DNA of 64,000 bases from Candidatus Peregrinibacteria bacterium (GTDB lineage Bacteria > Patescibacteriota > Gracilibacteria > Peribacterales > Peribacteraceae), in contig JABGQH010000013.1 in the NCBI GenBank assembly GCA_018648865.1, forward strand, positions 186,001-250,000. Direction: 5' to 3'. Shown one piece after another: positions 1-64,000 of the stretch. How positions within the stretch are numbered: the first letter of the stretch is position 1; each line of letters begins with the position of its first letter. The notes beneath the pieces were generated by a model. It searched no databases and was not told where the DNA came from. It saw only the letters and a program-made list of their open reading frames with translations. The position numbers and the translations under genes are program-made.

Positions 1-97
1 GCACAGCACGAACCTTAGGAATAGAGGGTCGAATTTTCTTCAGCTCTTTCTCGTTTGGATCGCCAAGTAATTTGTTTATTGAATCAAATAGAGACAT
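1..97 (-). CDS. secA: SecA preprotein translocase ATPase, N-terminal fragment (runs off window)
   Basis: The minus strand reads ATG at 97 and then 32 codons beginning MSLFDSINKLLGDPNEKEL and continuing KKIRPSIPKVRAV before the window edge. The pattern of a short N-terminal helix, then NEKELKK, then I-x-K-V is typical of the SecA N terminus, the ATPase that drives Sec-dependent export. No SD is visible. A TAACAT hexamer (minus strand, 110-105) ends 7 nt before the ATG, consistent with a leaderless transcript. It lies downstream of tsaB on the same strand with a 62-nt gap. Only the N terminus is visible, so identity rests on a short match. Confidence 0.75.
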   Translation of the reverse strand, partial: MSLFDSINKLLGDPNEKELKKIRPSIPKVRAV

Positions 98-159
98 CAG
101 AGAAATGTTAGCGTAAAAAGGTGGTTATAGCAGGAGAAATTAAAGAAATAACGGTTGGC

Positions 160-759
160 TTATCCTTTTCTACCGTACCAAGGTATCAATATATCATTAG
201 TAAATTTCTGAGAAGAGATAAATGAACCTAAATTATCCTTAATATCATTAAGCTCTGCCTCTTTTAGTTTTAAATCATTCAAAATCTCCCTGTGCTCTGG
301 AATTACTTCCCCAACCCAAAAAGTATTAGATAGAGAAGCTGCTGAGGCTATAAAATCTGAGACAGAAATACATGTGAGCTCTTTCCATTTTCCCCCCTGA
401 ACAAATAACAGATCCTTCTTTGTGGAATGTATCCACAAAGGATTATTCTCTTTGCTTAAGAAGCGCATTAGATTACAAAGATTTATACCTACTGATGGTA
501 TATTGAGCTGATCTGATAAAGCATTAGCATATGAAACAGATATACGTAGGCTAGTAAACCCACCTGGACCTACAACGCAGACAATTTGAGATAGATCCTG
601 AAAAGAAATTGATTCTTTCTGTAATAAAGATTTTATATTTTCATCTAACTGATCATCTCCAACAGCATCACTTGTTTCTATGTACTGATGTACTGACCCA
701 CTTTTTAAGAGGGCAAAAACCTTCCTATGACTGGCACAATCAAAAAAAAGACAATACAT
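160..759 (-). CDS. tsaB: TsaB, tRNA threonylcarbamoyladenosine biosynthesis protein
   Basis: A 199-residue ASKHA-fold protein. It acts with TsaD and TsaE to transfer the threonylcarbamoyl group made by TsaC onto A37 of ANN-decoding tRNAs. Diagnostic features are the N-terminal strand (LFFDCAS) and the block GPGGFTSLRI at residues 64-73 followed by an N-A-L helix, matching the GPGSFTGLRIG signature of the family. The length is a little short, as in minimal genomes. tsaC is in this window at 22277; tsaD and tsaE are not seen. A TACAGT hexamer lies 9 nt before the ATG on the minus strand. It is divergent from the glycosyltransferase at 803. Confidence 0.88.
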   Translation of the reverse strand: MYCLFFDCASHRKVFALLKSGSVHQYIETSDAVGDDQLDENIKSLLQKESISFQDLSQIVCVVGPGGFTSLRISVSYANALSDQLNIPSVGINLCNLMRFLSKENNPLWIHSTKKDLLFVQGGKWKELTCISVSDFIASAASLSNTFWVGEVIPEHREILNDLKLKEAELNDIKDNLGSFISSQKFTNDILIPWYGRKG

Positions 760-802
760 TGGTAATAGACTGTATGCTTTCTATGTACTACGCAACGCTT
801 TA

Positions 803-1654
803 ATGCTGAAACTCTCTGTAATCATCCCTACATACCAAAGAGCTGAAACGCTACAGACTTGTATTGAACATTTATCTAAACAAACAATTTCAGAACATAT
901 TGAGGTAATTGTTGTGAGTGATGGCCACGATGAAAAAACCGTAAACGCAATAAAAGAGATGGAAGATAAAATACAAGTACCAATATTTTTTTACGAAATA
1001 CCAAAATCCCAACAGGGGGTAGCTAGAAATTTTGGCGTCGCAAAAGCTAAATCACCCATCTGCCTGTTTATAGGAGATGATATATTTTTAGACCACAAAG
1101 CTTGTGAAAAACACATGGAGGCGCATAAGGATGCAGGGGATATTGCTGTACTTGGATTTACAACATGGGACACAGAAATGGAAATCACTCCTGTAATGAA
1201 ATGGCTAGAAATATCAGGATGGCAGTTTGCTTACCCTAAAATTAAAAAATATAAGAAATCATTTTTACCATCAAAAACCCAACATCAGTTTTCATATACC
1301 AGCCATATTAGTGTTCCAACTCATATCGCCCTTAAATATCCATTTAAGATAGATACAACTCTTTATGGATGGGAAGACATAGAATGGGGTGAGAAACTAA
1401 AACAAAATGGGATACCTTTATTTTACGAGCCAGATGCAAAAGCACTGCATCATCATCATATTTCTCTACAGGAATCAATTAGCCGAATGCAGGTTTTAGG
1501 AGAATCAATTGTCCAATTCAAAAATACAGATCGTTTCCCAAGATTGTGGAAAAGAACACTTATAAAAATTTCTACCCTAATTAGGCCTTCTTCCTTTGCC
1601 TCAATGCATAGAAAGGCATTCTTGAATGGAATAAAAATCGCACAAAAAAAGTAA
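803..1654 (+). CDS. Family 2 glycosyltransferase
   Basis: 283 residues with a GT-A fold: the N terminus LSVIIPTYQR is the classic GT2 nucleotide-sugar binding strand, VVSDG at about 37-41 is the uracil-contacting loop, and GDD at 91-93 fills the DXD metal site. The later block YGWEDIEWGEKL matches the conserved acidic ED of the acceptor/catalytic region in this family. A His-rich stretch (ALHHHHIS) follows. It probably transfers a sugar onto a lipid-linked or surface glycan; donor and acceptor cannot be told. It lies 41 nt upstream of ftsW on the same strand and may be co-transcribed with the wall genes. Confidence 0.85.
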   Translation: MLKLSVIIPTYQRAETLQTCIEHLSKQTISEHIEVIVVSDGHDEKTVNAIKEMEDKIQVPIFFYEIPKSQQGVARNFGVAKAKSPICLFIGDDIFLDHKACEKHMEAHKDAGDIAVLGFTTWDTEMEITPVMKWLEISGWQFAYPKIKKYKKSFLPSKTQHQFSYTSHISVPTHIALKYPFKIDTTLYGWEDIEWGEKLKQNGIPLFYEPDAKALHHHHISLQESISRMQVLGESIVQFKNTDRFPRLWKRTLIKISTLIRPSSFASMHRKAFLNGIKIAQKK

Positions 1655-1695
1655 TACGCTAAACACCTTCCTTATATGAACTGGTTTCTTCTACA

Positions 1696-2913
1696 ATGTC
1701 TTTTGTGTTTAGACGTGTCGACTGGTTATTAACCGGCATAATTATTGCCCTTATTTTATTTGGCATTGCGATGATCGCAAGTGTAAGCGTTTTTGAAAGT
1801 TATCAAATAACACAAAGACTTGTAGATGCGGGGTTGCGTGAAGAGTCTGCAAATTCATTCTACTTAATGAGAAGCTTTCGGCACCTACTCTTAGGTCTAA
1901 TAGCAATGACATGCACCATAATTATTCCATACCGCACATGGGAAACTCTAGCCCTACCAATATTTGGAATAATATTAGCGCTCCTTGTTTTAGTTTTTAT
2001 ACCCGGAATAAGCGCAGATTATGGAACTGCTCATAGCTGGCTTCGTATTGGGCCTTTCTCCTTACAGCCATCTGAATTTCTAAAACTAGCTCTAATATTT
2101 TATCTTGCAGTTTGGCTACAAAAGAGAGAACAGCTCATTGGAACTTTAAAAGAGGGATTCCTACCATTCGCAAGCATATTACTAATCGCAACCATACTAG
2201 TTGCTCTTCAACCAGACCTTGGATCATTTTTAGTACTATCTGGAATCGCAGTAACTATGTTCTTTGTTGCAGGAGGAAATATTTTGCATGTGTTATTGGG
2301 CGGAGGAATCGCAGCAATTATGGGGCTTCCAATAATTTTAAACGAAGGATATGTAAGAAACCGTTTTCATGCTTTTTTGTCCCCAGACGACCCAAGCATT
2401 TCAGAAACTATTGGATTTCAAATTAAACAAGCATTAATAGCCATCGGCAGCGGAGGAGCCTTTGGAGTAGGATACGGAAAATCAATTCAAAAATTTGGCT
2501 ACTTGCCAGAGGTGCAAAGTGACACAATTTTTGCGGCCATGGCAGAGGAGTTGGGCTTCTTTAGGCTATTAATTATCCTTGGTATGTTTGGTGTCTTTAT
2601 ATGGAAAGGATTTCGTGTTGCTCAGGATGCACCAGATCGTTTTGGGTTCTTGGTCGCAACAGGAATAACAATGTGGATAGCAATCCAAACCATTTTAAAT
2701 ATTGCTGTTAATTTAGCTCTATTCCCATTAACTGGAATTACTCTTCCATTCTTTAGTTATGGGGGATCATCCTTACTAGCTACACTAGCTGCTGCGGGAG
2801 TCCTGCTTAATATTTCTAGCTATTCTCAAAAAGAAGAAATCCGAGCAAGAAAAACAAGGAGGGCATCTAGAAATAACAGAAGACAATCTATGTACAGCCC
2901 TAGAAAAACATAA
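1696..2913 (+). CDS. ftsW: FtsW/RodA/SpoVE-family peptidoglycan polymerase, probably FtsW
   Basis: A 405-residue integral membrane protein with about ten hydrophobic segments. SEDS-family signatures are visible: H-S-W-L-R-I-G-x-x-x-x-Q-P-S-E near residue 115-130, a Q-P-D-L-G loop near 175, and G-x-G-x-G-K-S-I-Q-K near 255-265 with P-E-x-x-x-D-x-I-F-A just after. SEDS proteins polymerise glycan strands from lipid II together with a class b PBP. FtsW rather than RodA is preferred because murG follows 2 nt downstream, the usual division-cluster order, but sequence alone does not separate the two. The C-terminal tail is Arg/Lys-rich and cytoplasmic. Confidence 0.85.
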   Translation: MSFVFRRVDWLLTGIIIALILFGIAMIASVSVFESYQITQRLVDAGLREESANSFYLMRSFRHLLLGLIAMTCTIIIPYRTWETLALPIFGIILALLVLVFIPGISADYGTAHSWLRIGPFSLQPSEFLKLALIFYLAVWLQKREQLIGTLKEGFLPFASILLIATILVALQPDLGSFLVLSGIAVTMFFVAGGNILHVLLGGGIAAIMGLPIILNEGYVRNRFHAFLSPDDPSISETIGFQIKQALIAIGSGGAFGVGYGKSIQKFGYLPEVQSDTIFAAMAEELGFFRLLIILGMFGVFIWKGFRVAQDAPDRFGFLVATGITMWIAIQTILNIAVNLALFPLTGITLPFFSYGGSSLLATLAAAGVLLNISSYSQKEEIRARKTRRASRNNRRQSMYSPRKT

Positions 2914-2915
2914 TT

Positions 2916-3959
2916 ATGAAGAAGATATTATTTGCTGGAGGCGGATCACTTGGGCACATTGCACCATCAATCGCCGTGTGGAATACATTTAAACAAAATG
3001 ATAATGAGGCTGAAGCACATTTTGTGTGCTCAACCTCTAAACTAGATACTAACTTTCTTAAATCGGAATCTATTCCCTATAGCACTATTGATGCTCCTCG
3101 CATCGGGATATCTTTTATATGGAAATTTTGGAAAGCAGTTAGTGAGTCAAAGAAAATTATAAAGAGAGAGAAGATAAATATTGTTTTTAGTAAAGGAGGA
3201 CATGTGAGTATTCCTGTTTGTTTCGCTGCAAAAAAAATGAAGATACCTATTGTTCTTCATGAATCTGATGCAGTACTTGGTAGAGCTAATAAAATAATTG
3301 CCAAATGGGCAGATGTTTTGTGTATGGGGATGCAAACAAAATGCGATAGCTGCAAAAATATTAAAGTTACAGGCAACCCAATTAGGGAAACAATAACAAA
3401 AGGTTCAAAAGAAAAAGGATTCCAACTAACCGGATTAAAGGAAGGAGTGCCAATCCTGATGGTAATTGGTGGCAGCCAAGGATCTGAGGCCCTGAATGAA
3501 GCCATAAATATGAACATAGATTCAGTCATTACAAAATGCCAGATAATCCATATTACTGGTGCTGGCAAAAGTGGAAGTAATAATCGGGATGGATACTTTT
3601 GTATAGAATTTGCACATGAACAACTGCCTCACCTTTATGCAATCACAGACCTTGCACTTACTAGAGCTGGAGCTAATTTAATATCTGAATTGTCTGCAAA
3701 TAAAATTAAAACAATCCTAGTGCCACTAAGAGGAGTAGGACACGACCATCAGCAAAAGAATGCTGAGGCCATTGAATCCAATGCTCATTTTACTGTTTTA
3801 CAACAAAAAGACCTTTCTGAAAAGCTTTTGCAGAAAATTGAGGAAACTATCGAATCATTGCAGCAGAAAGGAGTATTAGAGGAACATAAAAATACAGCTG
3901 CCCAAGAAATATCAGAAATCATACATGAAGTACTTGATTCATCTTGCCACCCTCTTTAA
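2916..3959 (+). CDS. murG: MurG, UDP-GlcNAc:lipid I N-acetylglucosamine transferase
   Basis: 347 residues, GT-B fold. It converts lipid I to lipid II at the inner face of the membrane. The glycine loop GGGSLGH at residues 8-14 starts the acceptor domain. The donor domain has GGSQGSEALN (the family's G-G-S-x-G-A motif), then ITGAGKS, then L-T-R-A-G-A-N-L-I-S-E-L and H-D-H-Q-Q-K-N-A, which match the UDP-GlcNAc binding block. It starts 2 nt after ftsW, so the two are translationally linked. Its last codons overlap the upstream reading frame of the next gene, whose real start is 3974. Confidence 0.93.
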   Translation: MKKILFAGGGSLGHIAPSIAVWNTFKQNDNEAEAHFVCSTSKLDTNFLKSESIPYSTIDAPRIGISFIWKFWKAVSESKKIIKREKINIVFSKGGHVSIPVCFAAKKMKIPIVLHESDAVLGRANKIIAKWADVLCMGMQTKCDSCKNIKVTGNPIRETITKGSKEKGFQLTGLKEGVPILMVIGGSQGSEALNEAINMNIDSVITKCQIIHITGAGKSGSNNRDGYFCIEFAHEQLPHLYAITDLALTRAGANLISELSANKIKTILVPLRGVGHDHQQKNAEAIESNAHFTVLQQKDLSEKLLQKIEETIESLQQKGVLEEHKNTAAQEISEIIHEVLDSSCHPL

Positions 3960-3973
3960 TCTTCATCCGCTCT

Positions 3974-4732
3974 ATGCAAAAAATTTGTTTATTCCTCCTA
4001 CCACTTTTCGCACTCGCCCTGCTTGCAGGATGTGCAGAAGAAGTGCAACCGGAAATTCCAACACCACCCGTGCCAGAAACAACAGAAACTCAAACCTTTG
4101 ATGGTGAGCTACTTAGCGGTAAGCATGTTGTTGCAATAAAAACATCAATGGGAGATATCCTAATTCGCCTAGATGCAGACGCAGCACCAAAAACAGTAAC
4201 CAACTTCGTTCAACTAGCAAATGAGGGATATTATGATGACTTAATCTTTCATCGTGTAATTCCAGATTTTATGCTTCAAGGTGGTGACCCAAATGGAAAC
4301 GGAACAGGTGGTAGCAGTATTTTTGGAGAAACATTTGAAGACGAAATTAATGCAGATGCTTATGGTCTAGATAAGAAGATGCTAAAAGATGAAGCAGAAG
4401 ATCAAGCTCTACCAGAACAATTACAAGAAGTTACTGTAAAAGGTTATTTTGAAATGCTTGGTTTCCAATATGACGACAGCCTACCCTCTCTTCCAATGAA
4501 GCGTGGGTCTTTGGCAATGGCAAATCGTGGACCTAATACAAACGGAAGTCAGTTCTTTATAATACAAAGAGAGGACGGCGCTTCTTGGCTAGAAGGAAAG
4601 CATACTGTCTTTGGGGTAGTGATTGAGGGAATGGATATTGTTGACGCTATAGCAGCCGTTCAGCGTGATACAAATGACAGACCAATAGAAGATGTTACCT
4701 TTACAGTGGAAGTAAGCGACAAGGTTGAGTAG
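3974..4732 (+). CDS. Cyclophilin-type peptidyl-prolyl isomerase lipoprotein
   Basis: I place the start at ATG 3974, because from there the protein has a standard lipoprotein signal ending L-L-A-G-C-A-E (lipobox LAGC); an in-frame ATG at 3944 only adds a non-signal prefix. The cyclophilin domain begins at V-A-I-K-T-S-M-G-D-I and keeps FHRVIPDFMLQGGDPNGNGTGG, M-A-N-R-G-P-N-T-N-G-S-Q-F-F-I and the final H-T-V-F-G-V-V. About 45 residues are inserted between F-E-D-E and L-P-M-K-R-G, which is longer than in compact cyclophilins. It should catalyse prolyl isomerisation of exported proteins at the outer face of the membrane. Confidence 0.88.
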   Translation: MQKICLFLLPLFALALLAGCAEEVQPEIPTPPVPETTETQTFDGELLSGKHVVAIKTSMGDILIRLDADAAPKTVTNFVQLANEGYYDDLIFHRVIPDFMLQGGDPNGNGTGGSSIFGETFEDEINADAYGLDKKMLKDEAEDQALPEQLQEVTVKGYFEMLGFQYDDSLPSLPMKRGSLAMANRGPNTNGSQFFIIQREDGASWLEGKHTVFGVVIEGMDIVDAIAAVQRDTNDRPIEDVTFTVEVSDKVE

Positions 4733-4742
4733 TCTAGTACAT

Positions 4743-6239
4743 ATGCGCACTCGCTTTGCTCCATCACCTACAGGTTTATTACATGTCGGAGGTCTTAGAA
4801 CCGCCCTCTTTAACTATTTAATAGCTAAGAAAACAGGTGGGACATTTATTCTGCGTATAGAAGATACCGATCAAGAAAGAGAGGAGGACGGCGCACTAGA
4901 AAACATTCTTTCAACTCTTAATTGGGCAGGCATATCCCCAGACGAAGGAGTCGTGCTCAAAGATGGGAAAATTACAGAGCTAGGAGACTATGGACCGTAC
5001 ACACAATCAAATCGATTAGATATATACAAAAAATATGTAAAAGAATTAGTAGATAATGGGCATGCATATTTAGCATTCGATACAAAAGAAGAGCTGGATC
5101 AAATGAGAGAGCAAGAGCAAAAGGCTGGTAATCCATCACCTAAATACGATTACTCTATTCGAATGAGAATGTGTAATTCTTTAACATTATCTAGTGATGA
5201 GGTTTCTGAAAGACTTAAAAAAAATACTCCACATGTAATCCGTTTAAAAACTCCAGAGGGTAGGAAGATTCAAGCGCAAGATATCATTCGTGGAAAAGTA
5301 GAATTCCAGAGCCATACAATAGATGACGCAGTGCTTTTAAAAAGTGATGGATTCCCCACATACCATTTAGCAAATGTTGTAGATGACCATCTAATGGAAA
5401 TTGATTTAGTTATTAGGGGTGAGGAATGGCTACCGTCTTTACCTAAGCACATTCTTTTGTATGAAGCATTTGGATGGAAGGCGCCTGAATTTGCTCATGT
5501 ACCACTGCTTATGAATCAGGGAGGAGGAAAATTAAGTAAGAGACAAGGAGATGTATCTGCATCTATATACAGCGACAAAGGATACCTACCAGGAGTGATG
5601 ATTAATTTCTTAGCTCTACTTGGATGGAATCCTGGGACTACAGAAGAGATATTCACAATGTCTGAGTTAATAGAAAAGTTTTCTTTGGATCGTATACAAA
5701 AAGCTGGAGCTGTTTTTGATACAGAAAAACTAGATTGGCTACAAGGACAATGGATACGAAGAATGACTGTCATAGAGTTCGCCGATCTTATCCGTCCAAT
5801 CGTTGCTGAAAAATATCCAGATGCAAATAATGATGATAATTTCTTAAGTCGTGCAGGTCTGATTCAAGAAAGAATCACATTCTTTAATGAGGCGCCTGAA
5901 ATGTTCTCATATATCTATGAAAGACCTAGTATTGATAAAAAGCTTATTGCTAATAAAAAACAAAAGGTCACATTGGATATAGTCCCAAAAATTTTAAGTG
6001 TGATTATTGAAGACTTAAATTGTTTAGGGGGTGGTGAACTAGATTGGAATCTAGAAAACTTGAAAACTACGTTATTCGCTCTTGCAGAAAGCAAAGGATA
6101 CAAAAACGGACAGATACTCTGGCCAATGAGAGCGATTCTTACAGGCCTACCGTACAGTCCTGGTGCATTTGAAGTTGCAGAGATTCTAGGCAGAGAAGAA
6201 ACTCTTGATAGACTAAAAGAAGCTCAAAAGGCCTTCTAG
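4743..6239 (+). CDS. gltX: Glutamyl-tRNA synthetase
   Basis: A class I synthetase of 498 residues from ATG 4743. The TTG at 4725 is rejected because the family begins R-T-R-F-A-P-S-P-T-G. The HIGH motif is HVGG at 14-17 and the KMSKS motif is KLSKR at 263-267. The Rossmann core carries the usual I-E-D-T-D-Q-E-R block. The C-terminal anticodon-binding half is complete with L-P-Y-S-P-G-A-F-E and ends in TAG. The family charges tRNA-Glu, and in genomes lacking GlnRS also tRNA-Gln for amidotransferase correction; which applies here cannot be seen. Confidence 0.93.
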   Translation: MRTRFAPSPTGLLHVGGLRTALFNYLIAKKTGGTFILRIEDTDQEREEDGALENILSTLNWAGISPDEGVVLKDGKITELGDYGPYTQSNRLDIYKKYVKELVDNGHAYLAFDTKEELDQMREQEQKAGNPSPKYDYSIRMRMCNSLTLSSDEVSERLKKNTPHVIRLKTPEGRKIQAQDIIRGKVEFQSHTIDDAVLLKSDGFPTYHLANVVDDHLMEIDLVIRGEEWLPSLPKHILLYEAFGWKAPEFAHVPLLMNQGGGKLSKRQGDVSASIYSDKGYLPGVMINFLALLGWNPGTTEEIFTMSELIEKFSLDRIQKAGAVFDTEKLDWLQGQWIRRMTVIEFADLIRPIVAEKYPDANNDDNFLSRAGLIQERITFFNEAPEMFSYIYERPSIDKKLIANKKQKVTLDIVPKILSVIIEDLNCLGGGELDWNLENLKTTLFALAESKGYKNGQILWPMRAILTGLPYSPGAFEVAEILGREETLDRLKEAQKAF

Positions 6240-6287
6240 ATAAATATCCCCTAGCCAGATAGCTAATAACTAAACTAAACTGGCTTC

Positions 6288-6755
6288 ATGGCTACTACTA
6301 AAAAAAGAGATATAGAAGTTGATCTGAATATAGAAGGATCTCGTGCAATCATAGAGGGGAAAACAAGTGTCCCCTTCCAAGCGTTTGTTAAGCTTATTCT
6401 TCAAAGGAAAATCAGTAATTTATTCAAAACTCATAGTGAAGAACCAATAATTGTTGAAAGTAGTCTCTTAACTTCTATTGCTAGTGCTCCAAATGATTCA
6501 CCAGAAAATAGAGCACATCTAGTATTAGTCACACTTGGAGTAGGAATATTAGTAGGTGTATTTATATCCTCTGTTGCGATTGTTGCACTATATTCTTTGA
6601 ATATTTCATTCGGAAGGAAGGAGGCTCTAATAGTTGCAATAGTATTGCTTGGGATCGCAGGTTTGACTGCAATTTTAGCTAAAACTAAACAAAAGAACCG
6701 TACTCAAAAAATAGCAGATGCAATGGAAAGAGTCGCCTCTATGCTATCGAAGTAA
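6288..6755 (+). CDS. Hypothetical membrane protein with two transmembrane segments
   Basis: 155 residues, not recognised. The first 75 or so residues are polar with a conserved-looking amphipathic stretch (F-Q-A-F-V-K-L-I-L-Q-R-K). Two hydrophobic segments follow at about 79-103 and 112-129, then a short basic and amphipathic tail. A TAAACT hexamer ends 6 nt before the ATG and no SD is present, consistent with a leaderless message. It lies between gltX and murB, 18 nt upstream of murB. The soluble N-terminal part probably faces the cytoplasm, by the positive-inside rule. Confidence 0.7.
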   Translation: MATTKKRDIEVDLNIEGSRAIIEGKTSVPFQAFVKLILQRKISNLFKTHSEEPIIVESSLLTSIASAPNDSPENRAHLVLVTLGVGILVGVFISSVAIVALYSLNISFGRKEALIVAIVLLGIAGLTAILAKTKQKNRTQKIADAMERVASMLSK

Positions 6756-6773
6756 CCTCCTAAGCGCATCTGC

Positions 6774-7640
6774 ATGGACATCCAAGAGAATGTATCGTTG
6801 GCCCCAAAAACTACAATGCAAATAGGCGGCAATGCTCTTTATTATGCCGATTTATACAAACCAGAAGAATGTGAAGAAGCAATAGCCTTCGCCATAGAAA
6901 AAGAAATTCCACTTATACTACTTGGTGGTGGATCCAATACAATTTTTGAAGATGGAACAATTCAAGCACTAGTTGTACGCGTTGCAGCAGATAAAATAGA
7001 GATTAATGGGAATGAGGTAAAAATTGAGTGTGGTAAAAATTTACCAGACCTCGTAGATGAGCTTGCAAAAAAAGGATTAGACCTCTCTGTCCTAACAGGA
7101 ATACCTGGTAGTTTAGGCGGAGCAATAGTTGGCAATGCGGGGCAAGGTCCAAAGGGAGCATGGATAGACTCATATATAAATAAGGTAAATGTTTTTACAG
7201 AAGATGGATGGGAAGAAATGAAAAAGAGCAAGTGCCATTTTGGTTACAGAGAAAGTGTTTTTAAGCACACAGAAAAAACAAACATTATATGGAGTTCCAC
7301 TTTGACATTGCCACCTGCAGATCCAGAAACTATTAAAGAAACTATTAAAGAAGGATTGCATTCAAGAATGGCGTCTCAACCATTCACGATGACTGCTGGA
7401 TCTTGTTTCAAAGCCTTAAATGGGGTTCCTGCATGGAAATATATAGATGCAGCAGGCCTAAAGGGTAGACAAGAAGGAGGAGTACAAGTTAGTGAAAAAC
7501 ATGCAAATTTCCTTATAAATAAAGATAACGGCACATATCGAGATGCGGTGTCTTTGGTGCAAACCATAGAGGGCTTTGTAGGAGAACCACTAGATGTAGA
7601 AATGAGATTTATTAAGAAAAACGGATCAACAGAATTTTAA
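6774..7640 (+). CDS. murB: MurB, UDP-N-acetylenolpyruvoylglucosamine reductase
   Basis: 288 residues. This FAD enzyme uses NADPH to reduce UDP-GlcNAc-enolpyruvate to UDP-MurNAc. The FAD domain shows T-T-M-Q-I-G-G-N-A near the N terminus, then L-G-G-G-S-N-T and L-T-G-I-P-G-S-L-G-G-A-I-V-G-N-A-G. The substrate domain has F-G-Y-R-E-S-V-F-K and A-G-S-C-F-K, where the serine is the proton donor, and K-H-A-N-F-L-I-N. It fits with murG and ftsW in the same stretch. The gene ends at a hairpin shared with the convergent ssb. Confidence 0.92.
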   Translation: MDIQENVSLAPKTTMQIGGNALYYADLYKPEECEEAIAFAIEKEIPLILLGGGSNTIFEDGTIQALVVRVAADKIEINGNEVKIECGKNLPDLVDELAKKGLDLSVLTGIPGSLGGAIVGNAGQGPKGAWIDSYINKVNVFTEDGWEEMKKSKCHFGYRESVFKHTEKTNIIWSSTLTLPPADPETIKETIKEGLHSRMASQPFTMTAGSCFKALNGVPAWKYIDAAGLKGRQEGGVQVSEKHANFLINKDNGTYRDAVSLVQTIEGFVGEPLDVEMRFIKKNGSTEF

Positions 7641-7650
7641 TATTAACAAA

Positions 7651-7678
7651 GTGAGTGCATAGAAACCCATGCACCCAC
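7651..7678. terminator. Hairpin between convergent murB and ssb
   Basis: GTGAGTGCAT and ATGCACCCAC form a 10-bp stem with one mismatch around an 8-nt loop. It starts 11 nt after the murB stop and lies just beyond the ssb stop on the other strand. There is no long T-run right after the stem on the plus strand, so termination strength is uncertain. The position suits a bidirectional end. Confidence 0.5.
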
Positions 7679-7692
7679 AGTGTAATTTTCTT

Positions 7693-8574
7693 TTAGAATG
7701 GAAGATCGTCTACTGTGACCTCTGATTTATATTGGACCTCTGGGGAAACTACTTCTAGCTCTGGTTCTTTGCTAGATACTTCATTAGTAGCTACTGGGGT
7801 TGCTGGTACTGCTGGTGTTGTTTGTGAAGATTGCCCTTCAGAAGAAAACGCACCTTGTGCAGCTGGATGAGTTACACCCAATAGTTTAACTGTGTCTGAA
7901 ACTATTTCAGTTGTGTATCTTTTGGCTCCACTTGGAGTCTCCCAACTGCGTGTTTGCACACGACCAGATGCAAATACACGATTACCTTTCTTTATTGATT
8001 TGCTTGCTTCCTCTGCTGCATCACCCCAAATAACTACAGAATGAAATTCTGATCGTTCTTTGTCCTCTCCTGTTGATTTATCTTTCCAGCGATCATTTGT
8101 AGCGATCCCAAGAGTCAAAACTCTCTGTCCGCTTGTTGTTGTCCTTAGTTCTGGATCTTTAGTTACATTACCTAAAATATCTGCACGATTTACAGATCCT
8201 ACAATTTCTCGAGCTCCTGTAGGCGGTGCAGATTGTCCATCTCTTGGATCAACCAAAATCATATCAAGAGCGATTACTTTTGTTTTACTTCTCTTTTCTC
8301 CTGATTGCTGGTCTTCCCATGAGTCAGTCTGTAAACGACCAGATATAAATACTTGAGACCCTTGCTTAATAAATTGTCCAGCAATGTCTGCCATAGGGCC
8401 CCATGCAGTAACTGTATGGAAACCTTTTCCTTCTAATAGTTCGCCCTTTTCTGAACGAAATGTATAAGGAACAACCAAATTTAAATCTGTAACGCTTGTC
8501 CCCCCGGGGGTTTGACGCACATCTAGTGGTTGTGTTTGATAGCCGATGATTTGCACACGATTGTATGAATACAT
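7693..8574 (-). CDS. ssb: Single-stranded DNA-binding protein with two OB folds
   Basis: 293 residues holding two SSB OB folds in one chain: OB1 about 1-110 (N-R-V-Q-I-I-G ... F-H-T-V-T-A-W-G ... V-F-I-S-G-R-L-Q-T) and OB2 about 126-235 (N-R-A-D-I-L-G-N-V-T-K-D-P-E-L-R ... F-H-S-V-V-I-W-G ... V-F-A-S-G-R-V-Q-T). A low-complexity Thr/Pro/Glu linker leads to the acidic tail V-D-D-L-P-F, the partner-recruiting tip of bacterial SSBs. Most bacterial SSBs have one OB fold and act as tetramers; two per chain suggests a dimer, as known in Deinococcus-Thermus. No SD is visible. Confidence 0.93.
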   Translation of the reverse strand: MYSYNRVQIIGYQTQPLDVRQTPGGTSVTDLNLVVPYTFRSEKGELLEGKGFHTVTAWGPMADIAGQFIKQGSQVFISGRLQTDSWEDQQSGEKRSKTKVIALDMILVDPRDGQSAPPTGAREIVGSVNRADILGNVTKDPELRTTTSGQRVLTLGIATNDRWKDKSTGEDKERSEFHSVVIWGDAAEEASKSIKKGNRVFASGRVQTRSWETPSGAKRYTTEIVSDTVKLLGVTHPAAQGAFSSEGQSSQTTPAVPATPVATNEVSSKEPELEVVSPEVQYKSEVTVDDLPF

Positions 8575-8722
8575 GCTTATAGTGGGAAATAGAATTAGAA
8601 AATGCTACTGAGGTACAGTGCTTGTACGAGCGTACACCTTTTAGATATCCAATCAAGAATCTCCTCTTGCAAATTTGGGAAAGATGGATTGTGTTATTAT
8701 TTTTAAATAGATCAATACAAAA

Positions 8723-8746
8723 TTCCTACTACTTGAGTAGTAGGAA
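8723..8746. promoter_or_regulatory. Perfect 10-bp inverted repeat between ssb and the exported-protein operon
   Basis: TTCCTACTAC, then TTGA, then GTAGTAGGAA. It sits in the 243-bp gap between the divergent ssb and the gene at 8818. No T-run follows, so an intrinsic terminator is unlikely; a dimeric repressor site or a leader hairpin is more likely. Apart from an AT-rich TATTATA stretch near 8774, I see nothing else in this gap. Confidence 0.5.
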
Positions 8747-8817
8747 CTACAAAAGCAGTATTCATGCTACTATATTATACGATCCTTTCTACCCTTCATC
8801 ACATCCCAGCCTAACTC

Positions 8818-11800
8818 GTGCAACGGCGTTTACTGTTGATCACTTTGGCCTTCGCTTGGTGCGTACTGTTTCCTGCAAGTGTGCTGGGGCTAACTATTCA
8901 ATTCCCTAATAGTTACCAAGACGTACAACAAACTTTGATTGATATAGAAAATGATATTGGACAAGCAGAATGTGGAGGATGGATACCTTTTGATACAGAA
9001 ATAAATGTGGAAGATCACATAGCACGCGTATCAGGAGTCCCTGGAAGAGACGGTGAGCCATTTGGAAATATATTGTCTGGAATGGCTAGCCGGATAGAGA
9101 CTGGAGGGGTTTTAGATACAGGTCTACAGCTTCCGACCGATGTAACTGGATACATATCTGCCTGCAGACCGGGAAGCCCACCTTTTTTTAAAGAACTACC
9201 ATGTCAAAGACCAGGACCAGGAATAGTAGGTGGATCATCTATTTTTGGAGACGGAGACAATGCAAATACAGATCCACTTGGCAATGGCGTTGAATGGACA
9301 TGCGATGCAGTATGTAGTGATATGAATAGGAGATGGGGCGTTCTATTATGGACGGAAACATGTCCTGACCCAGACGATGCCAGAACCATAAATAGTAATT
9401 GTTATGATAGTGATCTAGAAGACAAGCCAGAGCCTCCTGAGGCTGGGACAGACTGTAGTTGGAGTGAGGAATGGTTTTATTGTTGCACCCAAAGTCCAAC
9501 CGCTCCAAATTGCATAGAAAGACCATGTATAGGAGAAGAATGTCATACCCCAAATCCAATAGTTGATGGACATCAATCATATGGTGCTCCATATCTTTCT
9601 TACTACAGACGATATGAGGGATCATGCCAACGTGACCCTATTCCTCCACCATATGTTACAAACGATGATAGTAACCGTCTTGATGTACCTGTTTCTTGTT
9701 ATGGGGTTTACAATCAATATGATCCAAAAGTCCAAGTGTCTAGAGCCACAGATTATTCATGTGTAATTGCCAATACTTACGCAGGCGAAAATAAAGATTT
9801 TACAAAAATGGGAACCACCCAAAAATCTAATTTTGCTGCCACCGAAATTGGTAAAAGAATGCTCGGGACAGACTGGTTAGATCCTCCTTCTACAGACTAC
9901 CACCTAAAAAGAGAGCCAAATGAAGACCTAAGCACAGATCTATGGAGAAGTAATTCTGCAGGAGGATTTTCTATGGTGAATAATCAGTTATTAGAAAATT
10001 CATATAAAAATAATCTAACTCAATTTTTACTTTCTCCGGATGAATCAAAATTTAAAACATATCCTCAGCTTTCATTAGAACAACCTCTGTCTACAGGAGC
10101 TTTATTGCGAGCTTTTGATGAAACAGCAGATTCTGCATATACAGAAAGAAGATTCTTTTCTGAATGGTGGCAAGAACAAGAAACCGAAATGGCTCAATTG
10201 CTTACTCCTCCAAGTGTAAGGCTGGTGCTCCCTGCACCATGGGTAATTGGGATAGATAAACAAGATCCATTCTTGCTCGCAAATCCTATAGAAATATCAT
10301 CAGACAATTCTTCTGTAGAAGTTTTGTTACAAGCAAAAGAGGATCTACTTGGAGAAGTAGCTGCATATTTTGAAAGGTCTCCTTTATTAGAAGTTAAGGA
10401 AGAAGCTCTACCTGTTCTGGTTCCATTCGGGAATCCTGTAGAACTACGTGCTTTAGCTGATTCTTGGTGTACATGGTATATGGAAAGAGATGCCCAACAA
10501 GACTGTTCAGGCGCACCAAATGAAGTACATAACATCATGGACGGACTAAGGGTATATGCCGACAGAATTGAAGAGGTCAGATTACTACGCTCAGAATTAT
10601 ATTACTACGAAGCATCTATATTAGAGAGACAGCAAGGTGTTAGAGGAGCAATAACTATGTGGCTAAAAGACAATATAGATAGTTACAAAGCATATATTGA
10701 TTCATTAGAAGATATAGATGATTTAAGGCGAAAGTGGGCAAGGCTACAGAACAAATACAGAGAGTTTAATGATAAAACTAACATGCCTTGGTGTATGAAC
10801 GATCGTTTCACAACTCCAATCTATTCATTGTTGGATTATGTAATTATGCAAAGAGGAAGACCAAACTATTGGTACCCTGGTAGGCCAGGTCTAACAGGAG
10901 GGATTGATTCATTTTTTACAGGACCTTCTACATTCGGCAGCCTCTATGTATTGCCAAGGCTCTCTGTAGATTCTCCATCTGATGTAGTGTTTGATCTATC
11001 TCATTTGTACGTAGAAAACTCTTTAGCAATACCTGTTCTTAAACCAATCCAAATTAGACTTGAATGGAGCGCTATGGCACCCCCTTCTGTAACTGTAGAA
11101 ACTCCTGAGTATCCAGATCCTTTGCCGCCTCTTCCTATTCTTCCTACTATTCATCTGGATATAGAAAGAGAGCTAGCATCGGTAACTATTGGAGACACTC
11201 CTCCCACTATTACATCATCTATCCCTAATCCTGTTACCAGTTTAGATCTGATATTCTTTAGAAGAATAGATTATCTTTTTGACCAAATGGATCATGCGTA
11301 TAAAAGATTCTGGAAAAGCCTAAGTCTAATTCCTGGAGCATCAAAACCAGACGGAACTCAGGCCGGAACAGAAGAGGATTGTATAATTGGTTCAGGCGGG
11401 GAATATGAAATCCCTTGTGTTCATACAGAAATGGATTTACGAGAGAGGTTCCAACGAATGTGTGCTAGGCCAGCCATTCTTTTAAAGGAAGATTTTGAAG
11501 TTGTAGGGGAAAGAAGGAACACAATTATTAATGATTTTGGAGATTGCCCAAGAGAAGATTGGGCATGCCAATTACAAAATAGATATACTGAATATAGTAG
11601 AGAGGGCTGGGCGCTAAAAAGCCCACCTGAAAGTGGACAACAAAATTTACTAGATGTCTTAAGACGAAAACTATTCCAAGAGACTCTGTTCTTCCAGAAT
11701 AGAAGGAACCCCAATAAGACACCGTTTATCGTAGATCTGGATGAAATCACTCCATCGTTTAGAGTCCCTGAAACAGAAGATATAACTCCAGAAGAAACAA

Positions 11801-11820
11801 GTACTCATTTCTCACCATAA
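8818..11820 (+). CDS. Large exported Cys-containing protein, unknown family
   Basis: 1000 residues from GTG 8818. The N terminus M-Q-R-R-L-L-L-I-T-L-A then a hydrophobic stretch to A-S-V-L-G is a Sec signal peptide. The first 320 residues are rich in paired cysteines (for example W-F-Y-C-C and I-G-E-E-C), suggesting disulfides; the middle is helical and charged; a Pro-rich stretch near 760-790 (P-L-P-P-L-P-I-L-P) precedes another Cys-containing end. No further membrane anchor is obvious. I recognise no domain. It is the first gene of a tightly coupled operon, overlapping the next by TAATG. Plausible roles are part of a surface machine or an extracellular scaffold; this is inference. Confidence 0.8.
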   Translation: MQRRLLLITLAFAWCVLFPASVLGLTIQFPNSYQDVQQTLIDIENDIGQAECGGWIPFDTEINVEDHIARVSGVPGRDGEPFGNILSGMASRIETGGVLDTGLQLPTDVTGYISACRPGSPPFFKELPCQRPGPGIVGGSSIFGDGDNANTDPLGNGVEWTCDAVCSDMNRRWGVLLWTETCPDPDDARTINSNCYDSDLEDKPEPPEAGTDCSWSEEWFYCCTQSPTAPNCIERPCIGEECHTPNPIVDGHQSYGAPYLSYYRRYEGSCQRDPIPPPYVTNDDSNRLDVPVSCYGVYNQYDPKVQVSRATDYSCVIANTYAGENKDFTKMGTTQKSNFAATEIGKRMLGTDWLDPPSTDYHLKREPNEDLSTDLWRSNSAGGFSMVNNQLLENSYKNNLTQFLLSPDESKFKTYPQLSLEQPLSTGALLRAFDETADSAYTERRFFSEWWQEQETEMAQLLTPPSVRLVLPAPWVIGIDKQDPFLLANPIEISSDNSSVEVLLQAKEDLLGEVAAYFERSPLLEVKEEALPVLVPFGNPVELRALADSWCTWYMERDAQQDCSGAPNEVHNIMDGLRVYADRIEEVRLLRSELYYYEASILERQQGVRGAITMWLKDNIDSYKAYIDSLEDIDDLRRKWARLQNKYREFNDKTNMPWCMNDRFTTPIYSLLDYVIMQRGRPNYWYPGRPGLTGGIDSFFTGPSTFGSLYVLPRLSVDSPSDVVFDLSHLYVENSLAIPVLKPIQIRLEWSAMAPPSVTVETPEYPDPLPPLPILPTIHLDIERELASVTIGDTPPTITSSIPNPVTSLDLIFFRRIDYLFDQMDHAYKRFWKSLSLIPGASKPDGTQAGTEEDCIIGSGGEYEIPCVHTEMDLRERFQRMCARPAILLKEDFEVVGERRNTIINDFGDCPREDWACQLQNRYTEYSREGWALKSPPESGQQNLLDVLRRKLFQETLFFQNRRNPNKTPFIVDLDEITPSFRVPETEDITPEETSTHFSP

Positions 11821-12656
11821 TGAAAAATTTAAGTCTAATTCTATCTATCGGCATATTAACTTTTTCATTTTTAGGAGTTGTTTCCCTGCACGCTGAAGAG
11901 GCAAATGCAGATGATTGCATATACGAAGTAGAAAACGAATTAGCCAGAGAGCATCGTATTTTTAGAACAATACTATTTGGTCACGACAGAGCAGAAGACT
12001 TAAATGTTGGAGCAGTAGAATATGAAATTGATGGAAGTATTTGGTACAAAATTGATGCAAATCAATGGAGATCTGTATCTGATGGGTTTGTTGATACCAC
12101 ACACTACAACGCACTTATTAATAATCGGTCAGAAATAACAGCAGAATTTGGAAGACCAGACAGAAAAGGAATCTTTGAAACAAAGAGAGTAACAACATCT
12201 GAACTTATTCCATATATCGGAACAAGCCTTCATGCTTTTCAATGTAGGCTACTACTACTTTGTGAAACTGTTAATGTATCAAAGGCACATGATGAAGATA
12301 CATCTGTAGAAATTGATGTTTCTTACCCAGGTTGCATGCAAGAAACAAGGGAATCAATTCCCGAATGCCATATTAATAATGAAAGACCAATATCAGACGA
12401 TATTATGATCGTAAATAATTGCGAGGAAGCGATAACGCAACTGCTTGAACAAGAAGCAGAAATCATTGATCTTGCTATTCAATATGATGCTGCATATCGA
12501 ACATTGCTACAGATTGCTGGTAATGTAGATATCTTTATACAGGAATTTCACTGGCCTATGACACATAGCTTAAGACAAGCAATTGATGTGATGGGATCAT
12601 TTGGTAGAATCCCATGTTTTCTATCTAGTTGTGAAGCTTATCCCCCATTAGATTAA
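11820..12656 (+). CDS. Exported protein of unknown function
   Basis: 278 residues beginning with a signal peptide (M-K-N-L-S-L-I-L then hydrophobic, likely cleaved near H-A-E-E). The mature part holds C-R-L-L-L-L-C, P-G-C-M-Q and E-C-H-I-N, and ends C-F-L-S-S-C-E-A, again suggesting disulfides. The start codon overlaps the previous stop (TAATG), so translation is coupled. The ending, with a helical segment leading to a Cys pair, resembles the design of the gene at 12660. No known domain recognised. Confidence 0.78.
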   Translation: MKNLSLILSIGILTFSFLGVVSLHAEEANADDCIYEVENELAREHRIFRTILFGHDRAEDLNVGAVEYEIDGSIWYKIDANQWRSVSDGFVDTTHYNALINNRSEITAEFGRPDRKGIFETKRVTTSELIPYIGTSLHAFQCRLLLLCETVNVSKAHDEDTSVEIDVSYPGCMQETRESIPECHINNERPISDDIMIVNNCEEAITQLLEQEAEIIDLAIQYDAAYRTLLQIAGNVDIFIQEFHWPMTHSLRQAIDVMGSFGRIPCFLSSCEAYPPLD

Positions 12657-12659
12657 TAC

Positions 12660-13478
12660 ATGAAGAATCGTCCATCCTTTATCTGGCTTTTAGTTTCCAT
12701 GGCAATTGTAACTCCTATTGTTGGGGGGATAGCTTTCGGTGGATCCTTGCTCGCAAGTATTACATCATTAGACAGTGGAACAACACCAATATTGGCTCCG
12801 TGTACTCCAGACGATACTAGATATGCAAACCTATTTTTTCAGAGAACTCCAATAGAAAATTGGCCAGACCAATATCATGGAATGGTAAACAATTCTATAG
12901 AAGAATCATTAGAATCAAGTGCCAATTTAGAGTGTGATAGCGAAACCTCTCCATTTCCTAAACCAACTAGAACAATAGAAGCTATTGCCAGAAACCTTCC
13001 TCCATGGGGAACAATAGAAGCACAAGATCAACTAACTTTTCAAGATTCTGGACTCGTTTTATTAGAGCTTTTAAGGGTTTATGAATGTGCATTATATGAT
13101 TACAAGAATTTTATTAGACAGCACGCAACAAATGAAAAAATTGAAGAAGTTAATCAAGGAAATTTGTCTATTGATGTTCTTTCTAAGTGGACGTATGGAC
13201 AAAGAGAAAAAGAAATCCAACCAATTCTTTCTATGCTAGAAATAGAATTAGCAACTGCCAGACCATCACTAGAAAAGGCATTATCCATACTTGCTGGTGC
13301 ATCTAGACTCCAATTATTGGACGGAGAACTACAATGCCTGCAAGGTGCTTCGTTAGATATTAGAAATGGATTTTCTTTGGCAGCAGAAGCCAGTGCTTGC
13401 CTACCAAGAATATGGGATTCCAGAGACGTACTAAGAGATATAGATCAAACATTTTATGTGCCGAATGCCACACCATGA
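12660..13478 (+). CDS. Exported or membrane-anchored protein of unknown function
   Basis: 272 residues. One hydrophobic segment at about 9-32 serves as signal or anchor (W-L-L-V-S-M-A-I-V then G-G-I-A-F-G-G). The mature region is mostly helical with scattered cysteines (A-P-C-T-P, L-E-C-D, Y-E-C-A, L-Q-C-L, S-A-C-L). It starts 3 nt after the previous stop and ends in an ATGA overlap with the next gene. No family recognised; it belongs with its operon neighbours by layout and style. Confidence 0.76.
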   Translation: MKNRPSFIWLLVSMAIVTPIVGGIAFGGSLLASITSLDSGTTPILAPCTPDDTRYANLFFQRTPIENWPDQYHGMVNNSIEESLESSANLECDSETSPFPKPTRTIEAIARNLPPWGTIEAQDQLTFQDSGLVLLELLRVYECALYDYKNFIRQHATNEKIEEVNQGNLSIDVLSKWTYGQREKEIQPILSMLEIELATARPSLEKALSILAGASRLQLLDGELQCLQGASLDIRNGFSLAAEASACLPRIWDSRDVLRDIDQTFYVPNATP

Positions 13479-15865
13479 AGAAATACTATTTAATATTATC
13501 ATTCGGCTTATTACTTGTTAGCAACAGCGCACATGCTAACCAACCAACTGTTTATCAAAAATTACGAGATAGAGAAATTGAAAGATTCTCTGTTCAAACT
13601 GTAGAGCCAGTAATAGCCAAATTCGTACCACGTATTTTTCCAGAACATGGATTAGATATTTCAGAGTCAGATGTACTGCCTGCTCTGGCGGGGCTTCAAA
13701 CAGAAGTGTGTAGAGCAGAAATAAATGAAGGTGAGGATGTATCTATCCACTCATGTGATACAAATTTAAAAACAATAACCAACTTGGTACAAAAACAATC
13801 TTGGCTTAGGGGTAAAATACGAGATTTTCAAGTATCTGCCGCGAGCTATGAAATGAATATGGCAATGTATGGAGTTTCAAACTCTTCAACAAAGATCCCC
13901 CTTAGACTGCTTAGCATATCTAATATTTGGGAAAGTGGCTTTGGAACTATTGGAAGTACATCCATGGAAGTACCAGTTAGAGGAGAGGAATATCCAAACG
14001 GAATAAGCTCTGAATTCGATTCAGTTAGAAATGTGCTTGAAGAATTAAGAAATCAAGATGAAGATTTATTTATAGCTGCAGTTTGGCGCTATTTAAATGG
14101 TTATAGAAGATTACCAACACCATGCGAAAACAATGCGCAAGGCGATGGAACGCCTTGGCAGATGGTCTCAGCTCGCTTTTGCGAGCTTGAACAAGCATTA
14201 AATAATGTATTTCTTCGGCTGCCACAAACATATGATCCGCCAATTTCATCAAGAGAATCAGTGTTATTCCCATCTATAACACTCGGATCTTTGGGGGTAC
14301 ATCTTTGGGCACGAAATGACGATATAGGATTAGAATGGGATATGCCTATTAATCCAATCTTGCCTGCACTCGATTGTTCATCGGAACGCAGCTATAACCA
14401 GCCTAGTGAAACTTGTGAAGGTGATGCAACACTTGGCGGAAATTACCCACCAGAACTCCCAGATCCACAGATTAATTCTGGGATATGCTCTCATCCAATT
14501 GCTAAACGTGGATACCTTTGCCGAACACAATACAAACCAAACTGCCCCGATGTTTTAAGTAGCGGTACTAGACAACTAGGAGGAGAAATACTTTTAACAG
14601 AATGTTCTAGCCCCCAAACAGATTCCCCTGTCCGTATTACAGAGTCTGGACCAAATGTTTGCGGAGAAGGTGGATGGAGAACGGATGCTTTGCCACTACC
14701 ACCAGATACACAAGACAAAGACATTGTTTCCGATTTAGACTCCTGTAGTAATTGCTATACAGATCTAGTCTGTGACTCTTGCAGCCCAGAATATGTTTCT
14801 AGTAAAGAAGAGGATGGACGCATAGAAATATGTATAGACACTGGCAATGGTGCATTCTCAACATACTCTGCAATGCATGGCCTTATACGTGCACAACAAA
14901 TGTGTGATTCTCCAGCTGGTACAGGGTCTATTAAACATAACCTCTATCAAACAAGAGATGGATGTTGCGCAATGGAAACAAGTGCAAATATGCTTGTATG
15001 TAATGCGCTAGCAGGAGATGGAGTACTAGATGCTATAGGACTTACAATTCCATCATGTGCTACTGCACTTGCGAATATCCAGTGTGAAAATTCTTTGGGG
15101 TCAAGTATCGATATTTGTGGAAGTACAGGAATCCCATTCTCAGATGAAGAAATATTTGAAGGAATTAAAAGTTATGTGAATACAAATTCGTCTAACTTAA
15201 TGATACCAAGTAGTTGCTCTGGCGCAGTCCTTAATTTGGACGGCAGAAATACCCGAATAAAACAATCGCTTCCTCAAATTTGCTCTCCTGAATGTAGCGT
15301 TGCATATCCAAGTACAATTGGTAATGCTGCCTGCCATATTGGGCAGTGCATTGAACAATCATTAGAAGATCACAGGCTAATCCCAGGAAGGGTGACATGG
15401 GCTACTCAAGACCAAGCTTTCCCATGGGATGCAGAGTCTAATGGAAGAGAATGGGAACAAAGGAATGTTTTTGCACCACCTGATTATTCTGTCTTACCTT
15501 CTTATGCGCCAGAAAGATTAGTGCAAGAAGTAGATTCTATATTTTGCCAAACTATGGGACTACCACTGCGAAGCCTACCAACGCTTTGTTCTTTCGATTC
15601 TAGAAGGAGCTTAAGCTTGCCAGCTAATGGGCAAGGAATGTTTGCAGCAGGGTTTACAAAAGATTATCAAGAATCGAAAGAGCCAATGGAAATCCTAAGG
15701 TCTTTGGTCTCTAGTATTGGCGCTAGAGTAGGATCTGAAATTTACACTCAATACTTCCGTGGGACTGTAGGATCTTTGGTCTCAATAATGCAAAACACTA
15801 ACAGCCTTATTTCTTCATTAGAAGAAATCGACTTCCCCAAAGAAATGTGCCCACGACTTAATTAA
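13475..15865 (+). CDS. Large Cys-rich exported protein of unknown family
   Basis: 796 residues. I start it at ATG 13475, which overlaps the previous stop as ATGA and gives a clear signal peptide (M-K-K-Y-Y-L-I-L ... S-A-H-A-N); the frame is open further upstream but without a signal. The region about residues 330-600 is dense in cysteines, including C-S-N-C-Y, C-D-S-C, D-G-C-C and C-S-P-E-C, like a disulfide-braced extracellular module. The N-terminal third is helical. It shares style with the 1000-residue protein at 8818. Function not known. Confidence 0.8.
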   Translation: MKKYYLILSFGLLLVSNSAHANQPTVYQKLRDREIERFSVQTVEPVIAKFVPRIFPEHGLDISESDVLPALAGLQTEVCRAEINEGEDVSIHSCDTNLKTITNLVQKQSWLRGKIRDFQVSAASYEMNMAMYGVSNSSTKIPLRLLSISNIWESGFGTIGSTSMEVPVRGEEYPNGISSEFDSVRNVLEELRNQDEDLFIAAVWRYLNGYRRLPTPCENNAQGDGTPWQMVSARFCELEQALNNVFLRLPQTYDPPISSRESVLFPSITLGSLGVHLWARNDDIGLEWDMPINPILPALDCSSERSYNQPSETCEGDATLGGNYPPELPDPQINSGICSHPIAKRGYLCRTQYKPNCPDVLSSGTRQLGGEILLTECSSPQTDSPVRITESGPNVCGEGGWRTDALPLPPDTQDKDIVSDLDSCSNCYTDLVCDSCSPEYVSSKEEDGRIEICIDTGNGAFSTYSAMHGLIRAQQMCDSPAGTGSIKHNLYQTRDGCCAMETSANMLVCNALAGDGVLDAIGLTIPSCATALANIQCENSLGSSIDICGSTGIPFSDEEIFEGIKSYVNTNSSNLMIPSSCSGAVLNLDGRNTRIKQSLPQICSPECSVAYPSTIGNAACHIGQCIEQSLEDHRLIPGRVTWATQDQAFPWDAESNGREWEQRNVFAPPDYSVLPSYAPERLVQEVDSIFCQTMGLPLRSLPTLCSFDSRRSLSLPANGQGMFAAGFTKDYQESKEPMEILRSLVSSIGARVGSEIYTQYFRGTVGSLVSIMQNTNSLISSLEEIDFPKEMCPRLN

Positions 15866-15867
15866 AA

Positions 15868-17391
15868 ATGAAGAAAATTATTATTTTATTTATCGGCATA
15901 TGTGTAATGCAACTAAGCCCAAAGGCTCTTGCATCCCCTACCCCTATCTCAAATAACTATTTACCTCAGGCTATTCAAAGAATAGATAATGGTCTTGCGA
16001 ATGCTTCTACATCAGATCCAGCCAATAACTTTTTCTTAATGTTCTTTAGCTGGCTAGATGAAGTGCAAACAATAATAGCCAGCAGCATAGATACCGAAAA
16101 CAGGATAGTACTTCATCAAGAAGACCTTGAAAGAATCACTCCATGCTTACATTTTGATATTCTTTTGCTACAAGGAAAGATTGATGAAATAAATAATGCA
16201 CTTAAATCCGCATTTAGAGAAAAGAGAGTCGGTGATATTTGGAAATTAAAAAGATTACTGCGTTATGCAAACCAAAGACATAACCGATTAATTTTAGGAT
16301 CAACAAATCCAGAATACGTAGACAAAGAATATCATTGGCTATATTCATTTGATAATGATGGATGGTGTTGTACAGAGCCAAGTGAAAGTGAGCAGTGCGT
16401 AGTTACTGCCAGATCAGATTGTAGATCCCAAGATGGATTAATTTCCAGTAATGCAGAAGAATGTTCTAGGATTTGCAATCCAGCTCACCCATCTGACATA
16501 CCTGTACCTGTTTGCCCATTTGATACAAACTATTTACCACCAACAGCCGAGGGATATGGATGTGATTTAGAGACAATGGATGCAGTATTATCAAACGCTA
16601 ATAATGCATTTCTAGAAGAACGGAATGCACTAAGCTTTTTTGAGCAGAAAAAAGATGATTTTTTAAGAAATCAGGCATCAGGAATCGGACTTGCAGATGA
16701 CATATACGAAATAACAGGACAAGAAGCTCCTCCTCTTGGCACATGGAGAACACAGGTGCCTAGAACACACAAAAGAGAATCCGGGTGCTTAGAAAGCATC
16801 CCAGAGGGCGCAGCTCGCCTGTCTTTACGTACTCCTTTCTCTTTCTCTAAAGATCACATTGCAATAAGTAGACTAGTAGAAAGAATTTCACGCATTGTTG
16901 GAGAAGAAAGAGAACAAGAGGATTTCCTAAAATATCCATCAGAATTTGAGGACGGATCTGTGCAACAACAAGAAGCAATGGCAAGAGATGAGTCTATGGG
17001 AATAGTTAAAAAGTTCTTTAAGGAAATGCTAAGAGGCTACTACACTAGAAAAAACATAGAACAATCTAGCAATGAGGCAAAACCATTTATTCAGTCAATT
17101 GATTCGCAACAACAGATTGCAGATGTATTTAAGCCACTTAGACAGCCCATTAAAGAAATTGTAGTAATGGCTAGTTATAGGGATAGGGGTATACGCAAAT
17201 TTACAACCAACTATGCATTTTTCTTGCGTAGCTCATGCATATACAGACCATGTAATGAAATACTAGATAGAGTATTAAAAATTACGCTAGAAGACTCTTG
17301 CTTCCCATATGCTAATGGAATGTTTAAGAACTCTAACTCACCTCATACATATCAAAAATGTATAAATGATGCAGGTGTAACCGAGTTTTAA
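15868..17391 (+). CDS. Exported Cys-containing helical protein of unknown family
   Basis: 507 residues with a signal peptide (M-K-K-I-I-I-L-F-I-G ... A-L-A-S). It begins 2 nt after the preceding stop. The Cys motifs W-C-C-T-E and C-S-R-I-C cluster around residues 165-215. Long charged helices flank them, and the C-terminal part has C-I-Y-R-P-C and S-C-F-P-Y. No family recognised. It is the fifth exported protein in a row, followed 41 nt later by a prepilin-like gene, which suggests a surface structure built from these products. Confidence 0.78.
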   Translation: MKKIIILFIGICVMQLSPKALASPTPISNNYLPQAIQRIDNGLANASTSDPANNFFLMFFSWLDEVQTIIASSIDTENRIVLHQEDLERITPCLHFDILLLQGKIDEINNALKSAFREKRVGDIWKLKRLLRYANQRHNRLILGSTNPEYVDKEYHWLYSFDNDGWCCTEPSESEQCVVTARSDCRSQDGLISSNAEECSRICNPAHPSDIPVPVCPFDTNYLPPTAEGYGCDLETMDAVLSNANNAFLEERNALSFFEQKKDDFLRNQASGIGLADDIYEITGQEAPPLGTWRTQVPRTHKRESGCLESIPEGAARLSLRTPFSFSKDHIAISRLVERISRIVGEEREQEDFLKYPSEFEDGSVQQQEAMARDESMGIVKKFFKEMLRGYYTRKNIEQSSNEAKPFIQSIDSQQQIADVFKPLRQPIKEIVVMASYRDRGIRKFTTNYAFFLRSSCIYRPCNEILDRVLKITLEDSCFPYANGMFKNSNSPHTYQKCINDAGVTEF

Positions 17392-17432
17392 TAGAAATAT
17401 TTATTTTTAATTAGTATTATTAAATCAATTAA

Positions 17433-17918
17433 ATGAAGAAAACTGAATTTCATAGGCAAATGTTAAGCACTCATAGCTATAGCAATGGATTTACTCTTAT
17501 TGAGTTATTATTGGCTATTGGAATTATTAGTATCTTGATGGCGATAATCATTGGAGCAATTAATCCTAGTAAACAATACCGAGATGCTCAAAACGCAGAT
17601 AGAACATATACGATTAGAATGTACGAGCACGCCATCTCTCAATACTTAATTGATGGTAATGCGATAAATGACGTTCCAGCTAGAATTGGAATTGCAAAAC
17701 CTATATGCCAGGACTTAGTTACTGGCACAGATTGTACTGTTACAGCAGAAGGATTTGATCTAAGTGCTTTGATTGCAGGTGCAAAGTACGCACCTTCTTT
17801 GCCAGTGGACCCTGCACTAACTGGATCAACAATTACTGGATATTATATTTTCAAAGATGGAAGTTTTATTAGAATATGCTCTCCTTTAGCAGACCCTGAT
17901 TGTGGAAATGAATTGTAA
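17433..17918 (+). CDS. Type IV prepilin-like protein
   Basis: 161 residues. Residues 19-24 are G-F-T-L-I-E, the prepilin peptidase site with cleavage after G19 and the needed Glu at mature position 5, followed by a hydrophobic helix to about residue 46 (N-terminal methylation type). The mature domain has C-Q-D-L, D-C-T-V and a C-terminal C-S-P-L-A-D-P-D-C disulfide-loop pattern typical of pilins and pseudopilins. It could be a major or minor pilin, or a pseudopilin. It follows the exported-protein operon with a 41-nt AT-rich gap, so it may have its own promoter. No pilus ATPase or platform gene is in the window. Confidence 0.85.
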   Translation: MKKTEFHRQMLSTHSYSNGFTLIELLLAIGIISILMAIIIGAINPSKQYRDAQNADRTYTIRMYEHAISQYLIDGNAINDVPARIGIAKPICQDLVTGTDCTVTAEGFDLSALIAGAKYAPSLPVDPALTGSTITGYYIFKDGSFIRICSPLADPDCGNEL

Positions 17919-17936
17919 AAAACAATACTAATACCT

Positions 17937-18482
17937 CTATTCTATTGGGATCTGCGACTCAATTGATTCTGGCGCCATTCCCGATAAATCCAAAGCATCA
18001 TCAAAATATGGTTTGCATCCTTTTAATGAAAAAAGGAAACTTAGAATGAACAAAAAGAAAAACGTAGCCCTCAAGTTAACAGAAATTTTCTTAATAAACA
18101 TAATTATAAATCCAAAAAGGCCACAGTATAATATGTAAGGTAATAGAATATTCATTCTATTAACTAGGTGACCTAGCCCAACACCATGAAATAATGCTGG
18201 AGGTGCTACAATAAAAATCATCCAGACATATAAATCATCATCTACAAACAAAGCAGAAATAATAATGAAAATCATTAATCCGATAAGAGATATTGTTCTT
18301 TTCTTTTTTTGGAAACAACAAGATATAACCAATGGTATGAAGCTCCCAATAAAAACATATAGGTACGCCAATTTGTAATTAAGATGGAATGCAACAAAAC
18401 AAGATCCCCAAGCAGCAATAGGAGTTGCTATCCACATCAAACGACTCTGGAGAGCAGACTCAATTTTTTGAGTTATTTTCAT
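17937..18482 (-). CDS. Hypothetical multi-spanning membrane protein
   Basis: 181 residues with about five hydrophobic segments between residues 15 and 155, short loops and few charged residues. I see no conserved motif. It is convergent with the prepilin gene (18 bp between stops) and divergent from dnaE, with 108 bp between starts. The short hydrophilic C-terminal tail ends E-S-I-E-S-Q-I-P-I-E. Function unknown. Confidence 0.65.
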   Translation of the reverse strand: MKITQKIESALQSRLMWIATPIAAWGSCFVAFHLNYKLAYLYVFIGSFIPLVISCCFQKKKRTISLIGLMIFIIISALFVDDDLYVWMIFIVAPPALFHGVGLGHLVNRMNILLPYILYCGLFGFIIMFIKKISVNLRATFFFLFILSFLFSLKGCKPYFDDALDLSGMAPESIESQIPIE

Positions 18483-18590
18483 GTTTATATGATATCAGAA
18501 TAAAGAAATTATATGATTGGACATATGCTAAACAGAAATTAAAACATAATATCTAATACTTACTACATAAATGCTACACTTAGAATAAAT

Positions 18591-21500
18591 ATGGATTCTA
18601 GTGATTTCGTACATCTCCACTGTCATTCCACGTATTCGTTGTTGGAAGCTCTACCAAGCCCAGAACAGATTGTTCTGAGGGCAAAGGAGTTAGGTCAAAA
18701 ATCAGTAGGACTAGCCGACAAAGGCTATACATATGGACTTATAGAATTTTATAAAGCTGCGAAAAAACATGATATTAAGCCAATTCTGGGACTAGAAACA
18801 TACGTTGCAGTTCGCAGCAGACACGACAAGGAAAGTGGAGTGGATACGAAAAGGTACCCCCTAACACTGCTTGCAGAAACAAAAGAGGGATACGAAAACT
18901 TGTTGCAGCTAGCAACACAGGCTTCTTTGGAAGGAATGTACTACAAGCCAAGAGTGGATGAAGAACTTCTAAAAAAATATGGAAATGGATTAATAGCTTT
19001 AAGCGGACCAATTGGAGGAACAATCCCCCAGGCAGCTTTGGTAGAAGATGGAGATCGGATAGCTAAATTAACGGAAAGTTACAAAAGTTTCTTTGGTGAA
19101 GAGAATTTATATTTTGAGCTTATGGATCTGCCAGCTGTAAGTGGCCAAGCAGAAGTAAATCAGCAACTAATCAGATGGGGCAAAGAGCTTAATGTGCCAA
19201 CAGTAGTTACTTGTAATTCTCATTACTGCCGAGCAGAAGACGCAGAAGCTCACGATGTATTACTTTGCATCCAAAAGAATGCACGAATAGATGATCCTAG
19301 ACGTTTTTCTATGCGTGATTCTGATTTTTCTATGAGACCAATGGATGAGCTAGAGAAAGCGTTCGCACATGTTCCAGAGGCATTAGAAGTTACTAGTGAG
19401 ATAGCGCAGAGATGTAATGTTGATTTTAATTTTGGAACATATCATATTCCTAGATTCCCCGTTCCAGACAAAACTGATGAGGTTACGTATTTAAGGAAAC
19501 TAACCGAGGAAGGATTTAGTAAATTGTATCCAGACAAAACAAAAGAGCAAACAGAGAGAATGGAATATGAGCTATCAATTATCGAACAAATGGGATTTTC
19601 TGGGTACTTCTTGATAGTTCAAGATTTTATTAATGCAGCAAAAGAAAAAGAAATAGCCGTCGGTCCAGGTAGAGGATCTGCAGCAGGATCACTTGTATCA
19701 TATTGTTTAGGAATAACTGCGCTTGATCCAATAGAGCACGGATTGATCTTTGAAAGATTTTTGAATCCTGCACGTGTAAGCATGCCTGATGTTGATGTGG
19801 ATTTTGCAGATATTAGTAGAGACGAAGTATTGCAATATGTTAGAGAGAAATATGGAGAAGACCATGTCGTTCAAATCTGTACATTTGGAACGCTAGCAGC
19901 CAGAGCTGCTGTAAAAGATGTCGGCAGAGCCTTTGGTGTGCCATTTTTAGAAATGAATACACTAGCAAAATTGATTCCAGAAAGACCAGGAACAACGCTA
20001 GAGGAAGCCATGGAAACGCAAGAGATGAAAGCTGCTTATGATAGCAACGAAACCTATAAAAAGATTATAGATACTGCATTTCAGTTAGAAAAAAAGGCTC
20101 GTCATGTATCTGTGCATGCATGTGGAGTAATAATTACAGAAGAGCCAACCGTAAAATATACTGCTCTGCAAAAAGCACCTAAAGATGATACAACAATAAT
20201 TACCCAGAGTTCTGCAAAGCCATTGGAGTCTCTCGGATTACTAAAAATGGATTTCTTGGGGCTAACTAATCTAACTGTTATTCAAACAACTCTTAAGATA
20301 ATTGAGCGCACCAAAGGTGAAAAAATAAATATAGGTACAATTCCTGTAGATAATAAAAAAGCGTTTAGATTATTACAAAAAGGAGACACAACCGGTGTTT
20401 TCCAGTTGGAATCTGGTGGGATGCGAAGATATTTAAAACAACTTAAGCCAACTGAATTTGAAGATATAACTGCAATGGTTTCCTTGTATAGGCCTGGTCC
20501 TATGGAATGGATCCCAAGTTTTATTAAAAGAAAACATGGAAAAGAGAAAGTTAAATACATTCATGACGATTTAATGCCAATCCTAAAACCAACTCATGGA
20601 ATTGGTATTTACCAAGAGCAAATTCTAGAAATTGCTCGAGTGTTTGCAGGCTATTCACTTGGCGAAGCTGATCTACTTAGGCGAGCAATTGGTAAAAAAA
20701 TTAAGAGCGAGCTAGATGCCCAACATGATAATTTTGTAGAAGGAGCAACAAAAAAGGGATACGAAAAGAAGCTAGCAAATACCATTTTTAACGATGTTAT
20801 TATGCCGTTTGCTGGGTATGGTTTTAACAAATCACATGCGGCTGGATATGCCAGAATCGCCTATGAAACCGCTTATTTAAAGGCAAATTATCCAATAGAG
20901 TTTATGTCTGCACTACTTAGTAGTGATGCACAAAGAACAGACAGAGTAATGATAGAAATTGATGAATGTCGTGTTATGGGAATAAAAGTACTCCCACCAG
21001 ATATAAACAAATCCTTAAGACATTTTACTGCTCTGCCAAAGGCCAAAAAGGATGAAGAAAGTGAAATTAGATTTGGGCTTACAGCAATTAAGGGAATTGG
21101 AGACAGTTCTGTAATGCAAATTATTACTGCGAGGGAAGAGGGTGGAGAATTTGAAAGTATTGAAGACTTTGCAAAAAGAGTTCCCGCAAAGGTTCTTAAT
21201 AAAAAAAGCATAGAAGCGTTGGCAAAGGCAGGAGCATTGGATTCTTTAGGTGAAAGAGGAGTGCTTATAGAGCATTTCTCTATGATTTCTGAATATGCAA
21301 AATCTTGTGGAGACATAAGCACTGCTCAAACTGATTTGTTCTCTGGGATGGAAGATTCTGTAGCATCTAAGATTGAGTTCCCTAAGACAGAACCAGCCTC
21401 TCTGCAGCAAAAGCTGATATGGGAAAAGGAAACACTAGGTATGTATGTATCTAATCATCCACTTGCTGGATTAAGAAAATATATAAAGAAAAAAGCACAA

Positions 21501-22271
21501 CTAATAGGAGAGCTAACAGAGAAGGATGCAGGAAAGAATTTTAAAATCGCTGGAATACAAGAAGGAATTAAAAAAATAATGACAAGAAAGGGTGATGCAA
21601 TGGGAATATTATTTTTAGAAGATCCAACAGGAAGAATCGAAGTAACTTTGTTCCCTAAAATATACGCAGAAATAATAAGCAATATAGAAGACCCCGAAGC
21701 ATTTCTAGTTGTAGAAGGAGCAGTGGATATGAGGGGAGGACAACTACAAATGCGTGCCAGTTCTGTTAAATGTACAAAGCTAAGTCGCATTATTAAAAAC
21801 GCAAAAGACTCTAACTTCTTTGACGAAGAAGAAGCAGAGAAAGGGCTAACAGTAAGCAGAAAAACACATGATGATGACGAGGAAGAATTAGAATTAGTTG
21901 ATGAAGAAGGAGACGTAATCGCTGGTGAAAAAGCAAAAGTAGAGAAGGTTGCAGAGGCAGAGACAGCAGAGAAATTGGGGTCAATAACTGAGTGGATTAC
22001 AAGGGGCATGAAACTTGAAAAAGAGATGGCAGAAATTATGGATATAAAAACTCCGTCTGTTACAGATATACAACCATATACAATTGTTCTTCCGGACCGT
22101 GCTCCAAAAACATTATTAATTGAATTAAAAAATATATTACAAAAGTTCCCAGGAAAGGGACGGGTACAATTAAAGATTGGAGATCAAATAATCTCTCTAC
22201 CAATTACAATAAGCACATCTACAATTTTAGATAACGAGATAGAGAACGTAATTAAAAAATACTCCTCTTAA
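18591..22271 (+). CDS. dnaE: DNA polymerase III alpha subunit
   Basis: 1226 residues, the replicative polymerase. The N-terminal PHP domain starts F-V-H-L-H-C-H-S-T-Y-S-L. The palm has G-P-G-R-G-S-A-A-G and the catalytic P-D-V-D-V-D-F near residue 400, and later K-M-D-F-L-G-L and G-Y-G-F-N-K-S-H-A-A-G-Y. The C-terminal OB region follows, then an acidic linker (D-D-D-E-E-E-L-E-L) and a final domain of about 100 residues. Two PHP metal positions look altered: A-D-K-G in place of the usual D-H-G, and C-N-S-H-Y in place of N-D-x-H-Y. tsaC follows 5 nt downstream. Confidence 0.95.
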   Translation: MDSSDFVHLHCHSTYSLLEALPSPEQIVLRAKELGQKSVGLADKGYTYGLIEFYKAAKKHDIKPILGLETYVAVRSRHDKESGVDTKRYPLTLLAETKEGYENLLQLATQASLEGMYYKPRVDEELLKKYGNGLIALSGPIGGTIPQAALVEDGDRIAKLTESYKSFFGEENLYFELMDLPAVSGQAEVNQQLIRWGKELNVPTVVTCNSHYCRAEDAEAHDVLLCIQKNARIDDPRRFSMRDSDFSMRPMDELEKAFAHVPEALEVTSEIAQRCNVDFNFGTYHIPRFPVPDKTDEVTYLRKLTEEGFSKLYPDKTKEQTERMEYELSIIEQMGFSGYFLIVQDFINAAKEKEIAVGPGRGSAAGSLVSYCLGITALDPIEHGLIFERFLNPARVSMPDVDVDFADISRDEVLQYVREKYGEDHVVQICTFGTLAARAAVKDVGRAFGVPFLEMNTLAKLIPERPGTTLEEAMETQEMKAAYDSNETYKKIIDTAFQLEKKARHVSVHACGVIITEEPTVKYTALQKAPKDDTTIITQSSAKPLESLGLLKMDFLGLTNLTVIQTTLKIIERTKGEKINIGTIPVDNKKAFRLLQKGDTTGVFQLESGGMRRYLKQLKPTEFEDITAMVSLYRPGPMEWIPSFIKRKHGKEKVKYIHDDLMPILKPTHGIGIYQEQILEIARVFAGYSLGEADLLRRAIGKKIKSELDAQHDNFVEGATKKGYEKKLANTIFNDVIMPFAGYGFNKSHAAGYARIAYETAYLKANYPIEFMSALLSSDAQRTDRVMIEIDECRVMGIKVLPPDINKSLRHFTALPKAKKDEESEIRFGLTAIKGIGDSSVMQIITAREEGGEFESIEDFAKRVPAKVLNKKSIEALAKAGALDSLGERGVLIEHFSMISEYAKSCGDISTAQTDLFSGMEDSVASKIEFPKTEPASLQQKLIWEKETLGMYVSNHPLAGLRKYIKKKAQLIGELTEKDAGKNFKIAGIQEGIKKIMTRKGDAMGILFLEDPTGRIEVTLFPKIYAEIISNIEDPEAFLVVEGAVDMRGGQLQMRASSVKCTKLSRIIKNAKDSNFFDEEEAEKGLTVSRKTHDDDEEELELVDEEGDVIAGEKAKVEKVAEAETAEKLGSITEWITRGMKLEKEMAEIMDIKTPSVTDIQPYTIVLPDRAPKTLLIELKNILQKFPGKGRVQLKIGDQIISLPITISTSTILDNEIENVIKKYSS

Positions 22272-22276
22272 AAAAG

Positions 22277-22852
22277 ATGAATCCAAATTTATCTGAGGCA
22301 ATTGATGTAATAAAAAAAGGTGGAGTCATCGCTCACGCAACAGAAACTTGTTATGGACTAGCATGTGATTTAACTAATCCAGAAGCCGTGAAACGTTTGT
22401 TTCAAATTAAGAATAGACCGATAAATATGCCAGTAAGTGGACTGTTTGAAAGCACCGAACAGAGCAAACAGTATGTAATTTGGAATGAGGAGGCCGAAGC
22501 CTTGGCAGACAAATATTTACCAGGACCAATAACAATAATCCTACCGCTTCTATCTACTTTGTATCCAACTCCAGACGGAGGTGAAACTCTGGGCATTAGG
22601 GTTTCTGATTACTCAGAAGCAATGGAATTAGTTAAAGAGTTTGGGGTTCCACTAACTACGACATCTGCAAATATTCACGGCGAACCAGCACCATATTCTG
22701 TAAAAGAAATTAATGAACAATATGAAGGAAAAGATTTTGCTCCTGATTTAATTTTGGATTCTGGAAAACTGACTGCACAACCACCTTCTACTGTTGTAGA
22801 TTTTTCTAAAGAAAAAATGCAAGTGCTTAGAAAAGGAACTATATTGATATAA
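22277..22852 (+). CDS. tsaC: Threonylcarbamoyl-AMP synthase (Sua5/YrdC family)
   Basis: 191 residues. It makes threonylcarbamoyl-AMP from threonine, bicarbonate and ATP for the t6A37 modification of tRNA. The family core is clear: G-G-V-I-A-H-A-T-E-T-C-Y-G-L, then the basic motif K-N-R-P-I-N-M-P (usually K-R-x5-P), then P-G-P-I-T-I-I-L and T-T-S-A-N-I-H-G. It is the YrdC-only short form. It works in the same pathway as TsaB at 160. It begins 5 nt after dnaE, so the two are probably co-transcribed. Confidence 0.92.
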   Translation: MNPNLSEAIDVIKKGGVIAHATETCYGLACDLTNPEAVKRLFQIKNRPINMPVSGLFESTEQSKQYVIWNEEAEALADKYLPGPITIILPLLSTLYPTPDGGETLGIRVSDYSEAMELVKEFGVPLTTTSANIHGEPAPYSVKEINEQYEGKDFAPDLILDSGKLTAQPPSTVVDFSKEKMQVLRKGTILI

Positions 22853-22864
22853 AGTTACAAACTT

Positions 22865-23308
22865 ATGAACTGCCCAAGATGCAAATCAAAGGAGACATCT
22901 GTAATAGACTCCAGATTGGCAGAGGATGGCCGTGCTGTACGCAGAAGAAGGGAATGTACCAAATGTGAACATCGATTTACTACTTACGAGAGACAAGAAC
23001 TCTCTTCTTTAATTGTTGTTAAACGAGACAAAACCAGTGAGCCATATAGCAGAACCAAGTTAGAACGTGGAATATGGCTTAGTTGTACAAAAAGACCAGT
23101 AACTCAAGAACAAGTGGGGGAAATGCTAAATAAGTTGGAGGAAAAATGGGGCGCAAATAAAAAAGAAGTCTCTAGTTCTACAATAGGAACAGATTTAATG
23201 AATGCTTTAAAGAAAATAGATCAAGTTGCGTACATCCGCTTTGCTTCTGTTCATAGGGAGTTTAAGGATGTGGATGAATTTAAAGAAGCAATGAATAAGC
23301 TACTTTGA
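22865..23308 (+). CDS. nrdR: NrdR, ribonucleotide reductase transcriptional repressor
   Basis: 147 residues. An N-terminal zinc ribbon (M-N-C-P-R-C, then C-T-K-C-E-H-R-F-T-T-Y-E-R) is followed by the ATP-cone domain (V-V-K-R-D-K-T-S-E-P-Y-S-R-T-K-L) and V-A-Y-I-R-F-A-S-V-H-R-E-F, all standard for NrdR. It senses nucleotides and represses nrd genes through NrdR boxes; no nrd gene is in this window. It is 12 nt after tsaC and ends with TGA, which shows TGA is a stop codon here. Confidence 0.95.
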   Translation: MNCPRCKSKETSVIDSRLAEDGRAVRRRRECTKCEHRFTTYERQELSSLIVVKRDKTSEPYSRTKLERGIWLSCTKRPVTQEQVGEMLNKLEEKWGANKKEVSSSTIGTDLMNALKKIDQVAYIRFASVHREFKDVDEFKEAMNKLL

Positions 23309-23325
23309 TCAAAGTTATGGGCTAT

Positions 23326-23356
23326 GAGCTTTGAGCTTTGAGCTTTGAGCTTTGAG
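23326..23356. repeat. 7-bp tandem repeat (GAGCTTT, about 4.4 copies)
   Basis: Four exact copies of GAGCTTT plus GAG, just after nrdR. It is part of a 397-bp gene-free stretch (23309-23705) before aspS. A simple slippage repeat is likely. Confidence 0.85.
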
Positions 23357-23545
23357 AAATTTTACAATAAGACGGCGAACGCACTTGTTTGAGAGAGGAG
23401 CAAATCGTTGTTCGATATATGCACGAACAGATGATGAGCTAATTTTTGAGCGCAGTGAGAAAATTTGACTCGTCTCTGTGAGTAAATCTTATATCTAGCA
23501 ACAATGCGACGAGCGAGTCTGCGTTCGCCTTGATTTTTTTTGGTT

Positions 23546-23656
23546 CGTTTTTTGTATCAAGACAAAAAATGAACAGATGATGATGAAGTTTTTGTGGCAA
23601 GACAAAAAATGAACAGACTCTGGGTGAGTTTTTTGGACAAGACAAAAATGAACATA
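23546..23656. repeat. 40-bp tandem repeat, three diverged units
   Basis: The string GACAAAAA-ATGAACA recurs at 23561, 23601 and 23641, an exact 40-bp period, each copy preceded by GTTTTT-type sequence and CAA. A looser relative with GAACAGATGATGA lies near 23425. A 40-bp period shifts reading frame, so it is not a coding repeat. The rest of the gap (23357-23545) shows no gene. Confidence 0.7.
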
Positions 23657-23693
23657 TACGAGCTTTTCCTAGCCTAATCCCCAATTCTGTCTA

Positions 23694-23699
23694 TATAAT
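23694..23699 (+). promoter_or_regulatory. -10 element of aspS (leaderless type)
   Basis: A perfect TATAAT ends 6 nt before the aspS ATG at 23706; there is no SD. Transcription would start at or next to the start codon. No good -35 is visible at 16-18 bp. Confidence 0.6.
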
Positions 23700-23705
23700 C
23701 TGCGC

Positions 23706-25475
23706 ATGCTTAGAACACACACCTGCGGCGAGCTTACGCCCAAACAAAGCGATCAAACAGTCACACTTTGTGGCTGGGTTCACAGACGTCGTGACCACGG
23801 AGGACTAATTTTCATAGATCTACGTGATAGATACGGTTTTACACAAGTTGTGTTCGATCCAGAGGATAAGAATACGTTCGCTCAAGCAGAAAAAATCCGC
23901 CCAGAATGGGTACTACGGATAACTGGAAAAGTAAGGGACAGGGTAGAAGGAGCAAAAAGAGAAGAGAATCCAACAGGTGGAATAGAAGTTCTAGCAACTA
24001 AAGCTTATGTAGAGAATGAGTCAGAAACTCCACCGTTTGAGATAGATCAAGAAAAAGAAGTAGGGGAAGAAGTACGACTAAAATATAGGTATCTAGATCT
24101 TCGCAGAGAGAGGATGAAAAACAACATGCTATTGCGTCATAAAGTTCTGCAATATGTACGTAGGTTTTACGATGACAGAGGATTTATAGATATTGAAACT
24201 CCAATCCTAATTAAAGGAACTCCAGAAGGATCTAGAGAATATTTGGTACCTAGCCGTTTATATAATGGTGAGTTCTATGTTCTACCTCAATCCCCTCAAC
24301 AATTAAAACAGTTAACAATGATCGCAGGGTTTGATAAATACATGCAGATCGCCAGATGTTTTAGAGACGAAGATCAACGTGGAGACAGGCAGCCAGAATT
24401 TACTCAAGTGGATATAGAAATGTCTTTTGTGGAAGCAGATGACATAATGAAAATTACAGAAGAATCATTTATAAATCTAACAAAAGAGATCCGCCCAGAT
24501 GTTAAGATCCAAGAAACTCCTTTCCCTAGAATCACATGGAAAGATGCAATGGATACATATGGTAGCGATAAACCAGATCTACGATACGAACTAAAAATGC
24601 AAGATGTTACAGATTTATGTAAAGACTGTGGATTCGGAGTATTTGCTTCTGTTGTAAAGAATGGAGGAGTTGTAAAAGTAATGCGAGTCCCAAATGGAGC
24701 TGTATTTAGTAGAAAAGATATAGACGGACTAACAGAGGTTGCAAAGATTTATGGTGCCAAAGGCCTCGCATGGATTAAATCTACAGAAGAAGGACTAGAA
24801 GGAGTACCTGTAGAAAAATTGGGAGAGGATCTTTCTAAAGAAATTGCGAAACAGGCAGGAGCAGAACAAGGCGACATACTACTATTTACAGCAGATGAAT
24901 TTGAAACTGCATGTAATAGTTTAGGAGCCGTACGTATAGAGGTAGCAAAAAGACAAAATCTAGCAGATCCAAAGGTATTCTCTTTTGCTTGGGTTACAGA
25001 TTTCCCAATGTTCGAAGTAGATAAAGATACCGGAGCAGTGGGAGCAGTACATCACCCATTTACTAGACCAAAGGAGGAGGACATGGCGAAAATGGAAACA
25101 GACCCTATGTCTGTTAGAGCAGAAGCATATGACATTGTTCTAAATGGAAACGAAATTGCAGGAGGCTCTATTCGTATACATGAAAACAAACTACAGAAGA
25201 GAGTATTCGATATCCTTAAAATTACAGACGAAGATGCGCAGCAGAGATTCGGACATATGCTAAAAGCATTTAAGTTCGGCGCTCCTCCACATGGTGGAAT
25301 CGCCTGGGGAGTAGATCGTGTAGTTATGCTATTTGCAGACGAGCCAAATATTAGGGAAGTAATTGCATATCCAAAGGATCAAAAAGCAAAAGATTTAATG
25401 CTTGGCGCTCCATCCCCAATGCCATCTGAACAAATCGCAGAACTTGGTATAAAGGTAGAAGAAGCCGAGGATTAA
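23706..25475 (+). CDS. aspS: Aspartyl-tRNA synthetase (bacterial type)
   Basis: 589 residues, class II synthetase. The N-terminal OB anticodon-binding domain has L-C-G-W-V-H-R-R-R-D-H-G-G-L-I-F-I-D-L-R-D. Motif 2 is visible as C-F-R-D-E-D-Q-R-G-D-R-Q-P-E-F-T-Q, the bacterial GAD insertion lies between, and motif 3 is H-G-G-I-A-W-G-V-D-R near the end. It charges tRNA-Asp, and tRNA-Asn where AsnRS is absent; the choice cannot be read here. The last 16 or so codons recur as a non-coding duplicate at 26018. No SD is visible. Confidence 0.95.
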   Translation: MLRTHTCGELTPKQSDQTVTLCGWVHRRRDHGGLIFIDLRDRYGFTQVVFDPEDKNTFAQAEKIRPEWVLRITGKVRDRVEGAKREENPTGGIEVLATKAYVENESETPPFEIDQEKEVGEEVRLKYRYLDLRRERMKNNMLLRHKVLQYVRRFYDDRGFIDIETPILIKGTPEGSREYLVPSRLYNGEFYVLPQSPQQLKQLTMIAGFDKYMQIARCFRDEDQRGDRQPEFTQVDIEMSFVEADDIMKITEESFINLTKEIRPDVKIQETPFPRITWKDAMDTYGSDKPDLRYELKMQDVTDLCKDCGFGVFASVVKNGGVVKVMRVPNGAVFSRKDIDGLTEVAKIYGAKGLAWIKSTEEGLEGVPVEKLGEDLSKEIAKQAGAEQGDILLFTADEFETACNSLGAVRIEVAKRQNLADPKVFSFAWVTDFPMFEVDKDTGAVGAVHHPFTRPKEEDMAKMETDPMSVRAEAYDIVLNGNEIAGGSIRIHENKLQKRVFDILKITDEDAQQRFGHMLKAFKFGAPPHGGIAWGVDRVVMLFADEPNIREVIAYPKDQKAKDLMLGAPSPMPSEQIAELGIKVEEAED

Positions 25476-25490
25476 AGCTTAAGCTAATTA

Positions 25491-25537
25491 TTGACTAAGT
25501 CTTATTAAGTAGTAGATTGCTACTAGCTCTTTAACAG
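25491..25537 (+). promoter_or_regulatory. Promoter and boxA-like leader of receiver gene 1
   Basis: TTGACT (25491-25496), a 16-bp spacer, TAGATT (25513-25518), then AGCTCTTTAACAG ending at 25537. GCTCTTTAACA equals 11 of 12 bases of the E. coli rRNA boxA (TGCTCTTTAACA), where NusB-NusE loads for antitermination. TAGTAG-ATTG-CTACTA can also pair across the -10. The block recurs at 26081 and 27358. An AGGGAGA sequence precedes the start codon. Confidence 0.65.
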
Positions 25538-25566
25538 TTCCTGGATTTATTATAGGGAGAGATTCT

Positions 25567-25920
25567 ATGGGAATGATCTTGATTGTTTCAGGAGAACAGA
25601 CGTTCATAGGAGAGATGCAAAGCTTCTTTCCTCCTGAGTGTTTCGATTTTTGCTTAGCAGCTGACAAAGATGAAGCCATTCGCGTCATCGGATTAAAGAT
25701 GCCGAACTGTTTAGTTATTGATCTGCGCAGCATCGGCGTTGAGGATGCTCTTGAAATCCGCCAAGCCGTTGAAGAAGGAACGAAAGTTGTTGTGCTAGTT
25801 CCCTCTGATAGAACAGGAATTCCTGTTGATGAACTCAGAGCAACAATGTCTTTCAATTTGCCTTTGCGCACCCGTCCGTTGGCTGTAACGATCAGACAAT
25901 TAGCAAAAAGAGCTTCTTAA
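25567..25920 (+). CDS. Degenerate response-regulator receiver-domain protein, copy 1
   Basis: 117 residues, one CheY-like domain with no output domain. Strand 1 is I-L-I-V-S-G-E (CheY-type acidic pair reduced to G-E); strand 3 is C-L-V-I-D-L-R with Asp at the phospho-acceptor position; strand 4 is V-V-V-L-V-P with no Ser/Thr switch residue; the usual strand 5 Lys-Pro is R-T-R-P. It is likely a pseudo-receiver acting by binding. An SD-like GGGAGA precedes the ATG; promoter, hairpin and terminator are its own. It is a paralogue of the genes at 26150 and 27426. Codon use looks more GC-rich than that of neighbours. Confidence 0.8.
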   Translation: MGMILIVSGEQTFIGEMQSFFPPECFDFCLAADKDEAIRVIGLKMPNCLVIDLRSIGVEDALEIRQAVEEGTKVVVLVPSDRTGIPVDELRATMSFNLPLRTRPLAVTIRQLAKRAS

Positions 25921-25970
25921 GTGACTAGTTGTCACTCGAATCTATCCCCTCGTTCGCGAGGGGGTTTTTA
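25921..25970 (+). terminator. Hairpin plus intrinsic terminator after receiver gene 1
   Basis: The hairpin GTGAC-TAGTT-GTCAC starts right after the stop codon. The terminator stem CCCCTCG-TTCG-CGAGGGG (25946-25963) has a stable tetraloop and is followed by GTTTTT. The same two-part arrangement ends the other two copies. Confidence 0.9.
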
Positions 25971-26017
25971 TTTAATACCTATTCATCAATTAATTGGTGA
26001 GTCATTTTGTACTTACA

Positions 26018-26080
26018 AAACAAATCGCAGAACTGGGTATAAAGGTAGAAACGCAGGAGGATTAAAGCTAAAGCTAATTA
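26018..26080 (+). pseudogene. Duplicated aspS 3' end (non-coding fragment)
   Basis: It aligns without gaps to 25428-25490 at a constant offset of 590 bp: C-A-A-A-T-C-G-C-A-G, then A-A-A-G-G-T-A-G-A-A, then A-T-T-A-A-A-G-C. It repeats the last aspS codons, the stop and the sequence up to the next TTGACT. It marks one arm of a tandem duplication that created receiver copy 2. Confidence 0.85.
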
Positions 26081-26143
26081 TTGACTAGATATTAAATAGT
26101 AGTAGATTGCTATTAGCTCTTTAACAGTTTTATTCAAAGGAGG
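26081..26143 (+). promoter_or_regulatory. Promoter, boxA-like element and SD of receiver gene 2
   Basis: TTGACT (26081), a 16-bp spacer whose sequence differs from copy 1, TAGATT (26103-26108), AGCTCTTTAACA (26115-26126), and a strong SD AAAGGAGG (26136-26143) before ATG 26150. The hexamers and boxA-like box are kept while the spacer has changed, as expected if they are under selection. Confidence 0.65.
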
Positions 26144-26149
26144 TCGCTA

Positions 26150-26509
26150 ATGTACAGAGTATTGTGTGTATCAGATGATAAGGTATTTGTATCTAATCTG
26201 TATGATGCCTTATCGTCGGAGGCTGTAAACGTCTTTTCGGAAGCTAGTAAAGAAGATGCTCTTGGATTCATTGAAGAATCAATGCCGAGCTGCTTAGTTC
26301 TTGATCTAAGAATAGGCTTAAGCCCAGCGTTTATAATCTTCAAGGCGCTCCAGCGGGCTCCGGAGGCATCTGTCGTCATTCTGATGCCAGAGGATCTGAA
26401 AGCTGTGATTCCTGAAGATAACTTCCCTGGCGCCCTTGCGCTCCGCATGCCTATCGACTCAGGAAGATTGGCTGCTCAGATCAGAGGCCAACTGCAACCA
26501 AGAGTTTGA
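26150..26509 (+). CDS. Degenerate response-regulator receiver-domain protein, copy 2
   Basis: 119 residues, single receiver fold. Strand 1 is V-L-C-V-S-D-D-K, strand 3 is C-L-V-L-D-L-R with Asp kept. Strand 4 is V-V-I-L-M-P without Ser/Thr, and strand 5 reads A-L-R-M-P with no Lys. It is a clear paralogue of copies 1 and 3 (shared S-M-P-x-C-x-V-L-x-L and a similar C-terminal helix), with copy 3 the closer. The strong SD stands out against the leaderless neighbours. It is probably a phosphorylation-independent adaptor; target unknown. Confidence 0.8.
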   Translation: MYRVLCVSDDKVFVSNLYDALSSEAVNVFSEASKEDALGFIEESMPSCLVLDLRIGLSPAFIIFKALQRAPEASVVILMPEDLKAVIPEDNFPGALALRMPIDSGRLAAQIRGQLQPRV

Positions 26510-26558
26510 ACGACTTCGTTTCGTTCACAACTATCCCCTCGTTCGCGAGGGGGTTTTT
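26508..26558 (+). terminator. Hairpin plus intrinsic terminator after receiver gene 2
   Basis: Hairpin GAACGA-CTTCGTT-TCGTTC (26508-26526) begins inside the TGA stop. The terminator CCCCTCG-TTCG-CGAGGGG (26535-26552) is followed by GTTTTT. It also lies just past the end of the convergent protease gene. Confidence 0.9.
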
Positions 26559-26577
26559 ATAATATTATTTTTAACAT

Positions 26578-27285
26578 TTATTTATCTCTCTTCAAAGAAC
26601 CCAACAAATCATATATTTCTATCATTGAATTATGGGTAATGTGACCAACTACTGCATTTATATAGCCTTCTTGCTGCATTAAATACCAAAGGTACATTCC
26701 CAATGTAATATGCGTTAAAGGTGCTGAGTCTAAATGAATATTAATAGAATTATCCTCATTTTTAGATAGATTATGTGCTGCAGCAAAAACAAGACTACTT
26801 GCGATTCCCGTTTTAAGTCCAAATCCTTTTTCTACAAATACTCCCGAAGCCATACATCTAAACATAGCCTCCTCTGCAATTGGCATTGCAAGAAGATCTT
26901 TTATTCGCATTAGAGCAGGGTGATTTTCTTCTAGAACATAATGTACATCACTTTCTTCCACTCTATTACCAGAGTTAATACCTAACTTATCAATAAATTT
27001 AGATAGATATTCCTGGCCTCTTTCAAAGGCCATTGTTTCAATTATTGTAATAAGAATATTGCGATGCGATGTCATTGCACGCTCAATTGTTCTATCAACA
27101 ACTGCATCCGTGTCTTCTAGTTGTTTATCGGCTTTTCCACTAGCTATCCCAACAGTGGCGGCTGCTAGGCCGGCACCTATAGTCGAAAGCATAAAAGATC
27201 TTCGACTAAGTGTGATCTTTCTCTCTACCTCTTGCGGATCCACATTCTCTTCGTTTAAATGCTTCATACAACAATTATTGCACAT
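26578..27285 (-). CDS. CPBP-family protease homologue with a Tat-like N-terminal segment
   Basis: 235 residues. The C-terminal half has the CPBP (Abi, Rce1-like) motifs: A-E-E-A-M-F-R (EExxxR), F-A-A-A-H-N (FxxxH) and H-I-T-H-N (HxxxN). The family are intramembrane metalloproteases that cut prenylated or other membrane proteins or bacteriocin-like peptides. Unusually, the N terminus has S-R-R-S-F-M followed by a hydrophobic A/G-rich stretch, like a twin-arginine signal or anchor, and the protein has fewer hydrophobic segments than typical members. Starts at residue 1 or at a Met at residue 7 are both possible. It sits between receiver copies 2 and 3, on the opposite strand. Confidence 0.7.
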   Translation of the reverse strand: MCNNCCMKHLNEENVDPQEVERKITLSRRSFMLSTIGAGLAAATVGIASGKADKQLEDTDAVVDRTIERAMTSHRNILITIIETMAFERGQEYLSKFIDKLGINSGNRVEESDVHYVLEENHPALMRIKDLLAMPIAEEAMFRCMASGVFVEKGFGLKTGIASSLVFAAAHNLSKNEDNSINIHLDSAPLTHITLGMYLWYLMQQEGYINAVVGHITHNSMIEIYDLLGSLKRDK

Positions 27286-27357
27286 TTGTCCACCCTATAA
27301 CCCAAAATACTGATCAAATATGTAAGGGATTCATGTAAAACAACTAGCAGCTAATCA

Positions 27358-27420
27358 TTGACTAAGTCTTATTAAGTAGTAGATTGCTACTAGCTCTTTA
27401 ACAGATTCTTTCAAAGGAGA
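27358..27420 (+). promoter_or_regulatory. Promoter, boxA-like element and SD of receiver gene 3
   Basis: TTGACT (27358-27363), 16-bp spacer, TAGATT (27380-27385), AGCTCTTTAACA (27392-27403), SD AAAGGAGA ending at 27420. The spacer is identical to copy 1, so the leaders of copies 1 and 3 are closest although their genes differ more. Confidence 0.65.
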
Positions 27421-27425
27421 TCATA

Positions 27426-27782
27426 ATGTACAAAGTCTTGTATGTGGGAGAGAATGAAGTGTTTGTAAATAAACTGCGTGACGTTCTTAGATCGGAGCCT
27501 GTCAACGTCTATTCTGCAGCCAATACAGCAGAAGCTATTAGCGCCATCAAAGAATCTATGCCCTGTTGCATAGTTCTGAATCTATGTATGGGCATAAATG
27601 AGGCTCTTAAGGTCTGCCGATCTGGTTTGGCGCAAGAGACATCTATCGTCATTCTTAAACCTATAGGAGTCGAAGACACTGTCGCTCAGGGCAACTTCCC
27701 CAAGGCTTTTATGCTTTGCTCTCCTGCTACAGTCGAACAATTGGCTGATCTGATAAGAAAAAAGATGGAAGAGAGAGCTTGA
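27426..27782 (+). CDS. Degenerate response-regulator receiver-domain protein, copy 3
   Basis: 118 residues, single receiver fold. Strand 1 V-L-Y-V-G-E-N-E, strand 3 C-I-V-L-N-L-C: the phospho-acceptor Asp is Asn here, which would block phosphorylation. Strand 4 is I-V-I-L-K-P and strand 5 M-L-C-S-P, so Ser/Thr and Lys are also missing. It is closest to copy 2. Strong SD AAAGGAGA. It ends in TGA overlapping an 8-bp hairpin. A binding-only role is inferred. Confidence 0.8.
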   Translation: MYKVLYVGENEVFVNKLRDVLRSEPVNVYSAANTAEAISAIKESMPCCIVLNLCMGINEALKVCRSGLAQETSIVILKPIGVEDTVAQGNFPKAFMLCSPATVEQLADLIRKKMEERA

Positions 27783-27831
27783 ACGACTCGTAGTCGTTCA
27801 CCACTATCCCCTCGCAAGCGAGGGGATTTTT
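27781..27831 (+). terminator. Hairpin plus intrinsic terminator after receiver gene 3
   Basis: Hairpin GAACGACT-CGT-AGTCGTTC (27781-27799) includes the stop codon. The terminator CCCCTCG-CAAG-CGAGGGG (27808-27825) has a loop different from copies 1 and 2 but the same stem, followed by ATTTTT. Confidence 0.9.
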
Positions 27832-27845
27832 ATTTAATACCTATT

Positions 27846-27877
27846 CATCAATTAATTGATATATTGATTAATTGATG
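27846..27877. repeat. Inverted repeat with 11-bp arms
   Basis: CATCAATTAAT, a 10-nt loop, then ATTAATTGATG. The left arm with its flank also occurs after receiver copy 1 (near 25981), so it is the remnant of a shared downstream block. Confidence 0.7.
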
Positions 27878-27892
27878 AGTTTTGTTTTTTCT

Positions 27893-27912
27893 TACACCAA
27901 TATATTGGTGTA
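27893..27912. promoter_or_regulatory. 20-bp perfect palindrome, operator-like
   Basis: TACACCAATATATTGGTGTA. It lies 36 bp upstream of the -35 of the next gene, the place for a dimeric regulator. No regulator gene nearby can be assigned to it. Confidence 0.5.
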
Positions 27913-27948
27913 CAGACATTGGCACCCACACAAAATAGCAAACTAAAT

Positions 27949-27977
27949 TTGACAAACAGAATTAATAGTTGTAACTT
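27949..27977 (+). promoter_or_regulatory. Leaderless promoter of helical paralogue 1
   Basis: TTGACA (27949-27954), 17-bp spacer, TAACTT (27972-27977); the ATG follows 8 nt later, at the expected transcript start. No SD. Confidence 0.75.
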
Positions 27978-27985
27978 CGCATTTA

Positions 27986-28579
27986 ATGGACGCAGGAGAA
28001 GCAGCAGAATCTTGGCGCACCCGTTTGGATCCAGTAGATCTAGAGAGTCCACCATCTTTTGATGATCGCTGTGTAGAATTTATTACAGGTGGGCAGCAGC
28101 CAGAAAATGGTGGCAATACTCCTCCCAACGAGATAATAGAAGAAGGACAGTCAGAAAATGCAGCAGCAATAAAAGATGTTGTAACAGAAAAAGTTGATCT
28201 AAATAAGGTTGCTGAGGAACTTTTCCAATTAGTAAGAAACTTACTTAGTGAAATTAAAGCCGGAGGCGAAGATTTTAATGTCCTTAAATCTACAGCATCA
28301 TGTGTAGGTAAACTTGACGCACTATTAAGTAATTGTTCAGAAATACAAAACAAAGAATTGCCAATCCCACCGGTATATAAACGAGCAACAATGATGGGGC
28401 CTGAAGTAGGAATTCTAAGAATGATGATGTTCTTATTGGAAAGACTAGAAACATTAAAACGAGAGGGTAAGAATCCTGAAGAATTTGTACATCTAGTAAG
28501 GCCTTTTGTATTTAAAATGAATCAGAATCTAAGCAGTTTCGCGGATAGCAAAGCAAGAGCAAGCTCAACCCCTGCTTAA
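27986..28579 (+). CDS. Helical protein of unknown function, tandem paralogue 1
   Basis: 197 residues, no signal peptide or membrane segment, so probably cytoplasmic. The first 70 residues are Pro/Gly/Glu-rich and look disordered; the rest is predicted helical in two similar halves. Shared features with its neighbours are a block L-L-x(n)-E-I-Q-N-K-E-L-P-I-P (compare gene 3) and G-P-E-V-G-I-L-R (compare K-P-K-E-G-I-L-G in gene 2). Start choice is fixed by the promoter. Family not recognised; a scaffold or adaptor is possible but not shown. Confidence 0.72.
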   Translation: MDAGEAAESWRTRLDPVDLESPPSFDDRCVEFITGGQQPENGGNTPPNEIIEEGQSENAAAIKDVVTEKVDLNKVAEELFQLVRNLLSEIKAGGEDFNVLKSTASCVGKLDALLSNCSEIQNKELPIPPVYKRATMMGPEVGILRMMMFLLERLETLKREGKNPEEFVHLVRPFVFKMNQNLSSFADSKARASSTPA

Positions 28580-28659
28580 ACAAACTGCTATAAAACACTG
28601 CTTTTATATAGATTTATTTAACATAGCTTTTCCCTTTATTTAAAAGCAGAAAACTATAT

Positions 28660-28688
28660 TTGACAACACCCAAACATAGTCGTAGCTT
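28660..28688 (+). promoter_or_regulatory. Leaderless promoter of helical paralogue 2
   Basis: TTGACA (28660-28665), 17-bp spacer, TAGCTT (28683-28688), then 7 nt to ATG 28696. The TTG of the -35 is in frame with the gene and is a false start trap. Confidence 0.75.
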
Positions 28689-28695
28689 GTCACAA

Positions 28696-29151
28696 ATGAG
28701 TACAGATGATCCTGCCAGTTATTGGCATACAGAACCAAGGTGCCCTCTTGATGAGGGGATTGTAAAACACACAGATATAGTATCTAATGAGCCAGAAGAG
28801 AGGACATCCGGTACATCTATTCTAAATCTTATAAGAGAATTCCAATCTGGTGCTTTAGAAGTAATAGAAGGCAATAAATCAGATGAAATTATACGAACTT
28901 TGGCTCTTGCATTTTCTGGGGTGTTCAAGAGAATATTTACTGATAGTGGAATGCTAGAAGTAGAAGATGGCCCCGTAACCATGGCATGCGAGAAGGCAAA
29001 GTTTATGAAGCCAAAAGAGGGAATCTTAGGAATAGCAAACAGCATGGTTGATAGCATTAAGCCAGAGACTAATCATTCAGAATTACTACAAATAATTGGC
29101 CAGTTCGATGCAAAAATTATGGAAGTATTAAATTCTTATGATAAAGAATAA
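28696..29151 (+). CDS. Helical protein of unknown function, tandem paralogue 2
   Basis: 151 residues from ATG 28696 (M-S-T-D-D-P-A-S-Y-W-H). The in-frame TTG at 28660 is the -35 box and cannot be the start if the promoter is real. A polar N terminus of about 40 residues is followed by two helical blocks: I-L-N-L-I-R-E-F-Q ... and K-P-K-E-G-I-L-G-I-A-N-S-M-V. It is a distant paralogue of the genes on either side. No known domain, no membrane segment. Confidence 0.7.
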   Translation: MSTDDPASYWHTEPRCPLDEGIVKHTDIVSNEPEERTSGTSILNLIREFQSGALEVIEGNKSDEIIRTLALAFSGVFKRIFTDSGMLEVEDGPVTMACEKAKFMKPKEGILGIANSMVDSIKPETNHSELLQIIGQFDAKIMEVLNSYDKE

Positions 29152-29235
29152 ATTATAAAAACCCACCTAAATCCCCCTGTTCTAACTAGTTTTGAAAGAC
29201 CTGTTTTCTGAATCCTACAAAGGTTTAATTAGGAT

Positions 29236-29264
29236 TTGACAATCAAAATTGACAGTCGTAGTGT
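29236..29264 (+). promoter_or_regulatory. Leaderless promoter of helical paralogue 3
   Basis: TTGACA (29236-29241), 17-bp spacer, TAGTGT (29259-29264), then 7 nt to ATG 29272. It aligns with the promoters of paralogues 1 and 2 over the AGT-C/T-GTA block. Confidence 0.72.
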
Positions 29265-29271
29265 GAATGAT

Positions 29272-29727
29272 ATGAGTGGCCCACCAAGCGAAGCACAAAT
29301 ATTAGATTTAAGAGAAGTACAGGCGGCTATTAGGCAGTCAGAGAAAGGCTCAGATGCAGAAGCAGACGAAAAAGATCCCACTGATGAAATAATAGCAATC
29401 TCTAGGGAATTAATAAGTAAGCTTGCTCGTTTAAGTGATCTTGATGTCCCTGAAGTAAATATCATACGCACAGTTAATATTTTTTCTACGGAGCTACCAG
29501 AATTATTAAAAGGGCATAAAGATATACTGAACAATGAAATCCAAATCCCATCAGATGTTAATAACGGGGACGACACCGACCTATCAAAAAGAATTATAGA
29601 AATTACTAATATTCATACAAAAAAGATGGAAGATGCACGAAGAACAAAGGCGCCAGTTGCAAATATTGTTCGCATAGCAAATAGCCTATTAGGGGAAATA
29701 GAATATTTAACTTTGTTTCAGGATTAA
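29272..29727 (+). CDS. Helical protein of unknown function, tandem paralogue 3
   Basis: 151 residues from ATG 29272 (M-S-G-P-P-S-E-A-Q). The TTG at 29236 is again the -35 box. It has helical blocks separated by a polar segment; L-L-K-G-H-K-D-I-L-N-N-E-I-Q-I-P matches paralogue 1. It is acidic at the N terminus (D-A-E-A-D-E-K-D). It ends 9 bp from the convergent TPM gene. Function unknown. Confidence 0.7.
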   Translation: MSGPPSEAQILDLREVQAAIRQSEKGSDAEADEKDPTDEIIAISRELISKLARLSDLDVPEVNIIRTVNIFSTELPELLKGHKDILNNEIQIPSDVNNGDDTDLSKRIIEITNIHTKKMEDARRTKAPVANIVRIANSLLGEIEYLTLFQD

Positions 29728-29736
29728 ATAACCAGA

Positions 29737-30591
29737 TCACCACCGCCCCCCTGCTCCACCGCCGCCGAAGCTACCTCCTCCAAAACCACCAAAGCCACCG
29801 CCTTTTCCACCACGACCGCCACCTAACCAATAGATCATTCCATGTTTTTTCCATTTACTACTGTGGGATGCATGGTTTTTTGAAACAATAAAATCAAATA
29901 CAAATCCAAATAGTGCCAGAGCAGGTAAAGCAAACCACCAACTCATAATTAACCATAAAATAAGACCTGCAGCCGCACCCAAAACTCCACCAAGCCACCA
30001 AGATTTAGTGCGTCCTAAAAAGGCAATTAGAAATTCTAAGAATGCGATCCCAAAAAATATTAAATAGCCCCAAGGCAAACTGCCCTCCTGATCACGATCA
30101 TATCTCTCTGCAGTATATTCACCCCCAATGTGTAGCTTTAGCGCTTCTACCCCTGCTAGCAGGCCAGTGGAGTAGTCCTCTAATCGGAAGTGAGGGAGTA
30201 TCTCTTCCTCTATAACTCCCTTTGCAACTATGTCGGGAACAGCCCCCTCTAATCCGTAGCCTGTGGCTATAAAAATCTCTCTATCTTCTAAACTAAATAT
30301 AATCACTATTCCATTGTCGTTCTCGCTAGACCCTACCCCCCAAGCTCTACCAACTTCTACTGCGAAGTCTGCAATTACTTCTCCTTCTAGTGATGGAATC
30401 GCGAGGATTGCAATCTCGTTAGTTGTCTCTTGCTTATACAAACTTAATACACCCTCTAAATCACTTTCCTGCTGAGTTGTAAGAACCTGAGCGTGGTCAG
30501 TAACAAATCCATCATTATTAGGAACGTCTAACGCTAGCGTAGACGGAGCCCACAGAAATACTGCCGCTAAAACAATGGGGATAACTCGCAT
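29737..30591 (-). CDS. TPM-domain (YgcG-like) exported membrane protein
   Basis: 284 residues from ATG 30591, which gives a clean signal peptide (M-R-V-I-P-I-V-L-A ... T-L-A-L-D). The frame is open further upstream, but that would overlap lemA. The TPM domain, about residues 27-170, has F-V-T-D-H-A-Q-V-L and N-D-N-G-I-V-I-I-F-S-L-E-D-R-E-I-F-I-A-T-G-Y-G-L-E-G. Two or three membrane segments follow, then a tail almost all Gly. TPM proteins are paired with LemA in many bacteria, as here (8 nt downstream of lemA). Role in the envelope is poorly known. Confidence 0.85.
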   Translation of the reverse strand: MRVIPIVLAAVFLWAPSTLALDVPNNDGFVTDHAQVLTTQQESDLEGVLSLYKQETTNEIAILAIPSLEGEVIADFAVEVGRAWGVGSSENDNGIVIIFSLEDREIFIATGYGLEGAVPDIVAKGVIEEEILPHFRLEDYSTGLLAGVEALKLHIGGEYTAERYDRDQEGSLPWGYLIFFGIAFLEFLIAFLGRTKSWWLGGVLGAAAGLILWLIMSWWFALPALALFGFVFDFIVSKNHASHSSKWKKHGMIYWLGGGRGGKGGGFGGFGGGSFGGGGAGGRW

Positions 30592-30598
30592 AAAGTTT

Positions 30599-31168
30599 TT
30601 AGAACTCAACGGATGGTGCGTTTTCTGATCCGCCTGCACTCTCAAAGAAATCTGATGCTTGGTACCCAAATGCATTTGCTAAAAAGTTTCGTGGGAATAC
30701 ACGAATAAATACATTGTAGGAACGCACAGATTCATTAAAGTCTTTTCTTGCTACAGCAATACGGTTCTCTGTTCCCTCTAGCTGTACCTGAAAGTCTCTA
30801 AAGTTCTGTGTAGCTTTTAGATCTGGATAGTTTTCTACAGTTACCAAAAGTCTGGATAGAGCAGAATCAAAGCTGCCTGCAGCAGAAATCTTTTCAGACT
30901 GTGTGCCTGCACTCTGCCACTGTGTTCTGGCCTCTGTAACTTTTATAAATGTTTCCTGTTCAAAATCTACAGCCCCTTGAACAGTGGCTTGCAGATTTGG
31001 TATTAAATCAAAACGACGTTGGTACTGTGTTTCCACTTGTGCCCAACTGGTATCTAATGATGCCTTAGCTCTGATCAATCCGTTATAAGATGACCATACC
31101 CAAAGAGCTCCAAGTACAGCTATACCAATTATTGCGATTAATGTAATTTTTGACTTTGATAGTTTCAT
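30599..31168 (-). CDS. lemA: LemA family protein
   Basis: 189 residues from ATG 31168. One N-terminal membrane segment (residues 6-26) is followed by an extracytoplasmic helical domain with the LemA hallmarks Y-N-G-L-I-R-A-K, W-A-Q-V-E-T-Q-Y-Q-R-R-F-D-L-I-P-N-L, E-N-Y-P-D-L-K-A, and R-V-F-P-R-N-F-L-A. It is the first gene of a two-gene unit with the TPM protein. A TGCTACAAT extended -10 lies 26 nt upstream of the ATG. Function of LemA is not settled. Confidence 0.92.
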   Translation of the reverse strand: MKLSKSKITLIAIIGIAVLGALWVWSSYNGLIRAKASLDTSWAQVETQYQRRFDLIPNLQATVQGAVDFEQETFIKVTEARTQWQSAGTQSEKISAAGSFDSALSRLLVTVENYPDLKATQNFRDFQVQLEGTENRIAVARKDFNESVRSYNVFIRVFPRNFLANAFGYQASDFFESAGGSENAPSVEF

Positions 31169-31194
31169 AAAAATAGTAGGAAAATACAAAGGGA

Positions 31195-31203
31195 ATTGTA
31201 GCA
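31195..31203 (-). promoter_or_regulatory. Extended -10 promoter of lemA
   Basis: TGCTACAAT on the minus strand, with 26 nt between hexamer and ATG. The DUF2339 gene has the same nonamer at the same distance (34162-34170), and the leaders share T-G-T-A/G-x-x-T-T-T-T-C-C. Confidence 0.5.
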
Positions 31204-31241
31204 CAATCCTCTTATATTTTCCTTTAATATGATTCTAACTA

Positions 31242-32411
31242 TTAATTACTTTTTTCCTGGCTTACTTTCTCTTTTTTAGAAGAGTTAAATGTAGATCGTG
31301 CTGTAAATACAAAAAGTATTAGCAAAACTCCTCCTGCTCCACCCATACCTACCCATGGTAACCATGCATACTTCTCTGTAATTCTGCTTTCTTCGTCATC
31401 ACAAGCATCACCAATTCCATCACCATCTTCATCCTTTTGTCTTCTATTAGGATTGCCTATGCAATTGTCTTTCGAGTTAATTACTCCATCTAGATCAAAA
31501 TCATCACACACATCTCCTCTACCATTTTGGTTTTCATCAATTTGATCTGAATTAGCGATAGAAACACAATTATCATTGATATCTGGCATCCCATCTTGAT
31601 CAATATCGGCAATAACAAAGTTAGGATTTTCCATAGATGGCGACTCTGGTAGTGCCATTACATCCTTGGCAGAGGAAAGATTTGCAGATTCCCCCACAGA
31701 TAATTTAACGATCCTATCTGGATTTAAATAAATCCTATAGCTGCTATCTGGCTGTGCAAGAAAGCGCAAGATACGTGATTGCTCTGTGGATACATCTTCT
31801 AAAGAAAAACGTAATTCATTTATACGCAATGGCTGTCCGTAAGTTAATACTACTGCCCAAGAGTCGGACGTAATTTTTGGGAAGAATATGGTTTGCTGAT
31901 GCATCTTTTTCTTTGCGACTATTATACGATCTTGCCCATTAACAATCGCTCTAATTTCTATGTAAGTTGGCAGAGCAACATGATTATCTAGTAAAACACT
32001 TAAAGAGGAAGATGTAATAGGTTCGTCACTACTTATATTAATTTGAGCAGTGCCCTGCCTATTCTCTGAAAGAATAAAGTCTGAATATGTTCCCATATTG
32101 CCATCTACCATTCGGCTTGAATTACTTACTTTTGGTATGGTCTCTATAATATAAGTTGGCTTTTCTGAAGTTTCCTTAAAATAATATGGCTCAAATGTTT
32201 CTGTTTCATTATTAAAGACACCGAAGTTCAGTCTTTCTATAAAACTATTTTCGATTGTAATATCTACGACTGTAGGGACGGTAATAGACAAGGAATCTAT
32301 TTCTTTATACTTACGAAAAGAAGACTGTGCCTCTAAATTAGTAACTGCAGCATGTGCAGTAGCTGCAAATACAAAAAGTGCAATGGAGGGGATAATTATG
32401 TGAGTTTTCAT
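31242..32411 (-). CDS. Membrane-anchored surface protein with thrombospondin type 3 repeats
   Basis: 389 residues. A signal peptide (M-K-T-H-I-I-I ... A-H-A-A) is followed by a beta-rich region to about 265. Calcium-binding thrombospondin type 3 repeats then run from D-I-D-Q-D-G-M-P-D to [10 protein letters not shown] (about 268-340), and a C-terminal membrane segment (about 348-372) with a Lys-rich tail ends the protein. It is expected outside the cell with the tail inside. It follows the DUF2339 gene by 5 nt, so likely the same mRNA. Partner or ligand unknown. Confidence 0.82.
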
Positions 32412-32416
32412 AATGA

Positions 32417-34135
32417 TTAAATAGAATTGTTAGAAATAGAATCTGAACTATGTTTGCGTCCTATAAACGCGGTACTCATTAATAGTGCACCTATTAAGAA
32501 GAAGGTAATAATACGGCCTGACATTTCCATCCTCCAAACATCTACCAAAAATAGCCTTAGTACAACAAGTCCGAGTAAAGCCCCTCCATAAACTAGCAAT
32601 CCCTTTATGTTCTTTATGCGCCCCGTTAGATTAGTAGCTAAACCAACAACAGTGTAAATAATTAGTGAAATCATAACTGCTGTGTCATCTACTAGCAGTA
32701 ATGCTTTTAGTGTAAGCCATATAAGTGCGAAGATATAAAATGACCCAACAACAAACAGGATCGAATTTACCTTTATTAAATCTTTGTCCTTGGTTTCTAA
32801 GGTAAGGCTTCTAAAGAACAACGCAAGGCCAAGGAATGCACATCCTAATATTAATAATACAAAGAAATCTACATAAGGAATTTCATTGCGCCACCCGTAA
32901 GCCGAAAGACTCTCTATCGAAAGAAAAACCGATGGGATAAGAAGTAATATCAATTTTTGTGAAATGCGTAAGTTCTTTAAAAGAAGATAAGCAATCATTA
33001 CAACTGACACAGCCTCAACTGTGTAAGCAATTGTTAGTGCAGCCCCCTGCAACTCTACAGCTGTAGCTGTTGCAAGCATTGCAATTCCTACACCTGCATA
33101 AACATAAAATGGCTCTTTCTTTTTCGTCGCTTTAAAAATAAAGAATGCACCAAATATAAATACAACCATCCAAAGACTTATAATCATGCTCTTCCAGTGA
33201 TCTGGTGCAGAGCTAACTATCCAAAATAGAAGAAGTAGACCATTGCCTGCTGCTGTAATAAGGTCTGGCAACATATCTTTCCCCTTCAGCTTTAAAATAC
33301 CAGTCGTGTTTGATGCAAAAAACAATGCAGCAAAAATATATGCAATATAAAGAAGTGTGGATTGGTCACTACCAGCCTGCCCCGACATAAGTGGGATGCT
33401 ATACAAAGAAATAATCACAAGAGCTACGGTAGTCAGCTCCCTCATCTTTGTAATAGATACAATCCAAAGCGTACCAGCCACAACAGCTAGTAAATATAAA
33501 AATAGCGCAACAAAATCTGGCGAAGGTGAGTTTGTAAGAAGTGGAGCAACGCTAGCCAAAATTAAACTAGCAATCGCTAATGGTTTGTTATTATATTTAA
33601 CACTCACAAGAGCAACAAATGCAGTACTTAAAAACATAATCCCTAGTGCACTGGATGGTGTGAAATAACCATAGAACTCCCTAGCAGCAAAAGTAGTTAG
33701 CAGTATTGTGGTAGATCCAGTAACCAAAAATATACTCCCCTGATGAACGTATTTACGCATTCTTATCCATCCAAAACTAAGCAGTAATACACCTGCAACA
33801 ATACCAATTAAGATTCGCCCCATTGGACCAATCCAATTATTTAAGAATGCATAAGTTGTAAGCCAACCAAATCCAATCAAAAGTAAAAGTGCTCCTAGCT
33901 TTAGTAGCCAGTCCTCTTTTACCCAAGCAATCAGCAGATCTGCAGCCTCTGGTTTAGATTCATAAACCTGCTCTGGCATAGCAGATGGCGCTTGTTCTTG
34001 AGTCGCCTGTACCTCTGTCGCTGGCGCATTTGGAACCGCTCTTGCCCCTAGTCGTTCCTCTAGCTTATTTACTCGTTCTCTTAATTTAAAATAAAGAAAA
34101 AGCATAACGATGACTCCAATAAAAGTAAGATTCAT
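32417..34135 (-). CDS. DUF2339 family multi-spanning membrane protein
   Basis: 572 residues from ATG 34135; the frame is open 34 codons further up but that part carries the promoter. A first membrane helix, a short coiled coil ([12 protein letters not shown]), an Ala/Pro/Gln linker, then well over ten hydrophobic segments. Motifs [16 protein letters not shown] and F-L-V-D-V-W-R-M-E fit the DUF2339 family as I remember it. Function is unknown in all bacteria. It is co-transcribed with the thrombospondin-repeat protein downstream. Confidence 0.78.
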
Positions 34136-34161
34136 GGCAGTGATTGGAAAAGTACACAGAA

Positions 34162-34170
34162 ATTGTAGCA
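34162..34170 (-). promoter_or_regulatory. Extended -10 promoter of the DUF2339 gene
   Basis: TGCTACAAT, 26 nt before ATG 34135, identical in sequence and spacing to the lemA element. Confidence 0.5.
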
Positions 34171-34275
34171 CTAACCCCTGTTTAACCAGATACCCTTTTT
34201 TAAATAGGTAAATTATTAATGATTGTTTCCTCGACAAGGAGGAGCCAATAATAGAAAATATTGGTCAGAATCAAT

Positions 34276-34292
34276 CACCCCTGCCCGGGTGG
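34276..34292. repeat. Copy of the tRNA-Leu 5' end and flank
   Basis: CACCCCTGCCCGGGTGG is identical to 34426-34442, which is the flank plus the first bases of tRNA-Leu; the copies are 150 bp apart. The rest of this first copy does not continue as a tRNA. Confidence 0.8.
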
Positions 34293-34345
34293 GTTTACAC
34301 GGGCTATATTCGTTCTTTATTTTAGATTGATTAATATATTTAAGT

Positions 34346-34407
34346 GGAATTGGTAGACCTACCTTCGGTAGGCAGGCTTGCCTGCCGGCAGGCAGGCGCG
34401 CTAGCCT
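34346..34407 (+). pseudogene. Broken tRNA-Leu copy interrupted by a palindromic element
   Basis: GGAATTGGTAGAC (D arm of tRNA-Leu) then 40 bp of palindromic sequence, then GCGCTAGCCT, which is exactly where the intact tRNA continues. Homology stops after that. It is a fragment of a former tRNA-Leu duplicate with an insertion. Confidence 0.75.
34358..34397. mobile_element. REP-like palindromic element
   Basis: Three nested hairpins: CCTACC-TTC-GGTAGG, GGCAGGC-TT-GCCTGCC and CCTGCCGGCAGG. Elements of this kind are frequent in CPR and other environmental genomes and translate as repeats of LPAGRQA. It carries no gene and would need a trans-acting enzyme. Confidence 0.7.
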
Positions 34408-34432
34408 CATTTCATCTTGAATTAACACCCCT

Positions 34433-34519
34433 GCCCGGGTGGCGGAATTGGTAGACGCGCTAGCCTTAGGAGCTAGTAGGAGCAATCCTGTGGAAGTTCG
34501 AGTCTTCTCCCGGGCACCA
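34433..34519 (+). tRNA. tRNA-Leu (anticodon UAG)
   Basis: The acceptor stem GCCCGGG/CCCGGGC closes at 34433 and 34515, followed by discriminator A and an encoded CCA. The D arm has GGAATTGGTAGAC, the anticodon stem is CTAGC/GCTAG with loop CTTAGGA (anticodon TAG), there is a long variable arm (AGGAGCAATCCT), and the T arm is GGAAG-TTCGAGT-CTTCT. Length 87 nt, class II, no intron. Confidence 0.96.
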
Positions 34520-34550
34520 GAATAGAATTACATCAAACAACCAATAAGAA

Positions 34551-35810
34551 TTATCTACCTTGCAGAAACTGATAGATAGCCACTGAAACCTCGCTTCGTG
34601 TTAAAGCACGAGCGGGTGATAAGTAAGATGTTCTATCTGGAAAGAGGTTGTACTTTTTCGCAATGCCAGCGTATTGACTAAACCAATCAGAGCTAGAAAC
34701 GTCTCTATAACTGAAAGGTAGGTTTGTCTGCAAATCAAAAGTCAACGTAAGCATCTTCAAAAATTCGGCTGTATTTACACCATCTGCTGGTTTAAATGTT
34801 CCATCAGGATGGCCGCTAATTATTCCCTTGTTTGCTGCGGTAACTACATACTTGGTATACCACTGCCCATCAAGAACATCGGGGAATCTACCACTATTGG
34901 AAACATTGGATATTTCTCCAAAGCGAGCTAGTAACAAAAACTTTGCTGCCTCTGCTCTATTTACTGGGCGATCACCTTTAAATTCTCCATCAGGAAAACC
35001 TCCAATCACAGCTCTTCTGTATAATTCTGCCGAAGCCCTACCTTCCAATGTGGAAAGCGATGTGTCTGGAAATGGATTGTCGTACGCATCAAAATTGACT
35101 AATACTTCATCTTCGTACCCTGCTGGAGGCAGTGGGTCATGCCCAGCAAAACACTCGTTACAAGAGGAATAGACTACTCCACCCCAGTCTGCACATGAAT
35201 CTGTTGAAGGATACTGTTCACATGACACTCCAGAAGAGAATTTCTTGCAGCAGCTTATAGTCTCTGGCTCTGGATCTCTTTCGGCAAAACACTCATTACA
35301 AGAGGAATAGACTTCTCCTCCCCAGTCTGCACATGAATCTGTTGAAGGATACTGTTCACATGCCACTCCAGCAGAGAATTTCTTGCAGCAGCTTATAGTA
35401 TCTGACTTACGTTCAAGATAATTCTGGCAATCTGCATTGCTACGAAAGGTATACTGCGAAGCACAATCTTCTTTGGCTTCCTCCATACACCGACCGCCGC
35501 CATTAGAAAACGGGGCATAACAATTTACAAGTGTAGCTGTGCTTTTTTCCCTCCAATTTTGAGTGTAATACAACGTTTTACATTTAAAAGGTTCTTCAAT
35601 GCCACCAAAGCGTGGTGTCCAGTTTCCTTCATCAGCGAAGATTTCCTTTATCTTTCTACAATATTCTAGTGTTCTTCTGGAGTCTGTATTGTGGTGAATA
35701 TTTACGTTCCAGCCCTTACCAAAATACCGAGCCCTGCATACACCACCTTCTAGTACGCCAGCGTTGCCAAAACGTGCTGTAAAGTTCCCCTGATCCCAAA
35801 GCTCTTTCAC
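34551..35810 (-). CDS. S-layer-homology surface protein, downstream part after an in-frame stop
   Basis: 419 codons from a GTG at 35810, but that GTG is mid-domain, and the same frame is open back to the TAG at 35922. The N-terminal part repeats the W-D-Q-G-N-F-T-A-R-F-G module seen in the upstream piece. Two nearly identical 46-residue Cys-rich repeats follow (C-C-K-K-F-S ... Y-S-S-C-N-E-C-F-A). Three SLH domains end the protein (F-P-D-G-E-F-K-G-D-R; F-P-D-V-L-D-G-Q-W-Y; Y-R-D-V-S-S-S-D-W-F). SLH domains bind secondary wall polymers. It has no signal peptide of its own. Confidence 0.8.
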   Translation of the reverse strand: MKELWDQGNFTARFGNAGVLEGGVCRARYFGKGWNVNIHHNTDSRRTLEYCRKIKEIFADEGNWTPRFGGIEEPFKCKTLYYTQNWREKSTATLVNCYAPFSNGGGRCMEEAKEDCASQYTFRSNADCQNYLERKSDTISCCKKFSAGVACEQYPSTDSCADWGGEVYSSCNECFAERDPEPETISCCKKFSSGVSCEQYPSTDSCADWGGVVYSSCNECFAGHDPLPPAGYEDEVLVNFDAYDNPFPDTSLSTLEGRASAELYRRAVIGGFPDGEFKGDRPVNRAEAAKFLLLARFGEISNVSNSGRFPDVLDGQWYTKYVVTAANKGIISGHPDGTFKPADGVNTAEFLKMLTLTFDLQTNLPFSYRDVSSSDWFSQYAGIAKKYNLFPDRTSYLSPARALTRSEVSVAIYQFLQGR

Positions 35811-35921
35811 TTCTTTACAGCGGCTAAGTGATGGATTGGATTGACCATGTCTTTTCCAGCAATCGTCATTGTTATCAAAGGAAAGATGAAGAGGGCAATC
35901 TTCTACGGCTTTCTTCTCACA

Positions 35922-36383
35922 CTAACCACCACCATTGGGCAACGAGGTATAACAAGTTACCTGTGTGCTTGTACTTTTTTCCCTCCAATTTTGAGTGTAA
36001 TACAACGTTTTACATTTAAAAGGTTCTTCAATGCCACCAAAGCGTGGTGTCCAGTTTCCTTCATCAGCGAAGATTTCCTTTATCTTTCTACAATATTCTA
36101 GTGTTCTTCTGGAGTCTGTATTGTGGTGAATATTTACGTTCCAGCCCTTACCAAAATACAGAGCCCTGCATGCACCACCTTCTCGTACTGCCTCTGATCC
36201 AAAGCGTGCTGTGAAGTCTCCCTGATCCCAAAGTTCTTTCACTTCTTTACAGCGACTAAGTGATGTAGTTGAAGCATCGTACGCTTTAGCTGTTGAACTT
36301 AAGAAAAAACTACTTGTACCTGCCAGAACAACTAATGCAAAAGCACCCGTAGATAGTGTTTTAAGGAGAATAATTTTTTTCAT
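35922..36383 (-). CDS. S-layer-homology surface protein, signal peptide and first repeat
   Basis: 153 residues: signal peptide (M-K-K-I-I-L-L ... S-T-A-K-A-Y), then a module S-R-C-K-E-V-K-E-L-W-D-Q-G repeated almost word for word in the piece at 34551. The frame ends at TAG 35922-35924 just after N-G-G-G; the next repeat has C-G-G (Arg) at this point (N-G-G-G-R-C-M-E). Translation past the TAG gives C-E-K-K-A-V-E-D-C, still homologous to the second repeat. So this and the next piece are one gene split by a single stop. Confidence 0.8.
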   Translation of the reverse strand: MKKIILLKTLSTGAFALVVLAGTSSFFLSSTAKAYDASTTSLSRCKEVKELWDQGDFTARFGSEAVREGGACRALYFGKGWNVNIHHNTDSRRTLEYCRKIKEIFADEGNWTPRFGGIEEPFKCKTLYYTQNWREKSTSTQVTCYTSLPNGGG

Positions 36384-36466
36384 AATTATCAGAGAGGAAC
36401 GTAATATCGTTGCGCACAGTGTAAACTACTTATAACATAAGTAAACAACGTATTGATAATAAATAC

Positions 36467-38317
36467 ATGACATGGTTTCGTTTCTACGCAGGCATATTTT
36501 TTATTCCTTTATTAGTAAACCCCTGGGGGATGCATATGTACTCAACAGCAAAAATTAGTTATTACTTGCTGTTTATGGGCATATTAATGATTATGCTCTT
36601 TTGTACAATTACTAGGAGTAAGCATGTTTCTTTTTCGTATAACAAAGGAATTTTGATATTTCTTTCGTTAATTTGCAGCTCGTTTTTGCTCTCAACAATT
36701 TTCTCCATTACGCCAATCCAAAGTGTATTCGGTGAGTATCTGTATGCGCAGGGTCTAGTGTTTTACCTTTTACTTATTGCTCATATCGCTGCTTGTATGT
36801 TTTTCTTCCAATGCGAAAAAAATATTCGACTCCTCTTTCTTATCATACTTTTTGTATCGTGTTTCATGTCACTATATGCAGTGCTTCAGTATTTCAATAT
36901 AGATCCACTTACAAATATTGATAATGCAGAGTTTCTGTTTCGTGTATATAGCACCATAGGGCAGCCAAATTTATTGGGGCAATTCCTTATTTTTCCTTTA
37001 TGTATTTCCTGCTTTTTTCTAAAAGACACTATTCAAGAAAAACATGTACGTGGTATTGCTCTCTATTCTTTTTGTTTTTTGCTTTTTGCAATTACTCTGT
37101 ATTTAACAAAAAATAGGGCAACTTGGTTGGCTTTAACTACTGTCGTACTTTTTTGGATACTGTTCTTCTCGCACATAAAAAAATCTCACAAAAAAATTCT
37201 ACTGCTTGTTCTATCTGCTCTTGCACTTATTGCATTCTTTGTATTGGAAATTAATGCACGCTCAATACATAGTCGTTTAATTTTGTGGAAAGGAACTTTA
37301 AATATAGTGGATTTTCAGCATCTCTTGTTTGGATATGGGCTAGATACCTTCTATCAAAAATATATGGAGATTATGCCCAAAGAAGTATTTGTATACGAAA
37401 AATTCTATACAACACCTATGAGTCCGCACAGTGAAACTCTAGAAGTATTTGTAGAACGTGGCTTATTCGGAATTATTTCCTACATCATCCCTATTATATT
37501 CCTAGGCTATATTTATGTGAAAAAAAGGATTTGTACTTCTCTACAACAAATTGTATTTACTGCTCTTGTTGCACACCTTATAACTGTTCAGTTCAGCTTT
37601 AGCACTGTAGAACATTGGGTGGTATCTTCTGCATTTTGGGCAATTCTACTTTTGCAAACTGTACAAACGAAAAAGTATGTTCTTTCTATAAAAACACTTC
37701 CAAGGAAAATACCATCGCTAGCGTTGCTGGCCATTTGTTCCTGCGTTTTGATCTATTCTTCGTACGCTTTTCTTAAAACTGATACAGCCATGAGCAAAGG
37801 GATAACTCAATATGTAAACAGTTCACCCGAGGCATTTTCCACACTAAATTCTGCAACAGAATACTCACGATTTTATGCCTATCCATCAAGCATACTCATA
37901 AGTATGTTTACTCCTTTTGCCAGAGAAGATGACAATATCTCATTGCATATCCAGCGACACCTCGATCGATGGGGGCGCATTACGCAATATGACTTTAAGT
38001 ATCATGTTGCTGCTATAAAATATGCTGCAGTTGGAGGTTACAAAAACAGAGCTGAATATCATCTAGAACAAGCTCAAAAAAAGGCTCCTAATTTGCCAAA
38101 ACTCTATACCGAAGCAGGAGATATGTACTACAAAATGAATGATTGCAGCACGGCCATATTCTATTTTGAAAAGCTACAATCGCTGGCACCTCCATATGCA
38201 TTTGCAACAGAGAACGACGGACGGTGGTGGCAAGAAGAACAGCGTATATTTCAAAAGCATGCTTTTAGGTTTTATGAATCTATGAACAAACTCATGGAGT
38301 GTAGAAATAAGAAGTAA
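36467..38317 (+). CDS. O-antigen ligase/polymerase-like membrane protein with TPR tail
   Basis: 616 residues. About ten to twelve membrane helices fill residues 1-430. The periplasmic-loop region I-G-Q-P-N-L-L-G-Q-F and K-N-R-A-T-W-L-A match the Wzy/WaaL family pattern (G-x-P-N-x-L-G; N-R-A/S). The last 150 residues form helices with a TPR-like repeat (L-Y-T-E-A-G-D-M-Y-Y-K ... A-I-F-Y-F-E-K-L). These enzymes join glycans on undecaprenyl carriers to acceptors; in CPR it may glycosylate surface proteins. GATAAT ends 6 nt before ATG, no SD. Confidence 0.82.
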   Translation: MTWFRFYAGIFFIPLLVNPWGMHMYSTAKISYYLLFMGILMIMLFCTITRSKHVSFSYNKGILIFLSLICSSFLLSTIFSITPIQSVFGEYLYAQGLVFYLLLIAHIAACMFFFQCEKNIRLLFLIILFVSCFMSLYAVLQYFNIDPLTNIDNAEFLFRVYSTIGQPNLLGQFLIFPLCISCFFLKDTIQEKHVRGIALYSFCFLLFAITLYLTKNRATWLALTTVVLFWILFFSHIKKSHKKILLLVLSALALIAFFVLEINARSIHSRLILWKGTLNIVDFQHLLFGYGLDTFYQKYMEIMPKEVFVYEKFYTTPMSPHSETLEVFVERGLFGIISYIIPIIFLGYIYVKKRICTSLQQIVFTALVAHLITVQFSFSTVEHWVVSSAFWAILLLQTVQTKKYVLSIKTLPRKIPSLALLAICSCVLIYSSYAFLKTDTAMSKGITQYVNSSPEAFSTLNSATEYSRFYAYPSSILISMFTPFAREDDNISLHIQRHLDRWGRITQYDFKYHVAAIKYAAVGGYKNRAEYHLEQAQKKAPNLPKLYTEAGDMYYKMNDCSTAIFYFEKLQSLAPPYAFATENDGRWWQEEQRIFQKHAFRFYESMNKLMECRNKK

Positions 38318-38381
38318 CCATTTACACAGGTACTATTTATTAACTTGTAGTCTTTTAACTTAGTTAATTAGAAGAGTATAT

Positions 38382-38387
38382 TACTAT
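38382..38387 (+). promoter_or_regulatory. -10 element of the MBOAT gene (leaderless type)
   Basis: TACTAT ends 6 nt before ATG 38394; no SD. Confidence 0.5.
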
Positions 38388-38393
38388 AGAAAT

Positions 38394-39818
38394 ATGCTGT
38401 TTAACTCCTTGGTTTTTCTATTGGGATTTTTACCTGTTGTGTGGGGTGTGCAGTATTTTTTATGTCGTACTCATAATAGTAGATTCAACCTTTATTGGCT
38501 TATTGCCTCCTCGCTTTATTTTTATGCATATTGGTATTTTCCGCATCTTGCGCTTCTACTTCTATCAATTTTAGTAAACTATTTACTAAGCATATACATT
38601 GCGAATGAATCACAAAGACATCGGAAAATAATAACTGGTATTGGTGTTGCTTTTAACTTATTGCTTATTGCATATTTTAAATATGGAGAATTTTTTATAA
38701 ATACCCTTGGCGATGTCTTCAATCTAGAAACAAACATCCCACAAGTTGCTTTGCCACTAGCAATTTCTTTTTTTACATTTCAGCAAATTACATACTTAAT
38801 AGATGTATACAAAAAACAAATAGACATTCCGAATTTTTTTGAATATTGCTTATATATATCATTTTTTGGACAATTAATTGCGGGACCAATCGTCCGCGCT
38901 AAACAGCTTATACCGCAGATAAAAGATAGATGGAAACACGGTATTGATACCACATACACAACACAGGGAATGATGTTTATTTCTATAGGATTGTTTAAAA
39001 AATGCATTATTGCAGACACCCTTTCTCCATTGGTTTCTGAAATTTTTTCAAAAGCTGATTGGGGAGCACACATTTCTGCCTATAGCGCGTGGTCAGCAGT
39101 ATTCGGTTATACACTACAGCTCTATTTTGATTTTTCAGGATACTCCGATATAGCAATTGGCTTGGGCTGCCTATGTGGCATTTTGCTTCCAATTAACTTT
39201 AATTCTCCTTACAAAGCCAAAAATATTAGCGATTTCTGGCGAAGGTGGCATATAACACTTTCAGATTTACTTCGTGATTATTTATATATCCCGCTTGGTG
39301 GCAATCGTCTTGGTTTGTTACGCGCCCTTGTAAATCTGATGATTACAATGTTGATTGGTGGCCTTTGGCATGGTGCAGGATGGCTATTTGTATTGTGGGG
39401 CGGATACCACGGAATTTTACTGTGCATAAACTTGTTATGGAAACGCACAGGGATTCAATTTCCTAATGTATTTAAGCCTCTATCACAAATGGGACTATTT
39501 ATTGCAATCTCACTTGGCTGGATTATCTTCCGCTCTGCATCATGGGATGCGGCACTGCGCCTAGCAAGATCTCTTGTTAATTGGCAAAGCAACAACACTA
39601 TTCCTTTAACATATAATTTATGGATAGGTTTTTGGCTTCTTGTCGTCTGGTTTGCACCAAATAGTCAGACCATTATCCGTGAACGATGCCTGCCCGCAAT
39701 ACAATCAAGTAAGAAAAATGCTTTGTACATAGGTGTTATAACCGCAAGTCTTACAATTGTGTCCATTGCAGCACTTAGCATTCTTCATGAACAAGAATTT
39801 CTATATTTTCAATTCTAA
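38394..39818 (+). CDS. MBOAT-family O-acyltransferase (AlgI/DltB-like)
   Basis: 474 residues, about eleven membrane segments. Family blocks: F-F-T-F-Q-Q-I-T-Y-L-I-D-V-Y, F-G-Q-L-I-A-G-P-I-V-R, Y-F-D-F-S-G-Y-S-D-I-A-I-G, F-W-R-R-W-H-I-T-L-S, and G-G-L-W-H-G-A-G-W with the catalytic His. These enzymes move acyl groups across the membrane for transfer to surface glycans or teichoic acids, with an SGNH partner. The stop overlaps the next start (TAATG), and that gene looks like the partner. Confidence 0.93.
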   Translation: MLFNSLVFLLGFLPVVWGVQYFLCRTHNSRFNLYWLIASSLYFYAYWYFPHLALLLLSILVNYLLSIYIANESQRHRKIITGIGVAFNLLLIAYFKYGEFFINTLGDVFNLETNIPQVALPLAISFFTFQQITYLIDVYKKQIDIPNFFEYCLYISFFGQLIAGPIVRAKQLIPQIKDRWKHGIDTTYTTQGMMFISIGLFKKCIIADTLSPLVSEIFSKADWGAHISAYSAWSAVFGYTLQLYFDFSGYSDIAIGLGCLCGILLPINFNSPYKAKNISDFWRRWHITLSDLLRDYLYIPLGGNRLGLLRALVNLMITMLIGGLWHGAGWLFVLWGGYHGILLCINLLWKRTGIQFPNVFKPLSQMGLFIAISLGWIIFRSASWDAALRLARSLVNWQSNNTIPLTYNLWIGFWLLVVWFAPNSQTIIRERCLPAIQSSKKNALYIGVITASLTIVSIAALSILHEQEFLYFQF

Positions 39819-40933
39819 TGAACTCGTTTTATAAAGCTTACGGCGCCACACTTCTAGTAGGAGTACTACTGCTTACTCCCAATGCATTGTTATTGTTTAA
39901 TGCAGATGAGTTTTCATCATTTAATAATTTAGAAGATCTACAACGCGATTCAAACAATGGATGTCTGTACAGCTCGGCACTACATAACGATGTACTTTCT
40001 TATAAGTTACACATGTATAGCAAGGTTAAACCAGATACTGTTGCAATCGGATCATCCCGAATGATGAAATTCAATAATTCGTTTTTTCAATCATCATTTT
40101 ATAATCTAGCAGATAGCCAAATATCATCTATGCATCGCTTGCAACAAGCAATTGATAGCATATTAAAAATTCATACTCCAAAGAATGTAATACTCGGCTT
40201 CGATGTGTGGTGGTTTAATCCATTGGCGACAGATAATTCGATAGGCATAAAGAAAGAAGATTCTATGCGTTTCTCAGTAGCCTCACTCTTTGTACCTTTT
40301 GAATGGCTATGGGAGAAAAAGATCTCGCCATCGGAATACGTAAACCTTGTTTTGGGCAGAACAGACAGTGAATGTAATCTTGGAATAAAAGCATTATTTA
40401 GTAATAGTGGCATTAAACAAGATGGGTCTCTATATGACCCTCTTACACCAATAAAGGGGAAATCAATACCACAAAATAACGTTGCATCAGATATTAAGGC
40501 TGCTCAGATTGGGATAGGGCGCTTTGCCCATAGTGATAGATTTGATGAAGGAATTTTCCAAGATTTTGTTAATCAAGTTCGCTATTTAGAGGAGCAAGGA
40601 ATAAATGTTGTTGTTATTGTTCCACCATTGGCACCAAATCTACTAAGCAGTATTAAAAATAGTGGAGATATATCATATTTTACTTCCGTATTAGAGTCAC
40701 TTGAGCGCACAGGTATCACTGTTGTAAACAATCACAATCCCCTAAGTGCAGATCAGAACATTTGTGATTTCATAGATGGAATCCATGGTTATACTTCGAC
40801 GTTTGCTAAATTAGTTAGTCATTTTTCAAATACATTTAACCAAGCAGGAATTCATATACATGAAGAAATTTCCATTGCTCCTACTGGAGCATCAGACAAT
40901 ATATTTTGTGATTACATAGAAAATAAAATCTAA
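39818..40933 (+). CDS. SGNH-like protein, probable partner of the MBOAT acyltransferase
   Basis: 371 residues with one N-terminal membrane segment or signal anchor. V-A-I-G-S-S-R-M-M (residues about 74-82) resembles the G-D-S-like nucleophile block of SGNH/AlgJ/DltD-type proteins, and F-I-D-G-I-H-G-Y near 310 resembles the D-x-x-H block. The match is weak and I cannot prove activity. Translation is coupled to the MBOAT gene by TAATG. The likely role is to finish acyl transfer onto a surface glycan. Confidence 0.65.
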   Translation: MNSFYKAYGATLLVGVLLLTPNALLLFNADEFSSFNNLEDLQRDSNNGCLYSSALHNDVLSYKLHMYSKVKPDTVAIGSSRMMKFNNSFFQSSFYNLADSQISSMHRLQQAIDSILKIHTPKNVILGFDVWWFNPLATDNSIGIKKEDSMRFSVASLFVPFEWLWEKKISPSEYVNLVLGRTDSECNLGIKALFSNSGIKQDGSLYDPLTPIKGKSIPQNNVASDIKAAQIGIGRFAHSDRFDEGIFQDFVNQVRYLEEQGINVVVIVPPLAPNLLSSIKNSGDISYFTSVLESLERTGITVVNNHNPLSADQNICDFIDGIHGYTSTFAKLVSHFSNTFNQAGIHIHEEISIAPTGASDNIFCDYIENKI

Positions 40934-40953
40934 TAGAAAGCAGAAATTATCTA

Positions 40954-41025
40954 TTGAATTAATGATTATAAGGGATAGGATGATCCTCCGGTCGTTTTTA
41001 ATCACTTAGTTATCTCAAAAAGGAG
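40954..41025 (+). promoter_or_regulatory. Promoter, leader and SD of a small membrane protein
   Basis: TTGAAT (40954-40959), 16-bp spacer, TAGGAT (40976-40981), then a leader of about 45 nt with AGGAG at 41021-41025. The 16-bp spacing is the same as for the receiver genes. No boxA-like box is seen here. Confidence 0.55.
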
Positions 41026-41031
41026 ATTGTC

Positions 41032-41205
41032 ATGAATGGGATACCTTGCCCTACCTGGCTTGCCATTGTGGTCGCACTTTTCGCTCTTGTCTTACTTGTC
41101 CTCTGCATCTGTAATAAAGGTGTAGGTGGAGGTAGTAACAGCTCATCTGAAAATGATAGGAGCGGAAACAGTGACACCAATGCATTCACGGGAAAACACT
41201 TTTGA
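41032..41205 (+). CDS. 57-residue single-pass membrane protein
   Basis: It starts M-N-G-I-P-C-P-T-W-L, followed by a hydrophobic segment A-I-V-V-A-L-F-A-L-V-L-L-V-L-C-I-C (residues 11-27), a G-G-G-S linker and a polar Ser/Asn/Asp tail to K-H-F, stop TGA. A strong SD (AAAAAGGAG) lies 6 nt upstream, and a perfect terminator follows, so it is a complete one-gene unit. Three cysteines lie at or in the membrane segment. Function unknown. Confidence 0.75.
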   Translation: MNGIPCPTWLAIVVALFALVLLVLCICNKGVGGGSNSSSENDRSGNSDTNAFTGKHF

Positions 41206-41225
41206 TCAAACGATCGACCAATTGC

Positions 41226-41261
41226 AGCCAGTCCCGCATCCGCGGGACTGGCTGTTTTTTT
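41226..41261 (+). terminator. Intrinsic terminator after the small membrane protein
   Basis: AGCCAGTCCCGC-ATCC-GCGGGACTGGCT, a perfect 12-bp stem, followed by G and a T-run. It also lies past the end of the convergent mfd. Confidence 0.95.
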
Positions 41262-41272
41262 AAATATAGATT

Positions 41273-44200
41273 TTACTTCTTTCCCTTTCCTTTCTTCTTT
41301 TGAAGAGTGGCGACATGTTCTGTGAGGGTTGTTAGCCAATCAATATCTTCAGTTGCAGAGCCCTTTATTAATTTACTCTTAAAGATTCGAACCACAGATC
41401 CACTTATGCGCCAATAAGTACTCTTGCTAAGTAGTTGCATAATCTCTTTTGCTGTAACAGAGCTAGATAGAGTTAGAGCAATTTCTTTTTCATCTTCTGC
41501 CCCTGTTCCGTTATCCATCTTTATGCGAATTACCCCACTCCTCCTACACGCAATTTTAAGTCTAAGGATAGCGAATAGATTTAGTACAGGTTTTGGTGGT
41601 GGGCCGAATTCTTCATTTAGATCATCTTCAAATTCTTTTAGAAGTGTCTCGTCATCACTACCTGCGAGCTTCTGGTAAACAGAGATCTTTTCTTGCTCGT
41701 CTGGAATGTAATATGTTGGAAGCAGTGCCTCTACTGGGAGCTGAATCTCTGCAGATACTTCTTCTTGAGACGAATCTTTTCCTGCTTTCATCTCTTCTAC
41801 TGCATGTTTGAGCATTCTTAAATAATGGCTTACCCCAACAGTGTTCATTGTTCCAGATTGATGAGCACCAAGTATTTCACCCGCTCCACGAATCTCTAAG
41901 TCCCGCATGGCTACTTGGAATCCACTACCAAGTTCACACGCTTCTACGATGGCTCGTAAGCGTTTTTTGGCATCATCTTTTAGGCGTTGTGTGTGGTACA
42001 AAAAGTAAGCATGTGCCTGAATATCACTACGACCAACACGACCACGTAGTTGGTAAAGCTGAGACAACCCGAACTTTTCTGCAGTGTTTACAATAAGTGT
42101 ATTTGCATTAGGTAGATCAATTCCATTTTCAATAATTGTTGAACTAACTAGCACGTTGTATTCACCCTTTTTAAATTTAAGGATCCTCTCTTCTAACTGA
42201 TCTGGTTTTAATTGACCATGCCCAACTACAACTTTTGCTTTTGGTACCATCTTTTGAACTTTTGCAGCGAAGGCGTCTATTGTCTCTACTCTGTTATGCA
42301 ATAAGTAAACTTGCCCCTTTCGTGCTATCTCATAATTAACAGCTTGAACCAATAGGGAATCTGAATATTTTCTAACCTCTGTAATAATTGGCATTCTGCC
42401 AGGAGGAGGTGTTGTGATTGTTGTTATGTCTCTTAATTTATGTAGACCCAAGTTAAGTGTTCTAGGGATTGGTGTAGCCGTGAGAGTTAGGATGTCTACA
42501 GACGCTCTCATTTCTTTAAATTTCTCTTTTTGCTTAACCCCAAACCTCTGTTCCTCATCTACTATTACTAGTCCCAGATTAAAGAACTCAACATCGTTCT
42601 GAATAAGTCTGTGTGTGCCAATAACAATATCTATATCTCCTTTTCTTAACTTTTCTAGGGTTTCCTTTTGTTGTTTTTGAGTACGGAACCTACTCATCAT
42701 ATCTATCCGAACATTAAACCCCTCCATACGCTTTTGAAAGTTTTGAAAATGCTGATCAGCCAGAATTGTTATAGGTGCAACCACGGCAACCTGCTTATTA
42801 TTTTTAACTGCCTTAAACGCAGCTCGCATTGCTACTTCTGTTTTTCCGAACCCTACATCTCCACAAATTAATCTATCCATAGGATGATCACTTTCCATAT
42901 CTGCAGTTAGATCTTTTATTGCTTTTAACTGCCCTGGAGTTTCCTGATAAGGGAAAGCCTCTGCAAACTTCTTCTCTATCTCTTCTTCATCTGAATATGC
43001 ATGACCTCTGGCACTTGCTCGTTTTGCATAAAGTCCCAATAGCTCTTTAGCTATCCTCTCTGTCTCCTTTTTCATCTTTTCTGTAATACGTTTCCATTCT
43101 GTGGAACCAAGTCTTGTTAACCCTGGTTCGCTACCTTCTTCATATACAAACTTACTTAACTTATCTGCCTGATCAACTGGGATAAACAGTTTGTCGTTCT
43201 CTGCGTATGTAAGCTCTAAATATTCTCTAGACGTACCATCTACCTCTTTTTGTGTCATCCCCTCAAAATAGCCTATTCCATGCTCCATATGAACAACATA
43301 ATCACCAGGTGTGAGTGAGGTGATAAAATCTAAAGCTAGTTTTTGTACGCTTCTCTCTTTCCCCATTTTTCTAAGAGAAAAAATTTCTCTATCTGTTAGT
43401 AGGGCGACTTTTAAATCAGGGTTTTGAAGTGAGTGAGGAAGTAACTCATCGTCTGCGGTTTCATAAAGAGTTATTGCTCCCATCCTTCTCTCATGTTTGG
43501 TGGTATATGGGATATGCTCTTCGTCACATATTGCCTGTAGCTCCTTCATCCTTTTGCTAACTACAAATATGCTCCAGTCTTGAGTGATCTTGTCCCTTAC
43601 ATCGTTTAAAAAATCTGTAAGTGTGTAAAACTTTAAAACAGATAGATACCGAACATGCATGTGGCATTCCTCTGATGTTGGAAAAGCTGTAAACCTTAGT
43701 GAAGTAATGTTTAAGGGGTCATCTATGTCATCTTGATCATCCAAAATAAGTAGTGATTCTTTTGGAAACTGATCTTTTAATAACTCCCTCTTTTTAAAGA
43801 AAACAGGATAAATACTTAAATCATCATTAAATTCCTCTGTTTCAGATAAATTATCTTTATCTACACTGAATATCTTCTCTACTGTATCTCCATCGAAAGA
43901 TACTCTGTATGGATTGCTCTCTTGAACAGGAAAAATATCAAAAACATCCCCCTGCCTTCTGTATTCACCAGGTTCTAGAAAAATATCTGTCCCATGTGAA
44001 TATCCACAATCAATTAAATGCTCAATCATTCCTGTAAAACCAATATCCTTACCTTTAGAAAAAACTATTTTCCTCTCTTGCACCTCTGCAAAAGATGGAA
44101 ACTCCTGCTCCCAAACATCTCTAGTAACCAATGAAACATGTGGCTTATTTGTTCTCATAAACAAAAGAAATTGCTGCATTGCATCTGGATCTACGTGGCC

Positions 44201-44455
44201 ATCTTCATCTTCTACAGAAGATAAGATATGAGAATCCACGCCAAAGAAATGTAACCAATGTCTAAGTGCCTCGGCAGTTGTATCTCTTTCTGTAACAAGT
44301 AAAGTAGGAACAGGACCATGTGAAAGCATTGTCCCAATAAGTAATGCTTTAGCAGTCTCATTCGAAGCTCCAGATATAACTAGCCTCCGCTTATCTAGAA
44401 GCAGTTGTGAAAAATCCGCATGTGTATTTTCTCCAAGGAAAACCGTTGGTTTCAT
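41273..44455 (-). CDS. mfd: Mfd, transcription-repair coupling factor
   Basis: 1060 residues. It frees stalled RNA polymerase from DNA and recruits UvrA. Order of domains: UvrB-like N-terminal region, CarD-like RNA polymerase interaction domain (Y-V-V-H-M-E-H-G-I-G-Y-F), helicase motif I (C-G-D-V-G-F-G-K-T), motif II D-E-E-Q, motif III L-T-A-T-P-I-P-R-T, the translocation block R-G-R-V-G-R-S, and the C-terminal regulatory domain (Y-I-P-D-E-Q-E-K-I-S-V-Y). The N-terminal half is slightly short. It follows dnaN by 19 nt. Confidence 0.95.
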   Translation of the reverse strand: MKPTVFLGENTHADFSQLLLDKRRLVISGASNETAKALLIGTMLSHGPVPTLLVTERDTTAEALRHWLHFFGVDSHILSSVEDEDGHVDPDAMQQFLLFMRTNKPHVSLVTRDVWEQEFPSFAEVQERKIVFSKGKDIGFTGMIEHLIDCGYSHGTDIFLEPGEYRRQGDVFDIFPVQESNPYRVSFDGDTVEKIFSVDKDNLSETEEFNDDLSIYPVFFKKRELLKDQFPKESLLILDDQDDIDDPLNITSLRFTAFPTSEECHMHVRYLSVLKFYTLTDFLNDVRDKITQDWSIFVVSKRMKELQAICDEEHIPYTTKHERRMGAITLYETADDELLPHSLQNPDLKVALLTDREIFSLRKMGKERSVQKLALDFITSLTPGDYVVHMEHGIGYFEGMTQKEVDGTSREYLELTYAENDKLFIPVDQADKLSKFVYEEGSEPGLTRLGSTEWKRITEKMKKETERIAKELLGLYAKRASARGHAYSDEEEIEKKFAEAFPYQETPGQLKAIKDLTADMESDHPMDRLICGDVGFGKTEVAMRAAFKAVKNNKQVAVVAPITILADQHFQNFQKRMEGFNVRIDMMSRFRTQKQQKETLEKLRKGDIDIVIGTHRLIQNDVEFFNLGLVIVDEEQRFGVKQKEKFKEMRASVDILTLTATPIPRTLNLGLHKLRDITTITTPPPGRMPIITEVRKYSDSLLVQAVNYEIARKGQVYLLHNRVETIDAFAAKVQKMVPKAKVVVGHGQLKPDQLEERILKFKKGEYNVLVSSTIIENGIDLPNANTLIVNTAEKFGLSQLYQLRGRVGRSDIQAHAYFLYHTQRLKDDAKKRLRAIVEACELGSGFQVAMRDLEIRGAGEILGAHQSGTMNTVGVSHYLRMLKHAVEEMKAGKDSSQEEVSAEIQLPVEALLPTYYIPDEQEKISVYQKLAGSDDETLLKEFEDDLNEEFGPPPKPVLNLFAILRLKIACRRSGVIRIKMDNGTGAEDEKEIALTLSSSVTAKEIMQLLSKSTYWRISGSVVRIFKSKLIKGSATEDIDWLTTLTEHVATLQKKKGKGKK

Positions 44456-44474
44456 ATTAAAAATTTAATGAATT

Positions 44475-45626
44475 TTAATCCTCTTGAATTCGAAGTGGCA
44501 TTATTAGATGCAAGAATCGATCATTACCCGGAATTCTAAAAACAGCAGGGTGCATACTGTCAGTTAAATGCATCTCTAGCTCTGGACAATCAACATGTCC
44601 CAAGAAATCTAGTAGGTACGAGGAGCTAAGTGCAATCTTATTATCCTCCCCCGAGACTCCCGCCGCAAGAGTTGTTTCATCCTGACCTGCTTGAGTTTGT
44701 GGTGTTGCTATATGAACACTCTCTTTAGATAGCTTGAATGTAAGATTATTATTAGCCTCCTTTGCAAAGTAATGCATTCGTTTAACTGTAGTTACAAGTT
44801 CTTTTGTAGGCAAAACAGACACTGTGGAATTATCTTTAGGAATAATCTGTTGATAGTCTGGGAACTTACCCTCAATCAATCTAGAAAGTAGTGTTGTTTG
44901 ACCAATGTGTACCTCTATCTGCTGATTACTCAAAACAACATCAATCTTCTTTGTCTCTGTTTCAGAATCCTTCTTGTCTCCCTTTTTACTATCTGACTTA
45001 TGAGCACCCAATATATTCCTCAACTCCTCCAAGACTTTAGTTGGAACAATACAAGAAATCTCTCCTCCTGCAGAATTAGTAGGAATACTAATCTCTGAAA
45101 GTCTGTAACTGTCCGTTGCTACAAAAACTAAGTTTCCTTTCTCTTCTCTAATATAAACACCAGATAAAACTGGTCTAAGTGTTGTCTTTGCAGAAGCGAA
45201 TGTTACAAAGTGCAATGCCTCTAAAAGAGGTTCAACATCAAATGAAAATGCTTGCTCTTTTTTAATTGTAGAAATAGTTGGATATTCCTGAGCAGTCTCA
45301 CCAGCAATAACTGTTTTTGCTTGAGTTGAAGTACATTTTAACTGTGTTCCCTCGCTTGTTTCCAAAAGAACACGATCATCTGAATTATATTGAGCAAAAT
45401 TAAGAAAAGCTTTTGCAGGAACTGTAATTGCTCCCTCATTCTCTATATCTGCTTCTATACTTGTTACGATACTTAATTCTAAATCTGTTGCACTAATTGT
45501 GCATCTCTTACCCTCAGCTTCCAATAAAACATTCCCCAAAATTGGAAGAGCTTGTTGCCCACTTATTGCTCTGCTCACAAGTTGGAGAGCCTGAAGAAGA
45601 TCAGATGTTGTACATGAAAATTTCAT
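44475..45626 (-). CDS. dnaN: DNA polymerase III beta sliding clamp
   Basis: 383 residues with three clamp domains. It starts M-K-F-S-C-T-T-S-D-L-L-Q-A-L and has P-I-L-G-N-V-L-L-E-A, Y-R-L-S-E-I-S and the standard C-terminal M-P-L-R-I ending, here M-P-L-R-I-Q-E-D. A charged insertion (K-S-D-S-K-K-G-D-K-K-D-S-E) in domain 2 is unusual. It holds DnaE and other partners on DNA. A cluster of DnaA boxes lies just upstream. Confidence 0.95.
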   Translation of the reverse strand: MKFSCTTSDLLQALQLVSRAISGQQALPILGNVLLEAEGKRCTISATDLELSIVTSIEADIENEGAITVPAKAFLNFAQYNSDDRVLLETSEGTQLKCTSTQAKTVIAGETAQEYPTISTIKKEQAFSFDVEPLLEALHFVTFASAKTTLRPVLSGVYIREEKGNLVFVATDSYRLSEISIPTNSAGGEISCIVPTKVLEELRNILGAHKSDSKKGDKKDSETETKKIDVVLSNQQIEVHIGQTTLLSRLIEGKFPDYQQIIPKDNSTVSVLPTKELVTTVKRMHYFAKEANNNLTFKLSKESVHIATPQTQAGQDETTLAAGVSGEDNKIALSSSYLLDFLGHVDCPELEMHLTDSMHPAVFRIPGNDRFLHLIMPLRIQED

Positions 45627-45710
45627 ATTTTTTCTCTATATAAGAAAGAAGAGAAATAATTATATAACATTAGTAGTCATAGAAGAACCTTTTCCGTGGT
45701 TTATTTTCCT

Positions 45711-45968
45711 GTCTTAATGTGTGGAAAAGTAGGGCAAACAATATAGATATATTCCAAATTATTATTAAATCGCATAAATTAGACAAAAGATCGTTGTGGA
45801 AGAAGTTAATAGAAATGTGGAAAAGATGTGTATAAACACACAAAGAATAAGTAGAGATAGGCAAATAGTAGATTTTGGCTTGTTTTAGCCATAAAAGAAT
45901 TGCAATGTGGAAAAGTTAGCTAAAGATGGGCAAGGAACCTATGTGGGGTTTTCCACATTCATCCACAT
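45711..45968. other. DnaA-box cluster, candidate replication origin (oriC)
   Basis: TGTGGAAAA (reverse of TTTTCCACA) at 45720, 45816 and 45906, the same box inverted at 45949-45957, TGTGTATAA (reverse of TTATACACA) at 45827, and near matches at 45795 and 45959, all in about 250 bp. These fit the DnaA box TTWTNCACA. An AT-rich stretch (45735-45785) could be the unwinding element. It lies directly upstream of dnaN; dnaA itself is not in the window. The alternative is DnaA control of dnaN transcription. Confidence 0.65.
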
Positions 45969-45974
45969 CCACAC

Positions 45975-47273
45975 CTACATACTCTTTTTGTATTTAGCTC
46001 TGTCATTTGGCCTTGGAACAGTTTCTTTGTTCTCTTTTATTTGGACTGTCCCATTCTTAGAATAGACAAAGCTGCCACTTGGGATGTCTTCTGGAACAAA
46101 TACTCCGCCAGCAATAAAACTCTCGCCACCGATTTTAACTCCAGGGTTTATACCAACCTGAATTCCAATACGAACGTTATCCCCAATTATTGTTCCAAAT
46201 TTTGTTAAGGCAGAGTCTATGGTTTCTTTTTTAACATTTGATTGAATGGTTCTTTCATCTAATCGCAGGTTGCCAGTCACACATCCTCCTCCAAATGAAA
46301 CATTCTCTCCTACAATAGAGTCCCCAATATAAGTCATATGAGTCCAAACATGACCAGCTAGAATACTGGATTTAACTTCTGTGTTGTATCCAACAACGCA
46401 ATTCTCACCAATGCTGGCATTCCTAACCAATGCGTTATTAGCAATTATGGAATTGGCACCTACAAAACAGGGCCCCTTTACAGTTGCATGAGGTAATACT
46501 TTTACAGATGGACCAATAATCACTGGACCATCTATTACTGCTGTGGGGTGAATGTCTGCGCTTGGATCTATAACAGGTTCGGTGATCTCCGATAGAAAGA
46601 GTTCTAGTAGAGGCAGAAAATGCCATGGGTATTTAACTGCTTTCCAGTCACCTTCATAAGGGACGGCAACGTATTCATAATCTTTTAATAGTGTAGCTAA
46701 GGCCTGTTCATATCCATCGTCTTTCTTTGGTGATACTTCTTTGAGTGCGGCAAGTAAGACAGAAGAGTCGTTATGGATATGCGCAACTATATTTATTAAA
46801 TTACTTGGTTCGTTACCTTCACCAGGTTTTTCTACAATTCCAGTAACTCGATTCCCTTCTACGGTTAAATATCCTCCAGGAAAATAAGTAGAAACCTCTT
46901 TAGCCAAAATTGCTCCACCTGTAACACTGCTGGACATCTCTCTTATTAGGCTATAGGCCGCATGATCTATTACATCATTACCACTAACAATACATACAGG
47001 TTCTTTTCCACATTCAGGCAGTGCACTTAAAAGTGCTCCTCTCATTCCGAGTGACAGATCCTCTTGTTCAACAGTTTTAAGGCTTGGGAATCGACTCTTA
47101 ATATCCTCTAAATTGTGGGATCCGCCAACAAGGATAATATCATCACAGCCCCCTTCTTTTAGCTGTGCAATTTGATGTTCTAACAAAGTTTTACCACAGA
47201 CAGGAAATAGTGTTTTATCTGTCAGTGGCCAAAGGCGAGTAGAGCGGCCGGCTAGTAGTAAAATAGTCTTCAT
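45975..47273 (-). CDS. Sugar-1-phosphate nucleotidyltransferase with left-handed beta-helix (GlmU-like)
   Basis: 432 residues. Residues 1-220 form a nucleotidyltransferase domain (I-L-L-L-A-G-R-S-T-R-L-W-P-L-T), with C-I-V-S-G-N-D-V-I-D as the metal-binding D-x-D-like strand and V-E-K-P-G-E later. Hexapeptide repeats fill about 235-410 (I-H-P-T-A-V-I, I-I-G-D-N-V-R-I-G). It resembles bifunctional GlmU or GlmU-like proteins; sugar specificity and acetyltransferase activity are not certain. It overlaps the upstream hydrolase gene by 4 nt (ATGA). Confidence 0.8.
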   Translation of the reverse strand: MKTILLLAGRSTRLWPLTDKTLFPVCGKTLLEHQIAQLKEGGCDDIILVGGSHNLEDIKSRFPSLKTVEQEDLSLGMRGALLSALPECGKEPVCIVSGNDVIDHAAYSLIREMSSSVTGGAILAKEVSTYFPGGYLTVEGNRVTGIVEKPGEGNEPSNLINIVAHIHNDSSVLLAALKEVSPKKDDGYEQALATLLKDYEYVAVPYEGDWKAVKYPWHFLPLLELFLSEITEPVIDPSADIHPTAVIDGPVIIGPSVKVLPHATVKGPCFVGANSIIANNALVRNASIGENCVVGYNTEVKSSILAGHVWTHMTYIGDSIVGENVSFGGGCVTGNLRLDERTIQSNVKKETIDSALTKFGTIIGDNVRIGIQVGINPGVKIGGESFIAGGVFVPEDIPSGSFVYSKNGTVQIKENKETVPRPNDRAKYKKSM

Positions 47274-48106
47274 CTAAAAGTCATAGATATTGTACCCTGA
47301 ACAGCAGTATTTCGCACAGCAATACCCAGACTTTTGAGTCGTTCTAAAACTATGGGATGGGGGTGAGAATGGGGGTTATTTAGCCCCGCAGAGACAATTG
47401 CAGATGTTGGATTTACTGATAGCAGAAACCCTGTAGAAGAGGCGGATAAACTCCCATGATGTGGAACTTTGAGTACATCTGCATTTATATCTGCTCCAGA
47501 GGCCAAAAGTGAGTTTTCTGCCTGAAGGTCAGCGTCCCCTGTGAAGAGGATTTTATGTGATTTAAACTCAAGCATTTGGATCAAAGAGGATCCATTAGTA
47601 GATAAATCAGAAGCAGAAACTGGTGGCCATAGCGTATGCAATGAAACTGCATTATCAAGATCTAAAAAAAGATCAGAGGCACCAAAAATAACTGATATAT
47701 TCTGTTCCCTTATCTCATTCAAAAAATCTTGATACCTGGGCAGACTTCGATCAACACTAGGCATGATTACATTTGAAACATGGTACCTTCGTAAGACTTC
47801 TGGCAAAGAAGCTAAATGATCTAGGTCTGGATGAGTAAGAATGATGGAATCTATCGTACGATCAAAAAATGGGAGCTCGTCTCCAATATACTCAAGGACA
47901 GAAAGATCTGGTCCACCATCAACTAAAACTCTAGAGCCAGAGGGGGTAATTATTAGTGTTGCATCACCCTGCCCGACAGATAAAAAATGAACGTGCAATT
48001 TTCCATCAGGCAGTAAAAAAAGTTCTCTAAGCGAAAATATGTTACAGGCAATTAAAATTGCAGCTGCAAAAATTGTAAATCGACAAAAAATAAATGAGTA
48101 TTTCAA
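47270..48106 (-). CDS. ComEC-type metallo-beta-lactamase-fold hydrolase
   Basis: 278 residues: an N-terminal membrane segment, then a metallo-beta-lactamase domain with F-L-S-V-G-Q-G-D-A, L-V-D-G-G-P, T-H-P-D-L-D-H and K-V-P-H-H-G-S, as in the C-terminal domain of ComEC/Rec2. The ComEC channel part is absent, so it is a free-standing domain, possibly an exported nuclease or phosphodiesterase. Start is TTG at 48106; TATAAT ends 7 nt before it (minus strand, 48119-48114), a leaderless layout with a TTG start. Confidence 0.85.
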   Translation of the reverse strand: MKYSFIFCRFTIFAAAILIACNIFSLRELFLLPDGKLHVHFLSVGQGDATLIITPSGSRVLVDGGPDLSVLEYIGDELPFFDRTIDSIILTHPDLDHLASLPEVLRRYHVSNVIMPSVDRSLPRYQDFLNEIREQNISVIFGASDLFLDLDNAVSLHTLWPPVSASDLSTNGSSLIQMLEFKSHKILFTGDADLQAENSLLASGADINADVLKVPHHGSLSASSTGFLLSVNPTSAIVSAGLNNPHSHPHPIVLERLKSLGIAVRNTAVQGTISMTFR

Positions 48107-48113
48107 GCGAACG

Positions 48114-48119
48114 ATTATA
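48114..48119 (-). promoter_or_regulatory. -10 element of the ComEC-like gene
   Basis: Perfect TATAAT on the minus strand, 7 nt before the TTG start; no SD. Supports a leaderless mRNA with a TTG start. Confidence 0.55.
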
Positions 48120-48162
48120 TTTAAATAAAATCTTATTTAAAAATAAAAAGTACTGCTGCGAC

Positions 48163-49626
48163 TTACTTTTTTTGCTTTCGTGTTTTCTTGCGAATAATCG
48201 CAGCGCCTCCGAGCGCACTTAATCCTCCAATCAAGATGCCTGCTCCTGTACTTGGTAGAGGTCTTTTATTTCCAGAGACAATAGGCGAAATGTATGTAGG
48301 TGGGGCGGGAGTTTCTGTGATAATTATTTCTGGAACTATTACTGCAGAGTTCCCAGAAATTGGTAATTCAATTCTAGCAAAAACTTCTTTAGATACTCCT
48401 CCTTGAGGGCTTACAACAGAAACACCAATTCCATACTCCCCTGCGTGTACACCAGGGATATCTATACCATCTGTTCCTGCTGGCACTACTTGTGGCTGAG
48501 TGAATGTTCGTCCTCTGTCATTACTTTGTCTTACAAGATAAGAAAGCAAAGGCTGACATGTTCCTGCGGCAACACTCCATCTAGCATCAACATTATGTGT
48601 GCCATTCGTCTGTGCAACAGAACGCAACCTCAAATTAGTAACACTTGGAGGGTTAGCAACTGATCGTGGGTCACAAGGCTGTTCACTCGGAACAACAGGC
48701 ATTGGTACAGGTGCTACGATTGGATCTGGTGAGGGGGTGCGGACAGATACTCCATCTATATGTCCTTGGAAAGAAGCAGTTCTATTTGTTGCATCTAATG
48801 ATCCTCCTCTAATTTCCATAAGAGGTTCAGATAAAAGCACTTGATACATTTCATCTTTTACCTGCGTCTCTGTGCGTACCAAAATTGTGTGATCCTTTAT
48901 ATAAAGCCCTGCGATACGAAGTGGCAACCCATTGGAATCAATAATTTTGAAAGCGTTTGGAGCAAGTGTTGGATCAACAAATGGTACTGAATTAAATGTT
49001 AATGTGACAGATGTTGGTTCCTGCGCATACGCAAGAATTAAATGAAGAGCACCTTCTTCATATCTTACTGGTTCAAGGATCTCTGTAGTTTCCGAAGATG
49101 AGGATTGTTCTTCTGGATCGGCATCTACGGGGCGAACAACATTAAATTGAGTTGTATCTTCACTAGAAGAAGCAGATGAACTTGATTCTTGCTGAGCTGG
49201 TTCTACTGGACTGATTTCAACAGATCCTTCATCAATAGAAGCCTCAGAAAGTAAGGCAGATGTTTCTTCTAAAAAGACAGAACTTTCTTCTCCAGATTCG
49301 TTTACAGCCAACACAGAAACAAATACTCGCTCAGATAACATGCTCGTTGGAATAGAAATTTCGGACACTGGTCCTTCTGTTCCGACAAAATCATCATAGA
49401 CACCACCGTTTCCTAATATCGATCTGCTACTAAAATAAACACGATAAGATGATGCATTTTCTACCTCTTCCCACTCAACTAGCACAACCTCTTCCTCGCT
49501 AATATATTCAGCAGAGATTCCTGATACTGCTGCAGGGGCGGCAGTGCATACAGAAACAGGCAATGCACTTGCGAAAACAATGCAAGCACCAGCTAGTAGC
49601 CGTTGGCAGAGAATTTTTGTATTTAT
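48163..49626 (-). CDS. LPXTG-anchored surface protein with a fibronectin type III domain
   Basis: The C terminus is L-P-S-T-G, a hydrophobic stretch, and R-K-K-T-R-K-Q-K-K: a sortase sorting signal. An FN3-like domain sits near residues 20-110, a Ser/Glu-rich linker follows, then more beta-rich domains. The first conventional start in frame is TTG 49563 (466 residues) but it cuts the signal peptide. Extending to ATA 49626 gives N-T-K-I-L-C-Q-R-L-L-A-G-A-C-I-V-F-A-S-A, a good signal peptide, with a promoter positioned so that the mRNA starts there. No ATG, GTG or TTG lies between. No sortase gene in the window. Confidence 0.75.
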   Translation of the reverse strand: MNTKILCQRLLAGACIVFASALPVSVCTAAPAAVSGISAEYISEEEVVLVEWEEVENASSYRVYFSSRSILGNGGVYDDFVGTEGPVSEISIPTSMLSERVFVSVLAVNESGEESSVFLEETSALLSEASIDEGSVEISPVEPAQQESSSSASSSEDTTQFNVVRPVDADPEEQSSSSETTEILEPVRYEEGALHLILAYAQEPTSVTLTFNSVPFVDPTLAPNAFKIIDSNGLPLRIAGLYIKDHTILVRTETQVKDEMYQVLLSEPLMEIRGGSLDATNRTASFQGHIDGVSVRTPSPDPIVAPVPMPVVPSEQPCDPRSVANPPSVTNLRLRSVAQTNGTHNVDARWSVAAGTCQPLLSYLVRQSNDRGRTFTQPQVVPAGTDGIDIPGVHAGEYGIGVSVVSPQGGVSKEVFARIELPISGNSAVIVPEIIITETPAPPTYISPIVSGNKRPLPSTGAGILIGGLSALGGAAIIRKKTRKQKK

Positions 49627-49632
49627 CGATAT

Positions 49633-49661
49633 ATTGTATCACATTTACCTCTATTTGCCAA
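49633..49661 (-). promoter_or_regulatory. Promoter of the LPXTG gene
   Basis: Minus strand: TTGGCA (49661-49656), 17-bp spacer, TACAAT (49638-49633), then 6 nt to the ATA at 49626. It lies inside the 3' end of the flippase gene. Confidence 0.6.
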
Positions 49662-51114
49662 TCACACGGAAGGCTGTGTGTATTCTACAAGCGAATCCTG
49701 TGGCGATCATGGCAATGGTCATCCCAGCTAGCCCAAGCACTGTGAATATCTCATTAGAGAGGAATGTACGCACAGCGAAGAGCTCAATTGCGAGTAGGGC
49801 ACTAAATGCGAGCCACCTAAATATATGGTTAATAGGAATGTGAGCGGGCATTACTTTTTGTGCCTGAGGGAACAGAAGGGCAGCAAGAATGATATGAACA
49901 ATAATAGATGTGGTACCTGCGCCAACAAATCCATGGATTGGAATAAGAACGATATTAAGTGATACAGAAATCACAGCACCAATACATAAAATAGTCACCA
50001 GTCTTTGCCACTTGTGTTTTGTAAGCAAAACGTAAAATCCATAAAGGACCAAGGCATTCAAGAATAGTGGTAAGGATAGGAGCCTTAGAGCGGTATCAGA
50101 TCCTGCATGAGTAACAGTACTCAAATACATATTTGTTGTAAGTAATTGGACAAGTTGTCTGGACCAGATAGAAGAGAATAATGCAGCGATTGATCCAATC
50201 ATTAGTAACGCGAGCAGAGTTTTGCCCAAGAAGTCTTTTGTATCTTCTCCTTTTTCATTCCTCTCACTTAGTACTGGAAGAGTTGAATTAAGAAGGAATG
50301 TAGGGAGCAAATAACCCATATCTGTCATGCGAACCACAAAACCATAATAAGCATTTTGTAGTTCAAAATCAGGGCGGAGCAGAGCAATCATCGTTACATC
50401 AAATTGTCTGTAAAGAGCGACACACAAAAACGCTAGCCCATAAGGAGCAGCTTTTTTAAGTAGCTGTTTGATCATTACAGTATCCAAACATGGTCGGATC
50501 TTCATTAGGCGATTGCCTGTTACCAAAGAGAAAAAGAAAAGAAGGAATGCTCCAACTCCACCAATAAACAAGAACATGTGATAAATATGCAGATCATGAC
50601 TTCCTCTAATGCCTGCGACTATAAACATTCCAATAAAGGATGCTGTAAAAATCCTCTGTGCAACCTCTGCAATAAATACATATTGCATTTTGTAATGCAC
50701 CTGAAAAACAGTTCGAATAATTCCAGCAAGCAGGGTAAAGAATGGAACAAGCGCTGCAATAGTTACTCCTAATGGTAAAGGAGTGCCTCGCCATTGAGGC
50801 AAAAGCCATACGAGACCAAGCGCGAGCAGCAAAGAGAACACAAGTATTATTGATCTAATAACAATTAATGCTCCCAGCACTCTCTCCCTATTTAATTCAG
50901 AGCGACTGATCTCTCTAAGTGCTACGGCGTACAACCCAAAGTCAGCCAAAATTCCAAAAAGCTGCAAAAATCCATAAGCAGAATTGTAGTTACCAGCCAG
51001 TTCTTTACTAAGTCCAATGGCAACAAACTTAACAGTAAGAATGCTCAGGGCAGCCATGGTTATTTGGCTGCCTATTTGCCACAAGGTAGAAGAGGCTATT
51101 TGGCGTGTAGACAT
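49651..51114 (-). CDS. Polysaccharide flippase (Wzx/MATE-like)
   Basis: 487 residues from ATG 51114, with about fourteen membrane segments. The N-terminal pattern S-S-T-L-W-Q-I-G-S-Q-I, then G-x-x-N-S-A-Y-G-F-L-Q-L-F-G-I-L-A-D-F-G-L-Y-A-V-A-L-R-E-I matches the Wzx/polysaccharide biosynthesis family, which flips lipid-linked oligosaccharides outward. It fits with the ligase, MBOAT and glycosyltransferase genes of the window. It is divergent from pyrB. Confidence 0.85.
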   Translation of the reverse strand: MSTRQIASSTLWQIGSQITMAALSILTVKFVAIGLSKELAGNYNSAYGFLQLFGILADFGLYAVALREISRSELNRERVLGALIVIRSIILVFSLLLALGLVWLLPQWRGTPLPLGVTIAALVPFFTLLAGIIRTVFQVHYKMQYVFIAEVAQRIFTASFIGMFIVAGIRGSHDLHIYHMFLFIGGVGAFLLFFFSLVTGNRLMKIRPCLDTVMIKQLLKKAAPYGLAFLCVALYRQFDVTMIALLRPDFELQNAYYGFVVRMTDMGYLLPTFLLNSTLPVLSERNEKGEDTKDFLGKTLLALLMIGSIAALFSSIWSRQLVQLLTTNMYLSTVTHAGSDTALRLLSLPLFLNALVLYGFYVLLTKHKWQRLVTILCIGAVISVSLNIVLIPIHGFVGAGTTSIIVHIILAALLFPQAQKVMPAHIPINHIFRWLAFSALLAIELFAVRTFLSNEIFTVLGLAGMTIAMIATGFACRIHTAFRVIGK

Positions 51115-51147
51115 ATAGAACAATATTATTGTAGCTGCTTCTTATAC

Positions 51148-51176
51148 TGGACAAAAGCAGGCGAAATAAGTATGAT
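51148..51176 (+). promoter_or_regulatory. Promoter of pyrB
   Basis: TGGACA (51148-51153), 17-bp spacer, TATGAT (51171-51176). The predicted transcript start is near 51183, 6-7 nt before ATG 51190; this argues against the ATG at 51172. Confidence 0.65.
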
Positions 51177-51189
51177 TTGCGCAATAAAC

Positions 51190-52107
51190 ATGCTTCTACC
51201 ATTCAAACATCTTACGTCCACAAAGCAGCTCACCAGAGATGATACGGACGCAATTTTGAAAGTTTCAAAAGAAATGGAAGAGGTATTAAAGAAAGGAGGA
51301 GACGACAGACTTGCAGGGAAGATTTTGGCCTGTCTTTTTTATGAGCCAAGCACCAGAACTCGTCTTAGTTTTGAGTCTGCAATGCATAGGCTAGGAGGTG
51401 ATGTTCTTTCTGCTGTTGGGTTTCAATTCAGCTCACTTTACAAAGGGGAAACAATAGAAGACACAATTACTGTAATGAATGAATACGCAGACATAATCAC
51501 AATGCGTCATCCAGAGGGTGGCAGCGCAGACAAGGCAGCAAGCGTGAGCGAGGTTCCATTTATAAACGCAGGAGACGGCCCACGCCAGCATCCAACTCAG
51601 GCATTACTAGATCTATATACAATTCAAAAAGAAAAAGGAAGTGTAGATGGAACACACATAACAATGGTTGGAGACTTATTATACGGTCGAACAGTTCATT
51701 CACTTAGCTTCTTGCTAGGGCTATATGACAACATGCGTTTCACTTTTGTCTCTCCTAAAGAACTAAAAATGTCAGAGAAGGTAACATCATTCTTAACAGA
51801 GAAAGGAATAAATTATACAGAGGTAGAAGATATAGAGGATGGTCTAGACGCAGATGTTTTGTATATGACTAGAGTTCAAAAAGAGAGGTTCGCAGATCAG
51901 TCTGAATATGAACGCCTTAAATTAAAATACGTCCTAACAGCAGATATGCTAAAAGGAAAAGATTGTACAATCATGCATCCTCTACCTCGAGTAGGAGAAA
52001 TAGACACAAGCGTAGATGCACTGCCAAATGCTGCATATTTCAGAGAGGCAGGTAACGGAGTAATAGTTCGAATGGCACTTCTTTGTATGCTTCTAGACGC
52101 TGTGTAA
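51190..52107 (+). CDS. pyrB: Aspartate carbamoyltransferase catalytic subunit
   Basis: 305 residues from ATG 51190 (M-L-L-P-F-K-H-L). It makes carbamoyl-aspartate for pyrimidine synthesis. The carbamoyl-phosphate site Y-E-P-S-T-R-T-R-L-S-F, then M-R-H-P, H-P-T-Q-A-L-L-D-L-Y and M-H-P-L-P-R-V are all present. Starts further upstream are rejected on promoter position. No pyrI is seen. pyrC follows, so this is a pyrBC unit. Confidence 0.93.
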   Translation: MLLPFKHLTSTKQLTRDDTDAILKVSKEMEEVLKKGGDDRLAGKILACLFYEPSTRTRLSFESAMHRLGGDVLSAVGFQFSSLYKGETIEDTITVMNEYADIITMRHPEGGSADKAASVSEVPFINAGDGPRQHPTQALLDLYTIQKEKGSVDGTHITMVGDLLYGRTVHSLSFLLGLYDNMRFTFVSPKELKMSEKVTSFLTEKGINYTEVEDIEDGLDADVLYMTRVQKERFADQSEYERLKLKYVLTADMLKGKDCTIMHPLPRVGEIDTSVDALPNAAYFREAGNGVIVRMALLCMLLDAV

Positions 52108-52125
52108 AACTCACTTGTGACCTCA

Positions 52126-53409
52126 ATGCTAATTCACAGCGGCACAATCATCACTCCAACAGAGGAGAAGGGGGCAGATATTTTTATTGAAGATGGAATT
52201 ATCAAAGCAGAAGATGGCGGATCGCAAGAAACGATAATGATAGACGCAACGGGGCTACTAGTCTTTCCAGGATTTATAGATTGTCATGTTCACTTTCGCG
52301 ACCCAGGACTAACAGATAAGGCAGACATGAAAACCGAATCAAAAGCAGCCAGGTTTGCTGGGGTAACTACGGTTTGTGAAATGCCAAACACAATTCCCGC
52401 AACGGTTTCCATTACCGCACTAAAAGATAAAATTAAAAAGTCAGAGCAAATTACAGACTGTGATATGCGTTTCTTTTTTGGGGCGACAAGGGCAGAGCAT
52501 TTATCAGAACTTAAAATTCTTTGGACAGACTCAAAATATTCCACACTTAAAGAAAAGTGTTGTGGGTTAAAAGTTTTCTTTGATCATTCAACAGGTGATC
52601 AAGGAGCGGGGAAAGAAGTTATAAAAGAGGCATTTAAGCTCTGTAATGAGCTTAAAATCCCACTTGTTGCACATTGTGAAGACCCAGAGATTAATAATGC
52701 AGCAGCCGATAGTGTAGAAGGTGATGACATATCACTACATTCAGAAATGAGGCCGCCAGAGGCAGAAGAAAAATCAATCAAAGATGCAATAGGGCTAGTT
52801 AGAGAATATGGAACAGCTTTTCATGTTGCTCATTTATCAACTGCCAAAGGATTAGATCTAATTAGGCAGGCGAAAAAGGATGGGCTTCCTATTACATGCG
52901 AGGTGACTCCACATCATCTATTTCTTTCGACCGATCAATATAAATACAGTGGGACTTTGGTAAAAATGAATCCTCCACTTAGATCAGAGTCAGACAGACA
53001 TGCTCTATGGGAAGGGATAAAGGACGGAACGGTTGATTGTATTTCTACAGACCATGCGCCACATACCTTAGAAGAGAAGGAAGTGACTCCTACACTTAGC
53101 GCACCTAGTGGTATGCCAGGGGTAGAAACAATGATTCCTCTATTACTTACTGCAGCACACGAGGAGGCAATTTCTTATGCAGATATTCTTAGATGTTGTT
53201 TCACATCACCAAATTCAATATTTAATCTTGGCAAGGAAGAGATCGCAGAAGGCAACATGGCAGATATTGTAATAATTGATCCGAATGAGAAATGGACGCT
53301 AAAAAAAGAGGACTTACTAACAAAGTGTGGATGGTCACCATTCACCGAAACAAAAATGACAGGACGAGTAAAGCATGTACTACTTGCCAGAGACAGCGTT
53401 GCACTGTAG
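52126..53409 (+). CDS. pyrC: Dihydroorotase
   Basis: 427 residues from ATG 52126; GTG 52117 is in frame but adds only three residues. Metal-binding and family motifs: G-F-I-D-C-H-V-H-F-R-D-P-G, V-C-E-M-P-N-T, V-A-H-C-E-D, H-V-A-H-L-S-T and S-T-D-H-A-P-H. It closes carbamoyl-aspartate to dihydroorotate, the step after PyrB. It lies 18 nt downstream of pyrB. It ends in TAG, 9 nt before the peptidase gene. Confidence 0.93.
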   Translation: MLIHSGTIITPTEEKGADIFIEDGIIKAEDGGSQETIMIDATGLLVFPGFIDCHVHFRDPGLTDKADMKTESKAARFAGVTTVCEMPNTIPATVSITALKDKIKKSEQITDCDMRFFFGATRAEHLSELKILWTDSKYSTLKEKCCGLKVFFDHSTGDQGAGKEVIKEAFKLCNELKIPLVAHCEDPEINNAAADSVEGDDISLHSEMRPPEAEEKSIKDAIGLVREYGTAFHVAHLSTAKGLDLIRQAKKDGLPITCEVTPHHLFLSTDQYKYSGTLVKMNPPLRSESDRHALWEGIKDGTVDCISTDHAPHTLEEKEVTPTLSAPSGMPGVETMIPLLLTAAHEEAISYADILRCCFTSPNSIFNLGKEEIAEGNMADIVIIDPNEKWTLKKEDLLTKCGWSPFTETKMTGRVKHVLLARDSVAL

Positions 53410-53418
53410 ACATAAGGA

Positions 53419-54459
53419 GTGGAAACCTCATCTGACAATGGCGAAACAAAAAGACAAATTGTTGATGCAATAATTAAGACAGAGAAACTATGTGAATTCT
53501 CTACTCTTTTGCACCCTACAAATGAACAAGAGCAGAAAGAACTTTTTTTATCTGGAGCAAAAAACGAACCAACATTTACCTACAAAAAAAATATAGCCCC
53601 AGATATCTATATTCCATTTTGTTCAAGGGAATCTGAAATAGGAAATATGTATATGGACAGAAGAGAACACGTATTAATGGAGTTAGAACTATTTAAAAAC
53701 ATAGGATCAGATAAAGAGTTCACAGAGCTTTCACTAAAGCTATTTCCTATACACGAAATTAATATTGTTCCAGGCAAGAAAGAGAAGGAAGAAGAGGAAC
53801 TACTTAGTGCAGAAGGGGTTGTATTTAGATTTAAAGATGCAATAAAAAACTTAAGTGAATCAGATTGGAGTTTAAAAATTAGAGACGATCTATCATCTAG
53901 GATTTTTGTGAATCAGTGGGACAAAAAAATAGTTATAAAAGAAGGACTAAAATTAACCAAAACAGAATTAAATGAGCTGCTGCGCCATGAGGTTGGAGCA
54001 CATATTTTGCGTAGCATTCAAGGCGGCAAGCAATCAGAGCCAATTCTATGGGTAGGAACAAGGCGAGGTCGCTTGTTTGAGGAAGGTATTGCATGCTTTT
54101 TAGAGGACCCAAATGGGCCAGAAAGGATCTTCTTAAGGCATTTTGCAGTAATGCACGCTCAAACACATTCGTTCAAAGAAACATGGTTAGAACTTTGTAA
54201 TAAGGGGATGAGTGGAGAGGATGCATGGGCCATGACTCTTAGAATAAAAAGAGGCCTAAGTAGCGGGGCATCTCACGGTGGTTTCACAAGAGATGCAATG
54301 TACGCACAGGCTTTTGAAGAAGCAAAAGAATATATAGAAAAGGGTGGAGATATATCCCCCCTCCTATCTGCACCAATCCATCCAGATGAAATTGATATTC
54401 TAAAAGAAAAAGCAGAGATGAGAATATTCAGAACTCCTAGTTGGCTTAAAATTAAGTAA
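53419..54459 (+). CDS. DUF1704/MATCAP-like zinc metallopeptidase
   Basis: 346 residues from GTG 53419; a TAA in frame two codons upstream rules out a longer form. The signature L-L-R-H-E-V-G-A-H-I-L-R gives an HExxxH zinc site near residue 191, and F-E-E-G-I-A fits the family's Q/E-E-G-L third-ligand block. DUF1704 includes the human tubulin tyrosine carboxypeptidase MATCAP and bacterial QEGLP-motif proteins. The N-terminal 130 residues are helical. No signal peptide, so cytoplasmic. It is followed at once by an ATP-grasp ligase and an M20 peptidase. Confidence 0.78.
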   Translation: METSSDNGETKRQIVDAIIKTEKLCEFSTLLHPTNEQEQKELFLSGAKNEPTFTYKKNIAPDIYIPFCSRESEIGNMYMDRREHVLMELELFKNIGSDKEFTELSLKLFPIHEINIVPGKKEKEEEELLSAEGVVFRFKDAIKNLSESDWSLKIRDDLSSRIFVNQWDKKIVIKEGLKLTKTELNELLRHEVGAHILRSIQGGKQSEPILWVGTRRGRLFEEGIACFLEDPNGPERIFLRHFAVMHAQTHSFKETWLELCNKGMSGEDAWAMTLRIKRGLSSGASHGGFTRDAMYAQAFEEAKEYIEKGGDISPLLSAPIHPDEIDILKEKAEMRIFRTPSWLKIK

Positions 54460-54505
54460 TACTTACTAAGCGTCTAATTACTGGTGTGATATGCTCACAG
54501 GCACT

Positions 54506-55783
54506 ATGGATTTAAAGGGGAAACACATTTTATTAGTAGGCTACAGAGGAAAGATTTCGCATATTAAAACAGCTATTGATCAAGGTGTGTTATTTGATTT
54601 ATTAATCAATAAGGATGAAGTGAAAGATGAACATAATGAGATTTTTGACTCAGTACTAACTGTCAAAGATATTTATGATTGGAACGATATAGAACCCGTA
54701 TTACAGAAAGATAAATATGATGGAGTTTTCACACGATACGAAGACTCCACAGTAATAGTTTCTGCCATAGCTCATCACCTAGGGCTTCGTGGTGTCCCTT
54801 TTAAAGATGTTCTTAAATCTAGGAACAAATATTTAATGAGAAAAGCTTTTGCAGACCACAGTGTTCCATCAGCAGACTATGTTTTAGCTTCATCTTTTAC
54901 AGATACAGCCGAATTCACAGAAAAACATGGTTTCCCACTTATTGTTAAGCAGATATATGGGATTCATTCCAAATATGTAGCAAAAGTAGATAGCGGCGAA
55001 GAGCTAAAAACTACTATTGAATTTTTCCTTGAATCTCTAGCAAAAGAAAGTGGGCATATGTATGGGCAACTACAAAACTTTTACGAAGATGCAGATGCCC
55101 CAGATCCAATTAAAAATGTGTTAGTAGAGGAATGCCTATCTGGAGAAGAATTAACAGTTGATGCATTTGTAGTGGATGGAAAGATATTTTTCACTCCAAT
55201 CTGTAAATATACAATGCCAGATGAATTAGGATTTTCTGATCATCATCTACCGATTAGAACGATGCCATATGATGTAACAGAAGATGAACAATCATTCATC
55301 TTTGATGCTGTTAGGAAGTCGCTCGTTTCTTTAGGAGCAAACCATTGTGCATCGCATGTGGAGATATTCTTTGATAGAGAAACCAAGAACTGTCGCTTAA
55401 TAGAAGTAGCAGTTAGAGGAGGAGGATTCCGAGCAGAAATGGTAAGGCATACATGTGATGGAGACTATGATTTAGGTCTAGTAAGAGCATCCATGGGTAT
55501 GGATCCGCAAGTTAAAAATATACCAAATAAATATGTTTCAGTTGCAGAGGTTTTTGCGCCAGAGAATGGGAAATTATCGAGTATTGATACTTCTTTTATA
55601 GAAAATAATCCAGACGTACATCGCATTACATGGAACAGAATCGTAGGGGACAAAGTTGGGCGCGCATCCGATGGAAAAAACTTTATATTAAAATTCTTAG
55701 TAGAGGGAAAAACATACGAAGAGGCAGAAGGGAAAACAAGAGAATTACTTATAAAGATCCGTGATTCTATACAGGTAAATTAA
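54506..55783 (+). CDS. ATP-grasp carboxylate-amine ligase
   Basis: 425 residues from ATG 54506; TATGCT (with TG before it) ends 10 nt upstream, so ATG 54491 would overlap the promoter. The N-terminal pre-ATP-grasp fold (H-I-L-L-V-G-Y-R-G-K) is followed by the ATP-grasp domain: F-P-L-I-V-K-Q-I-Y-G-I-H-S-K, L-V-E-E-C-L-S-G-E-E, and the metal-binding block H-V-E-I-F-F-D ... R-L-I-E-V-A-V-R-G-G-G. These enzymes join a carboxylate to an amine through an acyl phosphate. Substrate unknown; flanked by two peptidases. Confidence 0.85.
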   Translation: MDLKGKHILLVGYRGKISHIKTAIDQGVLFDLLINKDEVKDEHNEIFDSVLTVKDIYDWNDIEPVLQKDKYDGVFTRYEDSTVIVSAIAHHLGLRGVPFKDVLKSRNKYLMRKAFADHSVPSADYVLASSFTDTAEFTEKHGFPLIVKQIYGIHSKYVAKVDSGEELKTTIEFFLESLAKESGHMYGQLQNFYEDADAPDPIKNVLVEECLSGEELTVDAFVVDGKIFFTPICKYTMPDELGFSDHHLPIRTMPYDVTEDEQSFIFDAVRKSLVSLGANHCASHVEIFFDRETKNCRLIEVAVRGGGFRAEMVRHTCDGDYDLGLVRASMGMDPQVKNIPNKYVSVAEVFAPENGKLSSIDTSFIENNPDVHRITWNRIVGDKVGRASDGKNFILKFLVEGKTYEEAEGKTRELLIKIRDSIQVN

Positions 55784-55849
55784 GAATTTAAGATATTGCG
55801 ATAGTTTTATTCTTCTCTATGCTCAAGGTAAGTATTTTCCTAATTAAAC

Positions 55850-56983
55850 ATGCCTCTGTATCCAGAAACATTCGATTCGTATATAGAGAGCGAGTACGAA
55901 ACACTCGTTAGGATTTTAGAAACACCAAATCCACCAGAGGGTGAGGAGAAAATGAGGGCATTAGTTAAGAAAGAGCTAAAGAATTTAGGAATGAAAACAA
56001 GTATAGATTCAGCAGGTAATTTAATAGGACATTTGGGCAAAGGAGAAAATGCATTTTTACTTGGGGGCCATTTAGACAGTGTCCAGCCATGCGAAGGAAT
56101 AAAAGTAAGGAGAGAGGGAGACATAATAAAAAGCGAAGGAGAAACCATATTAAGTGCAGACAATGGTGTAGGAATATTTGAAATAATGGCTGCTCTAAAA
56201 TATTTACACGACAACAAGCTACCTTATTGCCCTGTAGATATACTGTTTACAGTGGGGGAAGAGATAGGAGGAATTGGTGCGCAGGCAGTACAAATGTCTG
56301 ATCTACGAGCAAAGCATGGAATGCTTTTAGATAGATCAGATGACCCAGGAGTATTGGTTGTAGAGGGTCCTTACAAAAGGAACTTTTCTGTAACTTTTAC
56401 AGGAGTAAGTGCACATGCTTTTGAGGCAGAAAAAGGAGTAAGTGCAATCCATATGGCGGCTGCTTGTATATCCTTGTTCCCACAGGGAAAAATTCACGAT
56501 GGTCTATATGCGAACATAGGGCGAATACAGGGCGGCAATGCAGTTAACCAAGTTGCAGAAAATGCAGTATTAGAAGGAGAAGTAAGAGCACTAACAAAAG
56601 AGGGTGCAGAAAAATTATTAGAGGAGTATCAAAGAATAATAGATAGCATTCAGTATAAGTTCTCACTCTCTGGTGAATTCTCCCCTACTGCAGAGTTTAA
56701 ACACACAGCTCGCAGAGAGGGCTACAAGCATGACGAAGAAGACTGGTTAATAAAAAACATATCCTCTGTTCAAGAAAAACTCGGAATACCAACAAAAATG
56801 CAGGTAACCAGAGCATGTAGCGATGCAGGCGATCTAACAAACAGGGGCATAAACACAGTTAATTATGGAAACGGTGCACACCGAGTTCATACCAAAGATG
56901 AATGGGTAGACATGAAAGACATAAAAACCGCATCTTGGTTTTTGGTTAACTTCTTACAAGAAATTAAGTTAGAAGATAATTAA
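55850..56983 (+). CDS. M20-family zinc peptidase (PepT-like)
   Basis: 377 residues. Metal and catalytic residues: G-G-H-L-D-S-V, L-S-A-D-N-G-V-G, G-E-E-I-G-G, L-L-D-R-S-D, and C-S-D-A-G-D-L late in the chain (the last metal ligand is probably the His of G-A-H-R-V-H). The lid/dimerisation domain lies at about 180-290 (G-V-S-A-H-A-F-E). The family includes tripeptidase PepT and dipeptidases. It probably trims short peptides, perhaps the product of the ligase upstream, which is 66 nt away. Confidence 0.88.
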   Translation: MPLYPETFDSYIESEYETLVRILETPNPPEGEEKMRALVKKELKNLGMKTSIDSAGNLIGHLGKGENAFLLGGHLDSVQPCEGIKVRREGDIIKSEGETILSADNGVGIFEIMAALKYLHDNKLPYCPVDILFTVGEEIGGIGAQAVQMSDLRAKHGMLLDRSDDPGVLVVEGPYKRNFSVTFTGVSAHAFEAEKGVSAIHMAAACISLFPQGKIHDGLYANIGRIQGGNAVNQVAENAVLEGEVRALTKEGAEKLLEEYQRIIDSIQYKFSLSGEFSPTAEFKHTARREGYKHDEEDWLIKNISSVQEKLGIPTKMQVTRACSDAGDLTNRGINTVNYGNGAHRVHTKDEWVDMKDIKTASWFLVNFLQEIKLEDN

Positions 56984-57016
56984 ATTCCAGAAAGCCCCTT
57001 ACGCATTCAATCACTT

Positions 57017-57508
57017 ATGAAAATTAATAATCATTTACTAGAAGTCATCGAAAAACTTGAAAAAAATGCATTAATAGATGGAATTCAAAAGCTGGTTGTA
57101 GGGGCAGCAATTTCAGATGGAGATAAAATTTTAATACTTATTAGATCTGATAATGATTCATTTTTAGCAGGTTATGCAGAAATTCCAGGGGGTGGGGTAG
57201 AAAAAGAGCAAGGAGAAACAATTATCGAAGCACTTGAAAGAGAAACAAAAGAAGAAACAGGACTTAATATTGATCGTGTTATTGATTACATTGGCTCATT
57301 TGATTACATGTCTGAATCTGGTAAAAAAACGAGACAGCTTAACTTTTTACTTGAAACTGATTCAAGCAAAATAATTCTTGATTCAGATATGGAACACTCT
57401 GATCATGTTTGGTGTCGACCAGATGATACGAAAATATTAAATTCATTAACAATGAGTAATAAAATGAGAAAAGTGATTAGAGACATTTCGATTTATAATC
57501 GTAAATGA
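57017..57508 (+). CDS. Nudix hydrolase
   Basis: 163 residues. The Nudix box is G-G-G-V-E-K-E-Q-G-E-T-I-I-E-A-L-E-R-E-T-K-E-E-T-G-L, with two extra residues near the front compared with the usual G-x5-E spacing, but R-E-x-x-E-E-x-G intact. It hydrolyses a nucleoside diphosphate linked to another group; substrate unknown. More AT-rich codon use than pyrC. It is 33 nt after the M20 gene and convergent with the HAD gene. Confidence 0.88.
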   Translation: MKINNHLLEVIEKLEKNALIDGIQKLVVGAAISDGDKILILIRSDNDSFLAGYAEIPGGGVEKEQGETIIEALERETKEETGLNIDRVIDYIGSFDYMSESGKKTRQLNFLLETDSSKIILDSDMEHSDHVWCRPDDTKILNSLTMSNKMRKVIRDISIYNRK

Positions 57509-57546
57509 TTTATTTTTTCAATAAATCCAAATTAGGAATTTATAAG

Positions 57547-58188
57547 TTAAAATTGTTTAATTAACTCTTCATAATTTTCACAAACAACTTTTGCATTTTC
57601 ATCTGCTCCTATCGGTGTCCATTCTTGCCAAATTAAACAACTAGTCATTCCGGCTGCGTTAGCTGCTTCTATATCAAATAATTGATCCCCGATGTACAAA
57701 CACTTTTCTGGCTCTACACCCATTTTATTGGCCAAAAGCTCTAGTCCGTATGGGTGAGGTTTACTCCTGCCTCCTTGTGTATCATCGCAAGTAATAGTCG
57801 ATTCAAATTTATCATAGATCCCCAGCTTTTCATCAATGGCGTCGGTGTATCTTTTCCATGATCCAGTCATCATTCCAATTGGGGATTCCACCTTCGCAGC
57901 ATTTAGCATTTCAAGTGCACCATCGATCCATTCTGAATTATTGCGCAGTAAATCACAGTATCTTGAATCGCGATCTTCTCTAATGCGTTCCCATTCTTTT
58001 TCTGGGAAACCAAATTCCTTAAAGATTGTAATAAAGTGTTCATTTTTATGATAAATCCTTTCCATAAACTCATCTAATTCCATATTAATTCCTTCATCGT
58101 GAAGCGTTTGTAGATACGCCTTTTGCCACAAAGGAATTGTATCAATCAGGGTACCGTCTAAATCAAATAGAATTGCAGAGTATTTCAT
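57547..58188 (-). CDS. HAD-family phosphatase (phosphoglycolate phosphatase-like)
   Basis: 213 residues. Motif I F-D-L-D-G-T at residues 8-13, motif II T-G-S near residue 109, a Lys (K-P-H-P-Y-G-L) and motif IV I-G-D-Q-L-F-D-I-E-A-A. The cap domain is helical (C1 type). Such enzymes dephosphorylate sugar phosphates or phosphoglycolate. It lies 14 nt downstream of the RNase J gene on the same strand. Confidence 0.9.
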   Translation of the reverse strand: MKYSAILFDLDGTLIDTIPLWQKAYLQTLHDEGINMELDEFMERIYHKNEHFITIFKEFGFPEKEWERIREDRDSRYCDLLRNNSEWIDGALEMLNAAKVESPIGMMTGSWKRYTDAIDEKLGIYDKFESTITCDDTQGGRSKPHPYGLELLANKMGVEPEKCLYIGDQLFDIEAANAAGMTSCLIWQEWTPIGADENAKVVCENYEELIKQF

Positions 58189-58202
58189 GCTTCAAAAATT
58201 AT

Positions 58203-60020
58203 CTAAACCTCAATAATTATAGGAATAATCATCGGTTCTCTATTTAGTTTTTTATTGAAATATCTAAACAGAGCACCATTAATACTTCGCTTGATAGCTT
58301 TACGATCGTTTTCGCCAGTATTAATTGCATCTTCGTATGCTTTCTTTGCAGTCTTAGCTACATCTTTTGTAACGTCGTGTTGCTCTGACCCATACATAAG
58401 CCCACGGGAGATCACATCTGGATCACCAACAAGGCGTTTGCTTTTGGCATAACATCGGAACACTACAGTAACAACGCCGCCGCTACTCATAATCTTTCGA
58501 TCGTTAATAACTCGTTGGCCTTCTCCTGTTGCTCCTTTTCCATCAATAATAATATCGTTCACAGTTAGTTTCTGTTTACTTTTTCTGGCGTTGCCGCTTG
58601 CATCAAATTCCAATATTTCCCCGTTAGAGAGTTGATGGATTTGATTCTCTTGATACCCAAGATCTTTAGCTATTTGTTCATGTGCTGCTCGCATGTGTGG
58701 TTCACCATGCTCAGGAATAACATGTCTTGCTCTAACCAATTGGTGCATAAGCAATAGGTCTCCCCTGTGCCCATGACCTGTAGTATGTAAAGAGAGCTCT
58801 GCGTTTGTTTTAACAGTTGCTCCTTTCATGCTTAGGTTATTTATAACTTTTGCTACAGATCTTTCGTTTCCGATAATTGGGTTACTACTCAAAATTACTG
58901 TGTCCCCTTTCTTAACAGAAATTTGTCTGTGGGTTCCAAGTCCAATCCTTGCTAGCCCTGCGTTCTCTTCCCCTTGGCTACCAGTTGTGATTATAAGCAC
59001 TTGGTTGTCTGGCAATTTGTTTATGCCAGGGCCTGCTTGCCTTATTAATCCTCGTGGAGTTTTTAAATATCCAATTTCTTGAGCAATCTCAATATTGGTT
59101 TGCATGCTCCTACCAGATACAAAAACTTTTCTATTAAACTTTTTTGCATGCTCTATAACTTGCTCAACACGATTAAGTAATGAGCTAAAAGTAGAAACAA
59201 TAACTCTACCTTCGGAATCTCTAATAAGCTGGAACAAAGTGTCAGAGATTTCTTTTTCACTTGTACTGTTTCCAGATTTTGTAGCGTTTGTAGAGTCAGC
59301 GATTATCGCTAGAACTCCCTTTTTGCCAAGCTCAGCAAGTCTTTGAAAATCAGCTGGCTCACCAGTAGTTGGTGTTAAATCAAATTTAAAGTCCCCCGTA
59401 TGCAATATAGTTCCATATGGAGTATGAACAGCGATTGCTGCAGAGTCTGGGATACTATGTGTAACACGTAAAAATTCTACCTCTACCTTTCCTAGTTTTA
59501 TTTTTTCGCCATACGTTGCATTGTACAAATGAGACTGAGCAGTTAGATGCTCTTCGTCTAATCGCTTGCGTAGCAATGCCATTGTAAGTTTTGTTCCATA
59601 GCATGGTGGAAAATGTAATTGTTTCATCAAATGTGGAGCAGCACCTATATGATCTAGATGACCATGAGTGAATAACACTCCCTTTATACGGTTTTCTTTA
59701 CCTTTAAGAGATGAAATATCTGGTATTAGATAGTCTATGCCTAGCATTTCTTCGTCTGGGAACTGTAGCCCCAAATCAATAATATAAATTTCTCCATCAA
59801 CCTCTATTACTGTTAGGTTTCGACCAACTTGTTCAAAACCTCCAAGTGGGTAAATTCGCAATCCGTTTTTTCTTACAGGTTGCTGTGATGTTTGTGGCTT
59901 ATTCTTTGGCCCCCGGTGTTGTCGTTTAGGTTTATGTGGTGAACTATTAATAGGCTTTGGGTTGCCAGATTGTGCTGGCTGCCCTGCTTCTTTTTTTATC
60001 CACTCTCCTACGTTCTTCAT
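58203..60020 (-). CDS. rnj: Ribonuclease J
   Basis: 605 residues. After a basic, Pro/Gln-rich extension of about 52 residues, the metallo-beta-lactamase/beta-CASP core begins Y-P-L-G-G-F-E-Q-V-G-R-N. Zinc site F-T-H-G-H-L-D-H-I-G; beta-CASP motifs include S-T-N-A and T-T-G-S-Q-G-E; the C-terminal domain is complete. RNase J degrades and matures RNA with 5'-3' exo and endo activity. An inverted repeat lies in its 5' region (60045-60063). Confidence 0.94.
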   Translation of the reverse strand: MKNVGEWIKKEAGQPAQSGNPKPINSSPHKPKRQHRGPKNKPQTSQQPVRKNGLRIYPLGGFEQVGRNLTVIEVDGEIYIIDLGLQFPDEEMLGIDYLIPDISSLKGKENRIKGVLFTHGHLDHIGAAPHLMKQLHFPPCYGTKLTMALLRKRLDEEHLTAQSHLYNATYGEKIKLGKVEVEFLRVTHSIPDSAAIAVHTPYGTILHTGDFKFDLTPTTGEPADFQRLAELGKKGVLAIIADSTNATKSGNSTSEKEISDTLFQLIRDSEGRVIVSTFSSLLNRVEQVIEHAKKFNRKVFVSGRSMQTNIEIAQEIGYLKTPRGLIRQAGPGINKLPDNQVLIITTGSQGEENAGLARIGLGTHRQISVKKGDTVILSSNPIIGNERSVAKVINNLSMKGATVKTNAELSLHTTGHGHRGDLLLMHQLVRARHVIPEHGEPHMRAAHEQIAKDLGYQENQIHQLSNGEILEFDASGNARKSKQKLTVNDIIIDGKGATGEGQRVINDRKIMSSGGVVTVVFRCYAKSKRLVGDPDVISRGLMYGSEQHDVTKDVAKTAKKAYEDAINTGENDRKAIKRSINGALFRYFNKKLNREPMIIPIIIEV

Positions 60021-60044
60021 GTTGTTTCTTGGTAATAAATTTAT

Positions 60045-60063
60045 GTAAGGATGAATTCCTTAC
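60045..60063. promoter_or_regulatory. Inverted repeat in the RNase J 5' region
   Basis: GTAAGGA-TGAAT-TCCTTAC, a perfect 7-bp stem, 24 nt upstream of the RNase J ATG on the minus strand. TATAAT-like sequence lies further upstream (near 60090), so the stem could be in the mRNA leader. The rest of 60064-60253 shows no convincing gene. Confidence 0.45.
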
Positions 60064-60253
60064 TACTGAGATAACTGTACTCTTATATTATAAATATAGC
60101 AAATGATTTTTGTATCAATGCGTACTTTTTGGCTTAGGATAAACAAATTTTTATCTGGAAAATCTGTAATTGGGATTATTATCTTGATTGAAGGATATCG
60201 AAAACGCGCACAAACTTGCTCAAATGTGCTTAGAACGGTAGCCTACTATCCCG

Positions 60254-62212
60254 ATGGACGTCTCTGTAAATTTGGGGCAGACAAAGTCTGCTGAAGGCAT
60301 TAAATTGATTTCGCAATCTTTTGTATCTGCACTTGGTGAACAGGTAATTCTTTTGTTGCAATTACATGCAACCCCACAAGAAGCCAAAATGATAGAAAAA
60401 GAATGCTCACTAATAGTTAAGCATTCTCTACTAGAGACAGAAGGAGAGGCATCCACAAGATTAGACGGCGTATTAAAAGAGTTAAATGGCTTGTTTAAGG
60501 GCTTTATAGTCGCAGGTAAAATCTCTGATATTCATGCAGTACTAGGGATAATAGATTCTGATAACACACTGCATATATCTCATGCTGGTAGAGCAGAGGC
60601 TTATGTAATAAGAGGTGGAGCAGCTAGTCAGATTACAGAATATACAAGAGGCAAACCAACAACTGCTTTTGTTCATATCGCTAGCGGAGCGCTAGAAACA
60701 AGAGACGTACTAATCCTAAGCACACAAAGATTACTAAGAACATTTACACCAGCACAACTGGCACAACTGGCACAGCGTGGTGATCATCTTTTAGATGATC
60801 TAAAGCTATCACTAGAAGGAGAAAAGGAAGTTGCTTCAATTGCTACGTTAGATATAGAAGGAGTTTCTATCACTTCTAAGACAAGCAAGGTAAAGCCAAT
60901 TGGAAAGACGAAAAGCAGGAGGTCTCGCAAAAAAAAGAGTTCATCTTTTGCACTCCCCTCCATTAATTCAGAGGCAATATTAGAAGGAGTAGGTTCAGCA
61001 TTTACTAAAACAAAAGAAGCACTTACAGAAGTAAATGCAGTACAAACCATGAAAGAAAAAGGAGGTGTCTTAATATCGGATTTACGTGATCCAAAAAGAA
61101 AACGCAGAGCTCACTTACTATTACTCGCAGGAATCTTAGTTGTGTTCCTAGGGATCTGGGCAGTAGTAAATATGTCTGCTTATAGCGAGCGAAGCAAAAC
61201 CAGAACAGAACTAGAGCAGATAATAGAAGAAATCGAAAAAGACATTCAAACTGCCGAGAATAGGTACCTAACAGGAGAAGTAGATTCTGCAAATGCAATA
61301 CTATTAAGGGCAGAAGAAAGAGCAAAACAAGTAATGGATAACGAGAACAAACTATTCAGAACAGAAGCACATGATTTACTAGGAAGGATAAGAACAAAGG
61401 AAGAAGAGATGAACAACGTTATTCGATTGTCTCCTAGGATGGTTGTAAACCTAGCAGCTAAAACATCAGACATTATTTCCATTGGACTAATCGGAATAGG
61501 AGACGGAGAGTTTGTAGTTCATGACCATCAGGATTCATATAGGATCTTGCTTAACTCCACAGAGGAGCCACAAAGAATTTCTGACGATGAGCTACTTACA
61601 CAAGGTGCATATTTCGATAGATACAAAACTCTTGTTTTCCAAACAAATGGAAACAGCTTAATTGAACTAGTTAATGGACAGCCAATTAACATGAAGACAG
61701 AAGATGCATCTGGCTGGATTACAGGTAGTTCAATCTGGGCATACTTAAGATACCTATACGTTCTATCTCCAGAGAACAATCAGATCTACAAATATGAGAG
61801 ATTCAGCAACCGTTACTCAGCTCCAAGCGAATACAATGTAAATGCAGATCTAAGAGACGCACTCGACATGGCAATAGATGGGAATATCTATGTCTTAAAA
61901 AAAGGAGGAGAGGTAATCAAACTATTCCGTGGCGAAGTAAAACCATTTGTAGTTAGGCAAATGCCAACTGATGCGATCAAGAGTGCAACAAAGATATTTA
62001 AAGCATTCGATGGTCACCTATATTTCTTAGACCCAATGAATAGCAGAGTAGTAGTTACTACAGATGGTGGAGACTCAGGAGAAGCATCCTACATCCGTCA
62101 GTACATACTAGAAGGTGAGATAGGAGAGCTACAGGATCTATACGTAGATGAAGACGAAACAAGACTCTATGTACTAGACGAGAAGCAACTGTATGTGATT
62201 GACTTGAAGTAA
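60254..62212 (+). CDS. Membrane protein with PP2C-like pseudophosphatase domain and outer beta-propeller-like domain
   Basis: 652 residues. The first 200 resemble a PP2C/PPM phosphatase (L-H-I-S-H-A-G-R-A-E-A-Y-V-I-R-G-G; L-E-T-R-D-V-L-I-L-S-T) but the metal Asp of G-D-S and of T-D-G are missing (H-A-G-R; S-T-Q-R). A basic linker, one membrane helix at about 287-308, a coiled coil to about 385, and a beta-rich region of repeated W/Y-V-L-x-x-x-N blocks follow. It probably senses or binds rather than dephosphorylates. Its stop overlaps the next start. Confidence 0.7.
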   Translation: MDVSVNLGQTKSAEGIKLISQSFVSALGEQVILLLQLHATPQEAKMIEKECSLIVKHSLLETEGEASTRLDGVLKELNGLFKGFIVAGKISDIHAVLGIIDSDNTLHISHAGRAEAYVIRGGAASQITEYTRGKPTTAFVHIASGALETRDVLILSTQRLLRTFTPAQLAQLAQRGDHLLDDLKLSLEGEKEVASIATLDIEGVSITSKTSKVKPIGKTKSRRSRKKKSSSFALPSINSEAILEGVGSAFTKTKEALTEVNAVQTMKEKGGVLISDLRDPKRKRRAHLLLLAGILVVFLGIWAVVNMSAYSERSKTRTELEQIIEEIEKDIQTAENRYLTGEVDSANAILLRAEERAKQVMDNENKLFRTEAHDLLGRIRTKEEEMNNVIRLSPRMVVNLAAKTSDIISIGLIGIGDGEFVVHDHQDSYRILLNSTEEPQRISDDELLTQGAYFDRYKTLVFQTNGNSLIELVNGQPINMKTEDASGWITGSSIWAYLRYLYVLSPENNQIYKYERFSNRYSAPSEYNVNADLRDALDMAIDGNIYVLKKGGEVIKLFRGEVKPFVVRQMPTDAIKSATKIFKAFDGHLYFLDPMNSRVVVTTDGGDSGEASYIRQYILEGEIGELQDLYVDEDETRLYVLDEKQLYVIDLK

Positions 62213-62592
62213 TGAAACGAGTTTTGCTATTTGGCACTTTCGACAAATTACACCTAGGGCATAGGTTTGTTATTGATCAGGCTATTAAGCGTGGCGAAGT
62301 ATTTATAGTAGTTGGTAGAGACAAAACAGTCCTCAAAATAAAAGATAAAACAGCAGCGCATTCCGAATTAGAGCGCAAAAAAGCCATAGAAACCGCATAT
62401 CCAGAGGTAAGTGTGCTACTTGGAGATGAGGAAAAGTACGAAACTCCGCTTAAAACAGTTAATCCAGACCTCATATTACTAGGATATGACCAAATGCTGC
62501 CTCCCGGCATACAGATGGAGGACATATCTTGCTCTGTTGAGCGATTAGAGTCATATTTTCCAGATAAATATAAAACAAGTAAAGCGGATTAA
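62212..62592 (+). CDS. Cytidylyltransferase-family nucleotidyltransferase (TagD/RibL-like)
   Basis: 126 residues. G-T-F-D-K-L-H-L-G-H at residues 8-17 is the HxGH site of the family; later G-R-D-K-T-V-L-K-I-K and L-L-G-Y-D-Q are typical. It would join CMP or AMP to a small phosphorylated molecule (glycerol 3-phosphate, FMN or similar). In CPR such short forms are hard to assign. Its start overlaps the preceding stop (TAATG). Confidence 0.85.
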   Translation: MKRVLLFGTFDKLHLGHRFVIDQAIKRGEVFIVVGRDKTVLKIKDKTAAHSELERKKAIETAYPEVSVLLGDEEKYETPLKTVNPDLILLGYDQMLPPGIQMEDISCSVERLESYFPDKYKTSKAD

Positions 62593-62606
62593 GGGGGCTG
62601 TAAGCA

Positions 62607-62635
62607 TTGACAAAAATAGCAAATAATGTTATTTT
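62607..62635 (+). promoter_or_regulatory. Promoter of the orphan gene at 62782
   Basis: TTGACA (62607-62612), 17-bp spacer, TATTTT (62630-62635). It is followed directly by the boxA-like leader element. Confidence 0.7.
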
Positions 62636-62642
62636 TCCGTAA

Positions 62643-62781
62643 GATGTTCTTTAACATCAGCGGAGTTCAAGTAGAGGCAAGCACCCTGCGTATTTTGTAC
62701 CCAGAGCGCTTGTCTCAATCGTTTTAAAAGAAGACAAGTCTGCGCTCACAGAATTGAGCAATTTAAGAAAGGAAGTGTGCG
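62643..62781 (+). promoter_or_regulatory. Structured 5' leader with boxA-like element and alternative hairpins
   Basis: GATGTTCTTTAACATC (62643-62658) is a perfect inverted repeat and contains TGTTCTTTAACA, 11 of 12 bases of boxA. Further on, GAGCGCTTGTCT (62704-62715) pairs with 62732-62747 with one 4-nt bulge. The same segment can pair instead with GGCAAGC (62676-62682), and CTCAAT (62714-62719) with ATTGAG (62753-62758), just before an SD-like AAAGGAAG. Such mutually exclusive pairing is typical of regulatory leaders. Confidence 0.6.
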
Positions 62782-63582
62782 ATGACTAGAAACAAAGCTA
62801 GAAAACATCGTGAGCTTTCAGCGTCTCAGGGGTCAGAAGCAATGGCTGCCTTAATTAGGGACGGGTTTGGGCCATTAGAAGCACAAGCCCTGATCGAAGA
62901 TCAAAAATTAAGGGAAGAGGTAATCCGGAAAATCCGAAGCAAATGTGTGCCTTATGGAGAGTGCACAGAAATCGAAACAGCCAGAAGAATCATGGGAAGC
63001 AATTTCTATGGTCCGAATGAGTGCTTCAGGCTTCTGGGGCAGTCTCTCTTCTCGCCGCATGATGAAAAGGTTTTGCAGCACATTCCATTCCCTCCGGAGG
63101 TTCTTGCGAGCATAAAGGACGATTATGTATTGGTAGCCATGCCGAGCATTAGCGTCCTGAAAATTCGGGAAATTATCCCGGAATTCTTTTTCAATCAAAC
63201 CGAAGGATGGTTTTCATTTGAAAAAGAAAAGTTCTCAAGGAACACATTCAATGCTCAATGGATGTTAATTCGCAGATCCTTTTCTACCGACCACAGTGAT
63301 AGATCTTGGGATGAGCAGATCGCTATCCTAGATAAGAAGAAGGTATTTGTTCTTAGTGCTTCGGCAGTAGCATTCGTGTGTGCCTTGCACTACAAAAGAA
63401 CAGGTGAAAGACTCTTCGAAAACTTCCTCAACTGCATGGATCGTACCAATGAGGGAGCTGTTGTTTCTGTTGGGCATGGCTTTAGGGACGGTGAAGGATT
63501 TAAACTTCAATTCGCTCCCTGGGAAGCACGTGGCAACCCACGAACAAGTTTGGCCATAGCGATAAGGCCGGACATCTTCTAA
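62782..63582 (+). CDS. Orphan protein of unknown function with regulated-type leader
   Basis: 266 residues, no signal or membrane segment. The N terminus is basic and helical (T-R-N-K-A-R-K-H-R-E-L), and a central block Y-G-P-N-E-C-F-R-L-L-G-Q-S-L-F-S and H-I-P-F-P-P-E-V-L is followed by alternating strands. From memory it resembles an uncharacterised family found in many copies in Parcubacteria genomes, also with long leaders; I could not check. Own promoter, SD, terminator; codon use looks more GC-rich than its neighbours. Confidence 0.7.
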   Translation: MTRNKARKHRELSASQGSEAMAALIRDGFGPLEAQALIEDQKLREEVIRKIRSKCVPYGECTEIETARRIMGSNFYGPNECFRLLGQSLFSPHDEKVLQHIPFPPEVLASIKDDYVLVAMPSISVLKIREIIPEFFFNQTEGWFSFEKEKFSRNTFNAQWMLIRRSFSTDHSDRSWDEQIAILDKKKVFVLSASAVAFVCALHYKRTGERLFENFLNCMDRTNEGAVVSVGHGFRDGEGFKLQFAPWEARGNPRTSLAIAIRPDIF

Positions 63583-63597
63583 CTCTTGAACTCCCCT

Positions 63598-63634
63598 AAG
63601 TGCCTGCCGTCGTAATGACGGTGGGCGCTTTTTT
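63598..63634 (+). terminator. Intrinsic terminator after the orphan gene
   Basis: A 14-bp stem AAGTGCCTGCCGTC/GACGGTGGGCGCTT with GU wobbles and a 5-nt loop, ending in a run of T. Confidence 0.93.
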
Positions 63635-63693
63635 AATACAGATAATTACTAACTCAGATGTATATAATACTTCTCTTTTTTCTGCTTTTCTGG

Positions 63694-63699
63694 TACAAT
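63694..63699 (+). promoter_or_regulatory. Extended -10 of the last gene (leaderless type)
   Basis: TGG-TACAAT, ending 7 nt before ATG 63707; no SD. Confidence 0.6.
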
Positions 63700-63706
63700 A
63701 ATCTGA

Positions 63707-64000
63707 ATGAAAGATACAAACACAAACAAATCTTCTGTATTAAAACAATTATTCGGTGCGGTTGTTGGGGCAACTGTCGCACTTGGGATCTATTACGTGT
63801 ACGACTTTGGGTCACCGGTAGTTAGTGCTTGGTTGATCTCTAATAAAGTTACATCAGATGAAACTCCAGTAGTAATAAATGATATAGATGAATTTGATAC
63901 AAGGTTAATCGAGTCACAGGCACGAAAAGTAGCAAGCCATAAAGCTCCAGTAGAGTTAGAAACTACAGAAGATGAAAGTGTATGGGCAAGGGAGTGGAAG
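63707..64000 (+). CDS. Membrane-anchored protein, N-terminal fragment (runs off window)
   Basis: 98 codons, open to the window edge. M-K-D-T-N-T-N-K-S-S-V-L-K is followed by a hydrophobic segment at about 14-32 and then by an acidic, Thr/Glu-rich stretch. It is a single N-terminal anchor with the rest probably outside. No domain recognisable in the visible part. Confidence 0.7.
   Translation, partial: MKDTNTNKSSVLKQLFGAVVGATVALGIYYVYDFGSPVVSAWLISNKVTSDETPVVINDIDEFDTRLIESQARKVASHKAPVELETTEDESVWAREWK

Follow-up and report, generated by a model that had tools for sequence, protein, structure and literature searches.

Three adjacent genes of a Peregrinibacteria/Peribacteria-type genome of the Patescibacteria encode a relative of the tubulin carboxypeptidase MATCAP (DUF1704), an ATP-grasp carboxylate-amine ligase and an M20 exopeptidase, and we interpret them as a cytosolic module that adds and removes an amino acid or a short peptide, of the kind exemplified by RimK/RimB, RloC/RloA and TTLL/CCP. 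We give this interpretation a probability of slightly below one half (about 0.47), and the pairing of ligase and exopeptidase as a functional association is well supported. In an earlier note on this DNA, an add/remove tagging system was suggested and likened to tubulin tyrosination. The association of ligase and exopeptidase has stood, being both conserved and recurrent, whereas the likeness to tubulin tyrosination holds only for its peptidase half.

Genes and protein families

The trio lies in a 64,000-nucleotide stretch of DNA (the window, analysed here as a whole) and consists of real, intact genes. All three open reading frames are adjacent on the forward strand, as the earlier note had described, and follow pyrB and pyrC, with gaps of 9 bp between pyrC and the DUF1704 gene, 31 bp between the latter and the ATP-grasp gene, and 66 bp between the ATP-grasp and M20 genes. 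The genes and their principal motifs are as follows.

53419..54459, forward strand: MATCAP/DUF1704 metallocarboxypeptidase homologue, predicted eraser (346 aa; Pfam PF08014, AF2, Foldseek)
53986..54003, forward strand: HExxxH zinc-binding/catalytic motif of this protein (HEVGAH, residues 190-195), with H190, E191 and H195 invariant in a 10-sequence alignment
54079..54087, forward strand: EEG motif (residues 221-223) holding the putative third metal ligand, E222 invariant in the 10-sequence alignment
54491..55783, forward strand: ATP-grasp carboxylate-amine ligase of the L-amino acid ligase type, predicted writer (430 aa; Pfam PF13535, structure matches)
55361..55417, forward strand: ligase residues E291, E305 and R309 (SHVEIFF ... 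IEVAVRGGG), assigned to Mg/intermediate binding and matching THTE and IE-x-A-x-R of BacD/YwfE in alignment
55850..56983, forward strand: M20 PepT-like exopeptidase, predicted peptide-clearing or final hydrolysis step (377 aa; TIGR01883, 3gb0)

Each of the three family assignments made previously was recovered above its Pfam cut-off, and inspection by eye likewise bore out the absence of an evident signal peptide from all three proteins. The GTG start of the DUF1704 gene is open to doubt, as an AAGGAG motif extends into the GTG. A NUDIX gene of the window was considered as a fourth member and rejected, since the other genomes with the trio have no open reading frame at that place.

In both sequence and fold, the first protein is indeed related to MATCAP. 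It matches PF08014 with 101.7 bits (cut-off 27), and the best Foldseek match of its AF2 model (pLDDT 90.9) is human MATCAP (7z5g; E 2.3e-10, TM 0.62), followed weakly by the M32 carboxypeptidase 5e3x. Its HExxxH and EEG sequences are the motifs reported for the TMCP/MATCAP enzymes, which act as sequential C-terminal carboxypeptidases and deglutamylases (PMC10499314). E222 aligns with the QEG position of QEGLA proteins, and the protein scores below the cut-off of the QEGLA equivalog TIGR02421 (89.7 vs 338.65, NCBIfam). The human DUF1704/QEGLA relatives were recognised as tubulin carboxypeptidases only in 2022-2023. Searches of viral contigs and phage records gave no match to this type of DUF1704.

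The ligase is nearest to the L-amino acid (dipeptide) ligases and not to tubulin tyrosine ligase, with which it had been compared. It matches ATP-grasp_4 (PF13535) with 48.7 bits (cut-off 27), and Pfam gave no match to PF08443 and none at E 0.001 to PF03133 (TTL). Among solved structures, L-amino acid ligases and 4dim are the closest, with 3vot, 4wd3 and 3wo1 among the top matches of an AF2 model that is weak (pLDDT 66) and was built from a four-sequence alignment. The 50 structure matches listed include no TTL, and membership of the tubulin tyrosine ligase family was rejected on this ground and on the missing PF03133 match. Residues E291, E305 and R309 are invariant in the homologue alignments, and the orthologues within the trio clade are 56-57% identical. 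Even the highest-ranking NCBIfam models fall well short of their cut-offs (for example, 61 bits vs 302), among them the alanine-anticapsin ligase equivalog (46.3 bits vs 850), and so does TIGR00768 of the RimK family (35.5 vs 143.4). No characterised metabolic ligase is thus a close match; such a match would, according to the earlier note, have refuted its proposal.

The third protein exceeds the Pfam cut-offs of both M20_dimer (48.2 bits, cut-off 21) and Peptidase_M20 (47.7 bits, cut-off 24.6). PepT-like TIGR01883 is its best NCBIfam family, with a score still below the cut-off (183.3 bits vs 274.25), and it matches 3gb0 with an E value of 2.7e-40. The metal-ligand and catalytic motifs HLD, AD, EE, LD and VH are intact in alignment with 3gb0, and identity across the trio genomes is 58-64%.

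Linkage of DUF1704 and ATP-grasp genes

All three genes are found together in six of the searched genomes, always in the same gene order, and in five of the six pyrC immediately precedes the DUF1704 gene. Among 59 relatives, close homologues of DUF1704 are confined to three genomes (G000, G001 and G008), as are those of the M20 gene, bar one weak distant match; pyrC is present in 43 of the 59, compared with three for the trio. Many flanking genes are likewise syntenic across the six trio genomes, and synteny of the trio alone is therefore weak evidence. Within two genera, which represent two sister lineages in trees from FastTree, the ATP-grasp slot is filled by either of two dissimilar ligases; that is, the slot is kept and the ligase exchanged.

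The linkage was also examined at 20 stand-alone DUF1704 genes from other families of Patescibacteria. An ATP-grasp gene was found within two genes of DUF1704 at 14 of these loci by phmmer, or 15 when a Pfam-confirmed case is counted, compared with three ATP-grasps among 137 distant genes, and the adjacency is above chance. No ATP-grasp gene is near DUF1704 at several loci (L112, L149, L151, L154 and L155), nor at the Vibrio and Pseudoalteromonas loci examined. The survey of gene neighbourhoods proposed in the earlier note thus shows adjacency that is kept in related genomes and a DUF1704–ATP-grasp linkage that recurs in unrelated contexts. DUF1704/QEGLA proteins are spread over several bacterial phyla, and sets of FGase, DUF1704 and ATP-grasp genes were found in Rhizobiaceae, Persicobacter and Acidimicrobiia. 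One operon (L150) holds DUF1704, an ATP-grasp, a RimB-type protease and RimK.

In most DUF1704 genes of the class the two domains are joined in ATPgrasp_ST-MATCAP fusions, one of which is encoded in this genome outside the window (G000:C9:26276-30290), and split versions of the arrangement exist in other families. A 7TM_transglut gene lies upstream of the fusion at all four loci examined, including that of this genome, and a Legionella plasmid carries a retropepsin-type version of the Rlo-like gene set. No 7TM_transglut gene stands beside the window trio, which by this measure is not an Rlo operon. Nor does the window ligase have a retropepsin RimB partner, its neighbours being the M20, NUDIX, HAD and pyr genes.

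Possible functions of the trio

In the proposed cycle, the ATP-grasp enzyme would use ATP to activate a carboxylate and would then attach an amino acid there; this carboxylate would probably be an acidic side chain or the C-terminus of a protein or peptide. The MATCAP-type metallocarboxypeptidase would take the added residues off singly from the C-terminal end, and the PepT-like M20 enzyme would degrade small peptides that are released or that overshoot; in other phyla, this third position is taken by FGase. The families, the intact active sites and the linkage of ligase and peptidase are established by the analysis; which way the cycle runs, what accepts the residue and which residue is added are inferred. 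Among the candidates for that residue glutamate leads, since the paralogous fusion of this genome has an alpha-L-glutamate-ligase-like domain, and since glutamates are what the characterised MATCAP/TMCP, RimB and RloA enzymes all take off.

The main rival to this tagging cycle is that the ligase makes a dipeptide or another amino-acid conjugate for storage, signalling or antimicrobial use, which the peptidases mature or recycle, no protein being tagged. This reading is favoured because the ligase is closest to makers of free dipeptides (BacD/YwfE, BL00235 and RizA) and not to protein-modifying ligases; the affinity of the M20 protein to tripeptidases and the lack of any acceptor protein gene in the cluster point the same way. 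However, those MATCAP homologues whose function is known act on the tails of proteins and not on dipeptides (PMC10499314), the trio is accompanied by neither a transporter nor a resistance gene, and DUF1704 recurs with RimK-like, GshB-like and RloC-like ligases, whose differing substrate classes are not obviously specific for small molecules. On balance, we regard small-peptide metabolism as less likely than the tagging cycle.

That the trio modifies or recycles stem or cross-bridge peptides of peptidoglycan is quite improbable. The ligase shares a superfamily with the D-Ala-D-Ala-ligase type, a murD-like gene (named by eye) lies upstream of an ATP-grasp/DUF1704/FGase set in G045, and cell-shape and wall-drug phenotypes are reported for Pseudomonas rlo mutants (PMC12239564). 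Against this, the three proteins have no evident signal peptide, the murD link is found in one genome only, and in the window clade the trio is flanked by pyrimidine genes, RNase J and a HAD phosphatase. It is highly improbable that the three genes are chance neighbours with separate housekeeping roles, kept together by vertical inheritance. Such a view accords with the syntenic flanks and with the NUDIX gene, which shows that unrelated genes do enter the strip, but not with the exchange of ligases in the same slot, the joint presence or absence of the three genes, the linkage that recurs independently or the outright fusion of the genes. A role in pyrimidine metabolism, with the ATP-grasp as a carbamoyl-phosphate-synthase-like enzyme, is suggested by the position of the cluster after pyrB and pyrC but can scarcely be credited, given that pyrC is far more widespread than the trio, that no pyr genes lie close to DUF1704/ATP-grasp pairs elsewhere, and that the NCBIfam matches to carbamoyl-phosphate-synthase-like models are weak.

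With regard to the tagging cycle, the recurrent and sometimes fused partnership with ATP-grasp enzymes gives DUF1704 a testable role, as the eraser of an ATP-grasp modification. If so, reversible amino-acid tagging would be present even in the very reduced genomes of Patescibacteria. More tentatively, MATCAP-type carboxypeptidases and ATP-grasp ligases could constitute a family of reversible amino-acid tagging systems that is widespread in bacteria, with writer and eraser as neighbours or fused; the tubulin-trimming MATCAPs of eukaryotes may descend from its eraser arm. The limited full-text literature searched contained no relevant paper on the function of DUF1704/QEGLA proteins or on their link with ATP-grasps, and earlier notice is possible.

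Comparison with known systems

Like the MATCAP/TMCP enzymes (KIAA0895L and KIAA0895; PF08014), the characterised members of which strip C-terminal residues singly, glutamates included, the window peptidase is a homologous metallopeptidase with HExxxH and EEG motifs. In contrast to them, it has only about 19% identity, an adjoining ligase gene and a genome context without a tubulin target. BacD/YwfE, BL00235 and RizA are the closest solved relatives of the ligase, with aligned catalytic Glu and Arg residues; however, identities in the structure alignments are 16-18%, the equivalog score is far too low, and the genomic partners of the window ligase are peptidases and not antibiotic genes. The Rhizobiaceae sets of FGase, QEGLA (DUF1704) and a glutathione-synthetase-like protein similarly cluster DUF1704 with an ATP-grasp and a third amide hydrolase, but there the third enzyme is FGase instead of M20 and the ATP-grasp is GshB-like.

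The bacterial RimK/RimB and RloC/RloA pairs are better precedents for the trio than tubulin tyrosination. In the polyglutamylation of ribosomal protein S6, glutamates added by RimK are taken off by RimB (PMC11957791), so that an ATP-grasp ligase and a protease add and remove C-terminal residues, and the L150 operon holds both RimK and a RimB-type protease beside DUF1704. The window trio differs in having a ligase of the L-amino acid ligase type and, as its predicted eraser, a metallocarboxypeptidase instead of a retropepsin. In the Pseudomonas RloA-RloB-RloC system, loss of the RloA proteases is rescued by loss of RloC or RloB (PMC12239564). The window trio lacks a membrane partner. At this genome's second locus, an RloB-like 7TM_transglut protein is combined with an alpha-L-glutamate-ligase-like ATP-grasp, to which MATCAP is fused in place of the retropepsin. 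The DUF1704–ATP-grasp partnership thus links tubulin tail editing, ribosome polyglutamylation by RimK/RimB and the Rlo stress operon, which have been studied separately.

Layout and conservation of the trio

The earlier note had placed a peptidase, a ligase and a second peptidase side by side on one strand, and this arrangement is confirmed at 53419-56983 on the + strand. The window spans G000:C9:186001-250000; the source genome, G000, is 1.13 Mb long and 99.97% complete, and its near relatives with named records are mostly Candidatus Peregrinibacteria/Peribacteria MAGs. The three genes of the trio are:

53419-54459, +, MATCAP/DUF1704 metallopeptidase
54491-55783, +, ATP-grasp ligase
55850-56983, +, M20 PepT-like peptidase

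The + strand order is pyrB, pyrC, DUF1704, ATP-grasp, M20 and NUDIX, followed on the - strand by a HAD phosphatase gene and an RNase J-like gene (named by eye). The intergenic gaps are 9 bp (pyrC/DUF1704), 31 bp (DUF1704/ATP-grasp) and 66 bp (ATP-grasp/M20). No promoter excess was found across the consensus promoter scan, and no + strand terminator-like site within the trio in the consensus terminator scan. Upstream, at 48163-49563, lies a gene for a fibronectin-like protein with a C-terminal LPSTG, a hydrophobic stretch and KKTRKQKK; in this Patescibacteria genome, such a tail resembles the sorting signal of sortase substrates.

A survey of gene neighbourhoods bore out the co-occurrence of the three genes. 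The close DUF1704 type is present in G000 and in five related genomes (G001, G008, G202, G203 and G204), and the order DUF1704-ATP-grasp-M20 is kept in all six. In five of them pyrC lies directly upstream of DUF1704, with pyrB seen in four of these five; the G001 contig ends before that point. Because many flanking genes are syntenic as well, trio synteny by itself is modest evidence. Two further findings strengthen it. Among 59 relatives, close homologues of M20 and those of DUF1704 are confined to one set of three genomes, whereas pyrC occurs in 43, so that the trio is present or absent as a unit, independently of pyr.

In addition, the ATP-grasp slot has two dissimilar occupants (BLAST E about 5 between them). 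One, of the ATP-grasp_4/L-amino-acid-ligase type, fills it in G000, G008, G202 and G204; the other, of the ATP-grasp_3 type, does so in G001 and G203. Since both types occur within the genus of G000 and G001 (grouped in the tree with support 1.00) and within that of G202-G204, there were two or more exchanges of the ligase, or else two ancestral forms underwent differential loss.

Ligase linkage in independent contexts

Linkage was also assessed at 20 stand-alone DUF1704 loci of other Patescibacteria families, with DUF1704 as the sole selection criterion. An ATP-grasp gene lies within two genes of DUF1704 in 14 of the 20 by phmmer (15 counting the Pfam-confirmed locus L150), compared with 3 ATP-grasps among 137 distant genes; the binomial estimate of ~2e-11 is a rough guide, the background being a small sample of neighbouring genes. 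Relatives of both ligase types of the trio stand beside DUF1704 in this sample. The one-strand run at L150:2495-6293 (DUF1704, ATP-grasp, RimB-type protease and RimK) is a direct link of DUF1704 to the ribosome polyglutamylation gene pair. Related ligases occur with DUF1704 and an N-formylglutamate amidohydrolase (FGase) gene in G045 (44%), and with FGase alone in G190 (46%). Shinella and Sinorhizobium plasmids carry FGase-DUF1704-glutathione-synthetase-like genes, with group II intron genes separating FGase from DUF1704 in Sinorhizobium; Acidimicrobiia have FGase-DUF1704-ligase, and Persicobacter has an FGase-DUF1704 fusion with an adjoining ligase. No ligase adjoins the Vibrio and Pseudoalteromonas plasmid copies of DUF1704.

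Several other arrangements were noted. In family f51 of Patescibacteria (L139, L142, L145), three ATP-grasp-like genes cluster beside DUF1704, and this is kept in several genera of the family. Proteins of ~800 aa with apparently two tandem ATP-grasp modules (the second by eye) recur in the class (L011:292-2697, L008:301-2727, L009:1159-3684). At L092:4261-11859 (G352), a run of four ATP-grasp genes precedes a PLP-dependent decarboxylase gene and looks like a peptide biosynthesis cluster. DUF1704 frames of family f14, in the same class, hold several in-frame TGA codons (G057:C4, G048:C7, G145:C8, G146:C13), which suggests UGA recoding there.

Active sites and likely reaction

The DUF1704 protein retains HExxxH (190-195) and EEG (221-223), and H190, E191, H195 and E222 are invariant in an alignment of ten relatives, Persicobacter and Acidimicrobiia among them. 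The same two motifs, HExxxH and EEG, serve TMCP/MATCAP enzymes, which take off C-terminal residues singly, glutamates included (PMC10499314). The tubulin parallel drawn in the earlier note holds for the peptidase, whose AF2 model (pLDDT 90.9) has human MATCAP 7z5g as its top structure match (E 2.3e-10, TM 0.62), with carboxypeptidase 5e3x next and weak (E 0.04). It fails for the ligase, which among solved structures is closest, in sequence as well as in fold, to L-amino acid ligases and 4dim (ligase model pLDDT only 66), and which retains two Glu and one Arg aligning to BacD/YwfE. In the M20 protein every metal-ligand motif aligns with 3gb0.

The data establish the protein families, the integrity of the active sites, a ligase/DUF1704 linkage that is both conserved and recurrent, and gene fusion. 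By inference, DUF1704 would undo the action of the ligase, the acceptor of which is probably a protein or peptide; glutamate may be the residue. Small-peptide metabolism is the main rival, since the ligase of the trio belongs to the dipeptide-ligase type.

A ligase-MATCAP fusion and known systems

The source genome has a second locus, outside the window:

G000:C9:26276-30290 (= L156:6277-10291), 7TM_transglut (PF14402) protein, then 840-aa ATPgrasp_ST-MATCAP fusion

The ATP-grasp part of the fusion is ATPgrasp_ST (PF14397), and its best NCBIfam match, below cut-off, is TIGR02291, alpha-L-glutamate ligase-like. The fusion is frequent across the class, where most of the listed DUF1704 matches are open frames of about 770-850 aa. 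The 7TM partner was confirmed at all four fusion loci examined; Pfam identified the fused domains at three of these, and similarity did so at the fourth. Split versions exist in other families.

A Legionella protein shares 40% identity with the ATP-grasp half, and the gene set to which it belongs comprises a RimK/LysX-family small protein (taken as a RimB-type protease), an inactive transglutaminase and an alpha-L-glutamate-ligase-like protein. This arrangement is identical to that of the Pseudomonas Rlo operon, in which loss of the RloA proteases is rescued by loss of RloB or RloC (PMC12239564). The second locus is therefore an Rlo-like operon of Patescibacteria in which a metallocarboxypeptidase domain, MATCAP, takes the place of the Pseudomonas retropepsin. 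In the literature searched, which did not cover the 2009 amidoligase survey, no paper connected MATCAP/DUF1704 with ATP-grasp ligases. Paired ligase/protease tagging is already known from RimK/RimB, RloC/RloA and TTLL/CCP, to which the MATCAP/DUF1704-ligase pairing would add a further variant.
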